A stretch of DNA of 64,000 nucleotides from Geothrix fuzhouensis (GTDB lineage: Bacteria > Acidobacteriota > Holophagae > Holophagales > Holophagaceae), in NCBI RefSeq assembly GCF_024609325.1, contig NZ_JANHMQ010000002.1:434001-498000 (forward strand), in the 5' to 3' direction. The notes under the pieces are model-generated. The model had not been told where the DNA came from, did not search any database, and saw nothing but the letters and a program-made list of their open reading frames with translations. Positions 1-64,000 of this stretch are shown in pieces. The translations under genes were made by a program, and so were the position numbers. Positions within the stretch are counted from its first letter, which is position 1; each line of letters starts with the position of its first letter.

Positions 1-205
1 CGGGGGATGGGAGGATGGTTCCGTCCAGCCTAAGTCGCTTTCAATGAACAATCCATTCCGCAGCATTCCTGGGCGATCCAAGGAGCCGTAACGGGATAAC
101 CAGGAAATACGCTGGTCATCCCGAAACACCCCCTAATCCATTCCCCGCAACGCTCGTAACAATCAACATCCTGGAGAATGCCGTGACCGTCATCTGGAGG
201 CTCTG
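1..205. other. Intergenic upstream region, no gene seen
   Basis: No coding frame with recognisable content was found in the first 205 bases. The only functional signal is the purine-rich CTGGAGG at 194-200, which is well placed to serve as the ribosome binding site of the TTG-initiated ABC gene that follows. Whether a gene upstream of the window reads into this stretch cannot be told. Confidence 0.5.
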
Positions 206-1222
206 TTGATCGCCTTCGAGAACTTGGAAGTGCGCTATGCCGCCACCGCGGCGCCCGCCCTGAAGGGCCTGACCCTGACCTTGGACCGCGGCATCGTGGG
301 TCTGCTGGGCCCCAACGGCGCTGGCAAGTCCACCCTGCTGAAGGCCCTGCTGGGCCTGTTGCAGCCGTCCGGTGGCGGCGGCACGGTGCTGGGGGTGCCC
401 CTGGGAGCGCCCGAGGCCGCGAAGCTGCGGTCCCGCATCGGCTACATGCCGGAGTACGACGCCCTCATCGAAGATGCCTCCGCCTACGAACAGGTGGCCT
501 TCTGGGGCGAGCTGAGCGGCCTGGCCCCGGAAGCGGCCCGGGATCGCGCCCACGAGGTGCTGTATTTTGTGGGGCTCGACGAAGCCCGCTACCGCCCCGT
601 CAGCGGCTATTCGACGGGCATGCGCCAGCGGGTGAAGCTGGCCCAGGCGCTGGTGCACAGCCCCGAACTGATCTTCCTGGACGAACCCACCAACGGCCTC
701 GATCCCGACGGCCGCCGCCGCATGCTCGATCTGGTGCTGCGCGTCCACGCGGAGCTGGGCACGGGCGTCATCCTGGCCTCGCATCTGCTGGGCGACGTGG
801 AGCGCGTGGCGGACCAGCTGGTGATCCTCGATCAGGGTCAGATCAAGGCGGCGGGCTCCATGGCGGGGCTGCGCAGGGCCCTCGCGAAGCGCGTGGAGCT
901 GCGATTCCTTGATCCGCTTGATGCGGCCCAGGAGGCCGCCCTGGTGGACCTGGGCACCGTGCTGGAAGCCCGCAACGGCCTCTACGATCTGGAACTGATC
1001 GAAGCCGATCCCGTGGCCACCTTCCGCTGGGCCGAAGGCCACGGCGCCACCCTGGTGCAGCTCACCCCCCGCCATGACCGCCTGGACGAAGTGCTCTTGA
1101 GAGCTCTGCATCCTGATGCTGTCCAGGGGATCGGCCTGCGGCCTACGCCCCCGGAACTCCCGACTTCAAATCAGGCGCAGCCTGATTTGAAGTCCTCTGC
1201 CGCGACCAACGGAGGGCGTTGA
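206..1222 (+). CDS. ABC transporter ATP-binding protein (ABC-2 type)
   Basis: This is the cytoplasmic ATPase of an ABC-2 type transporter, 338 residues. It shows a Walker A loop GPNGAGKST near residue 35, a non-canonical signature STGMRQR in place of LSGGQ, and Walker B LIFLDEPTNGLDP followed by the switch histidine in LASHLLG. Translation most likely begins at the TTG at 206, six bases after CTGGAGG. The next gene, a permease, starts one base after the stop, so the two are surely co-translated. The C-terminal tail after about residue 310 is longer than usual for the family and contains an in-frame palindrome (1162-1194). The substrate cannot be told from sequence. Confidence 0.9.
   Translation: MIAFENLEVRYAATAAPALKGLTLTLDRGIVGLLGPNGAGKSTLLKALLGLLQPSGGGGTVLGVPLGAPEAAKLRSRIGYMPEYDALIEDASAYEQVAFWGELSGLAPEAARDRAHEVLYFVGLDEARYRPVSGYSTGMRQRVKLAQALVHSPELIFLDEPTNGLDPDGRRRMLDLVLRVHAELGTGVILASHLLGDVERVADQLVILDQGQIKAAGSMAGLRRALAKRVELRFLDPLDAAQEAALVDLGTVLEARNGLYDLELIEADPVATFRWAEGHGATLVQLTPRHDRLDEVLLRALHPDAVQGIGLRPTPPELPTSNQAQPDLKSSAATNGGR
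1162..1194. repeat. Perfect 15-bp inverted repeat inserted in frame in a coding sequence
   Basis: Arms 1162-1176 (GACTTCAAATCAGGC) and 1180-1194 are exact reverse complements with a three-base GCA loop. The element is 33 bases, exactly eleven codons, and lies in the non-conserved C-terminal tail of the first ABC ATPase. It is more AT-rich than the surrounding gene. It looks like a small palindromic repeat that inserted without shifting the frame, though a transcript hairpin that modulates expression of the downstream permease is an alternative. Confidence 0.75.
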
Positions 1223-1223
1223 G

Positions 1224-2084
1224 ATGCCCATCTACGCGCCCACCCTCCCTCCCGCGCCGGATCTCGGCCACGGTCATCCCCCGGCCCTGGTGCTGATCCG
1301 CTTCGACCTCGCCCGGCTCTGGCGCCAGAAGATCGGCCGTTTCTTCGGCTTCGCCTTCCTCATGCTGCTGCTCTGGAAGGTGGCCCGGATCTATGTGGAC
1401 CATCTGCTGCAGACCAACCAGACCTTCAAGCCCATGCAGGATTTCGCGAAGACCATCCTCACCCAGGGCGCGGACTTCCAGGCGGATCTGCTGAACCCCG
1501 CCAGCTACCTGCTCTGGTTCCTGGTGGCGCTGGTGGGCGGCGGCCTGGTGGCGCGGGACACGCTCTACCGCGTGCGGCCCCTGATGTACGCCCATCCCGT
1601 GGCGCCCAGGGATTACCTGCTCGCCAAGCTGGGCTTCGCCTCGGCCCTGCCCTTCGCCATCCTCCTGCCTTTCGCCTTGCTGCCCTGGCTGCTGTCCCTG
1701 ATCCTTGCCGGCGCGAGCGGCCCGGTGTGGGTGACGGCGCCCCTGCGGCTGCTCCCTGCCATGGCCATCAGTTCGGCGCTGATGGGCTCGCTGGCCGTGG
1801 GGGCTTCCAGCATGGCCGCCACGCCCCGGGCCGGCATCGGCTGGGTGCTGGGCCTGGTGCTGGGCGCCGCCACTCTGGCCTCCATGATCCAGGGCCTGAC
1901 CGGTTTCTCGCCCATCCAGGCTCTCAACCCGATTCTGCTGGCGGAGACTTGGCCCCAGCTCTTCGTGGGCGTGGACCATCCCCTGCTGGGCTGGGGCCCC
2001 GCGCTTCTCGGCACGGCCTTCCACCTCGGGCTGTGGACCTTCGTGGCCGCCAAGCGGACCATGCCTTCCGAGGCGGTGATCTGA
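1224..2084 (+). CDS. ABC-2 type transporter permease
   Basis: A 286-residue membrane protein with about six hydrophobic segments, the first around residues 41-56 (FFGFAFLMLLLW) and the others between about residue 90 and the end. It carries no ATPase motif and is the expected membrane partner of the ATPase just upstream. A GGAGGG ribosome binding site sits at the end of that upstream gene. Its stop codon overlaps the start of the next ATPase gene (ATGATGA), so the four genes from 206 to 3786 form one translationally coupled operon. Family assignment rests on topology and context more than on motifs. Confidence 0.8.
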   Translation: MPIYAPTLPPAPDLGHGHPPALVLIRFDLARLWRQKIGRFFGFAFLMLLLWKVARIYVDHLLQTNQTFKPMQDFAKTILTQGADFQADLLNPASYLLWFLVALVGGGLVARDTLYRVRPLMYAHPVAPRDYLLAKLGFASALPFAILLPFALLPWLLSLILAGASGPVWVTAPLRLLPAMAISSALMGSLAVGASSMAATPRAGIGWVLGLVLGAATLASMIQGLTGFSPIQALNPILLAETWPQLFVGVDHPLLGWGPALLGTAFHLGLWTFVAAKRTMPSEAVI

Positions 2085-3004
2085 TGATGACGCTCGACCG
2101 CGCCTCCCTCCGCTATGGCCCCATCCTGGGCCTCAGCCCCACCACCTTCGAGCTGCCGGATGGCGGCGGCATCACGGGCCTGCTCGGGCCCAACGGCGCG
2201 GGCAAGTCCTCGCTGCTGCAGCTGCTCTCGGGCCTGCTGCCGCCTTCCGGCGGTGAGGTGAAGGTCTTCGGTGAGGCTCCGTTCCGCAACCCGGCGGTGC
2301 TGTCGCGCCTGGGTCTGGTGCCGGAGGGCGATCGCCTGCCCACGGGCCTCCGCGCGGACCGATGGCTGCGCATGATGGGCGAACTCTCCGGGCTGTCGGG
2401 GGACGGCTTGAAGGCTGCGGTCGTCCGGTCCCTCGCCACCGTGGGCATGAGCGATCGCGCCCACCTCACCTTCGCGCGCATGTCCAAGGGCATGCGCCAG
2501 CGCATCCGCCTGGCCCAGGCGCTGCTGCACGAGCCGGAACTGCTCATCCTGGACGAACCCTTCAATGGCCTGGATCCCGAGGCCCGGCTGATCCTCATGG
2601 CCCTCCTGCGCGACCTGGCCGCCAAGGGCACGCGCATCCTGGTGTCGAGCCACATCCTCGGCGAGATCGCCCAGCTCACGGACCGCATCCTCCTGCTGTT
2701 CCGTGGCCGCCTGCTGGCCGAGGGCACGGTCACCGAGATCCGCCAGCTGCTGGACCGCCATCCGGTGGAGCTGCGCCTCACGGGCGAGGCCCAGGAGCTG
2801 GCCCGCTGGGCCGTGGAGCAGCCAGAACTGGCGGCCCTGCGCATGGAGGAGGACACCGTGGTGATCTCGGTGCGCTCGCCCCGGGACATTCTGCCTCGCC
2901 TCCAGAAGGCCGCGGCGGAGGGCGGCATCCCGCTGCGGGCGATGGACCCTCTGGATCTCAACCTGGACGCCGTTTTCCAGTACTTAACGAAGGACCACGC
3001 ATGA
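2084..3004 (+). CDS. ABC transporter ATP-binding protein (second of the operon)
   Basis: A 306-residue ABC ATPase with Walker A GPNGAGKSS, signature SKGMRQR, Walker B LLILDEPFNGLDP and switch histidine in SSHILGE. The start is the ATG at 2084, overlapping the previous stop; a second in-frame ATG follows directly at 2087. The frame stays open further upstream, but that part only mirrors the permease gene and has no homology features. The C-terminal third (from about residue 215) is a degenerate regulatory extension seen in many ABC-2 ATPases. It overlaps the next permease by four bases (ATGA). It probably pairs with that permease, or the four products form a mixed complex. Confidence 0.9.
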   Translation: MMTLDRASLRYGPILGLSPTTFELPDGGGITGLLGPNGAGKSSLLQLLSGLLPPSGGEVKVFGEAPFRNPAVLSRLGLVPEGDRLPTGLRADRWLRMMGELSGLSGDGLKAAVVRSLATVGMSDRAHLTFARMSKGMRQRIRLAQALLHEPELLILDEPFNGLDPEARLILMALLRDLAAKGTRILVSSHILGEIAQLTDRILLLFRGRLLAEGTVTEIRQLLDRHPVELRLTGEAQELARWAVEQPELAALRMEEDTVVISVRSPRDILPRLQKAAAEGGIPLRAMDPLDLNLDAVFQYLTKDHA

Positions 3005-3786
3005 ACGCGGTTCCCTCTCCCCTGACGACGATCCGCGCCACGGCGCGGGGCTACGCGCCCCGCGTGCTCCAGGGCCGCGGCTGGGTGCTGGCGGCCCTGG
3101 TCATGGCGCCGGTGGGCCTCAGCATCCTCATCTTCACCATCAGCCGGATGCGGGGCCTCGATACGAACCCCGGAGAGGCGCTCCGCATCTTCCACGAAGG
3201 ACTGGTGAAGATGATGCTGCCCATCATGGCCCTGGTCGCGGCCCCTGCGGGCATCCGCGAGGACCTGGAGCAGCGCACCCTGCCCCTGCTGCTGGTGCGT
3301 CCCGCCCCCGCCTGGGCCCTGCCCCTGGGCAAGGGCCTGCCCTGGTTCGCCTGGGGCGCCGGCTGGCTCATCCTCGGGGCCTTGGGCCTCCAGGTGGTGG
3401 GCGGCGATCCGGCGCTGCTGCCGGGCCGCACCCTCGCGCTGGTGGGAGCCTGGTGGGGAGAGCTGGCCTTCATGACCCTGATGGGCCTGGTCTTCAAGCG
3501 GGGCACGCTCTGGGGCGCTCTGTACTTCTTCCTGTGGGAGCCGCTGGTGCGGATCTTCCCGCCTTTCCTCCAGCGCCTCACCTTCACCCACCACATTGAA
3601 AGCCTCGCCGGCAGCCGGGCGGCCCAGGTGCAGGCCAACCAGCTGCTGGCCCAGGAGCAGGTGACGACCCACCCGGCCCTCGCCCTCCTCGCCCTCCTCG
3701 TCTTCGGGGCCCTCTGCTGGGCCCTCGCCGGCTGGAAGCTCCAGCGCACGCCCATCGGGCTGGCCGGAAGCGAAGCAGAGGGGTAG
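3001..3786 (+). CDS. ABC-2 type transporter permease (second of the operon)
   Basis: A 261-residue protein with about six predicted membrane spans, the first at about residues 26-46 (GWVLAALVMAPVGLSILIF). The ATG at 3001 overlaps the stop of the ATPase gene, so coupling is expected. An amphipathic or periplasmic stretch between about residues 190 and 225 precedes the last span. As in the first pair, nothing in the sequence shows the substrate; exporters of this alternating ATPase-permease-ATPase-permease form are often found for lipids, drugs or in gliding and cell-envelope systems. Confidence 0.8.
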   Translation: MNAVPSPLTTIRATARGYAPRVLQGRGWVLAALVMAPVGLSILIFTISRMRGLDTNPGEALRIFHEGLVKMMLPIMALVAAPAGIREDLEQRTLPLLLVRPAPAWALPLGKGLPWFAWGAGWLILGALGLQVVGGDPALLPGRTLALVGAWWGELAFMTLMGLVFKRGTLWGALYFFLWEPLVRIFPPFLQRLTFTHHIESLAGSRAAQVQANQLLAQEQVTTHPALALLALLVFGALCWALAGWKLQRTPIGLAGSEAEG

Positions 3787-3799
3787 CGCTCCCCCCCTG

Positions 3800-3811
3800 T
3801 AAACTGGAGGG
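3800..3811 (+). promoter_or_regulatory. Candidate leaderless -10 box of the M16 peptidase gene
   Basis: TAAACT at 3800-3805 is followed by exactly six bases (GGAGGG) and the ATG at 3812. With the usual 6-7 base distance from the -10 box, transcription would begin at the start codon. GGAGG directly touching the ATG is too close to act as a Shine-Dalgarno sequence. No clear -35 box is visible. Confidence 0.5.
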
Positions 3812-5080
3812 ATGACCGAACTCCTCCGCACCCTCACCCCCGAAGGCACCGAGATCCTGATCGAACCCATCTCCCACGTGCGGAGCTGCGCGGTGGGGTT
3901 CTGGGTGCGGCGGGGGTCACGGCATGAGGGACCGGCCGAAGAGGGCCTGGCCCACTTCCTGGAGCACACGGTCTTCAAGGGCACGGAGGCCTACCCCACG
4001 CCCGATGAACTGGCTGCGGCCACGGACCGCCTGGGCGGCCATGTGGATGCCTTCACCGGCAAGGAAGTCGCCTGCTTCTATGGCAAGGTGCTGGCGGATC
4101 AGCTGCCGGAGCTGGTGCACCTGCTGGGGGAACTGGTCACGGCGCCGCGCTTTGATGCGGAAGAGCTGGTCCGGGAAAGGAACGTCATCCTGGAGGAAAT
4201 CGCGCAAAGCGAAGACCAGGCGGACGACTGGGTGAGCGAGCTCTTCTATGGGGGCTTCTGGGAAGGCACGCCCCTGGCGCATCCCATCCTGGGTCTCCGT
4301 GACCAGGTGTCGACCTACGGCCCGGCGGAGGCCCGGGCCTTCTTCGACCACACCTACCGGGCGCCAAACCTGGTGGTGGCGGCCGCTGGTGCCATCGAGA
4401 CTGGCCCGTTCATGGATCTGTTGAAACCCATCCTGGACCGCCTCCCCAAGGGAACCGACCATGCGCCCACTCCCCCGGCCCGCACCCGACCCTTCGTGCT
4501 GAACGTGCCCCGGAAGGATCTCCAACAGGCGAACCTCGTCATGGGCTTTCCCGCACCGGACCACCGTTCGTCGGATCGTGCCGCTGCCCATCTGCTAAGC
4601 CACGTGCTGGGTGGCGGCATGGCTTCCCGCCTGTTCATGGAGCTGCGGGAGCGCCGGGGACTTTGCTATCAGGTGGGCAGCTACCTGAGCCCGTACGCCG
4701 ATACCGGCGCGCTTCAGATCAGCGCCAGTTGCGCCCCGGCCCAGCTTCGCGAGCTGGTGCAGCGCACCATGATCGAGTGCGCCCGGATCCGCGAGGCGGG
4801 GGTGCAGGCCGACGAGCTGGACCGCGCCAAGCTGCAGGCCCGCACCAGCCTCGTGTTCAGCCAGGAGAGCAGCAGCAGCCGCATGTTCAACCTGGCCCAC
4901 CAGGCCATCCATCAGGGCGAGCTGCGCAGCCTCGACCAGCAGATGGCCGAGATCGAGGCCGTCACGGCCGGTGATCTGCTCCGCGTGGCCCAGGACCTCC
5001 TCGACCCCGCCCAGCTGGGCCTCAGCGCCCTCGGCACCCGCCGGGGCGCGGAAATCCGCCCGAGGGACCTGGTGGCCTGA
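3812..5080 (+). CDS. M16 family zinc metallopeptidase (processing-peptidase-like)
   Basis: A 422-residue single-unit M16B peptidase. The inverted zinc motif HFLEH lies at about residues 47-51 and the third zinc ligand is the glutamate in VILEEIAQSEDQ at about residue 127. The second, inactive-type half follows from about residue 210, with the conserved SHVLGGGMASRLFMELRE stretch typical of the family. Length is normal for bacterial homologues of the mitochondrial processing peptidase. No signal peptide is visible, so it is probably cytoplasmic. It lies 25 bases after the ABC operon but has its own candidate leaderless promoter, so a shared role with the transporters is not implied. Confidence 0.95.
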   Translation: MTELLRTLTPEGTEILIEPISHVRSCAVGFWVRRGSRHEGPAEEGLAHFLEHTVFKGTEAYPTPDELAAATDRLGGHVDAFTGKEVACFYGKVLADQLPELVHLLGELVTAPRFDAEELVRERNVILEEIAQSEDQADDWVSELFYGGFWEGTPLAHPILGLRDQVSTYGPAEARAFFDHTYRAPNLVVAAAGAIETGPFMDLLKPILDRLPKGTDHAPTPPARTRPFVLNVPRKDLQQANLVMGFPAPDHRSSDRAAAHLLSHVLGGGMASRLFMELRERRGLCYQVGSYLSPYADTGALQISASCAPAQLRELVQRTMIECARIREAGVQADELDRAKLQARTSLVFSQESSSSRMFNLAHQAIHQGELRSLDQQMAEIEAVTAGDLLRVAQDLLDPAQLGLSALGTRRGAEIRPRDLVA

Positions 5081-5084
5081 TCCG

Positions 5085-6614
5085 TCAGGACCGATTCCTG
5101 ATGGCGAAAAGCAGCATCGCCAGGCCGAACAGGCATCCCCAGGCGAAGGCGTCACCGATGCGCGAGTACACGGTGCGGACGCCGCGCGTGGGCACGTAGG
5201 CCGTCATCTCCCGGTCAGGCGAGCCGAAGTCGTCCATCTGTGCCAGTGCGCGCCCTTGATAATCCACGGCCATCGACAGGCCGCTGCGAGTCTGGCGCAC
5301 GAGGTTGAAGCCCTGCTCCACCGCCCGGAAGGTGGCCATGTGCGTATGCCAGGGATCGATGTCCCGCCAGTCGTTGGATGGCGCAAGCAGGACATCCGTA
5401 CCTAGCCTTCCCGCCTGGGCCAGCAGTTGCGGGAAATCCAGATCGAAACAGATGGCCGAACCCAGGCGCCCATGCGGAGTCAGCACCGTTTTGATGTTGC
5501 CATCGAGCTGGCTTGTCAGGTTCTTCTCATCCCCGGGCACCGGGCGCGCCTTCCAGTACTCGTACGCGATCCGCCCATCCGGCGCGATGAGCACGAGCTT
5601 GTTCTCGAGCGGCTTCCGGGCCCCTCGCTGCCATGCGCCCAGTGCGAGCCCGAGGTAGATCTGTTTACGACTCGCCAACTGTTGAGCCTGGGCGATCAGC
5701 GCCGGTTCGTCTTCCTTGAAGACATCCCCTGCGGTCTCATTCCAGAAGATGATGTTTGCGCCGGCATCAGCCGCGCGTGAGGTTCGTGCCAGCAGATCGT
5801 CGGTGCCTGTACGCCCGTTGTCACGCAGCAGGCCCACTTCCACATCCGTCAACGGCTGATTCCGCAGGAGGCGTCTCTCCAGATCTTTGGACGGTGCGCT
5901 GCCGACGTCGCGGCGGTTCATCGATGCCACTCTCACGGTTGGTGCATCCGGAGGGAAGAACGCCACGCGGATGCCGCCGCCCATGAGCACAGCAGCAAGC
6001 GTCGCCGCGAACAGGGCCACCGGCTTGCGAGCCCTACGCCAACTCCGGCCGTGCGCCCAGGCCAGGTTCATCGCGGAAGCGAACCATCCCATGAGGAAGG
6101 TGACCCCGGCCAGCCCGGTGACAGACACAAGCTGCATCAGCGGCAAGTCGCTGAACTGTGAGTAGGCCATCGCACCCCAACTGCCGTACGGCGAGGCGAG
6201 GGTCATGAGGTATTCCGTTCCGGCCCAGGCCGCTGGGAACACCAGCGTGGCCCATGCGGCAGGAAGTTTGGGCGTCAGTGCGCGGTCCACCAGATAGGGC
6301 ACGAGCAAGGCCAGCGAGTACGTTGCCGCGACCGCGATGAGAATGGGCCTCGGCGCGGGGACCATTCCGCGAAACTGGAACAGCCATGAGATAAACAGCA
6401 TCGAGAAGGCGGCCGGCAGACGCACCCGGGCGCGTCCTCCACGTGTGAAGCGCAACAAAAAGAAAGGTGCGAGCCATGCGGCCAGCGGCACGGAATTGCG
6501 GCCGTTCGCGATCAGCAGCAACGCCCCAGCCGTGGCTGGCAGCAGCCAGGCGCGCGACCCCATGCCTGCTGTTTCCGCCATCCTATGTTCGGGCCCTGGT
6601 ACGGGAGATCCCAT
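5085..6614 (-). CDS. Divergent apolipoprotein N-acyltransferase-like carbon-nitrogen hydrolase
   Basis: A 509-residue protein with about six N-terminal membrane spans, a nitrilase-fold domain (about residues 225-475) and a last C-terminal span, which is the architecture of Lnt. The Glu-Lys-Cys triad is present in WNETAG, YWKARPVP and SAICFDLDFP. Two Lnt features differ: the loop that is VPFGE in Lnt reads VPGDE here, and the residues after the catalytic Cys are Phe-Asp rather than Tyr-Glu. It may therefore acylate another substrate or act as an amidase. The start at 6614 has a good GGAAGGAG site six bases upstream and overlaps the 3' end of the tetR gene by 32 bases, so both belong to one transcript. 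Confidence 0.8.
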   Translation of the reverse strand: MGSPVPGPEHRMAETAGMGSRAWLLPATAGALLLIANGRNSVPLAAWLAPFFLLRFTRGGRARVRLPAAFSMLFISWLFQFRGMVPAPRPILIAVAATYSLALLVPYLVDRALTPKLPAAWATLVFPAAWAGTEYLMTLASPYGSWGAMAYSQFSDLPLMQLVSVTGLAGVTFLMGWFASAMNLAWAHGRSWRRARKPVALFAATLAAVLMGGGIRVAFFPPDAPTVRVASMNRRDVGSAPSKDLERRLLRNQPLTDVEVGLLRDNGRTGTDDLLARTSRAADAGANIIFWNETAGDVFKEDEPALIAQAQQLASRKQIYLGLALGAWQRGARKPLENKLVLIAPDGRIAYEYWKARPVPGDEKNLTSQLDGNIKTVLTPHGRLGSAICFDLDFPQLLAQAGRLGTDVLLAPSNDWRDIDPWHTHMATFRAVEQGFNLVRQTRSGLSMAVDYQGRALAQMDDFGSPDREMTAYVPTRGVRTVYSRIGDAFAWGCLFGLAMLLFAIRNRS

Positions 6615-7242
6615 GGCGCGCTCCTTCCGTTTGGGTTGCAGCAGGGCGTGCGATGCCGGCTGTCGCGGTCTCGATCAGGCCATCGATCAAGTTGTCCTGT
6701 ACGACCCAGGGGAACGCCGGCCTCGCGATTAGCAGCGCCGTCAGTCCATGGATGCAGGACCAAATCACCTGGCTTGTCATCTCCAGGTCCATTTCCGGCA
6801 GCAAGCCAGCCTCGACGCACGTCCTCAGCCCTTGCACCAGTTCATCGAAAGCCGGGTGAGGCTTGTAGGGGCGCTCACCGGTGTCGGGCGGTGGAAGCAT
6901 GAATGCGCACTGGTAGTGGTTCGGATTCCGCAGCCCGAACTCGATGTACGCTCGCAGTTTCATCTTCAGGTGGCGGACGGGATCCCCCTCGTCCGGGATG
7001 GCGCGCAGCGTCTTCAGCAGATCTGCGAAGCTTTCTTCGACAACGCCGCGCAGCAGTTCGTCCTTGTCCCGAAAGTAGAGATAGAGCGTGCCGGGCGAGC
7101 ACTCCAATTCAGCCGCCAGCTTGCGCATCGAGAGTTGCTCGTAGCCTTTGTCGGCGAAAGCCCTGCTCGCCGCCTCCAGGATCGCGCGGCGGAGGTGGAG
7201 TCGCTGTTGGTTGCGTCGGGAAGGAGAGGTCATAATGAACAC
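6583..7242 (-). CDS. TetR family transcriptional regulator (WHG-type C-terminal domain)
   Basis: About 219 residues. The N-terminal helix-turn-helix (residues about 15-62) includes SRAFADKGYEQLSMRKLAAE and CSPGTLYLYFRDKDEL, typical TetR signatures. The rest resembles the WHG ligand-binding family, with HYQCAFML near residue 113. The start is uncertain: a GTG at 7242 or the ATG three codons later at 7233; neither has a Shine-Dalgarno sequence and the predicted transcription start lies at or next to them. It is followed by, and overlaps, the Lnt-like gene. The promoter holds two copies of an operator-like repeat, so autorepression and control of the downstream membrane enzyme are likely. Confidence 0.9.
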   Translation of the reverse strand: MFIMTSPSRRNQQRLHLRRAILEAASRAFADKGYEQLSMRKLAAELECSPGTLYLYFRDKDELLRGVVEESFADLLKTLRAIPDEGDPVRHLKMKLRAYIEFGLRNPNHYQCAFMLPPPDTGERPYKPHPAFDELVQGLRTCVEAGLLPEMDLEMTSQVIWSCIHGLTALLIARPAFPWVVQDNLIDGLIETATAGIARPAATQTEGARHGISRTRART

Positions 7243-7275
7243 TGTTCAATATAATGGACACTGTTCATTTATCAA
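7237..7275 (-). promoter_or_regulatory. tetR promoter with twin operator repeats
   Basis: On the minus strand a -35 box TTGATA (7270-7275), a 16-base spacer and a -10 box TATATT (7248-7253) make a near-consensus promoter. Two near-palindromic copies of RRACACTGTTC (7237-7247 GAACACTGTTC and 7256-7266 GGACACTGTTC) lie 19 bases apart, about two helical turns: one inside the spacer and one at the transcription start. This placement is what an autorepressing TetR protein would need. Confidence 0.7.
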
Positions 7276-7348
7276 GAATTGGCCGACAAATAAATGAAAT
7301 CCCAAAAGACATGAATGGACAGGAGGTGGGGGAAAGACGCCTCCGAAC

Positions 7349-8797
7349 CTACCTGGGCAGGGCCAAGGCCAGGCGCCGCACGGCTTCCTCGAGTTCGGTC
7401 TCGCCCAGGGCGGAGAAGCCCAGGCGCAGGTTCGGGCGAGGGCGGCCATGGAAGTCGAAGCGGCGGCCCGTGTAGACGGCCACGCCCGCCCGCTGCGCCC
7501 GGTCGGCCCAGGCCTCCATGTCCAGGGAGGGGTCCACGCTGAGCCACAGGCTCATGCCCCCGGGCGGCAGATCGAAGGTGGCGATCCCGCCCAGGTGCCG
7601 CTGGACGGCCTCTGAGAGGGCGTTGCGGCGGGAGAGGTAGATGCGGCGCATCTTTCGGGCATGGCGCTGGAGGAGGCCATCTTCGAGCAGTTCCGCCACG
7701 GCCCGTTGGAGGGCGTGGTCGCCTTGGCCGTCCGTGGTGGCGCGGCGGGCCGCCAGGGCATCCACCAGGGCCCGGGGCCCGGAGACGAAGCCGATCCGGA
7801 GTCCCGGGGCAAGGATCTTGGACAGGGTTCCCAGGTAGATCACCACGCCGCCTGGATCGTCTCCCGCCAGGGGCAGCACGGGCCGGCCTTCGAAATGGAA
7901 CTCGTTGTCGTAGTCGTCTTCGAGGATGGCCACCCGGTTTTGCCTTGCCAGTTCGAGGAGCCGGAGGCGCCGTGGGGCGCTCATGGTGACGGTGGTCGGG
8001 AATTGATGGTGGGGCGTGAGGTACACAGCCCGAACGCGGCCCTCCTGGAGCCGCGCCGTCAGGGCCTCCACCTGCAGACCGACTTCGTCCACGGGCACGG
8101 GCACCAGTTCCGCCCCCGCTGCCCGGAGCGTGGCCCAGGCCGCCGGGTAGCCGGGATCCTCCACCGCCACGCGGTCCCCGGGCCGGAGGATCGTGCGGGC
8201 CACCAGATCCAGTGCCCCCTGGCTGCCTCCGGTCACCATCAGGCAATCCTCCGCCGCCGCCAAACCTCGCATCCCGGACAGCATTCGGACCAGGGCGGCG
8301 CGAAGCCGTGGTTCGCCGCGGGGGTCGCCGTACCCGAGCAGGCCCGGCAGCTCCAGAGCCCTGCGGTACGCCCTGGCCAGGAGATCCGTGGGGACCAGGC
8401 GCAAGTCCGGCAATCCGCCACCGAAATCGAGGGGCCTTGGCGTCTGCGCCCTGAGGTTGGGCCGCGCCGGGCCCGGGGGTGGCGGTTCCAGAGCGTAGCC
8501 CAGGCCGCACTCAACCCTTGCTGGGGCAGGCGGGGCTTCAGGCAGGTCCCGGGCCACGCAGGTCGTGCGCGCCTCCGCCTCCGTCCAGCCTTCGGCCGCC
8601 AGCTCCCGGTAGGCCGCCAGCACGGTGTTCCGGTGGACGGCCAGGGTCTGGGCCAGACTCCGGGAGCCGGGCAGGGCGTCCCCGGGCCGAAGCCGGCCGC
8701 GCCGGATGTCGCCCCGGATGGCCTGGGCGATCTGCTGGAAGACCGGCTCGCGGGAGGTTCCGGGCTGGAGGGCGATGGGGAAGGCCCAGGGACGCAT
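7349..8797 (-). CDS. MocR family regulator (GntR helix-turn-helix fused to PLP aminotransferase-like domain)
   Basis: A 482-residue fusion. Residues about 12-80 are a GntR winged helix (IRGDIRRGRLRPGDALPGSR, then LAVHRNTVLAAYRELAAEGW). From about residue 110 a fold-type I aminotransferase domain follows, with ILEDDYDNEF and the PLP-binding lysine in YLGTLSKILAPG at about residue 327. MocR proteins use PLP adducts as effectors. The gene is divergent from the AhpD-GNAT-DoxX-EamA operon with 85 bases between the start codons, the usual arrangement of a MocR regulator and its target. A TACAAC box stands six bases before the ATG, so it may be leaderless. Confidence 0.93.
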   Translation of the reverse strand: MRPWAFPIALQPGTSREPVFQQIAQAIRGDIRRGRLRPGDALPGSRSLAQTLAVHRNTVLAAYRELAAEGWTEAEARTTCVARDLPEAPPAPARVECGLGYALEPPPPGPARPNLRAQTPRPLDFGGGLPDLRLVPTDLLARAYRRALELPGLLGYGDPRGEPRLRAALVRMLSGMRGLAAAEDCLMVTGGSQGALDLVARTILRPGDRVAVEDPGYPAAWATLRAAGAELVPVPVDEVGLQVEALTARLQEGRVRAVYLTPHHQFPTTVTMSAPRRLRLLELARQNRVAILEDDYDNEFHFEGRPVLPLAGDDPGGVVIYLGTLSKILAPGLRIGFVSGPRALVDALAARRATTDGQGDHALQRAVAELLEDGLLQRHARKMRRIYLSRRNALSEAVQRHLGGIATFDLPPGGMSLWLSVDPSLDMEAWADRAQRAGVAVYTGRRFDFHGRPRPNLRLGFSALGETELEEAVRRLALALPR

Positions 8798-8882
8798 GGT
8801 CTAGTTGTAATGACAGAAATGGATCTTTTCAATAGTCCATGTGACCCGATCCTGGTGGTGGCCACCCGGCCCCGGAAGCTCC
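8798..8882. promoter_or_regulatory. Divergent control region between the MocR gene and the AhpD operon
   Basis: This 85-base region is clearly more AT-rich than its flanks, mainly between 8800 and 8840. On the minus strand TACAAC (8804-8809) lies six bases from the MocR start codon. On the plus strand the stretch around GGATCTTTTCAATAGTCC (8822-8839) contains a candidate -10 area for the operon and a weak inverted repeat (GGA...TCC). MocR operators are usually short direct repeats; I could not identify them with certainty. Confidence 0.4.
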
Positions 8883-9332
8883 ATGCGTACCTCGAAACCC
8901 CATCCCGAGCTCGCCCCGGCCGGCTACCAGGGCCTGCTCCAGGTCGTCCGGCACGTGCGGGCATCCAGCCTGGGCCACGGCCTCCTCAACCTCGTCGAGT
9001 TGCGGGCCTCCCAGCTCAACGGCTGCGCCTACTGCATGGACATGCACGCCACCGCCGCCCTGGAGGCTGGCGAGTCCCCGCGGCGCCTGAACCTCGTGGG
9101 CGGCTGGCGCGAGGCACCCGTGTTCACGCCCCGGGAACAGGCGGCCTTGGCCTGGACCGAGGCGCTGACGGAGCTGGGCCGCCACGGGGTGGACGACGCC
9201 CTCTACGCCGCCACCCGCGCGCACTTCACCGAGCAGGAACTGGTGGACCTCACCTACGCCATCGCCCTCATCAACGCCTGGAACCGCCTGGGCGTGGGCC
9301 TGCAGCCTGATCTTCCGGGGGTGCCGGCATGA
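8883..9332 (+). CDS. AhpD-like carboxymuconolactone decarboxylase family protein
   Basis: About 149 residues when started at the ATG at 8883, which has GGAAG upstream; an earlier in-frame ATG at 8841 would add 14 residues that look non-native. The active-site signature is NGCAYCMDMHATAA near residues 44-57, with the CxxC pair and the following histidine that define the alkylhydroperoxidase-like (AhpD) core. Such proteins act as thiol-dependent peroxidases or as carboxymuconolactone decarboxylases. The four-base overlap with the acetyltransferase gene shows tight coupling. It is the first gene of the operon divergent from the MocR regulator. Confidence 0.9.
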   Translation: MRTSKPHPELAPAGYQGLLQVVRHVRASSLGHGLLNLVELRASQLNGCAYCMDMHATAALEAGESPRRLNLVGGWREAPVFTPREQAALAWTEALTELGRHGVDDALYAATRAHFTEQELVDLTYAIALINAWNRLGVGLQPDLPGVPA

Positions 9333-9790
9333 GCGCCGCCCTGACCTACCGCCTCGACCGGATCCCGCCGGTGGAGGCCATCCGCGCCCTCTACGCCGCC
9401 GCGCCCCTGCGCCGGCCCATCCACGATCCCGAGCGCATCCGCCGCATGTTCGAGGACTCGAACGTGGTGATCTCCGCCTACGACGGCGACCGCCTCGTGG
9501 GCCTGCTGCGCGGCTGGACGGACTTCGTCTGGGATGGCTATGTCTGTGACCTCGCCGTGCATCCGGCCTTCCAGAAGGCCGGCGTGGGACGCCAGTTGCT
9601 GGACCTGGCGGTGGGCCTGGGCGAGGGCATCCAGTGGGTGCTCCAAGCCGCGCCCCTGGCCCGGGACTACTACGCTCACGTGGGCTGGGAGAAGATCGAG
9701 AACGCCTGGAAGATGAACCGCAAGGGCTGGACTCCCACCTCCTACGAGGCCTACCAGGCCGAGCACGCGGACCTGGCGGCCAGGGCCTGA
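9329..9790 (+). CDS. GNAT family N-acetyltransferase
   Basis: A 153-residue GNAT protein. Motif A, the acetyl-CoA binding loop, is visible in DLAVHPAFQKAGVGRQLLDL at about residues 72-91, with the Q/RxxGxG/A pattern. The start ATG overlaps the AhpD stop and its stop overlaps the DoxX start, so all are co-translated. Similar small GNAT proteins are commonly placed next to AhpD genes. The acceptor substrate is unknown. Confidence 0.88.
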   Translation: MSAALTYRLDRIPPVEAIRALYAAAPLRRPIHDPERIRRMFEDSNVVISAYDGDRLVGLLRGWTDFVWDGYVCDLAVHPAFQKAGVGRQLLDLAVGLGEGIQWVLQAAPLARDYYAHVGWEKIENAWKMNRKGWTPTSYEAYQAEHADLAARA

Positions 9791-10230
9791 TGACCAGCCC
9801 CGCCTCCCGCGCCTTCGACCGCTGGGCCCCCCGCTACGCGCGCCACTACGCGCGGTGGACCCTGGGCCTGGCCTTCCTCTCGGGCATCGCCTCCCGGTTC
9901 GGGTGGTGGGGGCCGGGCCGGGGCTACGGCACCTTCGCCAACTTCATTAAGTACACCGCGCAGGTGAACAGCTTCATGCCGGCCCGCACCATCCCCTTCC
10001 TGGCCTGGGCGGCCACCGTCGCGGAAGCCAGCCTGGGCCTGGCGCTGCTCCTGCCGCTGCGGGGCCGGGCGGCCCGCGTCGTGGCCCTGGCCAGCGCGGC
10101 CCTCCTGGCCGTCTTCGGCCTCGCCATGGCGGTGTCCTTCGGCCCCAAGGAACCCCTCGACTACTCTGTCTTCTCCGCGTCCGCAGCGGCGCTGCTCCTG
10201 GCGCGCCGCTCTGAATCCGAGGCTCCATGA
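9790..10230 (+). CDS. DoxX-like small membrane protein
   Basis: A 146-residue protein starting at the ATG at 9790, which overlaps the preceding stop by one base. It has four hydrophobic segments and the DoxX-type pattern of an early arginine-rich helix, a glycine/tryptophan turn (FGWWGPGRGYG) and a central FLAWAATVAEASLGLALLL span. DoxX-like proteins are linked to thiosulfate or thiol oxidation and to detoxification of oxidants, which fits the AhpD gene of the same operon. The open frame extends upstream but only as a shadow of the GNAT gene. Confidence 0.8.
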   Translation: MTSPASRAFDRWAPRYARHYARWTLGLAFLSGIASRFGWWGPGRGYGTFANFIKYTAQVNSFMPARTIPFLAWAATVAEASLGLALLLPLRGRAARVVALASAALLAVFGLAMAVSFGPKEPLDYSVFSASAAALLLARRSESEAP

Positions 10231-11111
10231 ACGATCTGTCCCTCTACCTTGTGTCCGTGCTGATCTGGGGGTCCACCTGGATCGCCATCACCTTCCAGTA
10301 CGGGCGGGTGGCGCCCGAAGTCTCCGTGGTCTACCGCTTCGCCCTCGCCGCCCTCCTGCTGGCGGCCTGGTGCCTTCTGCGGGGGCTAAAGCTCCGGTTC
10401 ACACGGCGGGAGCACGGCTGGCTGGCCCTCCAGGGCGCCCTGATGTTCGGGATCAACTACGTCTGCGTCTACCTCGCGGAGCAGCGGATCCCCTCGGGCC
10501 TCATGGCGGTGATCTTCTCCCTGCTGGCCATTCTGAACCTCCTTGGCGCGCGGGTCTTCTTCGGGACGCCGGTGGCGCGGAAGGCCCTCGCCGGGGTGGC
10601 GCTGGGCATCGCCGGGGTGGGCCTGGTGTGCCTGCCGGGCGCGGGGTTCGGCGCCGGGTCCCTCCAGGCGGGGCTGGGCCTCGCCCTGGGCGGCACCGTG
10701 GCCGCCAGCCTCAGCAACCTGGTCTCCCAGCGCAACCAGCGGCACGGCATCCCGGTCATGCAGGGCAACGCGGTGAGCATGGCCTACGGCGCGGCCTTCG
10801 TGGCCCTCTACTGCGCGCTGGCGGGCCGGCCCTTCACCTTCGACGCCTCGCTCCACTACCTGGGCTCCCTGGCCTTCCTGGCCGTGTTCGGGTCGATCCT
10901 GGCCTTCGGCGCCTACCTCACGCTCGTGGGTCGCATCGGCGCGGGCCGGGCGGGCTACGCCATGGTCGCCATCCCCGTGGTGGCCCTGGCCCTCTCCACG
11001 GCCATGGAAGGCCTGCGGTGGCACTGGGGCCTGGCCCTGGGCGTCGGCCTGTGCCTGGCGGGGAACCTCCTCGTGCTGCCCGGGACCCGCCCGCGCCTGG
11101 CTCGGGCGTGA
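10227..11111 (+). CDS. EamA/DMT family transporter
   Basis: A 294-residue inner-membrane protein with ten predicted spans in two related halves of five, as in the drug/metabolite transporter superfamily. The start motif LIWGSTWIAITFQYG at residues 10-24 is the usual EamA opening. The ATG at 10227 overlaps the DoxX stop, making it the last gene of the MocR-linked operon. The family includes amino acid, nucleotide and metabolite exporters; MocR-linked DMT transporters are often vitamin or amino-acid related, but the cargo here is unknown. Confidence 0.9.
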   Translation: MNDLSLYLVSVLIWGSTWIAITFQYGRVAPEVSVVYRFALAALLLAAWCLLRGLKLRFTRREHGWLALQGALMFGINYVCVYLAEQRIPSGLMAVIFSLLAILNLLGARVFFGTPVARKALAGVALGIAGVGLVCLPGAGFGAGSLQAGLGLALGGTVAASLSNLVSQRNQRHGIPVMQGNAVSMAYGAAFVALYCALAGRPFTFDASLHYLGSLAFLAVFGSILAFGAYLTLVGRIGAGRAGYAMVAIPVVALALSTAMEGLRWHWGLALGVGLCLAGNLLVLPGTRPRLARA

Positions 11112-11128
11112 GAGATCGGCCGGGCCGA

Positions 11129-11140
11129 TAGACTGGAGGC
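11129..11140 (+). promoter_or_regulatory. Candidate leaderless -10 box of rlmN
   Basis: TAGACT at 11129-11134 is separated by six bases (GGAGGC) from the ATG at 11141. The GGAGG is one base from the ATG, too near to be a working ribosome binding site, so a transcript starting at the ATG is the simpler reading. No good -35 box is present. Confidence 0.5.
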
Positions 11141-12217
11141 ATGACGAACGCCGCGCCCATGCCCTGGGATCGCCCCGCCCCCGAGCGGGAGGGGATGCCT
11201 TCGGCGTGGTCGCTGTTCCCGGAGGACCTGGCGGCGCTCGGCTGCCCCGGCAGCGCCCTGGAGACGTTCAAGCGCCTGCACCGGCCCTGGACCTGGCAGG
11301 ACGGCGCGCCGGACCTGGGCTCGGGCATCCGCCGCTGGCTGGAGGGCGTGGCGGACCTGCGCCTGCCGCGCCTTGCCGAGCGCCAGCCCTCGGCGGACGG
11401 CTCCACCAAGCTGGCCCTGGAGCTGGCGGACGGCAAGCGCATCGAAGCCGTCCACATGCCGCGCAAGGTGCGGAATCCGCGGGTGACCTACTGCATCTCC
11501 AGCCAGGTGGGCTGCGCCATGGGCTGCACCTTCTGCGCCACGGGCAGCATGGGCATCCTGCGCAACCTCCAGCCCGGCGAGATCCTGGGCCAGGTGCTGG
11601 CGCTGATGTCGGCCCTCGGGCCCGACCGCGGGCACGAGCTCACGCTCGTGTTCATGGGCATGGGCGAGCCCCTGCACAATCTCGACCATCTGCATCACGC
11701 CATCCGCCTCATGTGCCACCCGGCGGGCCTGGGCCTGGGGAAGAACCGAATCACCGTGAGTACCTCGGGCCTGGTAAGCGGCATCGAAAAGCTGGCGAAG
11801 CTGGAGCCCCGGCCGCTGCTGGCCCTCAGCCTCAACGCCACCACGGACGAGGCGCGCAGCCGCACCATGCCCGTGAACCGCGTGTGGAACCTAGCGCGGC
11901 TGCGGCAGGCTCTGGACGACTGGGGCCCCAAGCGCGGCGAGAGGTTCTGCTTCGAGTACGTGCTCATCGCCGGCGAGAACGACACCGAGGCCGACGCCCA
12001 GCGTCTTGCCGACTGGCTGGGCGACCTGCGCAGCGGTCACAACCTGAACGTCATCCCCATGAACGAGCATGCTGCCAGCGCCTTCCGCGAGCCCGGCGAG
12101 GACCGCGTGCAGCAGTTCGCCGAGTGGCTGAAGGCCCGGGGCTGCTTCGTCACCGTCCGCCGCAGCCGGGGCCGGGATGTGCAGGGGGCCTGCGGGCAGC
12201 TGGTGAAGGGCCGCTGA
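11141..12217 (+). CDS. rlmN: RlmN-like 23S rRNA/tRNA adenine-C2 methyltransferase
   Basis: A 358-residue radical-SAM enzyme. The 4Fe-4S cluster motif is CAMGCTFC with cysteines at residues 125, 129 and 132, and the C-terminal catalytic cysteine is in GACGQL a few residues before the end. The stretch VFMGMGEPLHN is the conserved SAM-binding GMGEP motif. RlmN methylates A2503 of 23S rRNA and A37 of some tRNAs. Cfr is the resistance paralogue; the chromosomal setting and the long N-terminal domain favour RlmN. The gene stands alone after the transporter operon with its own candidate leaderless promoter. Confidence 0.93.
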   Translation: MTNAAPMPWDRPAPEREGMPSAWSLFPEDLAALGCPGSALETFKRLHRPWTWQDGAPDLGSGIRRWLEGVADLRLPRLAERQPSADGSTKLALELADGKRIEAVHMPRKVRNPRVTYCISSQVGCAMGCTFCATGSMGILRNLQPGEILGQVLALMSALGPDRGHELTLVFMGMGEPLHNLDHLHHAIRLMCHPAGLGLGKNRITVSTSGLVSGIEKLAKLEPRPLLALSLNATTDEARSRTMPVNRVWNLARLRQALDDWGPKRGERFCFEYVLIAGENDTEADAQRLADWLGDLRSGHNLNVIPMNEHAASAFREPGEDRVQQFAEWLKARGCFVTVRRSRGRDVQGACGQLVKGR

Positions 12218-12223
12218 GCGGCC
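12209..12223. terminator. Small hairpin between convergent genes
   Basis: GGCCGC (12209-12214) pairs with GCGGCC (12218-12223) around the rlmN stop codon as loop. It lies between rlmN and the convergent YdjM-like gene. No U-tract follows, so a role in termination is only possible. Confidence 0.35.
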
Positions 12224-12226
12224 GGA

Positions 12227-12778
12227 TCAGGGTGTTTCCTCGGAGCGCTTGCGCAGGCGGAGCCACTGGAAGGCCCGGGGCGCACTGAACACCAGCAGGG
12301 CCGGGATCCCGATCCACACGACTTCAGTGCCCAGGGAGAACAGCAGCCAGTCGAACAGCTTCCCGGAGAGGGGGATCGGCGACACGAAGATGGGTTGCCA
12401 GACGCAGACGAACCGGGCCTTCGAGAACGGCAGCAGGAAGGCCACGCCGGTTCCGCCGAAGGTGCAGGCATCCAGCAGGCCATGGGAGAAGGCCGCTGAA
12501 AGGAGGCAGGCCCAAGGACGCGGGTTGCGGAGCTCGGACCGGAAACCGATCAGCATGGCCCCGGTGGCGATGAGTACGGCGGCGATCAGGGAGTGGCTCA
12601 TCCCCCGGTGGGAGAGGCTCGTGCCATCCAGGAACGGAAGGAATCCCGTAAACCAGTCCAGGTCCGGCGCCAGCGCGCAGGCCATGGCGAACGCCCAGGT
12701 CCGGCGGGGGGGCCGGCCCTTGGTGAAGGCTGCGCTGATGGTGAGGCCCGCGAGGGCGTGGCCGAGAAGGGAGGACAT
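12227..12778 (-). CDS. YdjM-like membrane-bound metal-dependent hydrolase (DUF457)
   Basis: A 183-residue membrane protein with four to five hydrophobic spans. It has the family's scattered metal-ligand pattern: His7 in GHALAG, the Asp pair in APDLDW, HRGMSHS near residue 58 and HGLLDACTFGG near residue 99. Proteins of the YdjM/DUF457 family are thought to be membrane-bound metal-dependent hydrolases, possibly acting on phospholipids, and E. coli YdjM is SOS induced. Convergent with rlmN (nine bases apart). No LexA-like box was recognised upstream. Confidence 0.8.
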   Translation of the reverse strand: MSSLLGHALAGLTISAAFTKGRPPRRTWAFAMACALAPDLDWFTGFLPFLDGTSLSHRGMSHSLIAAVLIATGAMLIGFRSELRNPRPWACLLSAAFSHGLLDACTFGGTGVAFLLPFSKARFVCVWQPIFVSPIPLSGKLFDWLLFSLGTEVVWIGIPALLVFSAPRAFQWLRLRKRSEETP

Positions 12779-12921
12779 GGGGGTTCCAGGAGGTCAGAGT
12801 CGAGACAGGCCCGGTTCAAGGGGAACCCGACACGCTCGCAGGTGGTTCGACCGAATCCCGCCCGGGGGACTGATGACTGCTCGGCAGAACGCGCAAGCCA
12901 CCATGGTATCCCAGCTGGCGG

Positions 12922-14058
12922 TCACTCCGCGACGGCGAACACCACCTTGTCGTTCTTGAAACGGGGCAGGGAAAGCAGTTCCACGGTGGCGGTCTGCCGA
13001 TCGGTGCTTAGGGATAGGCGGTAGTGCTCGCCCTGGGTGTAGGACCCGGGGACGACGCTCACCTTGGCGATATGGCGCAGGCCGAGATCCTGGGCCCGGA
13101 TTAGGATGGTGCGGCCGGACCGGAGATCCAGGTTCTGGGTGAACGCGGCGTCGCGCCAGGTGCGACCCGATTGGTCCTTGCCAAACAGGGGGACCTCGAT
13201 GATCCCCGCCCTCTCAAGCGCGTCTTGCACGCCGACGAGGTAGTGCAGAGAGTTCAGCCGGGCGAGCTGCTCGGCATTCTCGGACTGAAGGCGGGCTTGC
13301 CCTTCGAGGACAAGCGCCCGCTCCGCCTGGATGGCGGCGATCTCCTGTTCGATGTCCAGTTTTTGACTCTCCAGGGCCTGCAGATCCCGCTGGAGCTGGC
13401 GGCCGACAGCCACGGCCTGGTCGCGCTCGCCGATGAGCGGATTCGGATTCTGCCGGGCGAGGCTACGGGGGGCGATCGAGGCCATGCCTTGCGAGACCCA
13501 GGTGCCGTATCCGCCGTTGGCGTAGAAGTGGTAGACCTCGAAGCCCGGGGCGAGGCGCTCCGAGATGATCACGCGGCTCAGGGCTTTTCTGGCTTCTGCG
13601 TCTGAGAGCCCGTGACTCTTGAGGAACCGCAGCGCCAGCCCGTAGTGGCTGTCATTGGGCCTTGCGATTTCCGGCGCAGGCAGGGCGGCCTTGAGCTCCA
13701 CCAGGTGATCGTTGAGGGCTCGGAGCTCTGCATCCTTCTGCAGGATCTCCCGGAGCAGGCCCTGGCGGGAGGTGTCCTTCTCGATCCGGAGCCGCGCCTC
13801 GAGGGCCTGCTTCTGGTCTTCGGTCAGCAGCAGGGGATCGGCCGCGAACCGGAGGTCCCCGACCCCGGCCAGGCCGAGCCTCCGGAACTGCTCGCTCCAG
13901 GCCTGCCGGAGCTGCTGCGCGGCCTCGTCGGCCTGGGACGCCTTCGCCGTCAGGGCGAGGATTTGTGGATCTTCCCGCTTGCAGGCCACGAAGGCCGTCG
14001 AGAGCGAGGCCAGCAGAAGCATGGACGAGATCCACCGGCGGCCAACCAAGACCAACAC
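12922..14058 (-). CDS. Putative coiled-coil lipoprotein of unknown function
   Basis: Up to 378 residues. The N-terminus has a signal peptide with a lipobox-like STAFVAC, so the protein is probably lipid-anchored at Cys26 when started at the GTG at 14058; an ATG at 14022 would leave only a very short signal. Much of residues 35-125 and 205-265 is rich in Ala, Glu, Gln and Leu with heptad character, suggesting coiled coils. A more globular C-terminal part follows with RTWRDAAF and alternating strands. I do not recognise a family. It is divergent from dut; 143 bases without other features separate it from the downstream YdjM-like gene. Confidence 0.7.
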   Translation of the reverse strand: MLVLVGRRWISSMLLLASLSTAFVACKREDPQILALTAKASQADEAAQQLRQAWSEQFRRLGLAGVGDLRFAADPLLLTEDQKQALEARLRIEKDTSRQGLLREILQKDAELRALNDHLVELKAALPAPEIARPNDSHYGLALRFLKSHGLSDAEARKALSRVIISERLAPGFEVYHFYANGGYGTWVSQGMASIAPRSLARQNPNPLIGERDQAVAVGRQLQRDLQALESQKLDIEQEIAAIQAERALVLEGQARLQSENAEQLARLNSLHYLVGVQDALERAGIIEVPLFGKDQSGRTWRDAAFTQNLDLRSGRTILIRAQDLGLRHIAKVSVVPGSYTQGEHYRLSLSTDRQTATVELLSLPRFKNDKVVFAVAE

Positions 14059-14170
14059 CCCCCCGAGCTAAGGACAGCCCAGAACGCCCGGGACAGCCCT
14101 TCGAGTGTATTCAGCCTGGAGGATCCAGCCAAGGAACCGGCCTGGGCGTGAGAGGGAGGCCGATTTCCCT

Positions 14171-14205
14171 TTGCACCCCCGCGCCCTTGCGCTGAATCTT
14201 TTTGG
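14171..14205 (+). promoter_or_regulatory. Candidate leaderless promoter of dut
   Basis: A -35-like TTGCAC (14171-14176), a 17-base spacer and GAATCT (14194-14199) end six bases before the ATG at 14206. The first position of the -10 box departs from TANNNT, but the spacing is the same as in the other candidate leaderless starts of this window and no Shine-Dalgarno sequence is present. Confidence 0.45.
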
Positions 14206-14661
14206 ATGCGCATTCCTGTCCACCAACTCCCCCACGGCCTTGGCCTCGATCTGCCGGAAGCGGCCACGGCGCATGCGGCGGGCATGGACTTGCGGGCCGC
14301 AATCCCCGAGGGCGATCGGTGGGAGATCACCCCCGGCCAGCGGCGGCTGGTGCCCACGGGACTGGTGCTGGCCATTCCCCAGGGCTTCGAGGGCCAGGTG
14401 CGGCCCCGCTCAGGCCTGGCCCTGCGGCACGGCCTCACGGTGCTGAACGCGCCCGGCACCATTGACGCCGACTACCGGGGCGAGGTGCAGGTACTGCTCA
14501 TCAACCACGGCGAGGCCCCCTTCGAGCTGCGCCGCGGCGAGCGCATTGCCCAGCTCCTGGTGGCCCCGGTGGAGAGCTGGACCTGGCTCCCCGAACCCAG
14601 CGTCGAAGCCCTGGGCGACACCGGGCGCGGGGGCGGCGGCTACGGCAGCACGGGGCGCTGA
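14206..14661 (+). CDS. dut: Deoxyuridine 5'-triphosphate nucleotidohydrolase (dUTPase)
   Basis: A 151-residue trimeric-type dUTPase that hydrolyses dUTP to dUMP and keeps uracil out of DNA. All five motifs are visible: [28 protein letters not shown] with the catalytic Asp, GERIAQLL, and the glycine-rich C-terminal arm [12 protein letters not shown], in which the Phe usual in the arm is Tyr. Length is normal. The last 22 bases overlap the 3' end of the convergent GGDEF gene. Confidence 0.97.
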
Positions 14662-16598
14662 GCGGCTGGATTCGACGCCACCCGGTTCCGGCCACCCTCC
14701 TTGGCGCGATAGAGGGCCGCATCGGCCCTGGCCAGGATGGCATCCGGATCGGCGTCGCCCGGATCGAAGGTGGTCAGGCCGAGGCTCACGGTCAGGGTGA
14801 TGGGCCCCGCGCCGGATGGGACCGGCGTGTGCGCCACCTGATGCCGGAAATGTTCCGCAAAGGCCACGGCGCCCGCCTCGCCGGTGCCGGGAAGCAGGAT
14901 GCCGAACTCCTCCCCACCCAGGCGGCCGAAGAGGTCCAGCCGCCGCAGCCGCATCCGGGCCAACTCCGCGAGGTGCCTGAGCGCGAGGTCCCCGGTGGCG
15001 TGGCCGTAGGTGTCGTTCACCCGCTTGAAGTGGTCGAGATCCAGCAGCAGGAAGGCCGCGGGTTTCTGGAAGCGCTTATGACGCGCCAACTCCATGTCCA
15101 TCTCCTGGAGGAAGCGGCGGCGATTGGCCACCCCCGTGAGGGGATCCGTGGTGGCCAGGCGCTGCAGTTCCTCCTCCATGGCCTTGCGCTGGGTGATGTC
15201 CTCCTTGACGGCGAGGTAGTGCGTCGTCCGCCCGCCGACATCCACCACGGGGGAGATGCGCGCCAGTTCCCAGTATTCCTCGCCGTTCTTCTTCCGGTTG
15301 ACCAGTTCCCCTTCCCACGGGAGGCCTCGGTTGAGGGCGGCCCACATGTCCTCGAAGGTCTTCGGGGGGGTGTGGCCGGACTTGAGGATGCGGGGATTCT
15401 GGCCGATCGATTCCGCCAGCGTGTAGCCCGTGGACCGGGTGAAGCCCGCATTGACGAACTGGATGTCGGCGTGGGTATCGGTGATGACGATGGAGGCGAT
15501 GCTCTGCTCGACTGCCGCGGACAGGAGCCGCTGGGATTCGGCCAGCCTCTCCCGCTCGGTGACATCCTGGCCGAGGGCCAGCAGGCCGATGATGGTGCCG
15601 TCGGCATCCCTCAGGGGCTTATCGTGCCACTCCACCAGGATCCTCCGCCCGTCCCGGGCCAGGATCCCGCTGGTGTTCGCGGTGCTCCTCCCTCCGGCCA
15701 CCGCCTCCTGGAAGCGTGCCCTTGCCTCGCTCTGCTCCGCTTCCAGCGGGAAGATGGCGAACCAGTCAGCGTTCTGGAGCTCAGACTGGGCGTAGCCCGA
15801 GAGCTCCTCCATGAAGCGGTTGAAGCGGAGGATCCGCCCCTCCAGGTCGAGGACGATGACGATGGCCTGGGCCGTGTCGATCAGCCCTTCCGCGAAATCC
15901 CGCTCCCGGCGCATGGCCTCTTCCAGGTCCTTCCGTTCCGTGAGGGTCCGGGCCGCGGCCGCGTGGGCCTGCTCGAGGCTCTCGGCGAGGCGGCCCTGCT
16001 CCAGGCCCAGCCGGATCGAGACCTCGAGCATCCTGTGCAGGTGCTTGGCTCCCGAGAGGATGTAGCCCATGAAGACGAGGCTCATGAACCCGAAGGCCCA
16101 CTGGACGGGGGTGTGGGCCTTGATCAGGACCGCGGCCGCCATGGGCAGGCCGGCCAGCCCCACGAAGGCCTGGAGGGCCGCCGGGACGGAGACCAGGAGC
16201 GGCACCACGCCGGCGACCATCCCGGCCACCACCAGGCCCGTGAACAACCGCGCCCCTTCGCCGCCGGTGAACACGAACAGGAGGGCGCCCGCGCCCCAGC
16301 TGGCGGACAGGAAGGCCGTCGCCCGCACATAGCGCCGCTGCCAGGCGAGGGGCGTTTCAGCGTTCGGAGAGATGGCGTGGTGCCGGGCCAGCGCGTAGCG
16401 GGCGGTGCCCGCTGCAGCAATCAGCGCCCACCAGCCCGCGGCCACCCACGGCGGGGTGTCCTGGGTGGCGTTCACCCCGGCCAGCAGGGCGGCGTTGACC
16501 AGATGCGCGGCCCAGGTGAAGGGGGCGTTCCTGAAGAGCTGATCGGTCAGCCGCCGTTGGGTTTCACATTCGATGTCGGAAAGGAGGGAGTTTGCCAT
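14640..16598 (-). CDS. Membrane-bound diguanylate cyclase with two PAS domains
   Basis: A 652-residue signalling protein. Residues 1-200 hold about six to seven membrane spans (a MASE-like integral sensor), followed by a short coiled coil (residues 205-235), PAS1 (about 235-350), PAS2 (about 360-480, with [18 protein letters not shown]) and a GGDEF domain. The active site reads GGEEF near residue 560 and an inhibitory I-site RRLD lies five residues before it, so it should make cyclic di-GMP and be subject to product inhibition. No EAL domain is present. The gene ends inside the dut 3' end. Its upstream region is divergent from the dienelactone hydrolase gene. Confidence 0.93.
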
Positions 16599-16728
16599 GC
16601 TCGGGTCCTGAGAGGCCGGTTCCGCGGAGGGGCCGCGAAAGGACCACCCCTTCTTTTCGGCCGGTGGACCTCCGGCCTGGAATTCCAGTTCAAACAGCTA
16701 TAGGATCGGTCTCCCAGCCGGAGGCACC
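16599..16728. promoter_or_regulatory. Divergent intergenic region
   Basis: This 130-base region separates the GGDEF gene and the hydrolase gene. TATAGGAT at about 16699-16706 on the plus strand is a plausible -10 region for the hydrolase, with GGAGG at 16720-16724 as ribosome binding site. No repeat or operator was recognised. Confidence 0.4.
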
Positions 16729-17487
16729 ATGCGATCCGCCGCCCTCGCCCTCTCCCTCGCCGCTCTGCCCATGTTCGGGGGCCAGCCGCTCACCTATGCC
16801 GATGGCGCCACGAAGCTGGCGGGCTACCTGGCCAAGCCCTCTGCCGCCAAGGGCAAGGTGCCCGGCGTGGTGGTCATCCACCAGTGGATGGGGCTCACGG
16901 ACCATGAACGCAAGGTGTCGGACAACCTGGCCAAGCTGGGCTACGTGGCCCTGGCGGCGGACATCTATGGCGAGGGCGTGCGGCCCGCGAACACCGCCGA
17001 GGCCGGCAAGCTGGCGGGCCAGTACAGGGGCGACCGGGCCCTCTACCGGCGCCGCATCGCCGCGGCCCTCGACGCGCTCAAGGCCCAGAAGGGCGTGGAC
17101 GGCAGCCGCGTGGCGGTGATCGGTTTCTGCTTCGGCGGCACGGGTGCGCTGGAAGCGGCCCGGGCGGGCCTGCCCGTGAAGGGCGTGGTCTCCTTCCACG
17201 GCGGCCTGGATGTGCCGGCGGACTTCAAGCCCGGTCCCATCTCCGCCAAGGTGCTGGTCTGCCACGGGGCGGACGATCCCTTCGTGCCCGCCAAGGACGT
17301 GGCGGCCTTCCAGGACGAGATGCGGGCATCCAAGGCGGATTACGTGTTCGTGGCCTACGCCGGTGCCGTGCACGCCTTCACCCAGAAGGAGGCGGGCAGC
17401 GACAACTCGAAGGGCGCCGCCTACAACGAGGCCGCCCACCGTCGCAGCTGGCAGCACATGAAGGACTTCTTCCAGGAGATCTTCTAG
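16729..17487 (+). CDS. Dienelactone hydrolase family protein, secreted
   Basis: A 252-residue alpha/beta hydrolase with an N-terminal signal peptide (MRSAALALSLAALPMFGG). The catalytic triad is Cys134 in GFCFGG, an Asp in GADDPFVP near residue 183 and His215 in VHAFTQ, which is the cysteine-nucleophile triad of dienelactone hydrolases. Export is unusual relative to cytoplasmic catabolic enzymes, but secreted members are common in Acidobacteriota and Bacteroidota and are of unknown substrate. A strong hairpin follows directly after the stop. Confidence 0.93.
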   Translation: MRSAALALSLAALPMFGGQPLTYADGATKLAGYLAKPSAAKGKVPGVVVIHQWMGLTDHERKVSDNLAKLGYVALAADIYGEGVRPANTAEAGKLAGQYRGDRALYRRRIAAALDALKAQKGVDGSRVAVIGFCFGGTGALEAARAGLPVKGVVSFHGGLDVPADFKPGPISAKVLVCHGADDPFVPAKDVAAFQDEMRASKADYVFVAYAGAVHAFTQKEAGSDNSKGAAYNEAAHRRSWQHMKDFFQEIF

Positions 17488-17498
17488 CGGTACAAGGC

Positions 17499-17522
17499 TG
17501 CGCCCCGCGGTCGCGGGGCGCA
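17499..17522. terminator. Bidirectional hairpin terminator
   Basis: An 11-base perfect stem, TGCGCCCCGCG (17499-17509) with CGCGGGGCGCA (17512-17522), lies in the 48 bases between the convergent hydrolase and tricorn-like genes. No long U-run flanks it, but position and stability fit a terminator serving both strands. Confidence 0.65.
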
Positions 17523-17535
17523 GGTGTGGAAAGCC

Positions 17536-20500
17536 TCAGTTGGCGCGGTTCGGATACGCGGGCTTGCGGGTGGCGGCAGGCTGCTTCTTGATAGCCGCTT
17601 CCACTTCCTGGATGGCCCGGTCCAGCTGGGGGTCCTTGCCCTGGGCCAGCAGCGCGGGATCGTCCATCACCTCGATGTCGGGGTCCACGCCGTGGCCTTC
17701 GACGATCCACTTGCCTTCCTTGGAGTAGATGCCGAAGGTGGGCACGGTCACGCCGCCACCGTCGATGAGGGCGGGGGCGCCGCTGATGCCGATGAGTCCG
17801 CCCCAGGTGCGGCGGCCGATGAGGGGGCCGAGGCCGGCCTGGCGGAAGTAGTGCGGGAAGAGGTCTCCGCCGGAGCCGCTCCAGCCGTTGATGAGCATGG
17901 CCATGGGGCCCGCGTGGGCGATCTGGGGCCACTGCCAGTCCTTGCCATCGCGCACGCCCCAGTAGTTGAGGGTCTTGCGCCCGAGCATCTCGATGAAGCG
18001 GTCGGGGATCTGGCCGCCGCTGTTGAAGCGCTCGTCGATGATCAGGCCCGCCTTGTCCCACTGGCCGCGGAACTGGCGCACCAGGTCGTTCTGCCCGCCG
18101 ATGCCCGTGTCAGGCACGTAGATGTAGCCGATGCGGCCATGCGAGGCCTTCTCCACGTACCTCCGGTTGGCCTCGATCCAGGCCCAGTAACGCAGCTGGT
18201 AGTCATTGACCAGCGTGTCCACCGTCACCTCATGGGCACCGTCCAGGGAGGGCTTGTCATTGACGGTGAGGAGCACGGTCTTGCCGGCCAGGCCCTGGAA
18301 GGCCGCCCAGGGATCTGTGTGGGTATCGAGGGGGTTGCGGTTCACGGCCAGAAGGTAGTCGCCCTCCTTCACCTTCAGGCCCGGCTGGGCCAGAGGGCCT
18401 CGGACCTGGGCATCCCAGTCGGCGCCACGGAGGATGGTCTTGATGCGGAAGGCGCCGTTCTCCAAGGCGAAATCCGCGCCCAGCAGGCCCACACCCAGCT
18501 TGGCTGGCACCTCCTGGTCACCGCCGCCCCGGTAGGCGTGGGAGGCGTTCAGTTCGGCGATGAGCTCGCCCAGGACGAAGTTCACGTCCTCGCGGGTGAC
18601 GCAGTCCTTGAGCAGCTTCTCGTAGCGGGCCTTCTGGGCCTTCCAGTCCACCCCGTGCATGCCCGGGTCGTAGAACAGGTCGCGCTCCAGGCGCCAGGTG
18701 TCGTTGAAGATCTGCTGCCATTCGGCTTGGGGATCGACGGTCATCATCAGCTCGCCCGTCGGCAACTTCTTCTCGAACTTCTGGTCGGGCTTGAGGTCGA
18801 TGAGGGCGTACTCCTGCTTCCGGTTCACCAGCACCTTCTTGCCGTCGCCGCTGAGGAGAGCGCCGTCCACGTCCGCCAGCACGGCCTTCTCCTCGCGCTG
18901 CTCCAGATCGTAGGTGTATAGGGTTGCCTTGGTTTCGCCCATGGGGTTCAGCTGGGCGGCGCGGCGGTAGACCAGCTTGCCCTTCGCTGCAGCCAGGTCT
19001 GAGTAGTAGCCGGCAGTCGGTGACAGCAGCACCATGCGGGCTTCCAGGCCCTCGAGGTCGATCTCCACGGGCTTGGTCGGCTCCTTCTTGCCGGCATCCT
19101 TCTTGTCTCCGTCCTTCTTGTCCGTGCCGTTGCCTTCCTCCTTCTTGTCCTCCTTCTTCTCGTCCTTTGCGCCCTCCGCCTCATCCGCATCGTTGCGGGG
19201 AGCCATGGGCGAGGCCACATCCTTGCGGAGGGGGAGGGCGGCGAGGCGGGTGGTGGCGGCGTAGACCCAGGTGCCATCCACGTCGCTGTAGGTGGGGCTG
19301 AACTGCTGGCCGGTGGTGAGGAAGAGATACTTCCCCTCGGGATCGAAGACCGGATCCTCGGCGTTGTAGAAAGGCGACGTCGCCTCATGCCGCTGGCCGG
19401 TCCGGGTGTCGTAGAGGGCGATCACCCGGTTGCGGTTGGCGGTGTCGCAGGGGTAGGCGAACCAGCGGCCGTCGGGGGACCAGCTGGCGCGGAATTCCTC
19501 CAGGGGGTTCTCGAACATGTAGAGGCCCTTGTCCACCGCCTGTACTTTGCCGGTCTCCAGGTTGCAGAGGTTGATCCGCATGGCCTGGTCCGCGAAGACC
19601 ACGTGCTTGCCATCCGGGGACCAGGAGATGCGGTAGCGGAAGCCCGGACCCAGGTGTGTCACCTGGCGCTCCTGGCCGGAACCGTCCGCGGGCCGCACGC
19701 ACAGCTCGTACTCGCCGCTGCGGTCACTGAAGTAGGCGATCTGCTTCCCGTCATGGGACAGCGCGGGGAAGCGCTCCGCGGCACCGGGTGTGCGCGTGAG
19801 GTTGATCACATAGCCCTTCTCTGCAGGCACGGAAAAGGCTTCGCCGCGAGCCTCGAAGACCGCGCGCTTGCCCTGGGGAGACAGCGTGGGATTCTTCAGC
19901 AGCTTGCTGGCGTTCTCTTCCCGGGGCTTCAAGGTGGCCTGGTCTGTCACCACCTCGACCTTCACCTCCACGAGCTTTTCGGAGGGCAGCTCGATGCGGT
20001 AGAGCTGGCCGCCGGCCTCCAGCACGATGTCCGAGGGGCCGACCGCCGGGAAGTGGGCGTCGTAGTCCTTGAAGAAGGTGATCTGCTGGAAGGCCTTCGT
20101 GGCCAGATCGTAGGACCAGATGTTGGCTCGCTTCACGCCATCGCGATCCGACAGGAAGTAGAGCTTCCCGCCGTGCCACATGGGCTGGGAGTCGTTGGAA
20201 CCACCTTCGCTGGGCAGGCGGCTGGCGGTCTTCTTCTCCAGGTCGTAGAACCAGATCTCCGAGGCCATGCCGCCGCGGTAGCGCTTCCAGGTGCGGAAGT
20301 CCGTGCTGATGGGCTGGTAGGCCAGGATCTTCCCGTCCGGGGACAGGGCGCCGAACTCGGCGTAGGGCAGAGGGAGGGCCCTCGGCAGGCCGCCGTCCTT
20401 GGGCACGAGGAAGAGCTTGTTGAAGCGATCCTTACCGGATTCCATGCCGGAGGCGAACAGGATGGATTTCCCATCGGGAGTCCAGTCCACCATGCGGTCG

Positions 20501-20826
20501 GCCATGGGGTGGTGAGTGACCCGCGTGGGAACACCGCCAACCACGGGCAGGGTGTAGACATCCAGGTTCCCGTCGTAGTTGCCGCTGAAGGCCACTTCCC
20601 GGCCGTTCGGCGAGAAGCGGGCGAAGGACTCCTCGCCCTTGGGCGTGGACAGCCGCTGGGCCATGCCCCCGGTCTTGGGGGCGATCCACAGGTCGTTGGC
20701 GTAAGTGAAGACGATCTGCGTCGCCGACACATCGGGATAGCGCATCAGCCGGGCGTCGATCTGCGCCGTGGCGCTGACGGAAGCCGCCACGACAATGGCG
20801 GTGGCGAAGAAGGGAAGCAGGCGCAT
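17536..20826 (-). CDS. Tricorn-like S41 serine protease, secreted
   Basis: About 1096 residues when started at the ATG at 20826, which follows CGGAGAG; an upstream extension is open but not protein-like. After a signal peptide (MRLLPFFATAIVVAASVSATAQ) come WD40/TolB-like beta-propeller repeats with WSPDGK and FSPNGR motifs, a highly charged Lys/Asp/Glu linker (about residues 545-585), a PDZ domain (about 790-860) and a C-terminal S41 peptidase core. The nucleophile serine is in NGWSGSGGD at about residue 983, and the histidine in SHAYRGGG near 762 matches the tricorn catalytic His. Tricorn degrades peptides; the exported bacterial members probably digest peptides in the periplasm. Confidence 0.93.
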   Translation of the reverse strand: MRLLPFFATAIVVAASVSATAQIDARLMRYPDVSATQIVFTYANDLWIAPKTGGMAQRLSTPKGEESFARFSPNGREVAFSGNYDGNLDVYTLPVVGGVPTRVTHHPMADRMVDWTPDGKSILFASGMESGKDRFNKLFLVPKDGGLPRALPLPYAEFGALSPDGKILAYQPISTDFRTWKRYRGGMASEIWFYDLEKKTASRLPSEGGSNDSQPMWHGGKLYFLSDRDGVKRANIWSYDLATKAFQQITFFKDYDAHFPAVGPSDIVLEAGGQLYRIELPSEKLVEVKVEVVTDQATLKPREENASKLLKNPTLSPQGKRAVFEARGEAFSVPAEKGYVINLTRTPGAAERFPALSHDGKQIAYFSDRSGEYELCVRPADGSGQERQVTHLGPGFRYRISWSPDGKHVVFADQAMRINLCNLETGKVQAVDKGLYMFENPLEEFRASWSPDGRWFAYPCDTANRNRVIALYDTRTGQRHEATSPFYNAEDPVFDPEGKYLFLTTGQQFSPTYSDVDGTWVYAATTRLAALPLRKDVASPMAPRNDADEAEGAKDEKKEDKKEEGNGTDKKDGDKKDAGKKEPTKPVEIDLEGLEARMVLLSPTAGYYSDLAAAKGKLVYRRAAQLNPMGETKATLYTYDLEQREEKAVLADVDGALLSGDGKKVLVNRKQEYALIDLKPDQKFEKKLPTGELMMTVDPQAEWQQIFNDTWRLERDLFYDPGMHGVDWKAQKARYEKLLKDCVTREDVNFVLGELIAELNASHAYRGGGDQEVPAKLGVGLLGADFALENGAFRIKTILRGADWDAQVRGPLAQPGLKVKEGDYLLAVNRNPLDTHTDPWAAFQGLAGKTVLLTVNDKPSLDGAHEVTVDTLVNDYQLRYWAWIEANRRYVEKASHGRIGYIYVPDTGIGGQNDLVRQFRGQWDKAGLIIDERFNSGGQIPDRFIEMLGRKTLNYWGVRDGKDWQWPQIAHAGPMAMLINGWSGSGGDLFPHYFRQAGLGPLIGRRTWGGLIGISGAPALIDGGGVTVPTFGIYSKEGKWIVEGHGVDPDIEVMDDPALLAQGKDPQLDRAIQEVEAAIKKQPAATRKPAYPNRAN

Positions 20827-21072
20827 ACGGCTCTCCGGGTTCCTGAGGGGTCCAGGCATGTTACGCAGAAGCCGCCGGGAAGGTTGAGGGCCGATGCTCA
20901 CTTGCTTTGGACAACCTGATCGTTCCCGCTTGCGCTCGGACCACTTCCCCTTCATGCAACGCTACCACCGGCCCTCGGACCGCTACGACCTTGCCTGGAA
21001 CCCGGAGGGCCTGATGCAGCAGGCCCCGCTTCGCGCTGGAGCTGGGGCGGCTGGCGGCTTCGGCCCGCTGAC
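20827..21072. other. Intergenic region between rsmH and the tricorn-like gene
   Basis: Two hundred and forty-six bases without a convincing gene. A plus-strand open frame at 20894-21178 has no start signal and runs into the rsmH antisense strand, so it is not called. The promoter of the tricorn-like gene must lie here, but no consensus boxes were recognised. Confidence 0.4.
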
Positions 21073-22098
21073 TCAGGACGCCCGCACGGCCCAGCGCAGC
21101 TTGGCGCTGGTGGAGCGGGGATTGGCGCGGCGCTCCTCGGGCGAGGCGCGGAGGGGCTCGGGCGCGGCCTCCGCGTAGAGGCCTTCCCGGAGGCCCTGCT
21201 GGAAGGCCTTCTTCACGCGGCGGTCCTCGCCGGAGTGAAAGGTGAGGATCGCCACGCGGCCGCCGGGCTTCAAGGCGCCGGGCAGCTGGGCCAGGAAGCG
21301 GTCCAGCACGCCGAACTCATCGTTCACGGCAATGCGCAGGGCCTGGAAGGTGCGCTGGAGGGCCTTCTTGATCTCCTCATCGCCGAGGTCTCGCAGGGCT
21401 GCCCGCATGGCCTCCGCGAGGTCGCGCGTGGTGCGGATCTCCCGGCCCGCCACTTCCTGGGCGATGGCGACCGCATGGGGCTCGTCGGCGTTCTCCGCCA
21501 GTAGCTCCGCCAGGGCCGGCGCGTCCAGCGTGGCGAGCAGGTCCGCGGCGGGGCGGCCCTTCTGGGGGTTGAGGCGCAGGTCCAGGGGCCCCTCCGCCTT
21601 CCAGGTGAAGCCGCGGGCCGGGTTGTCGATCTGCATGGAGGACACGCCCAGGTCCGCCAGCACCAGGTCGAAGGGACCGAGCTCCGCCGCCACCTTGGCG
21701 AGGCTGGCGAAGTTGGTGCGGCGCACGACCAGCGCGGTATCGTCGAAGCCCAGGGCCCGCAGCCGCGCCTCGGTGCGGGGCAGCTCGAGGGGATCCACGT
21801 CCAGGCCTACGAGGCGCCCGCCGGGCTGGAGCCGCGTCAAGATCTCCCGAGCATGGCCGCCGTAGCCCAGGGTGGCGTCCAGGGCGACCTCACCCGGCTT
21901 GGGCGCCAGCGCCTCGAGGATCTCGTCCACCATGATCGACCGGTGAGTGCCGGCGGGCGTGTGCCCCCGGGCCGCCACCTTGGCCTGCTCCTCGGCGTAG
22001 CGCTCCGGCGCTAGCTCCTTGTACTTCTCCTCGAAGCGCCGGGGGTGGGTGCCCTTGTAGCGGGGGCGGCGCGGGGGTCGCTGATCCTGGTCGTTCAT
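21073..22098 (-). CDS. rsmH: 16S rRNA (cytosine(1402)-N4)-methyltransferase
   Basis: A 341-residue class I methyltransferase that modifies C1402 of 16S rRNA. The family hallmarks are HRSIMVDEILEAL, the SAM site DATLGYGGHAREIL, DLGVSSMQID and the C-terminal TFHSGEDRRVKKAF. The N-terminal 45 residues form a basic, Arg-rich extension not found in the E. coli protein. In most bacteria rsmH leads the division and cell-wall (dcw) cluster; here it stands alone. Its ATG is preceded by TACCAT with exactly six bases between. Confidence 0.96.
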   Translation of the reverse strand: MNDQDQRPPRRPRYKGTHPRRFEEKYKELAPERYAEEQAKVAARGHTPAGTHRSIMVDEILEALAPKPGEVALDATLGYGGHAREILTRLQPGGRLVGLDVDPLELPRTEARLRALGFDDTALVVRRTNFASLAKVAAELGPFDLVLADLGVSSMQIDNPARGFTWKAEGPLDLRLNPQKGRPAADLLATLDAPALAELLAENADEPHAVAIAQEVAGREIRTTRDLAEAMRAALRDLGDEEIKKALQRTFQALRIAVNDEFGVLDRFLAQLPGALKPGGRVAILTFHSGEDRRVKKAFQQGLREGLYAEAAPEPLRASPEERRANPRSTSAKLRWAVRAS

Positions 22099-22110
22099 GC
22101 AGCCATGGTA
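22099..22110 (-). promoter_or_regulatory. Candidate leaderless -10 box of rsmH
   Basis: On the minus strand TACCAT (22105-22110) is followed by six bases (GGCTGC) and the rsmH ATG at 22098. No ribosome binding site precedes the start, which agrees with a leaderless mRNA. Confidence 0.5.
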
Positions 22111-22114
22111 GCCG

Positions 22115-23587
22115 TCAGCTGCCTCTGACCTCGGCCAGGGCCAGAGCCATGCGTCGGCAGGCCTCGTTCTGTTCGTCCAGGTCGTGGGCGGCGAAACCCA
22201 GGCTCAGATAGGGCACGGGCTGGTGGTGGAGGTCGTACAGGCTCCCCGGGTAGACCACAACGCCGTGGGCCAGGCAGCGCTCGGTCCAGGCCTCGAGGGG
22301 CACGTCCTCGGCCACGCGGACCCACAGCGAGAGGCCTTCCCGGGGGTTCTTCACGGAGATGGCGGGGTGGAGGTGGAGCAGCAGGCGATCCACCATGGTC
22401 TCCCGCCGCTCGTCCGTGAGCTTCCGCACCCGCCGCAGGTGCCGCACGATCTCGCCGTCGCGCAGGGTCTCCTCGATGGTGGCCTCCTGCACGAGGTTGC
22501 CGGGCCAGTCCACCAGCTGCCGCTGCTGGGCCAGCGTCTTGATGAGACCCGCCTCGCCCGCCAGGAAACCCACCTGCAGGCCCGGGGCGAGGATCTGCTC
22601 GAAGCTGCTGAAGTAGAGTACGCGGCCTTTGGGATCCTCGCTGGCGAGCGGGAGCCGTGGGTTGCGTTCGCGGTGGAAGCCCAGGGCCGGGTCGCCCTCC
22701 AGGATGCGGAAGCCGTGGGCTTCAGACAGCTGCAGCAGCCGCTGGCGCCGGGCGGGGTCGAGGCTCACCTGGGTGGGCTGCTGGGGCGCCGTGGTGAGGT
22801 AGAGAAGGCGGATGGGTTCCCGACGCAGGAGAAGCTCGAGGGCCTCCACATCCAGGCCGTGAGCGTCCACGGGCACCGCGAAGAGCCGGACGCCGGCGGC
22901 CCGGAAGGCCTCGGCCACCCGGAACTGCCCGGGGTTCTCCACGGCCACCGCGTCCCCGGGCGCGAAGAGCACCCGCGACACCAGATTGAGCGTGCTCATC
23001 AGGCCCCGGGTGAGCAGGAGGTTGCCCGCTTCCACCGAGAGGCCGCGCAGGTCGCGCAGCATCTTGCAGAGCGAGTTCCGCAGGTCCAGCAGGCCCCGGG
23101 GATCCCAGCCGGGCTGGAGTAGGCGCTCCGGATGCAGGCGCAGCACCCGGCCGTAGGCGCGGTGGATGGCATCGGTGGGCGTGAGCCGCAGATCCGTGGT
23201 GTCTGGAAGAAGCTGGAAGGATTCCGGTGCGGGCATTCCGGGCTGGAAGAAGGGGCCCTCCCGGGGCGTGGTCCGCTTCCAGGAGGCCGAGTCCTGGGCG
23301 GCGATGCCCGCAGGGGCGTCGAGGACCACAGGCTGGTTCCGGGCGATGAAGGTGCCGCGATCGGGGGAGGCCTCGATCCAGCCCTCGGCCTCGAGCTCGC
23401 GATAGGCGGCCAGGGTGGTGTTCCGGTTCACGCCGAGGAGCTCGGCCAGGGCCCGGGTCCCCGGGAGGGCATCCCCGGGCTTGAAGCGCCCGTGGCGGAT
23501 GCCCTCCTCGATGGCCTTCACCAGCTGGAGGTACAGAGGCTCGGCATTGGATCGGTCCAGCGCGATGGCGAGATCCCAGCTGCCCAT
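22115..23587 (-). CDS. MocR family regulator (second in window)
   Basis: About 490 residues from the ATG at 23587, which has AGGGAG upstream. A GntR helix-turn-helix (IEEGIRHGRFKPGDALPGTR and LGVNRNTTLAAYRELEAEGW, residues about 22-80) is fused to an aminotransferase fold-type I domain. The PLP lysine position deviates: the motif that is SKxLAPGLR in the first MocR protein reads YFSSFEQILAPGLQVGF, with Gln in place of the lysine. PLP would then not be bound covalently. It is followed by rsmH and preceded by a TIGR03118 gene on the same strand, neither an obvious target. Confidence 0.88.
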   Translation of the reverse strand: MGSWDLAIALDRSNAEPLYLQLVKAIEEGIRHGRFKPGDALPGTRALAELLGVNRNTTLAAYRELEAEGWIEASPDRGTFIARNQPVVLDAPAGIAAQDSASWKRTTPREGPFFQPGMPAPESFQLLPDTTDLRLTPTDAIHRAYGRVLRLHPERLLQPGWDPRGLLDLRNSLCKMLRDLRGLSVEAGNLLLTRGLMSTLNLVSRVLFAPGDAVAVENPGQFRVAEAFRAAGVRLFAVPVDAHGLDVEALELLLRREPIRLLYLTTAPQQPTQVSLDPARRQRLLQLSEAHGFRILEGDPALGFHRERNPRLPLASEDPKGRVLYFSSFEQILAPGLQVGFLAGEAGLIKTLAQQRQLVDWPGNLVQEATIEETLRDGEIVRHLRRVRKLTDERRETMVDRLLLHLHPAISVKNPREGLSLWVRVAEDVPLEAWTERCLAHGVVVYPGSLYDLHHQPVPYLSLGFAAHDLDEQNEACRRMALALAEVRGS

Positions 23588-23637
23588 CCGACTCCCTGTC
23601 ACGACCAGCATCCGATTCGAAGATGTTCCCGTCAAGG

Positions 23638-24780
23638 TTAGTAGCCGTACGGGCCGCCGCCAGTCCCGCCGCCCGTTCCGGTGGCGCCGTAGCTGATGGT
23701 GGCGAAGAGGCCGTGGGTCTGACCCTGCGGACCCGCCGCGACGTAGAGCTGGGTGGACTTCCCCGCCGAGGCGTCATTGCCGAAGGCCATCCCCCAGAGA
23801 CCGCTGACGGAAATGGGCGTGCCCGCCGGTCCCTTGAGCTGTCCCATCAGGGCCCCGGTGGCGGCGTTGTAGGCGGTGATGCGCCCATCCCCGAAGTTGC
23901 CCACCAGCAGCGCGCCTCCGAAGGGACCGAAGCCTGCCGGAGCCAGGGCGAGGCCCCAGGGCGCGTTGAGGGAGCCGCCCGTGGCGAGGCGCTGGACGAA
24001 GGTGCCGTCGAGGTTGAAGACGCTCACGATGCCAAGTCCGGTGCCAGTGGTCTCCCGCGGGTTCCCGGCGCTGTACTGGGCGTAGGTCACGTAGAGCTTT
24101 CCAGCCAGCACCTGGACGTTGTACGGCGAGTAGCCGGCCGGGAGAGCCGGATCCACCAGGGCGCCCGTCCCAAGGGTCACGGGGGCATAGGCGGCGTCGA
24201 ACACGTCGACGGTTCCCCCGGCCAGGTTGGCGGCGTAGAGGTAGGTCGCGCTGGCCGAGATGCCCTGGGCCAGCCCGGTGTAGATGGCGCCCGAGGCGGA
24301 GTGGTCCACCCTGCGGGTGACCGTGGTCCCGGTGCTCCACCCGGAGATGCATCCGTCCAGGGAGGCCATGATGAAGCGGTCCCCCATGAAGCCGGAGCTG
24401 GCGTTGAACACCATGCCCGTGGGGCCGCCCACGGTGCGGCCCGCCACGATGGGATCGGATACCACAAGGGGGGTCGCCAGCATCTGGCCGAGCCCGTCAT
24501 ACACCGTGGCGGTGGCCGTGCCCTGGTTGGCCAACCAGAACCGCGTGGTCGGACCGTAGGCCAGGCCCCAGGGGTTCACCAGGTTGGCGTCGGTGGTGGT
24601 GGCGGCAGCCGTGGCCTGGTCCGCCACGAGGCTGGTGATCTGGTAGGTGGGCGGAGGTGGGGGCGGGGTGCTGGTGCCGCCACCACCCCCCCCGCCGCAG
24701 GCCGCCAAGCCAAGCAGGGCCGCGCCGAGGAGGCCGGTCGAGAGGGAACGCAACGTGGGACTGGCAAAGTGCAGGGGCAT
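23638..24780 (-). CDS. TIGR03118 family lipoprotein with NHL/beta-propeller fold
   Basis: A 380-residue secreted protein. It opens with a signal peptide ending in the lipobox LAAC, then poly-Gly and a poly-Pro linker (residues 28-45), and continues with the TIGR03118 pattern: LVNPWGLAYGP, FWLANQGTATATVYDG, NVQVLAGKLYVTYAQ and NAPWGLALAPAGFG. These spaced glycine/tryptophan-rich units suggest a six-bladed NHL-like beta-propeller. The function of the family is unknown; members are abundant in Acidobacteriota and Proteobacteria. GGAGG six bases before the ATG supports the start. Confidence 0.88.
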   Translation of the reverse strand: MPLHFASPTLRSLSTGLLGAALLGLAACGGGGGGGTSTPPPPPPTYQITSLVADQATAAATTTDANLVNPWGLAYGPTTRFWLANQGTATATVYDGLGQMLATPLVVSDPIVAGRTVGGPTGMVFNASSGFMGDRFIMASLDGCISGWSTGTTVTRRVDHSASGAIYTGLAQGISASATYLYAANLAGGTVDVFDAAYAPVTLGTGALVDPALPAGYSPYNVQVLAGKLYVTYAQYSAGNPRETTGTGLGIVSVFNLDGTFVQRLATGGSLNAPWGLALAPAGFGPFGGALLVGNFGDGRITAYNAATGALMGQLKGPAGTPISVSGLWGMAFGNDASAGKSTQLYVAAGPQGQTHGLFATISYGATGTGGGTGGGPYGY

Positions 24781-24953
24781 GGATGCCTCCAGTTCGTGGG
24801 CGGGTCCCTGAGTCGGGGCCCGGGGTCGAATGCGTCCAGGGTGGGGTGTGGGGGAGCGCGCTCCAGATCCGGTCCGGAGATGAGAGGCCCTCCGGTGCCT
24901 CGGGGACGATCGGGGTGGGCTACCATCGCCAGGACCGCTTCCTTCGGAGGCTG

Positions 24954-26012
24954 ATGAGACCGCTCTGCTGGATCCTCCCCCTGGTGGCCCTGGTCCTCGC
25001 GGCCCAGGAGTCCAGTCCCTTCGCCCCGGAGGCTACCAACCTTTGGGCGCCCGCCTGGGAACTGACACTCCGGGGGGACCAGCTTTCGGCTCCGGGGGCC
25101 CCGGACGAGGCCTTCCACCGCATGGACGCGCAGCTGCGCCTCCGCTGGACCTGGGAGTCCGGCCCGCTACGCGTCGAGGCCGGCACGCGCTCCGCCGTGG
25201 GCTCCGACGGCAACCGCTTCAACGCGGCCCGCTGGGACCAGCAGCCTTCCAACGGGACCCAGGCGGATGTGGCGCGGGGGATCGCGTCGTGGGTCTCTGA
25301 GCGGGCCTTCGGCTCCCTGAGCCTGGGGCTCCAGGGCAGCGGCCTCCTGGCCCCCCAGGCGCTGTGGGATCCGGACCTCCGCTTCCTGGGCGTCGGCGGG
25401 CGGTTCGGGCTGCGGGGCGCCGGGGGCATGCTCGAGGAGGCGGGTATTCGCGTGGCGGCCGGCCGGGTCCGCGACCTCCTGGGCGGACGCGTGGACCTCG
25501 CCGCGGGACAGCTGGTGCTTCGGGTCGACACCGGGCCCTGGTCCTGGACGGCCCATGCCGGGCGCTGGGATCTGGCCTGGGATCCCGGCGGCGAGCGGCT
25601 TCGCCAGTTGCCGGGCCACGATCCGACGGCCCGCCAGCGGCTGGTGGTGGACGCGGCCGGGGCCTCGGGCACCTGGCACGCGATCCTGCCCGTGGAAGCC
25701 GGGTGGTCCGGCGCCAGGAACCGCGAGACCGGCGAGACGTCGGAGGAGGTCCAGGTCGCCGTGGGCAGCCGCGAGCGGGTCTTCTGGCCCCAGCTCGCCC
25801 TCACCTGGCAGCGACTGTCCTCCACGGGCACCCTCTACCCGGTGAACGGGGACGAATGGTGGTACTACCGGCGGGCGCGTGGGCCCCGCGCCGACCTGTC
25901 CCTGCCGCTGCCCCATCACTGGATCGCCACGCTGGTGGTCCTCCGGCAGCGGACGGACGGCGCAGAGGAAACGGTCACCCGGACGATGCTGGTGGTGCAG
26001 AAGCGGTTCTGA
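24954..26012 (+). CDS. Probable outer-membrane beta-barrel protein of unknown family
   Basis: A 352-residue protein started at the ATG at 24954, four bases after CGGAGG; the open frame further upstream has no supporting features. A signal peptide (MRPLCWILPLVALVLAAQ) is followed by a chain of short amphipathic beta-strands rich in alternating Trp, Arg, Leu and Gly. The protein ends in VVQKRF; a terminal phenylalanine is the usual outer-membrane barrel assembly signal. I do not recognise a named family. It is immediately convergent with a cupredoxin-like gene, and the next gene is a membrane kinase, suggesting a functional set. Confidence 0.7.
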   Translation: MRPLCWILPLVALVLAAQESSPFAPEATNLWAPAWELTLRGDQLSAPGAPDEAFHRMDAQLRLRWTWESGPLRVEAGTRSAVGSDGNRFNAARWDQQPSNGTQADVARGIASWVSERAFGSLSLGLQGSGLLAPQALWDPDLRFLGVGGRFGLRGAGGMLEEAGIRVAAGRVRDLLGGRVDLAAGQLVLRVDTGPWSWTAHAGRWDLAWDPGGERLRQLPGHDPTARQRLVVDAAGASGTWHAILPVEAGWSGARNRETGETSEEVQVAVGSRERVFWPQLALTWQRLSSTGTLYPVNGDEWWYYRRARGPRADLSLPLPHHWIATLVVLRQRTDGAEETVTRTMLVVQKRF

Positions 26013-26699
26013 TCAGTAGGCCCGGTCGTCCGCCAGGGGCGGGTAGTCCTGTCCGAACTTGTTCTTGTGGGGCTCCAGGGCGGGCAGGGACAGGTCCAGG
26101 TCCCAGCTGCCGTGGGTGACCTCGGCGCCGATCCGCACGGTCCAGGCCTTCTCGCCGGATTCCGGGTGCCAGAGGCGCAGCCGGTAGGTACCCGGCGGGA
26201 CCCGATCGAAGGCCACCCCGGCGCGGCCGTCCAGCACCTGGGCGAAGGGCGTCGTCACCACCCAGAGGAAGGCGTTCATCTGATGGTGGACATTGCAGTA
26301 GAGCTTCACGAGGCCCGGCCGGGCCACCGTCACCTTCGGCGCGTCTCCGGGCTGGTACTGGCCCGTGTCGAAGCGGTTGCCCTGGGTGACGCTGAACACG
26401 TTGTGCAGGATGTGGTCGAGGTTGGGGAAGGCCACCTTGGTGCCGGGCGTGGCCAGGGAGACTCGGGGACGGAACTGCTTGCCCAGGGTGCGGATGGTCA
26501 CGGGCTTCGAGGGTCCGGGCGGCGGCACCGGCGCGTCGATGGGTTCCAGGATGGCCACACAGTCCTTCAGGGAGGCGCGGATCCGGCCGTCCTTCTCGTG
26601 CAGCCGCACGGGGCCTTCGAGACCGCCCGCCAGCAGGGGGACGGCCAGGGCCAGGGCCAAGGCCAAGGTCGGCAGGCCGTTCACGGGGACTCGAATCAT
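26013..26699 (-). CDS. Periplasmic cupredoxin-like protein
   Basis: About 228 residues from the ATG at 26699 (an ATG three codons upstream at 26708 is also possible). A signal peptide (LPTLALALALAVPLLAGG) leads a cupredoxin-type domain. Candidate type-1 copper ligands are a histidine in NLDHILHNVFS and the Cys, His and Met of LYCNVHHQMNAF, in the order expected for a plastocyanin-like site. The last part (GVAFDRVPPGTYRLRLWHPE) resembles a carboxypeptidase-regulatory-like beta-sandwich. Proteins of this kind are often annotated as methylamine utilization proteins. Its stop directly abuts that of the barrel gene, and its start is 54 bases from the divergent kinase gene. Confidence 0.75.
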   Translation of the reverse strand: MIRVPVNGLPTLALALALAVPLLAGGLEGPVRLHEKDGRIRASLKDCVAILEPIDAPVPPPGPSKPVTIRTLGKQFRPRVSLATPGTKVAFPNLDHILHNVFSVTQGNRFDTGQYQPGDAPKVTVARPGLVKLYCNVHHQMNAFLWVVTTPFAQVLDGRAGVAFDRVPPGTYRLRLWHPESGEKAWTVRIGAEVTHGSWDLDLSLPALEPHKNKFGQDYPPLADDRAY

Positions 26700-26753
26700 G
26701 CTGGGCATCCGGGGTAGATTCGAGCCAGTATAGCCACCGACCAAGGAAGGCCG

Positions 26754-28889
26754 ATGCCGCAGCCCATGAGCTGGTACCGAACGCTGGCGTGGACCTTCTT
26801 CCTCCGGCAGGCGGCGGCCATCGCCGCCCTCATCGCGCTCATCCTCTGGGTGGCCTACAGCGAGGCGGAGCGTGGCGCGCGGACCACGGCCGCCGCGAGC
26901 CTCTCCGCCGGACGGTACGTCGTGGAACGCGCCTTCGAACAGCAGGGGCGGTCGCTGGATGCGGGCCTGGAGGTCTTCACCGAATATTCGGGCAACGTCG
27001 CCCTAGTGGAGCAGGCGCTGGAATCGGGCGCCTCTGCGAGCCTGGCGGACACGTTGGCGGACAACCTGCCGCGCCTTGGGGCCGACCTCGCCCTGGTGGT
27101 GAAGCCGGACGGCAACCTGCTGGCCACCACCGGCCCCGGCGGGCGCACGGATTTTCCGGAGGCGGGGATCCTGCAGATGGCCCTGGCGCCCGAGGACGCC
27201 GAGGCGGCCGGTCATCCCGGGCCGTCCTACCGGGGCTTCCTTCGCGTGGACTGGGGGAATCGTCCCGGGGTCTACCATGCGGTGGCCCGACCCCTGCGAT
27301 CCCCCGGCGGCCGCGCGCTCGGGGCCATGCTCGTGGGTGTGCGGGTGGATGACCGGATCGCCCTGGACCTGCGCCGCATGGCCGTGGCCGGGCCCCAGCG
27401 GGGCGATCCCGCGCCCCACCTGGTCCTGCTCAGCCGCTTCCAGACCCTGGGTGCCACCCTCCAGGGGTCCGAAGAGCTTGATCGCCTCCTGGCCCGGGAC
27501 CCGTCCCTCCTGGCGGTGCGGGGCCGGGTCCTCGATGGCCAGGGCTCCGGCGTGCTGCGCTTCCGGGTGGGCGGGCTGAATTACCTGGGCCTGGTCTCCC
27601 CCATCCGGGGCGTGAATGCCCTCGATCTGGAGATGGCCGACGTCCTGCTGATGCCCGTGGATCCCTTGCTGGCACCGTTCCGCAATCTCCAGCGGGCCAT
27701 CCTCGCCGCCGGGGCCGTGGGGCTGCTCGTGACCCTGGGCCTCAGCCTGCGCTCGGCCCGGAAGGTGACGGCCCCGCTCAAGGAGCTCGCCACAGCCACA
27801 GAGGCCCTGGCGGCCGGGGAGCATCCCGGACCCCTGGCCCTGGTGCCCAGCCAGGACGAGGTGGGCGTGCTGACGCGGACCTTCAAATCGATGGTGGCGG
27901 AGCTGAAGGCCAAAGATGAACTCCTGGCCCTGCTGGCCGCGACTCAGCGTCCTTCCGCGCCTTCCCCGCCGGCCCGCGACGGCGAGGCCACCTTGCACCT
28001 GGTGCCATCGGCAGCCATGCCGGCGGGCGAACCACTCCCCGGCCCGCTTCGGATCGGGGGGACCTTCGCCGGCCGCTACCGGGTGGAACGGCTGCTGGGC
28101 CGGGGCGGGATGGGTGTGGTCCTACAGGTGCGCGACCTGCAGCTCGAGGAGGAGGTGGCCCTGAAGGTGGTCCGGCCAGCTTTGGCCTCGGTGCCCGCCT
28201 TCCTGGATCGCCTCAAACAGGAGATCCGTCTGGCCCGGCGGATCACCCACCGCTACGTGCTCCGCATCCATGATTTCGGCGAGAGCGATGGCATTCCCTT
28301 CGTGACGATGGAATACCTGCGCGGCACCACCCTCCGGGAGCTGCTGGACGGGCGGGGACGCCTCCCGCTGCCGCTCGTGCTGCGCATCGTCCGCCAGGTC
28401 TCGGAGGGCCTGGAAGCGGCCCACCTCGTGGGCGTGGTCCACCGGGACATCAAGCCGGCGAACGTGCTGTTCGACACCCGGGGCGACGCCAAGATCATGG
28501 ATTTCGGTCTCGCCGCGCCGGCCGCGGGTGCCGCGCCGGGGGACGCCGAAAACCTCATCGGGTCGCCGCGATACATGTCCCCCGAACAGATCCGCGGCGA
28601 ACGGGTGGATGCCCGGGCCGATCTCTACGCGCTGGGGATCATGCTCTTCGAGCTGTGTTCGGGAAGCCCGCCCTTCGAGAGCACCCGCATCGAGGAACTG
28701 CTGGCCCTGCACCTGGACGCGGCGCCGCCAGCCCTGGCCGAGGCCGTGCCGGACCTTCCTCCGGACCTGGGCCTCCTGGTGGCCCGGCTCATGGCGAAGC
28801 GTCCCGAGGATCGGCCCCAGTCCGCCGCCGAGGTGGTGGAGATCCTGAAGGCGCTAGCCTCCAGCGGTGGCGCCACCTCCCGGTTGTGA
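26754..28889 (+). CDS. Transmembrane sensor Ser/Thr protein kinase (Cache-like, HAMP, kinase)
   Basis: A 711-residue protein with an unusual order for a bacterial Ser/Thr kinase. A first membrane span (about residues 15-36) is followed by a periplasmic domain of about 275 residues, probably Cache-type, a second span near 314-334 and a HAMP domain (about 335-390, with PLKELATATEALAAGE). The kinase domain begins at about 441: glycine loop LGRGGMGVV, lysine in VALKVV, catalytic HRDIKPAN near 562-569, DFG near 582 and the activation-end SPRYMSPEQ. All key residues are present, so it should be active. The sensor half is that of a chemoreceptor or histidine kinase. Confidence 0.92.
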   Translation: MPQPMSWYRTLAWTFFLRQAAAIAALIALILWVAYSEAERGARTTAAASLSAGRYVVERAFEQQGRSLDAGLEVFTEYSGNVALVEQALESGASASLADTLADNLPRLGADLALVVKPDGNLLATTGPGGRTDFPEAGILQMALAPEDAEAAGHPGPSYRGFLRVDWGNRPGVYHAVARPLRSPGGRALGAMLVGVRVDDRIALDLRRMAVAGPQRGDPAPHLVLLSRFQTLGATLQGSEELDRLLARDPSLLAVRGRVLDGQGSGVLRFRVGGLNYLGLVSPIRGVNALDLEMADVLLMPVDPLLAPFRNLQRAILAAGAVGLLVTLGLSLRSARKVTAPLKELATATEALAAGEHPGPLALVPSQDEVGVLTRTFKSMVAELKAKDELLALLAATQRPSAPSPPARDGEATLHLVPSAAMPAGEPLPGPLRIGGTFAGRYRVERLLGRGGMGVVLQVRDLQLEEEVALKVVRPALASVPAFLDRLKQEIRLARRITHRYVLRIHDFGESDGIPFVTMEYLRGTTLRELLDGRGRLPLPLVLRIVRQVSEGLEAAHLVGVVHRDIKPANVLFDTRGDAKIMDFGLAAPAAGAAPGDAENLIGSPRYMSPEQIRGERVDARADLYALGIMLFELCSGSPPFESTRIEELLALHLDAAPPALAEAVPDLPPDLGLLVARLMAKRPEDRPQSAAEVVEILKALASSGGATSRL

Positions 28890-28896
28890 ACCGCCC

Positions 28897-29700
28897 TCAA
28901 CGCCGGGGCAGCTCGCCGACGAAGTCCGCCATCGCTGAAAGCACCTGCGCCTCCTGGTCCTGGTGGGGGGCGTGTCCGCACCGGGGCAGCTTGAGCAGTC
29001 GCGTCTCCGGCACCTGCTCGGCGAGGACGTCGACCTGCCGCAGGGTGGCGTATTCGTCGTCCTCGCCCTGGATGGCCAGGACCGGACAGCGGATGTCGCG
29101 CAGGCAGGCCTCGATGTTCCAGTCCCGAAACGGGGCCGACAGCCAGAGGTCGTTCCACTCGCAGAACACCCGGGGCGCGTCCGCATGGTACCGGGCCAGC
29201 TTCCGCGGCCAGTCGGTGGTGGCCCAGGCCTCCCGGGCCGCCCGCAGGCCCGCCAGAGTCTCCTCCTCCACGAACGCGTGCGGCGCCATGACGGCCACGC
29301 CCAGGGGCGCGTCCGGAAAGGTGCTGGCGAAGATCAGGGCGATGCTGCCGCCGTCGCTGTGGCCGATGAGCACGGGGTGCTCGATGCCCAGGGCCGCGAG
29401 GAAGGCGGGCAGGGCCTCCTCCGCTTCGCGGTGCAGGTAGCGGGGCGTGCGCGGTTCCGGGTAGGGGTCGGACGAGCCATAGCCCGCGCGGGATCCCGCC
29501 ACCACCCGGCATCCGGTGGCCGCGGCTAGCCTGGCGGGGAAGCTCCGCCACATCTCCACGCACCCCAGCCCCTCGTGCAGCAGCACCAGGGTGGGCCGCC
29601 CTTCGGCGGAGGCGCGGAAGTCGCGGTATTCGAGGCGCAGGGCAGCGACGGTGAGGTGCCTCATGGGCTCCGGCCGGCGTGCGTGGATGGGGGCGTCCAT
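28897..29700 (-). CDS. Alpha/beta hydrolase
   Basis: About 267 residues from the ATG at 29700. The nucleophile elbow GHSDGG, the oxyanion-hole region LLHEGLGCVEMW, an acid-containing loop (IQGEDDEYAT) and the terminal CGHAPHQDQ histidine make a complete serine-hydrolase triad. No signal peptide is present. The reaction could be that of an esterase, lactonase or C-C hydrolase; sequence alone does not decide. It is divergent from trmO, and both genes have a TANNNT box six bases before the ATG. Confidence 0.9.
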   Translation of the reverse strand: MDAPIHARRPEPMRHLTVAALRLEYRDFRASAEGRPTLVLLHEGLGCVEMWRSFPARLAAATGCRVVAGSRAGYGSSDPYPEPRTPRYLHREAEEALPAFLAALGIEHPVLIGHSDGGSIALIFASTFPDAPLGVAVMAPHAFVEEETLAGLRAAREAWATTDWPRKLARYHADAPRVFCEWNDLWLSAPFRDWNIEACLRDIRCPVLAIQGEDDEYATLRQVDVLAEQVPETRLLKLPRCGHAPHQDQEAQVLSAMADFVGELPRR

Positions 29701-29712
29701 GGCCCCAGCATA
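29701..29712 (-). promoter_or_regulatory. Candidate leaderless -10 box of the alpha/beta hydrolase gene
   Basis: On the minus strand TATGCT (29707-29712) is followed by six bases (GGGGCC) and the ATG at 29700. No ribosome binding site of normal spacing is present. Confidence 0.45.
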
Positions 29713-29744
29713 GCCGCCGGGGCCCAGGATGGCCGCCGGGGCGC

Positions 29745-29756
29745 TACCCTTCGGGC
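29745..29756 (+). promoter_or_regulatory. Candidate leaderless -10 box of trmO
   Basis: TACCCT (29745-29750) is followed by six bases (TCGGGC) and the ATG at 29757. There is no Shine-Dalgarno-like sequence. It is divergent from the equally spaced box of the alpha/beta hydrolase gene. Confidence 0.45.
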
Positions 29757-30281
29757 ATGGCATCCTTCACCTTCCGTCCCATCGGAATCCTGCGCTCGCC
29801 CTACGCCACGCGCATCGACGCGCCCCACCAGCCCACGGTGGTCGAGGGCACGGAGACGGGCGCCCCCGTCGAAGCCACGCTGGAGCTGGACCCCTCGCTG
29901 CCCGAGTCGGTGCTGCGTGACCTGGAAGGCTTCGAGCGTGTGTGGCTTCTCTTCGCCTTCCACCTCAGCGAAGGCTGGGCACCGCTGGTGCAGCCGCCCC
30001 GGGGGCCCCGGACCAAGCGTGGCGTGCTGGCGACGCGCTCACCCCACCGGCCCAACCCCATCGGCCTCTCCTGCGTAGAGCTGGTGGCCGTGGAAGGCCG
30101 CACCCTGCGCCTGCGCGGTGTGGACCTGTTGGATGGCACGCCGGTGCTGGACCTGAAGCCCTACGTGCCCTACGCCGACGCCTTTCCGGAGGCCCGCGCC
30201 GGGTGGATCGACGCCGTGGACGCGGCCACGGGGCACCGCTCTGCGCCGGGCCCCAGGAAGCCGCGGCAGCCGAAGGCTTGA
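29757..30281 (+). CDS. trmO: tRNA (adenine(37)-N6)-methyltransferase TrmO
   Basis: A 174-residue protein of the TsaA/UPF0066 family, which uses SAM to methylate N6 of t6A37 in tRNA. The key signature SPHRPNPIGLS lies at about residues 94-104, and the opening FRPIGILRSPYATRIDAP and the middle FHLSEGW are typical. The ATG at 29757 is chosen because homology begins at once; an upstream in-frame extension is Gly/Pro-rich junk. It is shorter than the E. coli enzyme and lacks its small C-terminal domain, as in many bacteria. Confidence 0.94.
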   Translation: MASFTFRPIGILRSPYATRIDAPHQPTVVEGTETGAPVEATLELDPSLPESVLRDLEGFERVWLLFAFHLSEGWAPLVQPPRGPRTKRGVLATRSPHRPNPIGLSCVELVAVEGRTLRLRGVDLLDGTPVLDLKPYVPYADAFPEARAGWIDAVDAATGHRSAPGPRKPRQPKA

Positions 30282-30362
30282 CGCCGGCCTGGCGCGGGCT
30301 TGACGCGACCGGGCGCGCAGGGCCACCCTGAGGCACCCCAACCCCTCACAGGAGCCCACCCC

Positions 30363-30926
30363 ATGGTCCCGTTCTCCCAGCTCTGGCTGCCCATCGTGCT
30401 GTCCGCGGTCATCGTCTTCGTGGCCAGCAGCCTCATCCACATGGTCCTGAAGTGGCACAACTCGGACTACCGCGCCCTCACGAACGAGGAGGAGGTCCGC
30501 GCCGCCATCCGCAAGGGCTCGCCCGTCCCGGGTCAATACGTGCTTCCCCACTGCGGCGACATGAAGGAGATGGGCAAGCCCGAGGTCCAGCAGAAGTACA
30601 AGGACGGCCCCGTGGGCTTCCTGGTGCTTAGCCCGAACGGCGCCCCCAACATGGGCAAGGCCCTGGGCATGTGGTTCCTCTACGCCGCGGCTGTGGCCTT
30701 CATGGCGGCCTACGTGGCGGGCCACACCTTGGGCGCCGGCGCCCACTACCTGAAGGTGTTCCGCATCGTGGGCACCGTGTCCTTCCTCACCTACGTGGGC
30801 GGCAGCGTGCAGATGGGCATCTGGATGGGCAAGCCCTGGGGCAGTGTCCTCAAGGACGTGCTCGACGGCCTCATCTACGGCCTGCTGAGTGCGGGCGTCT
30901 TCGGCTGGCTCTGGCCGAAGCTCTGA
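30363..30926 (+). CDS. Conserved membrane protein of unknown function
   Basis: A 187-residue protein starting at the ATG at 30363, eight bases after CAGGAG. It has an N-terminal span (LPIVLSAVIVFVASSLIHMVL), a soluble stretch of about 85 residues with PHCGDMKEM and GPVGFLVL, and three further spans, the last ending in GWLWPKL. I recognise no characterised family; small proteins of this shape recur in Acidobacteriota genomes. It overlaps the following methyltransferase gene by one base, so they are co-translated. Confidence 0.75.
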   Translation: MVPFSQLWLPIVLSAVIVFVASSLIHMVLKWHNSDYRALTNEEEVRAAIRKGSPVPGQYVLPHCGDMKEMGKPEVQQKYKDGPVGFLVLSPNGAPNMGKALGMWFLYAAAVAFMAAYVAGHTLGAGAHYLKVFRIVGTVSFLTYVGGSVQMGIWMGKPWGSVLKDVLDGLIYGLLSAGVFGWLWPKL

Positions 30927-31693
30927 TGACCGCGGAACCCGGCGATCCCTACGGGCGCGTCCACTACCGGCACCTGATCGACTGGACCCAGCGCCTGCGC
31001 CGCGAGGCGCCGCTGATCCAGCGGGTGCTGGAGGGCGCGCCCTCGCGCCGGGTGCTGGACCTCGGCTGCGGTACCGGGGAGCACGCCCGATTTCTGGCCT
31101 CCCTGGGCTTCGAACCCACGGGCGTGGACGCCTCCCCATCCCAGCTCGCCGCGGCCCGCGAGGCCGATCCAAAGGGCCGCTACCTCCAGGGCAGCCTTAC
31201 AGACCTGGCGCACCTGGCGGAGGCAGGGCAGGGCGGCGCCCTCTGCGTGGGCAACACCCTGCCGCACCTCACGAAGGAGGCCGACCTGCGCCGCTGCTTC
31301 GAGGGCCTGGCCAGCCGGCTGCTCCCGGGAGCGCCGGTGCTGCTTCAGATCCTGAACTACGACCGCATCCTGGACCGCGGAGAGCGCACCTTTCCGGTGA
31401 CGGTGCGGCCCGGCGAGGACGACGCGGAGACCGTCTTCCTGCGCCTGATGACACCCCATGTGGATGGCCGCGTGACCTTCACGCCCGCCACCCTGCGCTG
31501 GCGTCCCGGTTCCGATCCGGCCCTGGAGCTGGTTTCCGCAAAGGAGGTCGAGCTCCGCGGCTGGCGTCGGGCGGAGGTGGAGGCGCTGCTCGCGGCCACC
31601 GGCTTCGAGGTGCGCGAGGTGCTCGGCACCATGACCGGCGAGCCCTGGAGCCCCACGTCGGCGGACCTGGTGGTGGTGGCGCGGCGATCCTAG
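30926..31693 (+). CDS. Class I SAM-dependent methyltransferase
   Basis: A 255-residue enzyme started at the ATG at 30926, overlapping the preceding stop. Motif I is VLDLGCGTGEHARFL (about residues 44-58), with the acidic motif II in PTGVDASPSQL and a motif IV-like GNTLPHL. The C-terminal half is beta-rich, resembling methyltransferases of small molecules. No nearby pathway fixes the substrate. Its last four bases overlap the 3' end of the convergent hemolysin III gene. Confidence 0.9.
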   Translation: MTAEPGDPYGRVHYRHLIDWTQRLRREAPLIQRVLEGAPSRRVLDLGCGTGEHARFLASLGFEPTGVDASPSQLAAAREADPKGRYLQGSLTDLAHLAEAGQGGALCVGNTLPHLTKEADLRRCFEGLASRLLPGAPVLLQILNYDRILDRGERTFPVTVRPGEDDAETVFLRLMTPHVDGRVTFTPATLRWRPGSDPALELVSAKEVELRGWRRAEVEALLAATGFEVREVLGTMTGEPWSPTSADLVVVARRS

Positions 31694-32448
31694 CCCGGGA
31701 TCACGTGGAAGAGCACCGCGAAGACGTGGCAGGCGCTGCCGGCCACCACGAACAGGTGCCAGAGCGCGTGATGATAAGGCAGCTTCTTCAGGCTGTAGAT
31801 CCCCGCCCCCACGCTGTAGAACGCACCACCGCCGAAGAGCCAGTAGAGGCCGTGGGTGGAGAGTGAGCGGCCCAGCGGCGCCGCAGCGATGACGATGATC
31901 CAGCCCATGAGCAGGTAGATGCCTGTGGAGATCCAGCCCATGCGCTTCACGAAGGCAGGATCCACGGGCGTGACCAGCGGTGTGTGCAGGTGGTCCACCG
32001 GCGGCGGACGCAGGGCCGACTTGGCGATCCGGGCGTAGAAGATGGCCTTGAAGGTGATTCCCGCCACGGCGAGGCCCCACACCAAACCGAACACGGTCCA
32101 GCCCCAGCCGGCGCTGATCCGGCCCAAGGCCGACAGGCAGAAGGGCGTGTAGGTCCCCGCGATGAGCACGAAGATGGCCGAGTGGTCGAAAACCTTGAAG
32201 ACCAGCTTCACCCGGGGACCGCGAAAGGCATGGTAAAGCGTGGACATGAGGTAAAGCAGGATGAGGCTGGAGCCGAAGATGGCCGCGCCCACCACGTCCC
32301 GGGCCGTGCCGTGGAGGGCCGCATCCACCACCATCACCACCAGGCCCGCGATGGCCAGGCCCGCGCCCAGCCCGTGGGTGAGGCTGTTGGCCAGCTCCTC
32401 GCGGGGGGTCTGTGGCGTCGAGCCGGGAATGACGGCGCTTCGGGACAT
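31690..32448 (-). CDS. Hemolysin III family membrane protein (PAQR/YqfA type)
   Basis: A 252-residue protein with seven predicted spans. The family's metal-binding residues are visible: SxxxH in STLYHAF, an Asp in KVFDHSAIF and the HxxxH of HHALWHLFVVAGSACHVFAV near the C-terminus. The family includes hemolysin III and the PAQR receptors, thought to be membrane hydrolases affecting membrane fluidity. The ATG at 32448 begins the homologous region; CATCCT stands six bases before it, so a leaderless start is possible. Confidence 0.92.
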   Translation of the reverse strand: MSRSAVIPGSTPQTPREELANSLTHGLGAGLAIAGLVVMVVDAALHGTARDVVGAAIFGSSLILLYLMSTLYHAFRGPRVKLVFKVFDHSAIFVLIAGTYTPFCLSALGRISAGWGWTVFGLVWGLAVAGITFKAIFYARIAKSALRPPPVDHLHTPLVTPVDPAFVKRMGWISTGIYLLMGWIIVIAAAPLGRSLSTHGLYWLFGGGAFYSVGAGIYSLKKLPYHHALWHLFVVAGSACHVFAVLFHVIPG

Positions 32449-32493
32449 GCCCCAAGGATGACAGACTCGAGGCATCCCCCGCCCGGAGCCCCC

Positions 32494-34146
32494 GTGTCCT
32501 TCCGCCCTTTTCTGGCCCTCGTCCTTGTGCTCAGCTTGGGCGCCCAGCCTCCCCGTGGCCTGGTGGTGAGCCAGGAGCGGCTGGCCTCCGAGGCCGGCGC
32601 CCAGGTGCTGCGCGAGGGCGGCAGCGCCGTGGATGCCGCCGTGGCCACCGCCTTCGCCCTGGCCGTCGTCCATCCCGCCGCCGGGAACCTGGGCGGGGGC
32701 GGCTTCCTGCTGTCGCGGACTACCCGGGGTCAGGCCTCGTTCATCGATTTCCGCGAGGCGGCGCCGGCCTCCGCCCATCCGCGCATGTGGCTCAAGGCGG
32801 ATGGCACCTACGACAAGGCGAAGCATCACGACAGCCTGGCCAGCGTAGGCGTGCCGGGCACGGTGTCGGGGCTGCGCGAGGCCTGGAAGCGCGAGGGCCG
32901 CCTGCCCTGGGCGCGGTTGCTGAAACCCGCCATTCACTTGGCCCGCACAGGCTTCGTGCTGACGGACAACCAGGCCGCCGGCCTGGCAGAACAACTGCCC
33001 GCCTTCATTCGCCACGCGCCGACCCTGGCGCAGTTCAGCCGGAAGGGGGAACCGCTGCGCGCCGGAGACCGCCTGGTGCAGCTGGACCTGGCCCGCACCC
33101 TGCGGCGGCTGGCGAAGGACTGGACCGACTTCTACCGTGGGCGGACCGCGGCCCTGATCGTCCGCGACATGACGGCGAATGGCGGCCCGATCACGGCGGC
33201 AGACCTGCGCGGCTACCGCCCCGTGCGGCGGGAGCCCCTGCGTGGAACCTACCGGGGCTTAGAGTTGCTGGCCGCGCCGCCCCCCAGCTCCGGTGGCCAG
33301 GTACTGATCGAATCCCTGAATCTCCTCGAAAGCTTCGACCTGAAGGCGGCGGGGCCTGGGTCGCCGATGGCGGTTCACCTGGCCGCGGAAGCCCTGCGCC
33401 GCGCCTTCGCGGACCGGGCGCAGTTCCTGGGCGATCCCGCATTCAATTCCGGCATCCCCCTGGCACACCTGCTCTCGAAGGCCTACGCCGCCGAGTTGCG
33501 CGCCACCATCCGGCCCGACCGCGCTTCGACCTCGGATCCCAGCCGGTTCACCTGGGAGCCGGATCGCCCGCACACCACGCACCTGTCCGTCCTCGACCGC
33601 GAGGGCAACGCCGTGAGTCTCACCTACACGCTGGAGGAGAGCTACGGCCTCAAGCGCATCGTGCCCGGCGCGGGCTTCCTGCTGAACAACGAGTTGGGCG
33701 ACTTCAACGCCGTGCCCGGCCTCACGGACGCCACGGGCCGCATCGGCACACCACCAAACCTGGCCTGGCCCGCCCAGCGGCCGCTGTCGAGCATGTGCCC
33801 GGTGGTCCTCGTGAAGGATGGCGCCGTGGTCATGGTGAGCGGCAGCCCCGGCGGCCGCACCATTCCCGCCACCGTGCTGGCCACCGTGCTCAACGTGGTG
33901 GATTTCGGCCTGGACGCCCGCGCCGCCGTGGACGCCCCGCGCATTCACCACCAGTGGCTGCCGGACCGCATCCAGGTGGAAGCGGATCTCCCCGCCGCTA
34001 CCCGCGCGGCCCTGAAGGCCATGGGCCACACCCTCAAGGAAGTGCCGAAGCAGGGCTGCGCCCAGGTGATCCTGGTGCGCAACGGTCACGCCGAAGGTGC
34101 CGCCGACACCAAGCGCTGGTCCGATAGTGGCGTCGCGGTGGAATGA
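32494..34146 (+). CDS. ggt: Gamma-glutamyltransferase
   Basis: About 550 residues from the GTG at 32494, which has GGAG five bases upstream and begins directly with a signal peptide (SFRPFLALVLVLSLGAQ). An ATG at 32458 would add 12 residues but has no such site. The proenzyme cleaves itself before the Thr at about residue 361 in HTTHLSVLDREGNAVS, giving the large and small subunits. Other hallmarks are GGSAVDAAVATAFALAVVHP and SGSPGGRTIPATVL. The enzyme transfers or hydrolyses the gamma-glutamyl group of glutathione and related peptides in the periplasm. Confidence 0.95.
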   Translation: MSFRPFLALVLVLSLGAQPPRGLVVSQERLASEAGAQVLREGGSAVDAAVATAFALAVVHPAAGNLGGGGFLLSRTTRGQASFIDFREAAPASAHPRMWLKADGTYDKAKHHDSLASVGVPGTVSGLREAWKREGRLPWARLLKPAIHLARTGFVLTDNQAAGLAEQLPAFIRHAPTLAQFSRKGEPLRAGDRLVQLDLARTLRRLAKDWTDFYRGRTAALIVRDMTANGGPITAADLRGYRPVRREPLRGTYRGLELLAAPPPSSGGQVLIESLNLLESFDLKAAGPGSPMAVHLAAEALRRAFADRAQFLGDPAFNSGIPLAHLLSKAYAAELRATIRPDRASTSDPSRFTWEPDRPHTTHLSVLDREGNAVSLTYTLEESYGLKRIVPGAGFLLNNELGDFNAVPGLTDATGRIGTPPNLAWPAQRPLSSMCPVVLVKDGAVVMVSGSPGGRTIPATVLATVLNVVDFGLDARAAVDAPRIHHQWLPDRIQVEADLPAATRAALKAMGHTLKEVPKQGCAQVILVRNGHAEGAADTKRWSDSGVAVE

Positions 34147-34162
34147 GAGCTAAAGCAAGATT

Positions 34163-34276
34163 GGCCACGGAAGACACAGAATTCCACGGAAGTCGCAGAA
34201 AGGCGTCGAGTGCTCGCCGCCAAGGCCATTTCTGTGCCTTCCAGCTGTTTTCCGTGACTTCTGTGTCCAGCGCTTT
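34163..34276. repeat. Long imperfect palindrome built from short repeating units
   Basis: The left arm (34163-34204) consists of units such as CCACGGAAG, ACACAGAAT, CCACGGAAG and TCGCAGAAA, and the right arm (about 34226-34276) is its imperfect reverse complement (TTTCTGTG, TTTTCCGTG, ACTTCTGTG). The element fills the gap between the convergent ggt and S9D genes. It resembles widely dispersed bacterial intergenic repeats with this CACAGA/CACGGA theme; a terminator role is possible. Confidence 0.7.
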
Positions 34277-34282
34277 TCGGAC

Positions 34283-36634
34283 CTACTTCAGATGCCTGTC
34301 GAACCAGTGGAGCATCTCCCAGAGGGTGTGCTCGACGGATTCACGGGCGACGTAGCCGTGGCTCTCCAGGGGCAGGGTGACGTAGCGGGCGGTCTGGCCG
34401 TTGCCCTTGAGGGCGGCGTAGAGGCGCTCGCTCTGGAGGGGGAAGGTGCCCTGATTGTTGTCCGCCTCGCCGTGGATGAGCAGGATGGGCGCGTTGAAGT
34501 GGCTGGCGGCCATGAAGGGCGAGACCTTCAGGTACATCTCCGGCGCCTCCCACAGCGTGCGCCGCTCGCTCTGGAAGCCGAAGGGCGTCAGCGTGCGGTT
34601 GTAGGCACCGCTGCGGGCGATGCCGGCCTTGAAGAGATTGGAGTGCGCCAGCAGGTTCGCCGTCATGAAGGCGCCGTAGCTGTGGCCGCCCACGCCCACG
34701 CGTTTCGGATCGATGACGCCCAGCGCGTCGGCCTTGGCGATGGCGGCCTTGGCGCTGGCCACGACCTGCTCCAGGTAGGTGTCGTTCACGGTCTTGGGAT
34801 CGCCCACCACGGGCATGGTGGCGTTGTCGAGCACCACGTAGCCTGACAGCAGGAAGAACAGGTGGGACATGCCGCCGATGGTGGTGAACCGGTTGGCCGA
34901 GCCGCTCACCTGACCGGCGGTGCCGGCGTCCGAGAACTCCAGCGGGTAGGCCCACACCACGGCGGGGCGGCGCTCGCCCTCCTTGTAGTCAGGGGGCAGG
35001 TACAGCGTGAAGCTGAGGGCCACGCCGTCGGGTCGCGTGTACGTCACGAGCTTCTTCTGAATCTTCCGCAGCTCAGGCAGGGGGTCGGTGAAGGCGGTAA
35101 GAGCTTTTGGGAATGAGGCATGCAGGATGTAGTTCGGCGCCTCGGTGGGGCTTTCGCGCCGCGTGATGAAGGTGCCGCTCGGCAGCAGGGCCACGGGGGC
35201 CTCGTAGACGCCCTCGCCGCAGCGGAAGAGGCGCTCGGTCTGGAGGGTGGCGCGATCGAAGCGGGCCAGGAAGGGGCGGTCGCCGGCGGGCGTGGCGCCG
35301 GCCCCCGTGAGGAAGAGCTTGCCGGCCTCTTCGCGCAAGGCGGTGTGGCCGTTGGGCAGCAGGCGGGTCAGGAACGTGCCCGGAGCCTTGTAGCGGTCGT
35401 TGGCGCTGAGGTCGAAGGCCAGGCGGGCATCGGCGGGCTTCGCGGGGTTCACCAGCCAGGTCCGGGTCCAGCGGCGGTCGCGCTCGTACTCGCGCACCAC
35501 GGCCAGGTCGCCGCGCTCGCCCCACTCCAGCCCCATGAGGCGGGACTTGAGGCGGATCAGCTCGGCGGGTGCGGTCTGGAACGGCGCCGCCTGGGTTCGC
35601 ACGGAGTCGCGGAACTCGGCCTTCTGCCGGGGGTCGCCGCAGTCCAGGGCCTCGGCCCAGGCCAGGGTCGCCGGCTCCGTGGGCCGCCAGTGCAGGCGGC
35701 GGGGGCCCGTGCGGACGCCCTCGATGGGAATGCCTTCCGCCAGGGGCAGGTCCGCCGCCGTGTGGATGAGCCTGCCCGCGCGATCCCAGACCTCCTCGCG
35801 GACGGGGAACTGGAAGGCCGGCACCAGGTAGGAGAACGGACGCTGAAGACGCGCCACCAGGATCAGCTTCCCATCGGGCGAGGGCTGGATGTCTGCGTAG
35901 AGGCCGGGCCTGCCGATGGGTTTCAGCGCCCCGGTGGCGAGGTCCACGCGCACCACCTGGGCCTGGCCCAGGAACTCGAACAGGCTTTCGTCGAAGGCGT
36001 TCTGGAGCAGATCCTGGTAGGTGGGTGCGGGGGCGGCCTTGCCCTCGGTCTCCTGGATGCGGGGGCCGACGGGCACCTCCGGCGCCCTGGGTTCCGGCCC
36101 CTGGCCCGCGGGCACGGCCTTGGCGATGAGGTTGCCGTCCGGCAGCCAGTCGAAGGGGTCCCCCAGCACGGCGTTGAGCTTCAGGCCCGGCACGCGGCGG
36201 AGCCTCCCGGTGGCGGCCTCCCCGATCCACAGCTCCGTGGCCCCGGCGGTGGCTCCCGCCAGCGCGAAGCGCGTGCCGTCCGGCGACCAGCGGGGCTGGC
36301 CCAGGGCCACGCCCGTCGGCAGCGCGAGGGGCCGGGCGGGGCCGCCCTTCACGTCCTGGAGGGCCAGGGCCTTCAGGCGCGGCGGGTGGTGGGGGCCGCG
36401 GGTGCGTGGGTTCAGCCGCAGGCCCGCCAACCGTGCCATGGGCTGGGCCAGGGCCTGGATGGGGGGATTGCGTTCGAACTCCGCCAGCAGGAAGCGGTCG
36501 CCGGTGGGGCTGGCCACCAGGGAGGGCGTGCCCGGGGCATCCAGCACGCGCTCGATGGCCTTGGGCGCCTTCTGGTAGGGCGTGGGCTGGGCCACGAGGG
36601 CCAGGCACAGGAAGGGCGCGACAAGACGCAGCAT
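34283..36634 (-). CDS. S9D glutamyl endopeptidase-like prolyl oligopeptidase family protein, secreted
   Basis: About 783 residues from the ATG at 36634, which follows CGGAG. A signal peptide (MLRLVAPFLCLALVAQ) leads an N-terminal beta-propeller (WSPDGTRFALAG and similar blades) and a C-terminal alpha/beta hydrolase domain. The triad is Ser near residue 652 in GGHSYGAF, Asp in HGEADNNQG and His in LPLESHGY. The stretch around GIARSGAYNRTLTPFGFQ is the part best conserved with plant chloroplast glutamyl endopeptidase (S9D), which cleaves after Glu. It probably degrades peptides outside the cytoplasm. Confidence 0.92.
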   Translation of the reverse strand: MLRLVAPFLCLALVAQPTPYQKAPKAIERVLDAPGTPSLVASPTGDRFLLAEFERNPPIQALAQPMARLAGLRLNPRTRGPHHPPRLKALALQDVKGGPARPLALPTGVALGQPRWSPDGTRFALAGATAGATELWIGEAATGRLRRVPGLKLNAVLGDPFDWLPDGNLIAKAVPAGQGPEPRAPEVPVGPRIQETEGKAAPAPTYQDLLQNAFDESLFEFLGQAQVVRVDLATGALKPIGRPGLYADIQPSPDGKLILVARLQRPFSYLVPAFQFPVREEVWDRAGRLIHTAADLPLAEGIPIEGVRTGPRRLHWRPTEPATLAWAEALDCGDPRQKAEFRDSVRTQAAPFQTAPAELIRLKSRLMGLEWGERGDLAVVREYERDRRWTRTWLVNPAKPADARLAFDLSANDRYKAPGTFLTRLLPNGHTALREEAGKLFLTGAGATPAGDRPFLARFDRATLQTERLFRCGEGVYEAPVALLPSGTFITRRESPTEAPNYILHASFPKALTAFTDPLPELRKIQKKLVTYTRPDGVALSFTLYLPPDYKEGERRPAVVWAYPLEFSDAGTAGQVSGSANRFTTIGGMSHLFFLLSGYVVLDNATMPVVGDPKTVNDTYLEQVVASAKAAIAKADALGVIDPKRVGVGGHSYGAFMTANLLAHSNLFKAGIARSGAYNRTLTPFGFQSERRTLWEAPEMYLKVSPFMAASHFNAPILLIHGEADNNQGTFPLQSERLYAALKGNGQTARYVTLPLESHGYVARESVEHTLWEMLHWFDRHLK

Positions 36635-36684
36635 GGGCACTCCGGGGGATCCCGGGAGCTTACCACGCCTTGCGAGGTAAATGC

Positions 36685-39477
36685 TCAATCGACCCGGAAC
36701 CGGGCGTGGCTGCCGCCGGGCCCGGGTGTCACCTCCAGGCGGGCCGAGATGCGGGCCTTCACATCGTCCAGGTGGCTGATGAGGCCCACCAGGCGCCCGC
36801 CCTGGTTCAGCTCCTCCAGGGTGCGGAGGGCCAGGTCCAGGGCCTCGGAGTCCAGGCTGCCGAAGCCTTCGTCGATGAAGACGGTATCGAGGCGGATGCC
36901 GCCGGCATGGCGCTGCACCACGTCCGAGAGGCCCAGCGCCAGCGCCAGGCTGGCCTGGAAGCCCTCGCCGCCCGACAGCGAGCTCACCGCCCGGGCGCGG
37001 CCCGTGTGGCTGTCCGTGATCTCCAATTCGAGGCCGCCCGCCCGCCGCAGATCGCCGCCAGCCGTGGCCCGCTGCAGGGCGTAGCGCTGCTTGCTCATGC
37101 GGCGCAGCCGCTCCGAGGCCGAGACCAGCACCTCGTCCAGGAGCGCGCCCTGGACATAGCGCTCGAAGGAGACCCGGGCGCCATCCTCGCCTCGGGCCAC
37201 GCGGGCCAGACTGGCGGCGGCGCGGTGACGGCGTTCCTCCGCGCCCTGCCGGGCTTCCAACGCGGCCAAGGTCGTGGCGAGGCGCTGAAGCGCCTCTTGC
37301 TCGGATTGCGCCTGGCCCAGGGCCTCGCCGGCCTGAGAGAACCGCGCCTGGGCAGCGTCTCGGGTGGTCTGCAGCGAAGTCAGCTGCGGAATTGACTGTT
37401 GCCCGATTGGGAGGTCAACCCCGGCCGCTGTCAGAGCCGCCTGGAAATCGCCCTCGGTCTTCCGGGCTTCAGTCCGGCCGGCCTCCAGGCGATCCCGGTG
37501 GGACTTGAGCGTCGCCTCGGCCTCGATGGCCGCCGTCTGGGCCGCGTCCCGGGCTGCGCGGGCCGCCTTCAGTCCAGATTCAGATTGGGCCAGATCTTCC
37601 TCGGCCTGCCGCCGCCGGGCCGCGAGTGCCCCCGGAACCCTCAGGTCCTCCGCCAGCGCCTCCTCGTGGACCTTCATCCTGGCCTGGTCCTCGGCTGTCT
37701 GGAGCGCCACTTCCGACTGACGCTGGGTGGTCGTGGCAAGCTGGCTCTCCGCCTGCGTCTGAGCCGCTTCCGCCTCGGCCAGGGTCCGCTCGGTCCGGGT
37801 CAGGTTGGTCTCAGCCTGGCGGCTGTGCTCCAGGGCTTCCAGGCATCGCGCTTCCTCGGCGGCCAGGGTGGCGGGATCCGCGTGTGCGTCCTCGCCCAGG
37901 TGGTGGGCGAGATCCTCGCGGCGGGCACGGGCGGTCTCCAGGGCGGAGGAGCGCGCGGCGGCAGCCTCCTGGGCGCGGGCCAGGGCCGCCTCCGCCGCGT
38001 CCTGTCGCGCCTGGGCCTGTTGGAGCTCCGACTCGCCGGGCTGATCCGCCGAGGGTCCGGCGGGATGGGGATGGGCTTCGCTGCCGCAGACGGGGCAGGG
38101 CTCGCCGGGCTTCAGGTTCTGGGCCAGGTGGGCAGCCTGAGCCGCCAGGCGTCGTTCCTGGAGGTCGCGGTGGTGGTCCCGGGCCTGCTTCACGGCCTGC
38201 AGGGCGGCGTCCAGGTGGGTGCGGGCGGTGTCCAGAGTGAGGGAGGCGCGCTCGAGTTCCTGGCCTGCCTGCTCGAACTGCGCCCGTTGCTTCCGCTTCT
38301 GGCTGGCCAGGCGGAGCAGGCCCTCGCGACCGGTGAGCTGGGCGGCTTCGGTCCGCAGATCTTGCAAGAGGGCCTTCTGGCGCGTGGCCTCCAGCCGGGC
38401 GGCATCACGTCGCTGGGTCTGGTTCTTGGCAAGATCCTCAAGCTGCTTCCGCTCCCGGGCGGCTTCTGCGGTGGCCTTTCGCGCCTGCTCCAGGGCCACC
38501 AGTCTGGGTTCGAGGTCCTTCAGGCGGTCGATGGTGCGGCGCAGGTCCCCGCGGCGGGGCTCGTCGCGTTCAGCTTCGGCCAGGGCACCTGTGGCTGCGG
38601 TGAGGGCCAGGGCCTGTGATTCAGCGGCCTCCGCCAGTCGGATGACCTCTTGTTCCAGCGTGTGGACCCGGGCGAGAGCCTCCTCCAGATGCTGCCCCTC
38701 GCGCAGGACTGCCTCCGCCCGATCGAAGGCGACCCGGGCTTCCGTCTGCTCGTGGCTTCGTTCCTTCACACGCAGGGCGGTGGCTTCCAGACGGTCGGGC
38801 AGGTCCTGGGTGGTCGCCACGCCGGCCTGCTCAAGGAGCTGCCGGGCCTCGGCCTGCGCCGTGAGAAGCGAGCCGCGCAAGGTCTTCTCCTCCTCGGCCA
38901 GGGCCTCGGCGATGGCGGCGTAGCGGGCGGTCTGGAAGAGGGTCTGGAGGATGGCCTGGCGCTCGGCGGAGCCCGCCAGCATGAACTCCTGGAAGCGGCC
39001 CTGGGGCAACAGGACCACCTGCCGGAACTGGCTGGCCTTGAAGCCCAGCAGGTCCGCCACCTTGGCGTCCACCACCGTGGGTTTCTCCGTGGCCAGGGGC
39101 ACCTCGGCGCCATCCACCAGCTCCCACAGATGGGCGGCGTAGAGCTGCTTCTTGGTGCCCCCGCCGCGTTGCTTCGGCACCTGCTGTTCCGGTGTGCGCT
39201 CCACCCGGTACGTCTTCCCGCCCAGGGCGAAGTCGAAGGTCACGCAGGTGGGGAGGTCCGCCGTGGCGAAGTGGCTGCGCAGGTCGCGGGTCTCGCGCTG
39301 GCCGCCGCTGGTCTGGCCGTAGAGGGCGTAGCTGATGCCGTCGAGGATGCTGGTCTTGCCCGCGCCCGTGGGGCCGTGGATGAGGAAGAAGGACTGGTCC
39401 CCCAGGTCCGCGAAGTCCAGCTCCTGCCGTCCGGCGTAGGGGCCGAAGGCCTCCAGAGTGAGGCGCAGCGGTTTCAT
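36685..39477 (-). CDS. sbcC: Exonuclease SbcCD subunit C
   Basis: A 930-residue SMC-like ATPase. Walker A HGPTGAGKTSIL is at about residues 34-45, long coiled coils flank a zinc hook CPVC near residue 460, and the C-terminal part carries the ABC signature LSGGEGF near residue 834 and Walker B TVFIDEGFGSLD. SbcC with SbcD cleaves DNA hairpins and double-strand ends, removing palindrome-derived structures and blocked ends. It overlaps sbcD by four bases. It is of interest that this window is rich in palindromic repeats, the substrates of this complex. Confidence 0.96.
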   Translation of the reverse strand: MKPLRLTLEAFGPYAGRQELDFADLGDQSFFLIHGPTGAGKTSILDGISYALYGQTSGGQRETRDLRSHFATADLPTCVTFDFALGGKTYRVERTPEQQVPKQRGGGTKKQLYAAHLWELVDGAEVPLATEKPTVVDAKVADLLGFKASQFRQVVLLPQGRFQEFMLAGSAERQAILQTLFQTARYAAIAEALAEEEKTLRGSLLTAQAEARQLLEQAGVATTQDLPDRLEATALRVKERSHEQTEARVAFDRAEAVLREGQHLEEALARVHTLEQEVIRLAEAAESQALALTAATGALAEAERDEPRRGDLRRTIDRLKDLEPRLVALEQARKATAEAARERKQLEDLAKNQTQRRDAARLEATRQKALLQDLRTEAAQLTGREGLLRLASQKRKQRAQFEQAGQELERASLTLDTARTHLDAALQAVKQARDHHRDLQERRLAAQAAHLAQNLKPGEPCPVCGSEAHPHPAGPSADQPGESELQQAQARQDAAEAALARAQEAAAARSSALETARARREDLAHHLGEDAHADPATLAAEEARCLEALEHSRQAETNLTRTERTLAEAEAAQTQAESQLATTTQRQSEVALQTAEDQARMKVHEEALAEDLRVPGALAARRRQAEEDLAQSESGLKAARAARDAAQTAAIEAEATLKSHRDRLEAGRTEARKTEGDFQAALTAAGVDLPIGQQSIPQLTSLQTTRDAAQARFSQAGEALGQAQSEQEALQRLATTLAALEARQGAEERRHRAAASLARVARGEDGARVSFERYVQGALLDEVLVSASERLRRMSKQRYALQRATAGGDLRRAGGLELEITDSHTGRARAVSSLSGGEGFQASLALALGLSDVVQRHAGGIRLDTVFIDEGFGSLDSEALDLALRTLEELNQGGRLVGLISHLDDVKARISARLEVTPGPGGSHARFRVD

Positions 39478-40598
39478 TCGGCCGCCTCCCCGGACAGCAG
39501 CCGCCCCGCCACGGCGCGGAAGAGGGCCCGCTCCTCGTCGTCCATCTCCCGGCCTGCCGTGTCCTGGAAGAAGGTCTCGAAGAGGACGGCCGGATCCAAG
39601 TCACGATCCGCGGTGCGTACGATGTCCTGAGCCGATGCGGCCGGCGGAGCGGGCTGGATGCCGAGGATGTTGGGGTAGATCTGGCGCAAGCGGGCCATGG
39701 CGTCCAGCACCGGGCCTTGGTCCAGCAGGTCGAGGAACAGGTAGTCGTCGGGATTGCCCTGGGGCCCTCGCAGCAGGTCGTCGAAGTGCCCGCGCAGGCG
39801 CCGCAGGTCGCGCCGGGGCGTGAGGGGCAGCGACTCGGTGTGGGCGGGGCCGCGCTCCGGCAGCTCCACCAGGGTCAGGGCCTTCACGTGGGTTGCCTCG
39901 GAGGCGCTGTACTTGAGCAGGCTGCCGGCGTAGCGCACGTGGGAGTAGCCGGCCACCTGGGGGCGGTGCAGGTGGCCCAGGGCCGCGTAGTCGCAGTCCT
40001 TGAACAACACTGCGTCCACCTCGCCGGTGCCGCCCACGGCCAGGCCCAGTTCGGAATCCGAGCCCTCGCCCCCGGCCACGAAGGCGTGGGCCACGGTGAT
40101 GAAGCGGCGACCTGCCGGGTGGAGGGCGCGGGCCCGGGCCAGCTGGGCCGCAAGGGCGTCCTGGTGGGTACGGATGCCTTCGTCCTGGAGGGCGTGGCGG
40201 GCCATGACGGGATCCGCGTAGGGCAGGAGGTGGAACGCCGCGGAGCCGATGAGGACCGGGGCCGCTGCCTCCAAGGGGCCCGCCATGTGGAGACCCTGGG
40301 CTCCCAGGAAGCCCGCGGCGAAGCCCAGGCGCTCGGGGCTGTCGTGGTTGCCCGCGATGACCAGCACGGGCACGCCGAGGCCCCGCACGATGCGGTCCAG
40401 CACCTCGTCCAGCAAGGCCACGGCCTCCTTGGGGGGTACGGCCCGGTCGTAGAGGTCCCCCGCCACCACCAGGGCCCCGGCGCGGGTCTCCTTGACCATG
40501 GCCGCCACCTGCTCGAGGGCATGGGCCTGGTCCTCCAGGAGGTTGGCGTTGCAGAGGGTCTTGCCGAGGTGCCAGTCGGAGGTGTGGAGAAAGCGCAT
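39474..40598 (-). CDS. sbcD: Exonuclease SbcCD subunit D
   Basis: A 374-residue Mre11-type nuclease. The phosphoesterase motifs are DWHLGKT (residues 8-14), GDLYDRAVPP near 50 and GNHDSPERLGF near 87, all required for two-manganese catalysis, followed by the capping domain (about 285-374). The ATG at 40598 opens the homologous sequence MRFLHTSDWHLG; frame upstream of it runs into the rpsA terminator and is not coding. It is the first gene of the sbcDC operon. Confidence 0.96.
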   Translation of the reverse strand: MRFLHTSDWHLGKTLCNANLLEDQAHALEQVAAMVKETRAGALVVAGDLYDRAVPPKEAVALLDEVLDRIVRGLGVPVLVIAGNHDSPERLGFAAGFLGAQGLHMAGPLEAAAPVLIGSAAFHLLPYADPVMARHALQDEGIRTHQDALAAQLARARALHPAGRRFITVAHAFVAGGEGSDSELGLAVGGTGEVDAVLFKDCDYAALGHLHRPQVAGYSHVRYAGSLLKYSASEATHVKALTLVELPERGPAHTESLPLTPRRDLRRLRGHFDDLLRGPQGNPDDYLFLDLLDQGPVLDAMARLRQIYPNILGIQPAPPAASAQDIVRTADRDLDPAVLFETFFQDTAGREMDDEERALFRAVAGRLLSGEAAE

Positions 40599-40640
40599 GG
40601 GGTTCCGGAAGGTGGGATGTCGCCTTTCGAGTATTGCATC

Positions 40641-40682
40641 CCAGAACGACGAAGCCCCCTTGCGGGGGCCTCGTCGTTCTGG
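40641..40682 (-). terminator. Strong hairpin terminator after rpsA
   Basis: A 19-base stem with a single mismatch, CCAGAACGACGAAGCCCCC (40641-40659) against GGGGGCCTCGTCGTTCTGG (40664-40682), with a TTGC loop. It lies 13 bases beyond the rpsA stop and before the sbcD start, separating the two. A U-run is not evident. Confidence 0.85.
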
Positions 40683-40695
40683 ATCGGAGGGATCG

Positions 40696-42453
40696 CTACT
40701 CGCGTTCCGCCCGGTTGAAGGCGTCGGCCAAAGTCGCCTTTTTGAACTCGGGCTGACGGGCCTTGGCGGCGTCCATGTCACCGCGCTCCTGATCCTGCTC
40801 CAACTGCTTGACGGAGAGGCCGATGCGGCGCTCGGTGGGATCGAGCTTCACGATCTTCATGGTGAGATCCTGGCCGGCGGCGAACTCCTTCTGGATGTCC
40901 TCCACCCGCTTGCGGCTCAATTCGGAGACGTGAACTAGACCCTCGATGCCATCGCCGAGGTCGACGAAGGCGCCGAAGTCGGTCAGGCGGGCGATCTTGC
41001 CGGTGAGCACATCGCCCACGTGATGGTTCTCGAAGAAGATCTCCCAGACGTTGGGCTCCATCTGTTTCACGCCGAGGCTCATGCGCTGGGCCAGGGGGTC
41101 CAGGTTGAGGACCTTGGCGGTGACTTCGTCGCCCTTCTTCACGATCTCGCCGGGGTGCTTGATCTTCTTGGTCCAGCTGAAGTCGGACACGTGGATGAGG
41201 CCGTCGATGCCCTCTTCCAGCTCGACGAAGGCGCCGAACTCCGTGATGTTGCGCACGGTGCCCGTGACGATCATGCCGGGCTGGTACTTCTCGGCGATGG
41301 CCATCCAGGGGTTGGGGGTGATCTGCTTCATGCCGAGGCTGATGCGGCGGTTCTCGGAATCCACCTGCAGGATCAGGGCCTCGACCTGGTCGCCCAGGTT
41401 GACCATGCCCTTGGCGGACTTGACCTTCTTGGTCCAGCTCATCTCGGAGACGTGGACCAGGCCCTCGATGCCGGGCTCCAGCTCCACGAATGCACCGTAG
41501 TCGGTGATCGAGACGACCTTGCCCTTGACGGTGGCCTGGATGGGATAGCGCTCCTCGACGGAGAGCCAGGGATCCGGGAACTTCTGCTTGTAGCCGAGGC
41601 TGACGCGCTCGGTCTCCTTGTCGTACTTGAGCACGGCCACTTCGACCTTGTCGCCCACCTGGAACATCTCGCTGGGGTGGTTGAGCCGGCCCCATGACAT
41701 GTCGGTGATGTGCAGCAGGCCGTCCACACCGCCGAGGTCGACGAAGGCGCCGTACTCGGTGATGTTCTTGATGGTGCCCTCGACCAGCTTGCCTTCCTCG
41801 AGGCCCGCGAGGGTCTCTTCCTTCAGGCTCGCGTTGATGGTCTCGAGGAACAGCTTGCGGGACAGCACGATGTTGCCCCGGCGGCGGTTGACCTTGATGA
41901 CCTTCATGTCGAAGGACTTGCCGAGGTAGGGATCCAGGTTGCGGACGGGCTTCATGTCCACCTGGCTGCCGGGCAGGAAGGCACGGATGCCGATGTCCAC
42001 GGCCAGGCCGCCCTTGACCTTCTCGAGCACCGTGCCATGCACGGTCATGTTGGAACGGAAGGCCTTCTCGACCTCGTCCCAGATCTTCATCTTCTCGGCG
42101 CGCTCACGGCTGAGGCGCACGTTGCCGTTGGCGTCCTCGAGCATCTCGAGCAGCACTTCGACCACGTCGCCCACCTGGACGCCCTGGGTGCCATCCGGAT
42201 TGTTGAACTCATCCAGATTGACGGTGCCCGACCCCTTGTAGCCGATGTCGATGATGACGTCCTTGCCGCGGATCTCGACGACGACGCCTCGCACGACTTC
42301 TTCTTCACGCAGGCCTCGGGTCTCGCCCTGCAAGGCGGCCATGAACTCCTGGCCTTCATCGCTCCCATCCTCGACATACCCCGAGTCGAGTACGGTGATG
42401 CGGCCCATCTGCTTGGAGCCCAGGCCCTTGATGATTGATTCTAACTTGGACAT
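40696..42453 (-). CDS. rpsA: 30S ribosomal protein S1
   Basis: A 585-residue protein with six S1 RNA-binding repeats, seen as recurring units such as EYGAFVDLGGVDGLLHITDM, DYGAFVELEPGIEGLVHVSE and DFGAFVDLGDGIEGLVHVSE. The first two repeats are divergent, as in S1 proteins that dock to the ribosome through them. The ATG at 42453 has GAGGTGGA upstream. S1 helps the ribosome load structured leadered mRNAs, which is relevant because many genes here look leaderless. The gene is monocistronic, bounded by a terminator. Confidence 0.96.
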   Translation of the reverse strand: MSKLESIIKGLGSKQMGRITVLDSGYVEDGSDEGQEFMAALQGETRGLREEEVVRGVVVEIRGKDVIIDIGYKGSGTVNLDEFNNPDGTQGVQVGDVVEVLLEMLEDANGNVRLSRERAEKMKIWDEVEKAFRSNMTVHGTVLEKVKGGLAVDIGIRAFLPGSQVDMKPVRNLDPYLGKSFDMKVIKVNRRRGNIVLSRKLFLETINASLKEETLAGLEEGKLVEGTIKNITEYGAFVDLGGVDGLLHITDMSWGRLNHPSEMFQVGDKVEVAVLKYDKETERVSLGYKQKFPDPWLSVEERYPIQATVKGKVVSITDYGAFVELEPGIEGLVHVSEMSWTKKVKSAKGMVNLGDQVEALILQVDSENRRISLGMKQITPNPWMAIAEKYQPGMIVTGTVRNITEFGAFVELEEGIDGLIHVSDFSWTKKIKHPGEIVKKGDEVTAKVLNLDPLAQRMSLGVKQMEPNVWEIFFENHHVGDVLTGKIARLTDFGAFVDLGDGIEGLVHVSELSRKRVEDIQKEFAAGQDLTMKIVKLDPTERRIGLSVKQLEQDQERGDMDAAKARQPEFKKATLADAFNRAERE

Positions 42454-42582
42454 GTAAGTCCACCTCTTTTGGTTGCGCCCACGCTCTGGTGGTGCGCTGG
42501 AATCCCGGCACACGAAGTCCGGCAGAACGCCCAGGTTATCTGGGAATGCCTTGCGAGGCCAGGAAAAAGGGCTGGACTGCCT
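42454..42582 (-). promoter_or_regulatory. rpsA leader and promoter region
   Basis: One hundred and twenty-nine bases between rpsA and the broken nfu copy. On the minus strand the leader ends in a good ribosome binding site (GAGGTGGA). A T-rich run and AGATAACCT near 42537-42545 may belong to the promoter, but no -35 box is clear. S1 mRNAs are autoregulated in other bacteria; no matching structure could be shown here. Confidence 0.35.
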
Positions 42583-42780
42583 TCAGACCGAGATGACCAC
42601 GATCTCAGGGTCCACTTCCTTCTGGAGCATGCCCTCGATGGCCACCAGGGTGCCGGTGAGGCTGGCCGGGCAGGAGCCACAGGCGCCCCCATGTGAGCAT
42701 CCATCCGGATCATGACCTGCTTCTCGTGGCGACCGATGAGTTCCAGGCTGCCACCGTCCGCGGCCAGGGCCGACGGGAGG
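42583..42780 (-). pseudogene. Frameshifted duplicate of the nfu 3' end
   Basis: This stretch repeats the last roughly 190 bases of the neighbouring nfu gene, 213 bases away, including the CxxC-coding region and the stop. It lacks the 5' part and start, and an 11-base surplus (17 bases where the intact gene has six, around CATCCATCC at about 42701-42709) breaks the frame upstream of the CxxC. The final 34 codons, GACGSC to the stop, encode the same residues as the intact gene although four bases differ, all at silent positions. Upstream of the break most differences are also silent, with one Gly-to-Ser change. Confidence 0.85.
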
Positions 42781-42795
42781 GCGTACGGGGCCGCC

Positions 42796-43356
42796 TCAGA
42801 CCGAGATGACCACGATCTCGGGGTCCACTTCCTTCTGGAGCATGCCCTCGATGGCCACCAGGGTGCCGGTGAGGCTGGCGGGGCAGGAACCGCAGGCGCC
42901 CATATACCGGATCATGACCTGCTTCTCGTGCCGGCCGATCAGTTCGAGGCCGCCACCGTCCGCCGCCAGGGCGGGCAGGATGGCGCTTTCCAGGACCATG
43001 CGGATGTCCTTGAGCATGGGGTCGTTCTCGTCGTCCACCTTGCTGAAGACGCGGGGCCCCCCGGTCGCGGGGGCCTGACCGCCGCCCACGCCCGCGGCGG
43101 CGCGGATGGGCGCGGCCAGCAGGGGCAGCATCTCGGGCCAGCCCTTGTCGTCCGTCTTGGTGACGGTCAGAAACTTGTCCTGCATGAAGACCGAGGTGAC
43201 GTTCCCCACGGCGAAGAGGCCCTTGGCCAGCTCGTCGTGCTCGGCGGTCTCCGCGTTGGGGAAGGACTTGGGGAAGCCCAGGGCCACGGATTCCTTGAGC
43301 ACGAATTTCACGGCGTTGGGATTGGGGGTGTACTCGATTTCGGCGATTTTGGGCAT
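42796..43356 (-). CDS. nfu: Nfu-type iron-sulfur cluster carrier (Nfu_N plus NifU C-terminal domain)
   Basis: A 186-residue protein started at the ATG at 43356. The N-terminal Nfu domain (about residues 3-85, IEYTPNPNAVKFVLKE) is joined by a Gly/Ala/Pro linker to a NifU-like C-terminal domain (about 110-186) with the cluster-binding pair in [12 protein letters not shown]. Nfu proteins receive 4Fe-4S clusters from the SUF scaffold and pass them to target enzymes. The gene closes the suf operon, two bases after sufU. A degraded second copy of its 3' end follows directly. Confidence 0.92.
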   Translation of the reverse strand: MPKIAEIEYTPNPNAVKFVLKESVALGFPKSFPNAETAEHDELAKGLFAVGNVTSVFMQDKFLTVTKTDDKGWPEMLPLLAAPIRAAAGVGGGQAPATGGPRVFSKVDDENDPMLKDIRMVLESAILPALAADGGGLELIGRHEKQVMIRYMGACGSCPASLTGTLVAIEGMLQKEVDPEIVVISV

Positions 43357-43358
43357 GG

Positions 43359-43804
43359 CTATTCCGTACTCGCTTCTTCCTCGCCCTTGAGCGCGGCGTG
43401 GAGGGTGGCCCAGGGGAGGACGGCGCACTTCACGCGGCTGGGCAGGTCCTTGACGCCGCTGAAGAGCGTGAGCTTGCCCAGCAGGGGCGCCTGGGTGGCG
43501 GGATCCAGCTCGCCGCGCACCATGCCGCGGAACTGCTCGGCCATGGCTTCGGCCTCGGCCACCGACTTGCCCTTCACGGCCCCTGTCATGAGGCTGGCGC
43601 TGGCGGTGTCGATGGCGCAACCGCTGCCCTGGAACTTGATGTCCTGCACGACCCCGTCCTCGATCACCAGCGTCAGATCCAGCTCATCCCCGCAGAGCGG
43701 GTTGTGGCCCTCGGCGTGGTGGGTGCAACCTTCCAGCTTCCCGAAGTTCCGGGGCTTCTTGTTGTGCTCCAGGATCACCTGCTGGTAGAGCTCGCGGGGG
43801 TCGG

Positions 43805-43808
<4 letters not shown>
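43359..43808 (-). CDS. sufU: SufU-type iron-sulfur scaffold / sulfur acceptor
   Basis: A 149-residue IscU-fold protein. The three cysteines and the aspartate that bind zinc or the cluster are in NPLCGDEL, GSGCAIDTAS and RVKCAVLPW. The insertion between the second and third cysteine is longer than in IscU, and the HxK box before the last Cys is missing, both marks of SufU. SufU accepts persulfide from SufS. It overlaps sufS by four bases. Confidence 0.94.
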
Positions 43809-45036
<1,228 letters not shown>

Positions 45037-45040
<4 letters not shown>

Positions 45041-46310
45041 CCGAGGTCTCCCAGGGAGGTGGCCTGGGTGCGGGCCATGACGAGCTGGCGCAGGGCCCGG
45101 CGCAGGCTGGCCACGGGGATGTGGGTCAGCACATCGGCCGCGAAGCCGTAGGTGAGCAGGTTGCGGGCATCGTCGGCATTCATGCCGCGGCTCTGGAGAT
45201 AGAACAGCTCCTCGGGATCGAGCTGGCCCACCGCCGCGCCGTGGCTGCATTTCACGTCGTCCGCGTAGATCTCCAGCTGGGGCTTGGTGTCCACCCGGGC
45301 GGTCTCCGAAAGCAGCAGGTTGCGGCTCTGCTGCTGGGCATCCGTGCCCTGGGCGCCCTTGGCCACCATGATCTGGCCGTTGAAGATGGCCCGGGCCTTT
45401 CCATCCACGATGCATTTGTGGAGCTGGTGGCTGGAGGCGCCCGGCTCGGCGTGGTGCAGGAAGCTGTGGGTGTCGGCCACCTGTGCGCCATCCAGCAACG
45501 CCAGACCATCGAGGCTGGCTTCGGCCCCCTCGGCCAGGTGCACCCAGGGCTGCTGGCGGGAGAGACGGGCCCCGAAGCTGAGGGTGCGGGAATGGTACTG
45601 ACCGCCTTTGCCGACCTCGGCCTTGAGGGTGCTGAGGTGGTAGGCCTCGGCGCTCTCCCGCTGCACGCGTTCATGCCGGAGGACGGCGCCTTCCGCCACG
45701 TGGACCTCGACCACCGGGCAGCTCAGGTAGGGACCTTCGCCAAGGTGTTCTTCCACCAGCTCCAGCTCTGCGCCGCGTTCCAGCAGCACGAGGATCCGGG
45801 GGAACACGGCGATGGGGGCCTCGGCCTTGGTGATGAAGAGCAGGTGCAGGGGAAGGGCCACCTTGAGGTTTTTCGGCACCAGGATCACGGCGCCATCCTC
45901 GAAGCGGGCGGTGTTCAGATCTTCGAAAAGCCCTTTGGCCGCCCCATTGCCGATGCTGCCCAGCGCGTGGCAAGCCTCGCTGGCGTGGGACATGGGGAAG
46001 TAGCGCACGCCGGCGGGAACGGCTGAGGCGCAGCTGGCGTGGGGGGCGTGGTGCCCATTCACGAAGACCTGGCGCGTGCCGACCATCTCCGGGAGCAGGT
46101 GGCCGCTGATGTCCACCGTGACCTTCGGTGCGGGTCCGAAGCTCATGCCTGCCAAGGCCTTCAGATCCGTGTACTTCCAGTCCTCGTCCGAGGACGTCGG
46201 CAGGTCACGCTCAGTCAGGCGGGCCTCGGCCTCCTCCCGCAGGTCCGCCCACTCAGCGGGCCGCGGCCCACTGAGCAAATCCGCAAGAAGGTTGGAACCG
46301 ACCGCCAAGG

Positions 46311-46314
<4 letters not shown>
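45037..46314 (-). CDS. sufD: Fe-S cluster assembly protein SufD
   Basis: A 425-residue SufB/SufD-fold protein: an N-terminal helical part with SSDEDWKYTDL, a long right-handed beta-helix, and the conserved C-terminal block QLEIYADDVKCSHGAAVGQL with ELFYLQSRGM. It forms the SufBC2D scaffold with SufB and SufC. The start overlaps sufC by four bases. The His in the CSHGA stretch, needed for iron entry in E. coli SufD, is present. Confidence 0.95.
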
Positions 46315-47075
<761 letters not shown>

Positions 47076-47090
47076 TTCAACTCCAGATTT

Positions 47091-47176
47091 GTAACCGCAG
47101 ATGACGCAGATGGCCGCAGATGAAAAGCGAAAAACCTGAATTGGGTTTTATCTGCGTCATCTGCGACATCTGCGGT
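47091..47176. repeat. Palindromic intergenic repeat built of ~10-base units
   Basis: Left arm units ACCGCAGATG, ACGCAGATGG and CCGCAGATGA (about 47091-47124) are answered by TTATCTGCG, TCATCTGCG and ACATCTGCGG (about 47146-47176) in opposite orientation, around an AT-rich centre. The element lies between sufB and sufC within an operon, so it would form a large hairpin in the suf transcript. It belongs to the same general type as the element at 34163. Confidence 0.8.
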
Positions 47177-47192
47177 TTCCAATTCATATCCA

Positions 47193-48632
47193 TCAGCCCA
47201 CGCTGCCTTCAAGCTTGAGCGACAGCAGCTTGGTGGCTTCGACGGCGAACTCCATGGGGAGCTCGCGGAAGACGTCCTTGCAGAAGCCGTTGATGATCAT
47301 GCTGATGGCTTCCTCGGCGGGGATGCCGCGCTGCTGGAAGTAGAGCAGCTGCTCCTCGCCGATCTTGCTGGTGGTGGCTTCGTGCTCCACTCGTGCGCTG
47401 CGGTTCTGCACCTCGATGTAGGGGAAGGTGCTGGCGCTGCAGGACTGGCCGATGAGCATGGAATCGCACTGGCTGAAGTTGCGGGCGCCCTCGGCTTTCG
47501 GCTGCACCTTCACCAGGCCGCGGTAGCTGTTGGAGCTGTCGCCGGCGCTGATGCCCTTGCTGATGATGGTGCTCTTCGTGTTCTTCCCGATGTGCACCAT
47601 CTTGGTGCCGGTGTCAGCCTGCTGCTTGTGGTTGGTGAGCGCCACGCTGTAGAACTCGCCGATGCTGTCGTCGCCCAGCAGCACGCAGCTGGGGTACTTC
47701 CAGGTGATGGCGCTGCCGGTCTCCACCTGGGTCCAGCTGATGTGCGAGCCCTTGCCCTTGCAGAGGCCGCGCTTGGTCACGAAGTTGAAGATGCCGCCCT
47801 TGCCGTCCTTGTCGCCGGCGTACCAGTTCTGCACGGTGCTGTATTTGATGGAGGCGTGATCCAGGGCCACCAGCTCCACCACGGCGGCGTGCAGCTGGTT
47901 GGTGTCGAACTGGGGCGCGGTGCAGCCTTCCAGGTAGCTCACGCTGGCGCCTTCTTCCGCCACGATGAGGGTGCGCTCGAACTGACCCGACTCCTTGTTG
48001 TTGATGCGGAAGTAGGTGCTCAGGTCCATGGGGCAGGCCACCCCCTTGGGGATGAAGACGAAGCTGCCGTCCGTGAACACCGCGCTGTTGAGAGCGGCGT
48101 AGAAGTTGTCCGAGGAGGGCACCACGCTGCCGAGGTACTTCCTGACCAGCTCGGGATGGGACTTCACGGCCTCGCTGAAGCTGCAGAAGATGATGCCGAC
48201 CGTGGCCAGCTTCTCCCGGTAGGTGGTGGTCACGCTGACGGAATCGAAGACCACGTCCACGGCCACGCCCGCCAGGGCCTCCTGCTCGTGGATGGGCACA
48301 CCCAGCTTCTCGAAGGTGCGCCGAAGCTCGGGATCCACCTCATCCATGGAGGCGTACTGGGGCTTCTTGGGCTTGGGGGCGCTGTAGTAGACGATCTTCT
48401 GGAAGTCGGGTTTGGGGTAGACCACATTGGCCCAGTCGGGCTCGGTCATGGTCAACCAATGGCGGTAGGCCTTGAGGCGGAACTCCAGCAGCCAGTCGGG
48501 TTCGCCCTTCTTGGTCGAGATGAACCGGATCACGTCCTCATTCAGGCCGGGCGCGACGCTATCCGCTTCGATGTCCGTCACGAAGCCGTACTTGTATTCC
48601 TGGCTGGTGACCACATTGAAGGTTGAGGTCAT
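47193..48632 (-). CDS. sufB: Fe-S cluster assembly protein SufB
   Basis: A 479-residue SufB, the scaffold subunit that builds the cluster, started at the ATG at 48632 after CGGGAG; an ATG six codons upstream at 48650 lies inside the predicted operator. It contains the SufB beta-helix, [13 protein letters not shown]-like stretch ([14 protein letters not shown]), the EGCTAP cluster-site region and the C-terminal [20 protein letters not shown]. It is the first gene of sufB-C-D-S-U-nfu. Confidence 0.96.
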
Positions 48633-48642
48633 ACACCACTCC

Positions 48643-48681
48643 CGAGACATTCCATTCTGGAATCTCGACTAAAATTGTCAA
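48643..48681 (-). promoter_or_regulatory. suf promoter with palindromic operator over the -10 box
   Basis: On the minus strand TTGACA (48676-48681), a 16-base spacer and CAGAAT (48654-48659) form a likely promoter. The perfect inverted repeat ATTCCA-TTC-TGGAAT (48649-48663), extended by CGAG (48643-48646) and CTCG (48664-48667), covers the -10 box. This is the expected position for an iron- or Fe-S-responsive repressor. No regulator gene of the IscR or SufR type lies in the window. Confidence 0.65.
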
Positions 48682-48713
48682 CTTAATACGCTGTGCGGTC
48701 GATCACGCCCGAT

Positions 48714-50567
48714 TCACGTCTCGGGAACCGCGTCCAGCTCCTTCAGCAGGCCGCGGATCTGGTTTTTCACGCCCTTGGCCTGGCTGTCGTTGAGATCGCC
48801 GGCCTCGGCGTCCAGGCCGGCCTTGAGCAGGGTCCGGGCTTCCTCCCGTTCACCCAGGCCCGCCAGGGCGGCGCCGAGCTGGAAGTGGTTGATGAGGGTG
48901 GGTTCCTTCTCCAGCAGAGGATCGAGCAGATCCAGCACTTCCTGGTGCCGCTTGAGCGCCAGGAGGTACTGGCCCAGCAGGGTGCGGGCGCGGGGCTCCA
49001 TCCCGGGCAACGGGTGGGCGTGGAGGCGGCGGACCTCGACCAGATCCTGGTCCGTGGCCTGGCCGTTCATGAGGCGGTAGGCCTGGCGCATGAGGGCGGC
49101 CTCCCAGGCGCCGGTGCTCTTGGGGTGCCGGGTGAGGTAGGCGTCCAGAATCCGGGCGATCTCCGCCTCCCGCTTCTGGGCCATCAGGTGCTCCAGGGCG
49201 AGGCGCAGGGCCAGGAAACAGAGGCGCGGATGCCGGTCCGAGCACGCGAAATCCAGGGCCGGCTTCAGTGTCTTTTCCGGGTTCTGGAGGAAGGCCAGAC
49301 GCAGATCCAGCCACTCGGAGCGCTGGCTCTTCCCCTTCCGCCGCACCCGCTTGAGGAGGAGGGAGGCGGGTTCCAGCTGGTTCTCGTCCAGCAGCGTCTC
49401 GGCCTCGTCCAGCAGGGTTTGGGTGCCGGTCTTGCCGTCCCGGGCCTCCCGGAGCTGGGGGTGGTTCTCGGCGTCGAGCATGAGGAGGAGGTGGGGATCG
49501 CCGGGATTCTGGGTGAGCAGCTCCTGAAGGATGGCGAAGGCCTTGGACCGGTCGCCCTGCTGGAGGTAGGCCTCGGCCAGGGATTCGCGCACCTGGAGTT
49601 CGCCGGGCAGGTAGGCGCTGGCCTCCTTGAGGGCGGGGACCGCCAGGGCACTTTCGCCCCGGGCCAGGTGGACCTGACCCAGCAGCAGCAGGGTTTCGCC
49701 ATCCTTGCGGCGGGCCACGGCTTCCTGGGCGGCCTCTAGCGCCCCTTGCAGGTCCTCCTCATCCAGCAGCAGCTCGGCCAGCAGCATCCGGGGCTCAGGA
49801 TCTTCGGGGCGCAGGTCCGAGGCCTGGTGCAGGGCCTCGATGGCCTGGTCGGCCTGGTCCGGCAACTCCTGGAGCAGCTTGGCGAGCAGCATCCAGGCCT
49901 CGAAGTGGCGCGGGCTCAGGCTCACGGCCTTGCGCACCAGACCTTCGGCTTCCTCGAAATTCTGGGCGGCTTCGTGCAGGGAGGCGGCCGTGAAGATCAG
50001 CTCGTAGTTCTTGGGATCCATGGGCAGGGCCTGACCCAGGCGCTGGGCGGCGCCCGGCAGGTCGGCGGCCTCCAGCAGGGCCGTGGTCTCCAACAGGGCA
50101 CGCTTGAGCTGGGACATGGACTTGGGCCGGGCGATGGGCAGGATGCGGGCACGATAGCGGGTGAACAGCTCACGGGCGCTGATGAGGTGCAGGTTCTCCT
50201 CCACCAGCTGCTCCCAGCGTTCGGAGAAGGCGTGGGCGTCCAGCTGGCGCTTGTGTTCCATCTCCTGCACGAGGGCCATGAGGCCATTGCGCAGCATCAC
50301 CTCGCTGCGCTCCAGCTTGCCCAGCTGGTCGGAGACGGTCTCCAGATAGGTCTCCACCCGGCGGAGGGTCTCCTCCAACCCTGTGATGCGCTCCAGGAGG
50401 TGTTCTTCCAGGTCCTCTCCGCCCTCGGGTTCGTCCGGCTCGTCTTCCCAAGTCTGGTCGCCGGCCAGGATGAGTAGTCGCGTTCCGCACTTGACGCAAG
50501 TCTCCCGGTCCCCAGGGTTCCAGGTCAGGCAGTTTTGGCAGTAGGAGCCGGGCAGATCGTTGGCCAT
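48714..50567 (-). CDS. TPR protein with N-terminal zinc ribbon
   Basis: A 617-residue protein. Residues 9-27 form a zinc ribbon with two CxxC pairs (CQNC and CVKC), residues about 45-130 are charged and likely coiled coil, and from about 150 to the end there are eight to ten tetratricopeptide repeats (for example NYELIFTAASLHEAAQNFEEAE). No enzyme motif and no signal peptide are present, so it is probably a cytoplasmic scaffold. TATCCT lies six bases before its ATG. It is divergent from another TPR gene. Confidence 0.85.
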   Translation of the reverse strand: MANDLPGSYCQNCLTWNPGDRETCVKCGTRLLILAGDQTWEDEPDEPEGGEDLEEHLLERITGLEETLRRVETYLETVSDQLGKLERSEVMLRNGLMALVQEMEHKRQLDAHAFSERWEQLVEENLHLISARELFTRYRARILPIARPKSMSQLKRALLETTALLEAADLPGAAQRLGQALPMDPKNYELIFTAASLHEAAQNFEEAEGLVRKAVSLSPRHFEAWMLLAKLLQELPDQADQAIEALHQASDLRPEDPEPRMLLAELLLDEEDLQGALEAAQEAVARRKDGETLLLLGQVHLARGESALAVPALKEASAYLPGELQVRESLAEAYLQQGDRSKAFAILQELLTQNPGDPHLLLMLDAENHPQLREARDGKTGTQTLLDEAETLLDENQLEPASLLLKRVRRKGKSQRSEWLDLRLAFLQNPEKTLKPALDFACSDRHPRLCFLALRLALEHLMAQKREAEIARILDAYLTRHPKSTGAWEAALMRQAYRLMNGQATDQDLVEVRRLHAHPLPGMEPRARTLLGQYLLALKRHQEVLDLLDPLLEKEPTLINHFQLGAALAGLGEREEARTLLKAGLDAEAGDLNDSQAKGVKNQIRGLLKELDAVPET

Positions 50568-50638
50568 GATTCCAGGATAGAAGGTAAGGTGGTCGTCGCG
50601 GTCTGAAGGTTTTATCCTGGGGGCGGCGAGGGCGGCAC
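50568..50638. promoter_or_regulatory. Mirror-image divergent promoter region of the two TPR genes
   Basis: CCAGGATA (50572-50579) and TATCCTGG (50613-50620) are exact reverse complements 33 bases apart. Read outward, each gives a TATCCT -10 box, the minus-strand one six bases from its ATG (leaderless geometry) and the plus-strand one about 20 bases from the ATG at 50639. The symmetry suggests shared control of the two genes. Confidence 0.5.
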
Positions 50639-51160
50639 ATGAGCGACGAGCAGGAACGCCAGGACAAGCGCCAGGAAGCCATGGAGTGGGTGGGGAAGGC
50701 CTACCAGCTTCACATGAAGGGCGAAGTGGCGAAGGCCGTCAGCCTCTACACCAAGTCCATCGAGATCTGTCCCACGGCGGAGGCCTACACCTTCCGCGGC
50801 TGGGCGCGCTCCTTCGAGAAGGACTATGCCGCGGCCATCGAGGACTGCCATCGGGCCATCGATCTGGATCCCGAGTTCGGCAACCCCTACAACGACATCG
50901 GCGCCTACTACGTGGAGCAGGGTGAGCCCGACGAGGCCATCCCCTGGCTGCGCATGGCCCTCAAGGCCCAGCGCTACGAAAGCTACTGCTATCCCCACTT
51001 CAATCTGGGCCGCGTGTACGAAGCCAAAGGCCAGCTGGACAAGGCCCTCGAGCATTTCCGCCATGCCCTGGATGAGAACCCGCGCTACGCCCTGGCGGCC
51101 AAGGCTGTCGAGCGTGTGAAGGGCAAGCTGGCGCCGAAGGATCCGGAGAAGATCGGCTGA
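50639..51160 (+). CDS. Small TPR protein
   Basis: A 173-residue protein made almost wholly of three to four tetratricopeptide repeats: GKAYQLHMKGEVAKAVSLYT, AYTFRGWARSFEKDYAAAIE, PYNDIGAYYVEQGEPDEAI and FNLGRVYEAKGQLDKALEHF. A charged N-terminus without signal peptide suggests a cytoplasmic protein-protein interaction partner. Homologues in Acidobacteriota and Deltaproteobacteria are of unknown role. Confidence 0.85.
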   Translation: MSDEQERQDKRQEAMEWVGKAYQLHMKGEVAKAVSLYTKSIEICPTAEAYTFRGWARSFEKDYAAAIEDCHRAIDLDPEFGNPYNDIGAYYVEQGEPDEAIPWLRMALKAQRYESYCYPHFNLGRVYEAKGQLDKALEHFRHALDENPRYALAAKAVERVKGKLAPKDPEKIG

Positions 51161-51303
51161 CCTAGCTGGGAACAGGGTGAGCGGCCCATCCAACGGAGGG
51201 AGCCATCCAGGTCTGTTTTCGTCGTTGCCCGCTGACGGGGGCCTGGGTTCGGAATACGCTGGTGGAAACCCAGAGCATCCAGATCTGTCATGAGGGGCAA
51301 TCC

Positions 51304-51672
51304 ATGAGACCCAACGCGATGGCGGCGCTTGTTCTGATCTCTGCTGCTTTGATTGGCGATTCAGGTCTGGCGGCCACGCCCAAGCCCCTTCCCAGCAAAC
51401 ATGCCAAGAGCGGCCTCATCTGCTTTGACTGCCACCGCAACGAGAACCCGACGCAGGCCGCGGTGGCCGAGGAATCCTGCATGGTCTGTCATGGGGACTA
51501 TGCGGCCATGGCGGCCTATACCAAGCACCTGTCCGTCAATCCCCATGACCCGCCCAAGAAGAAGGACCACCCAGGTCCGTTCCCCTGCACCGACTGCCAC
51601 CATCAGCACAAGGCGCCTGAGGTGAAGTGCCTGGAATGCCATACGGATTTCAAGTTGAAAGCGCCCTTGTAG
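51304..51672 (+). CDS. Periplasmic tetraheme c-type cytochrome
   Basis: A 122-residue protein started at the ATG at 51304, which has GAGGGG six bases before it. After a signal peptide (MAALVLISAALIGDSGLAA) four heme-binding CxxCH motifs follow: CFDCH, CMVCH, CTDCH and CLECH, with extra histidines (KHAKSG, KHLSVN, HHQHK) that can serve as distal ligands. Size and spacing resemble the tetraheme domain of flavocytochrome c fumarate reductases and small tetraheme cytochromes. It probably moves electrons across the periplasm in anaerobic or extracellular respiration. No reductase partner is in the window. Confidence 0.92.
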   Translation: MRPNAMAALVLISAALIGDSGLAATPKPLPSKHAKSGLICFDCHRNENPTQAAVAEESCMVCHGDYAAMAAYTKHLSVNPHDPPKKKDHPGPFPCTDCHHQHKAPEVKCLECHTDFKLKAPL

Positions 51673-51680
51673 CGGGAGAG

Positions 51681-52634
51681 CTATTCCGAGCTCCCGGGAT
51701 GGCTGGAAGGGCCTGGCTTCCGCCGGGCCAGCCTGGGTGGGGGAGGGGGCGGCTCGACCGTAGCCAGCTGGCACCAGACCAGGTCGCAGTACCAAAGGGC
51801 CTTCCGGAATCGTTCCATCAAGGCGATTCTCGCGTGAATACGAACGGTGTTCATGGCTGGATCGCTGAGCACCTCCGAGGCCCGTTCCTGGTCCAGGACC
51901 CTCAGGGCTCGCTCGTTGAGCAGGTCCACCAATGGATTCCAGGTTCCTGAAAGATCGGGAAGGAGCAGATCGGTGACGGCCATGCGGTTCTGGGCGTCAT
52001 TCTCCTTTTTCGTGACCTCCGTAAGGGGAATCGCACGTTCTTCTGGCTGTTTGGGGGCTCCGCCAAAGTGCGCGTCCGAGAAGTTGTCCTCCTCATCCTT
52101 GGATCTCCAGCCCGCATCCAGCCGGGTGACGTGCTGGAGCCGTCGAGAGGGCGCCTGCAGGGCCAGCAGCCCCTTCTTTTTGGCATCTTCATACTGCCTT
52201 GAGCGAGGTTCTGGGGCCTTGGGCGAGGCTTGGACGGGCTTTGCAAGTCCACCTTCCACCAAAGCCGCTTGCCACCCCTTCCAGGTGTCCAGATAGGCAC
52301 GTTCGAGCCGTGCATATTGAGGGTCATCAATGACGCCCACCAGCACGACTCCCTCCTCCGCCAACTCCGGCGGGACCGAGAGATCCGCGGCCAAGGCCTG
52401 ACTGGCCTCCGGCCTTCCATACAGGGCCTGCAGGCTGAGGTTCAGATCCTCCATGGCTGCCCGGATCTGGGCATGGATCTCCTTGAACCCGGTCCGGCCT
52501 TGGCTTCCCGTCAGGGGCAGTGGCGGCAGGGTGATGGACCGGTCCTCGACTTTCACCTCAGTTCCGGCGGCCTTGGCTTTTGGGGGAGGGCCCGGATGAC
52601 CGGGAAGGATGAGGGCAAGCGCCAACAGGATCAT
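51681..52634 (-). CDS. Hypothetical secreted protein
   Basis: A 317-residue protein of unknown function. It begins with a short signal-like segment (MILLALALILPGHPG), continues with a helical stretch and a low-complexity, charged middle (residues about 125-215), and ends in a proline-rich tail (PPPPPP near residue 297). I recognise no domain. It is convergent with the tetraheme cytochrome gene with eight bases between. GAGG seven bases before the ATG supports the start. Confidence 0.6.
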   Translation of the reverse strand: MILLALALILPGHPGPPPKAKAAGTEVKVEDRSITLPPLPLTGSQGRTGFKEIHAQIRAAMEDLNLSLQALYGRPEASQALAADLSVPPELAEEGVVLVGVIDDPQYARLERAYLDTWKGWQAALVEGGLAKPVQASPKAPEPRSRQYEDAKKKGLLALQAPSRRLQHVTRLDAGWRSKDEEDNFSDAHFGGAPKQPEERAIPLTEVTKKENDAQNRMAVTDLLLPDLSGTWNPLVDLLNERALRVLDQERASEVLSDPAMNTVRIHARIALMERFRKALWYCDLVWCQLATVEPPPPPPRLARRKPGPSSHPGSSE

Positions 52635-53153
52635 GCGTGGCCTCGATCGGAAGGCTTGCCACCGAGGAGCGGGTTTCTGACGAGGCGCCTGCTTGAGCGC
52701 CTGGAGGTACCCGGACGAGATTCGCTTACCTGGGGCACTTGCCCTCCGTCATTAGCAGGAAATCGGAAGAGTGCAGGCATGTGGGGCTGAGAGAAGATTG
52801 AGTTTAATCCATCCGGAAGTGACCTTTACTTGGGATCTCGGAGAACAGGCCACCGTTTGTCGATATTCAGCCGGAATAAGGGAACCTGACCCAGGCAGGA
52901 GGGGGGCTCCGCTGGAACCAACGACCGCCTCTGGGGGGGCTGAACCTAAAGCAGCCTGAAGAGCGGCCTCGAACTCTATGAATGAACCGGGTATTCCTGG
53001 TTGTCGCGGCAGTCGTGCAAGGGTGGCTACGTATTCCAGACCATTTGCCCTGGAGACTCTAAGCTTAGGGTCCACGCCTGCGGTCCGAGTTGTGGCGGAT
53101 TCGGGGACCTCCTCCAAGCCGGAATCTGTGCTGAACTGGAGGGGAGGTCCGCC
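52635..53153. other. 519-base intergenic region, no gene recognised
   Basis: This is the largest gap in the window and is less GC-rich than the genes around it. A minus-strand reading frame stays open across most of it, continuing from the antisense of mqnD, but it has no start site, no recognisable domain and mixed composition; it may be a gene remnant. The right end carries the very strong ribosome binding site of mqnD (GGAGGGGAGG at about 53138-53147). Confidence 0.5.
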
Positions 53154-53963
53154 ATGAAGTTCACCATCGCCCACAGCCCGGATTCCGACGATGCCTACAT
53201 GATGGCGCCCCTGGCGCTGGGGTGGCTGGATCCCGAGGAGTTCGACATCACCTTTGTCCGCAAGGACATCGAGACCCTGAACACCGAGGCCCTGGAAAGC
53301 CGCTACGACGTCACGGCCATCAGCTTCGGCGCCTACCCGGAGCTTCTGGCGCGCTATGACCTGCTTACGGCGGGCTCCAGCATCCAGGAGGGCACGGGCC
53401 CGCTGGTGGTGAGTGGCGCGCCCCTGGACGTGAGCGGGCTGAAGGGCCTCACCATTGCCATTCCGGGCCGGCGCACCAGTGCCTACCTCGCCATGCGGAA
53501 GTGGTGTGCGGAGCACGGCTTCGAGCCCAAGGTCGAGCTGGTGCCCTTCGATCAGATCCTGACGGCCGTGGCCGGAGGCCGCTTCCAGGCCGGCCTGCTC
53601 ATCCACGAAAGCCAGCTGATGTACCACGACGCGGGCCTGCGCCTGGTGGTGGACCTGGGCGCCTGGTGGAAGCACGCGTACGACCTGCCCCTGCCCATGG
53701 GTGGCAACGCCATCCGCCGCGATCTGCCCAAGGACGTGAAGCAGCGCTTCGCCGTGCTCATGCGCAAGAGCGTGGAGATGGCCCGCGCCCGCCACTGGGA
53801 GAGCGTGGACTATAGCCAATCCTTCGGCCGCGGCATGGACCGCGAGATGATCGGCCGCTACGTGAACGCCTGGGTGAACGACTTCACCGTGGATCCCGGC
53901 CCCCGGGGCCGCGAGGCTGTGGAGAAGCTGCTGGGCCTCGAGCCCGTGTGGATCCAGGGCTGA
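53154..53963 (+). CDS. mqnD: 1,4-dihydroxy-6-naphthoate synthase (futalosine menaquinone pathway)
   Basis: A 269-residue periplasmic-binding-protein fold enzyme that turns cyclic dehypoxanthinyl futalosine into 1,4-dihydroxy-6-naphthoate. The MqnD marks are HSPDSDDAYMMAPLALG at the start, the VTAISFGAYPEL stretch, GLLIHESQLMYHDAGL and the LPLPMGGNAIRRDL block, which separates it from MqnA. The ATG is preceded by GGAGGGGAGG. No other mqn gene is in the window, so the pathway is dispersed. It implies menaquinone as respiratory quinone. Confidence 0.93.
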   Translation: MKFTIAHSPDSDDAYMMAPLALGWLDPEEFDITFVRKDIETLNTEALESRYDVTAISFGAYPELLARYDLLTAGSSIQEGTGPLVVSGAPLDVSGLKGLTIAIPGRRTSAYLAMRKWCAEHGFEPKVELVPFDQILTAVAGGRFQAGLLIHESQLMYHDAGLRLVVDLGAWWKHAYDLPLPMGGNAIRRDLPKDVKQRFAVLMRKSVEMARARHWESVDYSQSFGRGMDREMIGRYVNAWVNDFTVDPGPRGREAVEKLLGLEPVWIQG

Positions 53964-54058
53964 AGAGAATAGGCATCTAGCGGCGAGGTACAGGAGAAAC
54001 GGTGAGGCTGCGAATGCCCTTCTCGCCGTTCCTCACCGTTTCTCACCGATGATTCTCT
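53964..54058. repeat. Large interrupted palindrome between convergent genes
   Basis: A perfect 14-base stem, GAGAAACGGTGAGG (53994-54007) with its complement at 54031-54044, is nested within an outer pair AGAGAAT (53964-53970) and ATTCTCT (54052-54058). It lies between the convergent mqnD and htrA genes. It may terminate transcription from both sides, or be a dispersed palindromic repeat. Confidence 0.7.
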
Positions 54059-54101
54059 ACTTTGCTTTTCCAGCGTGTTCCACGGTTTCCACGATCAGCC
54101 G

Positions 54102-55196
54102 TCAATCCTTGGCGGGCTCCAATCGGATTCCTACGCGCAATTTCTGGCCTTGTCGCTGGACATCCAGGTTCACGGTGCCGCCCAGGGGCAGGGTCTCCAC
54201 GGCGTCCAGAAGGCCATCCCAGTCTTCGACGGCCTTGCCATTCACGGCCTGGATGAGGTCGCCAGGGAGGACATTGCGGCCCTCGACTCCCACGCCCTGG
54301 AGGCCTGCCCGGGCCGCGGGACCGCCGCGGTAGACCTTTCCCACCATCACGCCCTGCTGGGGGCCGAAGGCCCGCTCCACCAGCCGCGGGGCCACGGGCT
54401 CGAAGCCCAGGTCGGCCCGTTCCAGCTTGCCTCGGGCGATGAGCTGGGGCACCACGCGGTTCACGGTGTCCACGGGCATGGCGAATCCGATGCCGGCGCT
54501 GGCCCCGCTGGGACTCTGGATGGCCGTGTTCACGCCCACGAGCCGTCCAGCGCTGTCCAGCAGCGGCCCTCCGCTATTGCCAGGGTTGATGGCGGCATCC
54601 GTCTGGATCACGCCCGCGATGCGCCGTCGGGTGACGCTCTGGATCTCGCGGCCCAGCGCGGACACCACGCCGGTGGTCAGCGTCTGGTCCAGGCCGAACG
54701 GGTTGCCGATGGCCAGCACCGCCTGGCCCACCTGCAGGTCCGCGCTGGTGCCCAGGGGGATGGGCCGCAGCTTGGGCGGGGTCTTCGTCATGAGGAGTAC
54801 GGCCAGATCCTTGTCCGGGGCGCCGCCCACGTAGGTGGCCTCGTGGCGGCTGCCGTCCGCCAGGGTGATGAAGGCCCGGGCGGCGCCCTGGATGACATGG
54901 AAGTTCGTGACCACATGCCCCTGTGCGTCCCAGATGAAGCCCGTGCCGGAGCCCGTGGGCACCTCCACCACATCGAGCCCGAAGAAGTCGCGGGCGCGCT
55001 CCTCGGTGGTCGTGATGTAGACCACGCTGGGGGCAGCCTCCTTGAAGCGCCGGATGGAAACCTGCTCCCACTCAGGCAGGGGCCCCCGAGGCTCCACGGC
55101 GCGGGGCTTCGCCAGGCTGGGCGTGAGGGCATGGCCACACCAGCCCGCGAGGAGCCCCGCGGACAGCAGGCCGATGATGAGGACGCTTCGGCGCAT
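54102..55196 (-). CDS. HtrA/DegP-family serine protease with one PDZ domain
   Basis: A 364-residue periplasmic protease. One N-terminal hydrophobic segment (residues 5-21) acts as signal or anchor. The trypsin-like triad is His near residue 99 in NFHVIQG, Asp near 130 in PDKDLAVL and Ser near 206 in GNSGGP; a single PDZ domain fills residues about 265-355. Such proteins degrade misfolded envelope proteins; with one PDZ and an N-terminal anchor it is closest to DegS. It is divergent from hsp20 with AT-rich promoters between them. A GGGAGG site precedes the ATG. Confidence 0.93.
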   Translation of the reverse strand: MRRSVLIIGLLSAGLLAGWCGHALTPSLAKPRAVEPRGPLPEWEQVSIRRFKEAAPSVVYITTTEERARDFFGLDVVEVPTGSGTGFIWDAQGHVVTNFHVIQGAARAFITLADGSRHEATYVGGAPDKDLAVLLMTKTPPKLRPIPLGTSADLQVGQAVLAIGNPFGLDQTLTTGVVSALGREIQSVTRRRIAGVIQTDAAINPGNSGGPLLDSAGRLVGVNTAIQSPSGASAGIGFAMPVDTVNRVVPQLIARGKLERADLGFEPVAPRLVERAFGPQQGVMVGKVYRGGPAARAGLQGVGVEGRNVLPGDLIQAVNGKAVEDWDGLLDAVETLPLGGTVNLDVQRQGQKLRVGIRLEPAKD

Positions 55197-55217
55197 GGTA
55201 CCTCCCAGGCGGAACCC

Positions 55218-55245
55218 AATTTATCTGCTCGCGGGGATAGGTCAA
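55218..55245 (-). promoter_or_regulatory. Predicted htrA promoter
   Basis: On the minus strand TTGACC (55240-55245), a 16-base spacer and TAAATT (55218-55223) resemble a housekeeping-type promoter upstream of htrA. The region is strikingly AT-rich for this genome. Confidence 0.5.
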
Positions 55246-55287
55246 CCCCTTGGAATCGAATAATTATGATTTTTTTGAAGCCAATGG

Positions 55288-55316
55288 TTGACATGTGACT
55301 TGATTGCACTAATATT
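55288..55316 (+). promoter_or_regulatory. Predicted hsp20 promoter
   Basis: TTGACA (55288-55293), a 17-base spacer and AATATT (55311-55316) lie about 75 bases before the hsp20 start. The -35 box is perfect. No CIRCE element or typical sigma-32 -10 box (CCCCAT) is visible. Confidence 0.5.
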
Positions 55317-55390
55317 TTATTCGGCAGTGGCGGCATGGCCTGCGACTCAGGTGCATGGACGCCCAGGAGCCACTTTCACAGGAGGAACTC

Positions 55391-55852
55391 ATGACCATCC
55401 TTCGGACCCGCAACCCGCAGACCCTGCCGGCCACCGCCGCCAGCCTGGAGCCCTTCCGCCTCATGCGTGACTTCATGCGCTGGGATCCGCTCCGGGACTA
55501 CGATCTGGCCACCCCGACGGCCGCCTTCATGCCGAGCTTCGACGTGAAGGAAACCCCGGATGCCTACCAGTTCAAGGCCGATTTGCCCGGCATTCTGGAA
55601 GCCGACCTCGAAATCAGCCTCGAAGGGACTCGCCTCACCGTCGCCGGCAAGCGCGAGGAGGAGACCCTGAAGGATGGCGAGCGCATCCACCTGGCGGAGC
55701 GCAGCCACGGCCAGTTCAGTCGTACCTTCACCCTGCCCGAGGATGTGGAGGGGGATAAGGTCGTGGCCGAGTTCCGCAACGGCGTCCTCACGCTCATGGT
55801 GCCCAAGCGCCCTGAGGTGCGGCCACGCAAGATCAGTGTCCACCTCGGATAA
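55391..55852 (+). CDS. Hsp20 family small heat shock protein
   Basis: A 153-residue chaperone started at the ATG at 55391, which follows AGGAGGAACTC; a frame extension to 55355 has no ribosome site. The alpha-crystallin domain covers about residues 50-145, beginning PSFDVKETPDAYQFKADLPG, with the conserved GVLTLMVPK near the end and a C-terminal tail RKISVHLG that holds the I-x-V-type anchor. It holds unfolded proteins in the cytoplasm. It is divergent from the htrA-type protease, so cytoplasmic and envelope stress genes share a control region. Confidence 0.95.
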   Translation: MTILRTRNPQTLPATAASLEPFRLMRDFMRWDPLRDYDLATPTAAFMPSFDVKETPDAYQFKADLPGILEADLEISLEGTRLTVAGKREEETLKDGERIHLAERSHGQFSRTFTLPEDVEGDKVVAEFRNGVLTLMVPKRPEVRPRKISVHLG

Positions 55853-55862
55853 GGCTGTCGCC

Positions 55863-55905
55863 TGACAAGAAGAAGGCCCCAGTTTCCGGGGCCTTCTTCT
55901 TGTCA
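55863..55905. terminator. Perfect 18-base hairpin terminator
   Basis: TGACAAGAAGAAGGCCCC (55863-55880) and its exact complement (55888-55905) enclose a 7-base loop. It stands between the convergent hsp20 and FG-GAP genes and reaches three bases into the stop region of the latter. It can end transcription from both sides. Confidence 0.85.
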
Positions 55906-57102
55906 GTTGTAGAAGAACTGCGGGGGTCCGAAGATGCCGGGCGTGGTGGCGTTGTTGAAACGCACCACGATGTCGCCGTCCGCCAGCACCAGATCCGGGA
56001 GGCCATCCCCGTTCATGTCGCCGATGGCCACGCCCATGGGGCCCCAGGCACCACGGTAGGCCGTGGGTGTAAGCAAGGCGCCAGCCGTGGCGGGATCCTG
56101 GAGGAACACGGACACACTGCCGGGGTCGCCGGGCAGGCCCGAGTTCGCCACGGCCACGTCCAGCTTGCCATCGCCGTTCAGGTCCCCCACGGCCAGCGCA
56201 GTGGAGCGGTAGCTGGTGGTGTAGTGGACTGGTGGCAGGAAGCTGCCTGCGGTGGCGCCCTGGATCAGCACGCTCAGGCCCAGGGTGCCGGGAGTGAGGG
56301 ATGCGCCATAGTTGGCGGTAAGCAGGTCCAGCTTGCCATCGCCGTTGAGGTCCGCGGCCTTGATGGCCACGGGCTGGATGCCGGTGGGGTAGTCCACGGC
56401 GCTCTGGGCGACCAGGGTCGGGGAGAACTGGAGCTGACGCAGGACGGAGACGGTGTTTGCCGTCGTGGCCACGGCGATGTCCGGCTGACCGTCGCCATCC
56501 AGATCCGCCACGGTGACGGCCTGGGGATCGCCGCCCACGGGGAACGTGACGGGACTGAGGAAGGTGCCCGCGGTGGCTCCCTGGAGGAAGACCATGACGT
56601 TGTTGGCGCCGCTAGCCGCCACCACGATGTCCGTCTTGCCGTCGCCATCCAGGTCACCCACAGCCACGTCCAGTGGGGTGCGGCCTAGCGTGGCGAGCAC
56701 GATGGCGGGCTGGAAGAAGCCCGGCCGGGCCGGATCGGCCAGCCGCACGCTCACGGTCTGGTCATGGGCGTTGGCCACCACAAGATCGGGCAGGCCATCT
56801 CCATTCACGTCAGCCACCACCAGGTTGGCGGGGCCGGTGCCCACGCCGAAGCGGGTGGGCATGGCGAAGGCACCCGCAGGCCCCTGGAGCCGGGTCGAGA
56901 CATAGCCCTGGGTGGGAACGCCGCCGAGGTCCGTGGAGACCAGGCCCAGGATGTCGGGCTGCCCGTTGCCGTCGATGTCTGCCACGGCGATGGCGTTCAC
57001 CAGGTAGCTGGATGAGGGGCCGTCGTGGTAGTCCGATCCTGAACAGCCCAGCAGGGCCAGGATGCCGAGGGATCCGAGGACGAGGGAGGTGCGTGGGCGC
57101 AT
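55903..57102 (-). CDS. FG-GAP/VCBS repeat lipoprotein
   Basis: About 399 residues from the ATG at 57102, which has CGGAG upstream. The signal peptide ends in a lipobox LALLGC, so the protein is probably anchored in a membrane. Seven calcium-binding-type repeats follow, of the form DLDGDGxPDI (for example ADVNGDGLPDLV and GDLNGDGKLDVA), spaced about 50 residues, giving an integrin-alpha-like beta-propeller. No enzyme or other domain is present. Such lipoproteins are common in Acidobacteriota; their ligands are unknown. Confidence 0.9.
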   Translation of the reverse strand: MRPRTSLVLGSLGILALLGCSGSDYHDGPSSSYLVNAIAVADIDGNGQPDILGLVSTDLGGVPTQGYVSTRLQGPAGAFAMPTRFGVGTGPANLVVADVNGDGLPDLVVANAHDQTVSVRLADPARPGFFQPAIVLATLGRTPLDVAVGDLDGDGKTDIVVAASGANNVMVFLQGATAGTFLSPVTFPVGGDPQAVTVADLDGDGQPDIAVATTANTVSVLRQLQFSPTLVAQSAVDYPTGIQPVAIKAADLNGDGKLDLLTANYGASLTPGTLGLSVLIQGATAGSFLPPVHYTTSYRSTALAVGDLNGDGKLDVAVANSGLPGDPGSVSVFLQDPATAGALLTPTAYRGAWGPMGVAIGDMNGDGLPDLVLADGDIVVRFNNATTPGIFGPPQFFYN

Positions 57103-57202
57103 GGCGGCTCCGTGAACCTGTGGAAACAAGGATGTGTGACCCGACTGGTGCCTGCAAGAGGGCAGGAGGATGGACCCAGGGTGACGCGCCGAGGTTGAGG
57201 CC

Positions 57203-58561
57203 TCAGACGGATTCGACACTCACGTTCCAACTGACCAGTTCCCGGGGCAGCAGGGCCGGCCAGTAGGCCACGATCTCCTGGGCCTTGGGCCGCCCGCCCG
57301 CGAAACCGGTGACACCCGCAGGGCCGGCGGTGACGAGCGGCGCGATCTCGCGGCCGAAGCGCTCCACTTTTTTCCGATCCGGATCTTTGACGCTCAGGCG
57401 CAGGACGATCTCGGCGGGATCCGCCGGGGCCGGGGCGATGCCGGCGTGGACCGTGCTGGCCCCCAGGAACTCGGCGTCCGTGTGCTCGTATTCAAATCCA
57501 GCAGCTTCTAGGCGCTTCCAGACGATATCGGCGCAGAGCTGGGCCTTCTCCAGAGCCCGGGGACCGCACAGGGTCAGCTGGCCCGTGGCCTTGTAGCCCC
57601 GGAGGTAGGCACCGCTCACCTTGAGGAAGGGCGTTCGGGGCTTGCCGGTGATGCCCGACACGCGCACCCGGTCAGGGCCGGCCGGTTCGAGGTGGATGCT
57701 GGAGAATTCCGCCACCACGTCCGGCGTGATGTAGTTCTGGGGATCGCCCATCTCATAGACCAGCTGCTCGCTCACGGTGTCCACCGTCACCAGGCCGCCG
57801 GTACCCGCATGCTTGGTGATGACGAAGGTGCCGTCCTCCGCGACCTCCGCGATGGGATAGCCCACGTTCCAGAGGTCAGGCACCTCCCACCAGCGGGTGA
57901 AGTTGCCGCCGGTGCTTTGCGCGCCGCACTCCAGAATGTGCCCGGCCACGGTGCCCGCCGCCAGGCGGTTCCAGTCATCCGCGGCCCACTTGAACTCGTG
58001 GATGAGGGGCGCCAGGGTGAGGCCTGGATCCGTGCAGCGGCCCGTCAGCACGATATCGGCGCCGGTATCGAGGGCCTCCACCATGGCCTGGGTCTGCAAA
58101 TAGACGTTGGCGTTGAGGATCTCCCGCGGCGCGTCGAAGAGGCCCTCGCCCGTGTCCATGTTGGCCAGCTTCAGGCCCTTCCCCTGGAACTCGGGCAGCC
58201 GTCCCAGCACGTCATCGCCAGTCACCGTGGCGATCTTCACACCCTTCACGCCAAGCTTCCGCGCCACCTCCAGCACCGCCGTGCGGCAGGCTTCGGGGTT
58301 CACGCCGCCGGCGTTGGCCACCACGCGGATGCCCTTGGCCTTGAGCTGCGGCAGCACGCGCTTCATGAGGTCCACGAAGTCGGTGGCGTAGCCTAGCTGC
58401 GGGTCCTTCCGCCGCTGCTTCTGCATGATGGACAGCGTCACCTCTGCCAGGTAGTCCAGCGTGAGGTAATCAATCCCCCCCGCCTCCACCAGCCGGACGG
58501 GGGCGTCGATGCTATCCCCCCAGAAACCCTGCCCGTTGGCAATGCGCACAACCTTTGACAT
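57203..58561 (-). CDS. AtuA-like DUF1446 family protein
   Basis: A 452-residue cytoplasmic protein with the DUF1446/AtuA opening RIANGQGFWGDSIDAPVRL and the conserved blocks VVANAGGVNPEAC, DIVLTGRCTDPGLTLAPL and HILECGAQSTGGN. AtuA takes part in acyclic terpene catabolism with a geranyl-CoA carboxylase in Pseudomonas, but most relatives have no assigned reaction. No carboxylase gene is nearby. It lies 30 bases after a MacB-like gene and has its own CGGAG site, so it may be the tail of that operon. Confidence 0.88.
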   Translation of the reverse strand: MSKVVRIANGQGFWGDSIDAPVRLVEAGGIDYLTLDYLAEVTLSIMQKQRRKDPQLGYATDFVDLMKRVLPQLKAKGIRVVANAGGVNPEACRTAVLEVARKLGVKGVKIATVTGDDVLGRLPEFQGKGLKLANMDTGEGLFDAPREILNANVYLQTQAMVEALDTGADIVLTGRCTDPGLTLAPLIHEFKWAADDWNRLAAGTVAGHILECGAQSTGGNFTRWWEVPDLWNVGYPIAEVAEDGTFVITKHAGTGGLVTVDTVSEQLVYEMGDPQNYITPDVVAEFSSIHLEPAGPDRVRVSGITGKPRTPFLKVSGAYLRGYKATGQLTLCGPRALEKAQLCADIVWKRLEAAGFEYEHTDAEFLGASTVHAGIAPAPADPAEIVLRLSVKDPDRKKVERFGREIAPLVTAGPAGVTGFAGGRPKAQEIVAYWPALLPRELVSWNVSVESV

Positions 58562-58591
58562 ATGAAACTCCGATCGAGACGGACCTCCAGC

Positions 58592-59853
<1,262 letters not shown>

Positions 59854-59857
<4 letters not shown>

Positions 59858-61086
59858 TTGGCCGCCCCGGCCTTTGCCAGCTTCACCTTTTGGCCGGCGG
59901 TGAGCCCGTTCATGCCCTTGGCCGGACCGGTGATGAGGGTCTCGCCTTCCTTCAGCCCTTCCAGGACTTCGGCCGTCCGGCGCGTGGAAGCGCCGAGGCG
60001 GACGGTGCGTTCCTCGGCGGTGCCATCCTTCACCAGGAAGACGGTGGTCCGAGTGCGCGGCATGAGGCCCAGCCCTCCAGACCGGTCTTCCCGTTCCATC
60101 ACCGCTTGGAGGGGCACCGCGAGCGTGTTCTTGATCTCGTTGGCCAGCACCGCCACGCGGGCGCTCATGCCGGGACGGAGGCGGTCCAGGTCCGCGCGGT
60201 CGCCCCGCAGGATGACCCGCACCTTGTAGTTCTGGGGCTCCTGGTTGCTGCCACCGAAGAGGCTCTGGTTCTGGCCGCGATCAGAGCTGCTGGCCACATT
60301 GAACACCTTGGCCTGGAACACGACTCCCGGAAGCGCGTCCACCTGCACTTCCGCCGGCTGACCCAGCCGCAGCTTGGAGACTTCCAGTTCGCCCACCTTC
60401 GCTTCAGCGAGGATCTCGCCCAGGTCCGAGATCACCATGAGCACGGCCCCGGCGATGGAGGTCTGGCCGGCGATGGCCATCTCCCCTTTCTCGGCCTTGA
60501 GGCCCGTCACCCGGCCAGCCATGGGGGCGCGCAGCACCGTCTTGTCCAGGGCATCCCTCGAGAGGGCCACCTGGGCCTCAGCTTGCTGTACGGCCACCTT
60601 GGCGCGCTGGAAGGCGATGTCGGCGTTGTCGCGGGCGAGCTTGGCGTCCTGGTATTGATCCAGGGAAAGCAGCTCCTGCTTGAAGAGGGCCTCCTGACGC
60701 TGAAAGGTGCCCTGCTGCTTCCGGTAGACCGCCTCGGCATTGTCCCGATCCTGGTGGGCCATGCGCAGGCTCAGATCAGCGCGATTCAGATCCTGCTTGA
60801 AGCGCTCCTGATCCAGCGTCACGAGAAGGTCGCCGGCTTTCACTGTCTGGCCATCCTTCACATGGATTTGCTTGATCTCTCCAGTGACGGTCGTGCCGAC
60901 ATTCACCTTCGACAGGGCCTGGATCTCGCCGTTCGCGGTAACGCTCTCCTTCACGTCCTGCCGGCGGACCGTCTCTACCGTGAAGGCCAGGTCGGCCGCG
61001 GTGGGGCCTGCATAAGCCTTCCAGGCAATGGGCCCCCCTACGAGGAGGACGGTGCCACCGATGTACAGCCATTTTCGACGGAGCAT
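59854..61086 (-). CDS. HlyD/MacA-like periplasmic adaptor, module A
   Basis: A 410-residue membrane-fusion protein. One N-terminal span anchors it, then a lipoyl/barrel-sandwich region (VKESVTANGEIQALSKVNVG), a coiled-coil hairpin (about residues 100-175), the second lipoyl half (LRAPMAGRVTGLKAEKGE) and beta-barrel domains follow. Such adaptors link an inner-membrane transporter to a TolC-type channel. The gene heads module A, 113 bases after module B. Confidence 0.93.
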
Positions 61087-61117
61087 GGGTTCTTCCGAAT
61101 ACAGACATCAACCGGTG

Positions 61118-61157
61118 AAGTCTCATTAAATGGGCGGGTTCGTCCATTTTAAGACTT
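61118..61157. promoter_or_regulatory. Hairpin between the two efflux modules
   Basis: AAGTCT (61118-61123) and AGACTT (61152-61157) flank a second pair AAATGG/CCATTT, forming an imperfect stem with a short loop in the 113-base AT-richer gap between module B and module A. It could end or attenuate transcription of module B, or be an operator of module A. Confidence 0.45.
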
Positions 61158-61199
61158 TTGCATCGCCTATGTTGGAAAAATCTGGATCGGAGCGCGCCA

Positions 61200-62422
<1,223 letters not shown>

Positions 62423-62423
<1 letters not shown>

Positions 62424-63667
62424 TACTTCTTCGCGCCCTTGGTCTTCGCCAGCTCGCTATCGGATCGCGCCCGCAGGCTCACGGTAGCCTTGTCCTTCAA
62501 GTCCTTCAGCTTGCGGATGGGGCCCGTGAGCACCTTGTCGCCCTCGGCCAGGCCCTCCTTCAATTCGAAGAACTGCGTATTGGCGATGCCGATCTGCACG
62601 AGACGCTCTTCGGCCTTGCCGTTCTTGAAGACGAACACGATGTTGCGCGACGCCGGGGCCAGAAGGCCCTGTTTCTGCGCGTCCTCCAGGCTGCCTTCGC
62701 GTTCGAGCACCGACTGGAGAGGCACGCGCAGCACACCCTTGACCTCGTGGGTGAGGATGACGGCACGGGCGCTCATGCCTGGGCGGAGGTTGTCCAGGTC
62801 CTCGCGCTGCCCCGCGAGCACCACCTTCACCTTGTAGAGGTTGGCGTCGGTGCCGACCTTCTCGGTGCCCGTGGCCACCTCGATGACCGAACCCTGGAAG
62901 ACCTTGCCGGGCAGGGATTCCACGGTGACCTGGGCGGTCTGTCCCACCTTGGTACGCACGACCTCGCTTTCGTTGACTTTGATCTCCGCCTGCATCTCGC
63001 TCATGTCGGAAATGATCATGAGCGTGGCGCCGGGGAGGTTGCTCATGCCGGGGATGGCCGTTTCCCCCTTTTCGGCCTTCAGGCTTGTGACGCGTCCCGC
63101 GATCGGGGCGCGCAGCGTGGCCTTGGACAGGCCATCCTGCATGCCCTTCAAGTTGGCCTCGCTTTGAGCGACGGCGGCCCGGGCCGAGTTGTAGGACAGC
63201 ACGGCGCTTTCCTTGGCCAGCTTCTGCTGGCGGAAGTCCTCGTCGGACATGAGTCCCTGCTGGCGGAGAGCTTCGTAGCGGGGGAAGCTGTCCACGCTGC
63301 GGCGCATGGCGGCTTCCAGGCGGGACGCGTCCTGGCGGGCGGCGTCGAGGCCGGCCTGGGCCTGAGCCAGGGCTTGCCGGAGGCGCTCCTGGTCGATGGT
63401 GACGAGCAGGTCGCCGGCCTTCACGTTCTGGCCGTCTTTCACGTGGATGGCCTTGATCTCGCCGGCGACGGAAGTGCCGATGTTGATCTGGGTCTTGGCG
63501 CGGATCTCGCCGCTGGCGCTGATGGTTTCGCGGATGTCGCCGCGGCCCATCGCGTCCCAGGAATAGGCGCTGTCCTCGTCCCGGGAACCGCCGAAGGCGA
63601 TGCCGAGGACAATCAGAACGACGAAGGTGGCCCCGCCGATGAGGAGCTTGGTGTTCCGAGAAATCAT
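62423..63667 (-). CDS. HlyD/MacA-like periplasmic adaptor, module B
   Basis: A 414-residue adaptor paralogous to module A, with an N-terminal span (LLIGGATFVVLIVLGIAF), lipoyl halves (IRETISASGEIRAKTQINIG and LRAPIAGRVTSLKAEKGET), a coiled-coil hairpin of alternating Ala, Gln and Arg, and a beta-barrel. The start abuts the stop of the upstream membrane gene, so the operon continues to the right of the window, where an ATPase gene may lie. Confidence 0.93.
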
Positions 63668-64000
63668 CTAGTTGGCTCTTAGAAGGCTGAACCCGACCAT
63701 GAGGAACAGGGGCAGCAGAACGCAGATCAGGGCACCCGCGGTCTTCATGCGGACCAGATACCGGAGCGCCAGGAAGGCCAGGACGGCCTCAGCCAGGCGG
63801 AAGAACTCCAAGCTGAAGAGCACGGCCTGGAGACGGAGGCTTTCCACATGCAGGAAGTAGCCCAGGGACGTGGGCGCGATCCGATCCGGCGTCAGGCCGC
63901 CGATGGGACGCATCAGACAGATCACGGCGATCAGGAGCAGGAGGGGCAGTTTCACCAGGCCCGGCACCACGGCGGCGCTGAAGGCCTGGAGATAGCTGGG
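63668..64000 (-). CDS. Partial membrane protein, cut by window edge
   Basis: The frame is open to the end of the window, giving the last 110 residues of a longer protein. Three hydrophobic segments are visible: LPLLLLIAVICLM, the region AVLFSLEFFRLAEAVLAFLAL and ALICVLLPLFLMVGFSLL. The stop touches the start of adaptor B. An internal GTG at 63970 could be a start, but the open frame to the edge makes a longer gene more likely. I recognise no family. Confidence 0.6.
   Translation of the reverse strand, partial: PSYLQAFSAAVVPGLVKLPLLLLIAVICLMRPIGGLTPDRIAPTSLGYFLHVESLRLQAVLFSLEFFRLAEAVLAFLALRYLVRMKTAGALICVLLPLFLMVGFSLLRAN

Follow-up and report, generated by a model that had tools for sequence, protein, structure and literature searches.

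Outside the cytoplasm, copper and redox state are known to be sensed mostly by histidine kinases that bind metal directly and by disulfide switches. In YfiBNR of Pseudomonas, a periplasmic protein controls an inner-membrane receptor enzyme, and the system has an outer-membrane part too, like the barrel of the locus described here. In LuxP-LuxQ, a membrane receptor that carries a Cache-type domain is controlled by a periplasmic partner, as we propose for this locus; in contrast to this locus, the partner LuxP is of the sugar-binding type and a histidine kinase provides the output. The HmsC-HmsD system of Yersinia pestis is similar in that a periplasmic redox-responsive protein controls an inner-membrane receptor enzyme, and HmsC acts through disulfides (PMC8846402).

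We analysed a 64,000-nt stretch of DNA from Geothrix fuzhouensis (the window; contig NZ_JANHMQ010000002.1, positions 434,001 to 498,000). Three adjoining genes, all of them genuine, encode an outer-membrane barrel (24954-26012, plus strand), a cupredoxin (26013-26699, minus strand) and a receptor kinase (26754-28889, plus strand). For the cupredoxin, an alternative upstream TTG start at 26744 was also open. The preliminary description had placed 0 bases between barrel and cupredoxin and 54 bases between cupredoxin and kinase, and these coordinates and gaps were correct; it was silent on strands, and the three genes are not co-directional. The barrel gene converges on the cupredoxin gene tail to tail, and the cupredoxin gene diverges from the kinase gene head to head across a 54-bp intergenic region (26700-26753). 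Because the strands differ, the genes do not form an operon in the window.

The receptor (711 aa) was characterized with Pfam and a custom HMM. Pfam gave no direct match in its periplasmic part; Pfam dCache_3 was found in its relatives, and an HMM built from dCache_3-positive homologues, with the window protein excluded, matched residues 11-287, which comprise TM1 and the periplasmic dCache_3-like region (26784-27614; domain E 1.4e-19). A search of PDB sequences with the N-terminal part returned no meaningful match. The HAMP domain (residues 335-385; 27756-27908; PF00672, E 2e-10) follows TM2, and the Cache region, assigned by homology, lies in the periplasm between the two TM helices; thus, both features expected of such a sensor were present. 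The Ser/Thr kinase domain spans residues 442-693 (28077-28832; PF00069, E 5.7e-47). Its Hanks-type motifs are intact (the VAIK Lys K471, the HRD Asp D565 and the DFG Asp D583), and the catalytic residues K471, E490, D565, N570 and D583 were 100% conserved in 50 HAMP-linked kinases. These results supported the earlier claim that a periplasmic sensor and HAMP domain are joined to an intact Ser/Thr kinase, with the sensor N-terminal and the kinase C-terminal, unlike the PknB type. A PknB/Stk1 PASTA kinase was ruled out, as the kinase domain is C-terminal and the NCBIfam PknB_PASTA score (280) was below the cut-off of 450. Of 19 kinase loci examined in this genome, this one alone encodes a HAMP-bearing kinase. 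The order of sensor and then kinase is not unique to it, since about 50 such kinases were collected. Table 1 of a survey of Cache domains gives one Ser/Thr kinase among 883 dCache_3 proteins (2012 UniProt set; PMC4822843). A Ser/Thr kinase behind a Cache-HAMP sensor is rare, yet already known. A second Cache-HAMP-kinase, at locus L156, had no cupredoxin nearby.

Sequence, alignments and a structure model gave the cupredoxin a signal peptide, a type-1 copper domain, a CarboxypepD_reg-like second domain and a conserved tail. Its four type-1 copper ligands showed no variation in an alignment of 94 cupredoxins: H91, the His of HNVFS (26403-26405), and C127, H130 and M133, which lie in the loop CNVHHQM (26277-26297). 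The ligand spacing, H...C-x2-H-x2-M, is of the amicyanin type. The AF2 model (pLDDT 92) matched plastocyanin and amicyanin with Z of 12-13 at 1.3-2.0 Å and met the criterion of a Greek-key cupredoxin fold. Fold and ligand set together mark the protein as a predicted type-1 (blue) copper protein, its copper binding being inferred. The secreted cupredoxin-like protein with plausible copper ligands that had been proposed was thus upheld, and a predicted structure without a plausible metal site, which would have refuted the proposal, was not what we obtained: the site is complete and invariant and the model is confident. The neighbours checked around the cupredoxin gene encode a GntR-type regulator, a TIGR03118 protein, the porin, the kinase, a hydrolase and TrmO. 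No methylamine dehydrogenase genes are among them, and the amicyanin of methylamine utilisation (MauC) was therefore rejected as an identity.

The barrel protein (352 aa) has a signal peptide and ends in Phe, as the preliminary description had noted in calling it a probable outer-membrane barrel. Its AF2 model (pLDDT 84.6) showed 16 antiparallel strands behind the signal helix. A barrel profile found no match among PDB sequences; structure comparison did match porins (OmpM1, OmpF and OprB). A closed barrel of 16-18 strands, a signal peptide and a terminal aromatic residue, the marks of an outer-membrane porin, were all present, and the protein is a porin as far as the model predicts, with channel activity inferred. 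An HMM built from barrels of the genus only detected homologues adjoining cupredoxin-receptor pairs elsewhere (E 1e-7 to 1e-17; next hit 0.027), and such homologues adjoin the pair in 15 loci. Among the best 80 of 459 relatives, 47 of the 80 loci carried a barrel gene from one of four families. Could the porin be the principal partner, taking up for example phosphate or another anion, so that what the unit detects is a porin substrate that has nothing to do with copper? Distant barrel homologues occur in G038 and G040, the barrel families vary by lineage, and the barrel is not restricted to the unit, as shown by a homologue at L153 whose next gene resembles one for a phosphate-binding protein on sequence inspection. 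However, no feature of the unit is more conserved than the invariant copper site, and one barrel family takes the place of another, consistent with a supporting role. We consider a porin-centred unit very improbable.

Within the genus, all three genes occurred together in the same 25 of 37 genomes and were missing from the same 12, and the arrangement was kept in about 23 genomes. The gene set underwent at least 4 to 5 gain or loss events on an rpoB tree covering 19 of the 37 genomes; joint absence may reflect loss of one block by deletion. In G002 and G033, the barrel was retained though it lies about 0.5 Mb from the other genes. The proposal, which would have fallen had the genes not been neighbours in related genomes, withstood this check, and a conserved three-gene unit is well supported despite the differing strands.

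The linkage extends well beyond the genus. Of 66 loci scored, 58, from about ten phyla, had the cupredoxin gene upstream of a Cache-HAMP receptor gene at a distance of 3-113 nt. Beside the cupredoxin genes of the 80 best-matching loci, the outputs were Ser/Thr kinase (40), histidine kinase (14), HD-GYP (9) and class III cyclase (6), and nine gamma-proteobacterial cupredoxins adjoin a gene with HAMP and/or dCache_3-GGDEF-EAL. Judged from sequence, cupredoxin and dCache_3/HAMP make up an unvarying input module, and the output enzyme is swapped among five kinds. This agreed with the initial guess that the locus is a cupredoxin and Cache/HAMP-GGDEF set with its output swapped, and ruled out GGDEF as the sole alternative output. 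In Lysobacterales, an FHA-domain gene lies behind the barrel gene (L095 and L108; Pfam for L095), the kind of gene one would expect to act after a Ser/Thr kinase.

The C-terminal tail of the cupredoxin, HKNKFGQDYPPLADDRAY (26016-26069, minus strand), is a candidate contact site for the receptor. Its H, N, K, G, Y and Y were invariant in 11 diverse sequences, and the motif was present in 40/40 kinase-linked and 6/6 cyclase-linked cupredoxins of the same 80 loci. It was missing from the inspected paralogues away from receptors, and from the HD-GYP group, 6 of the 14 histidine-kinase loci and the gamma-proteobacterial GGDEF-EAL set; because of these latter absences, it cannot be a universal contact site.

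That the cupredoxin is a plain respiratory electron-transfer protein, beside a receptor incidentally or through a shared niche, appeared improbable to us. Plastocyanin and amicyanin folds are those of electron carriers, unlinked paralogues are encoded close to multihaem, ferredoxin or oxidase genes (L063, L067 and L070), and several superfamily members without receptor linkage resemble simple electron carriers. Against this, receptor linkage recurs across phyla, the tail occurs on receptor-linked forms, and cupredoxin and Cache domain divergence were correlated (rho 0.70, 52 loci), a correlation confounded by shared descent.

The linkage could also reflect shared regulation rather than contact. 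The Cache domain itself might sense a small molecule or metal, with the cupredoxin as an effector or target of the pathway that carries electrons or buffers copper. No extracellular small-molecule sensors are more common than Cache domains (PMC4822843), the head-to-head layout in the window is compatible with a cupredoxin gene under its own control, and SAR324 relatives have a tailed cupredoxin with no receptor recognised adjacent, one of them (L094) beside a di-haem peroxidase gene. In most loci, however, the cupredoxin gene precedes the receptor gene and is nearly coupled to it, and the pairing persists with cyclase, GGDEF-EAL and HD-GYP outputs, which do not act directly on transcription. 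We regard direct Cache sensing as unlikely, though it is the most serious of the alternatives.

We favour, with some confidence and without experiment, a cupredoxin-gated transmembrane receptor that signals across the cell envelope, with copper or redox state setting kinase activity. The periplasmic cupredoxin would be the dedicated partner of the receptor and would contact its Cache domain, probably via the conserved tail, in a manner that varies with copper loading or the Cu(I)/Cu(II) state. The second TM helix and HAMP would relay this change to the cytoplasmic kinase. The porin would most likely let copper or a redox-active compound, whichever solute is relevant, enter the periplasm, or would be a third sensing part. 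Metal or redox sensing by the unit is an inference, as are the physical contact, the signal and its direction, the porin cargo and the kinase targets; domains, ligands, kinase motifs, linkage, co-presence, co-absence and output swapping can be read from the genomes directly.

The conserved set, with its fixed input and swapped output, suggests undescribed copper or redox sensing outside the cytoplasm. The wider proposal is that a blue-copper protein is the signal-carrying ligand of a receptor family, in which cupredoxin and dCache_3-HAMP, usually with a barrel, serve as a general readout; the evidence leaves this evenly poised. If this is true, the cupredoxin would belong to a widespread sensing module in which five kinds of output enzyme share it as an exchangeable input. 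Bacterial Ser/Thr kinases, for most of which the signal is not known, would gain an input that can be tested, and secreted 'methylamine utilization protein' annotations beside signalling genes could be accounted for. No prior description of the unit was found in open-licence full text, which is weak evidence; a paper on expressed cupredoxins (PMC12016527) treats a different kind of cluster. The parts consulted of the Cache survey (PMC4822843) make no mention of a cupredoxin partner for dCache_3-HAMP receptors.

Compared with described systems, the unit combines familiar parts differently. HmsC-HmsD, set beside it by analogy, differs in its disulfide mechanism, its GGDEF-only output and its lack of a copper protein. 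Amicyanin and plastocyanin share the fold and four copper ligands, and amicyanin a similar C-x2-H-x2-M loop; the window cupredoxin has in addition the CarboxypepD_reg-like domain and the tail, and sits next to a receptor, not next to genes for methylamine dehydrogenase or a photosystem. PknB/Stk1-type receptor kinases have a kinase domain from the same superfamily, whereas here it stands C-terminal to dCache-HAMP, without PASTA. The dCache_3-HAMP receptors with histidine kinase, GGDEF or MCP output have an identical input architecture, on which a Ser/Thr kinase output is very rare.

The barrel gene (24954-26012, + strand), the cupredoxin gene (26013 to 26699 or 26744, - strand) and the receptor kinase gene (26754-28889, + strand) were adjacent. 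The preliminary description gave the intergenic distances correctly, at 0 and 54 bases; however, it left out orientation: barrel and cupredoxin converge, and cupredoxin and kinase diverge. Pfam matched HAMP and Pkinase in the kinase but nothing in the barrel and cupredoxin proteins. The barrel is also adjoined by a TIGR03118-family protein gene (23641-24780, - strand; E 2e-98), whose linkage was traced in close relatives only.

The expected conservation of the neighbourhood was met in the genus, where the arrangement (barrel converging on cupredoxin, receptor diverging from it) was kept at 60-97% identity. All three genes were strongly matched in the same 25 of 37 genomes, own genome included, and none was matched in the other 12. 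An rpoB tree covering 19 of the 37 required five present/absent changes, four forced by well-supported branches, indicating that the presence pattern is not one clade. Since the genes are neighbours, their joint loss through a single deletion is possible; however, in two genomes (G002 and G033) the barrel lies ~0.5 Mb away, yet is retained.

Scanning 84,980 species, each represented by a single genome, yielded 459 relatives, of which the best 80 were read. They spanned Acidobacteriota, Gemmatimonadota, Pseudomonadota, Myxococcota, Planctomycetota, Verrucomicrobiota, Bdellovibrionota, Fidelibacterota, Eiseniibacteriota, Actinomycetota, KSB1 and SAR324; many came from MAGs, and individual phylum assignments may therefore be mistaken. 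Of the 66 loci scored, 58 had receptor homology starting 3-113 nt past the stop codon of the cupredoxin gene and on its strand. The receptor outputs in the best 80 were Ser/Thr kinase (40), histidine kinase (14), HD-GYP (9), cyclase (6) and unresolved or cut (11), and the cupredoxin tree required six output changes. Two of the 40 kinase receptors showed class III cyclase similarity between HAMP and kinase, with Pfam support in L100 (6608-9268), a single protein with HAMP, class III cyclase (3.4e-11) and Ser/Thr kinase in that order. Relatives of ~900 aa had a similar unassigned segment between HAMP and kinase, and one receptor gene (L132:5904-8606) lay in two frames, from a frameshift or assembly error. 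The suggested relation to cupredoxin and Cache/HAMP-GGDEF sets was supported by nine cupredoxin-adjacent HAMP and/or dCache_3-GGDEF-EAL receptors (one gamma-proteobacterial order and Dokdonella); of the 23 cupredoxins matched there, 19 had a recognisable copper motif.

The AF2 model of the cupredoxin, built on 94 relatives, was confident (mean pLDDT 92). Its residues 38-141 resembled plastocyanin, amicyanin and cupredoxin domains of copper oxidases or nitrite reductases (Z 12-13, rmsd 1.3-2.0 A), and at the sequence level its profile detected amicyanin, plastocyanin and pseudoazurin. The metal ligands H91, C127, H130 and M133 were invariant in 94/94 cupredoxins, with the C-x2-H-x2-M spacing of amicyanin. 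The type-1 copper ligand set proposed earlier is thus upheld, copper binding itself being inferred. The cupredoxin has a second domain, which in relatives is CarboxypepD_reg-like; L056 (7069-8574) and L057 (7068-8471) each encode a tandem pair of cupredoxin-like domains beside a kinase receptor.

The conserved C-terminal tail motif (HxNKxGxxY...Y), invariant across 11 diverse cupredoxins, occurred among the 80 loci in 40/40 kinase-linked, 6/6 cyclase-linked, 8/14 histidine-kinase-linked and 0/9 HD-GYP-linked cupredoxins, and was absent from the unlinked paralogues inspected. SAR324 cupredoxins carry the tail; at L093, L094 and L135 no receptor was recognised alongside, and in L094 the next gene encodes a di-haem CCP_MauG protein.

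Receptor residues 11-287 were matched by an HMM of dCache_3-positive relatives made without the window sequence (E 1.4e-19, one-sequence search). The kinase is intact: K471, E490, D565, N570 and D583 were identical across 50 HAMP-linked kinases. Among 19 kinase loci checked in the source genome, only this one had HAMP. In G008, a second Cache-HAMP-Ser/Thr kinase (L156:6382-8772; sensor part 36% identical) had no cupredoxin within the 14-kb stretch.

The barrel, described earlier as a probable outer-membrane protein, was modelled as a signal helix and 16 strands (AF2 pLDDT 84.6) and matched porins. In other loci, a profile made from genus barrels only hit 13 proteins (E 1e-7 to 1e-17), the following match being at 0.027; after iteration the family was present in 15 of the 80 loci (Lysobacterales, Acidobacteriota). 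Three more families, inferred from sequence to be barrels, occurred in 32 other loci, giving 47/80 together; apart from C and D, the families were mostly unrelated by profile. The window family was also found apart from the unit, indicating a porin family in wider use. Distant homologues lie at L153 (6678-7748) and L154 (6299-7408); the former precedes a phosphate-binding-protein-like gene and transporter genes and is possibly an anion porin.

The mechanism that we consider likeliest, with moderate confidence, is that a particular copper or redox state of the cupredoxin would allow it to contact the Cache domain and thereby set the activity of the output enzyme. The analysis establishes the domains, the metal ligands, the intact kinase, the gene linkage and the swapping of outputs; copper binding, this contact, the sign of the response, the porin cargo and the kinase targets are inferred. 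Cupredoxin divergence correlated with that of Cache (rho 0.70) and of the barrel (0.81); being confounded by common descent, these correlations carry little weight alone. An FHA-domain gene lies 3' of the barrel in Lysobacterales (L095:10533-11552, L108:9664-11328; Pfam applied to L095 only), and its product is plausibly a reader of the kinase output.

Cache-linked Ser/Thr kinases are known but rare, with one among 883 dCache_3 proteins in a 2012 set (PMC4822843). A 2022 census of c-di-GMP inputs mentions neither copper nor cupredoxins (PMC8846402), and we found no publication on the cupredoxin-receptor pair in the openly licensed literature. A receptor with a periplasmic partner is of a known kind: periplasmic HmsC controls HmsD via disulfides (PMC8846402), and we propose an analogous role for the cupredoxin, whose proposed use as the input protein would be the novelty.
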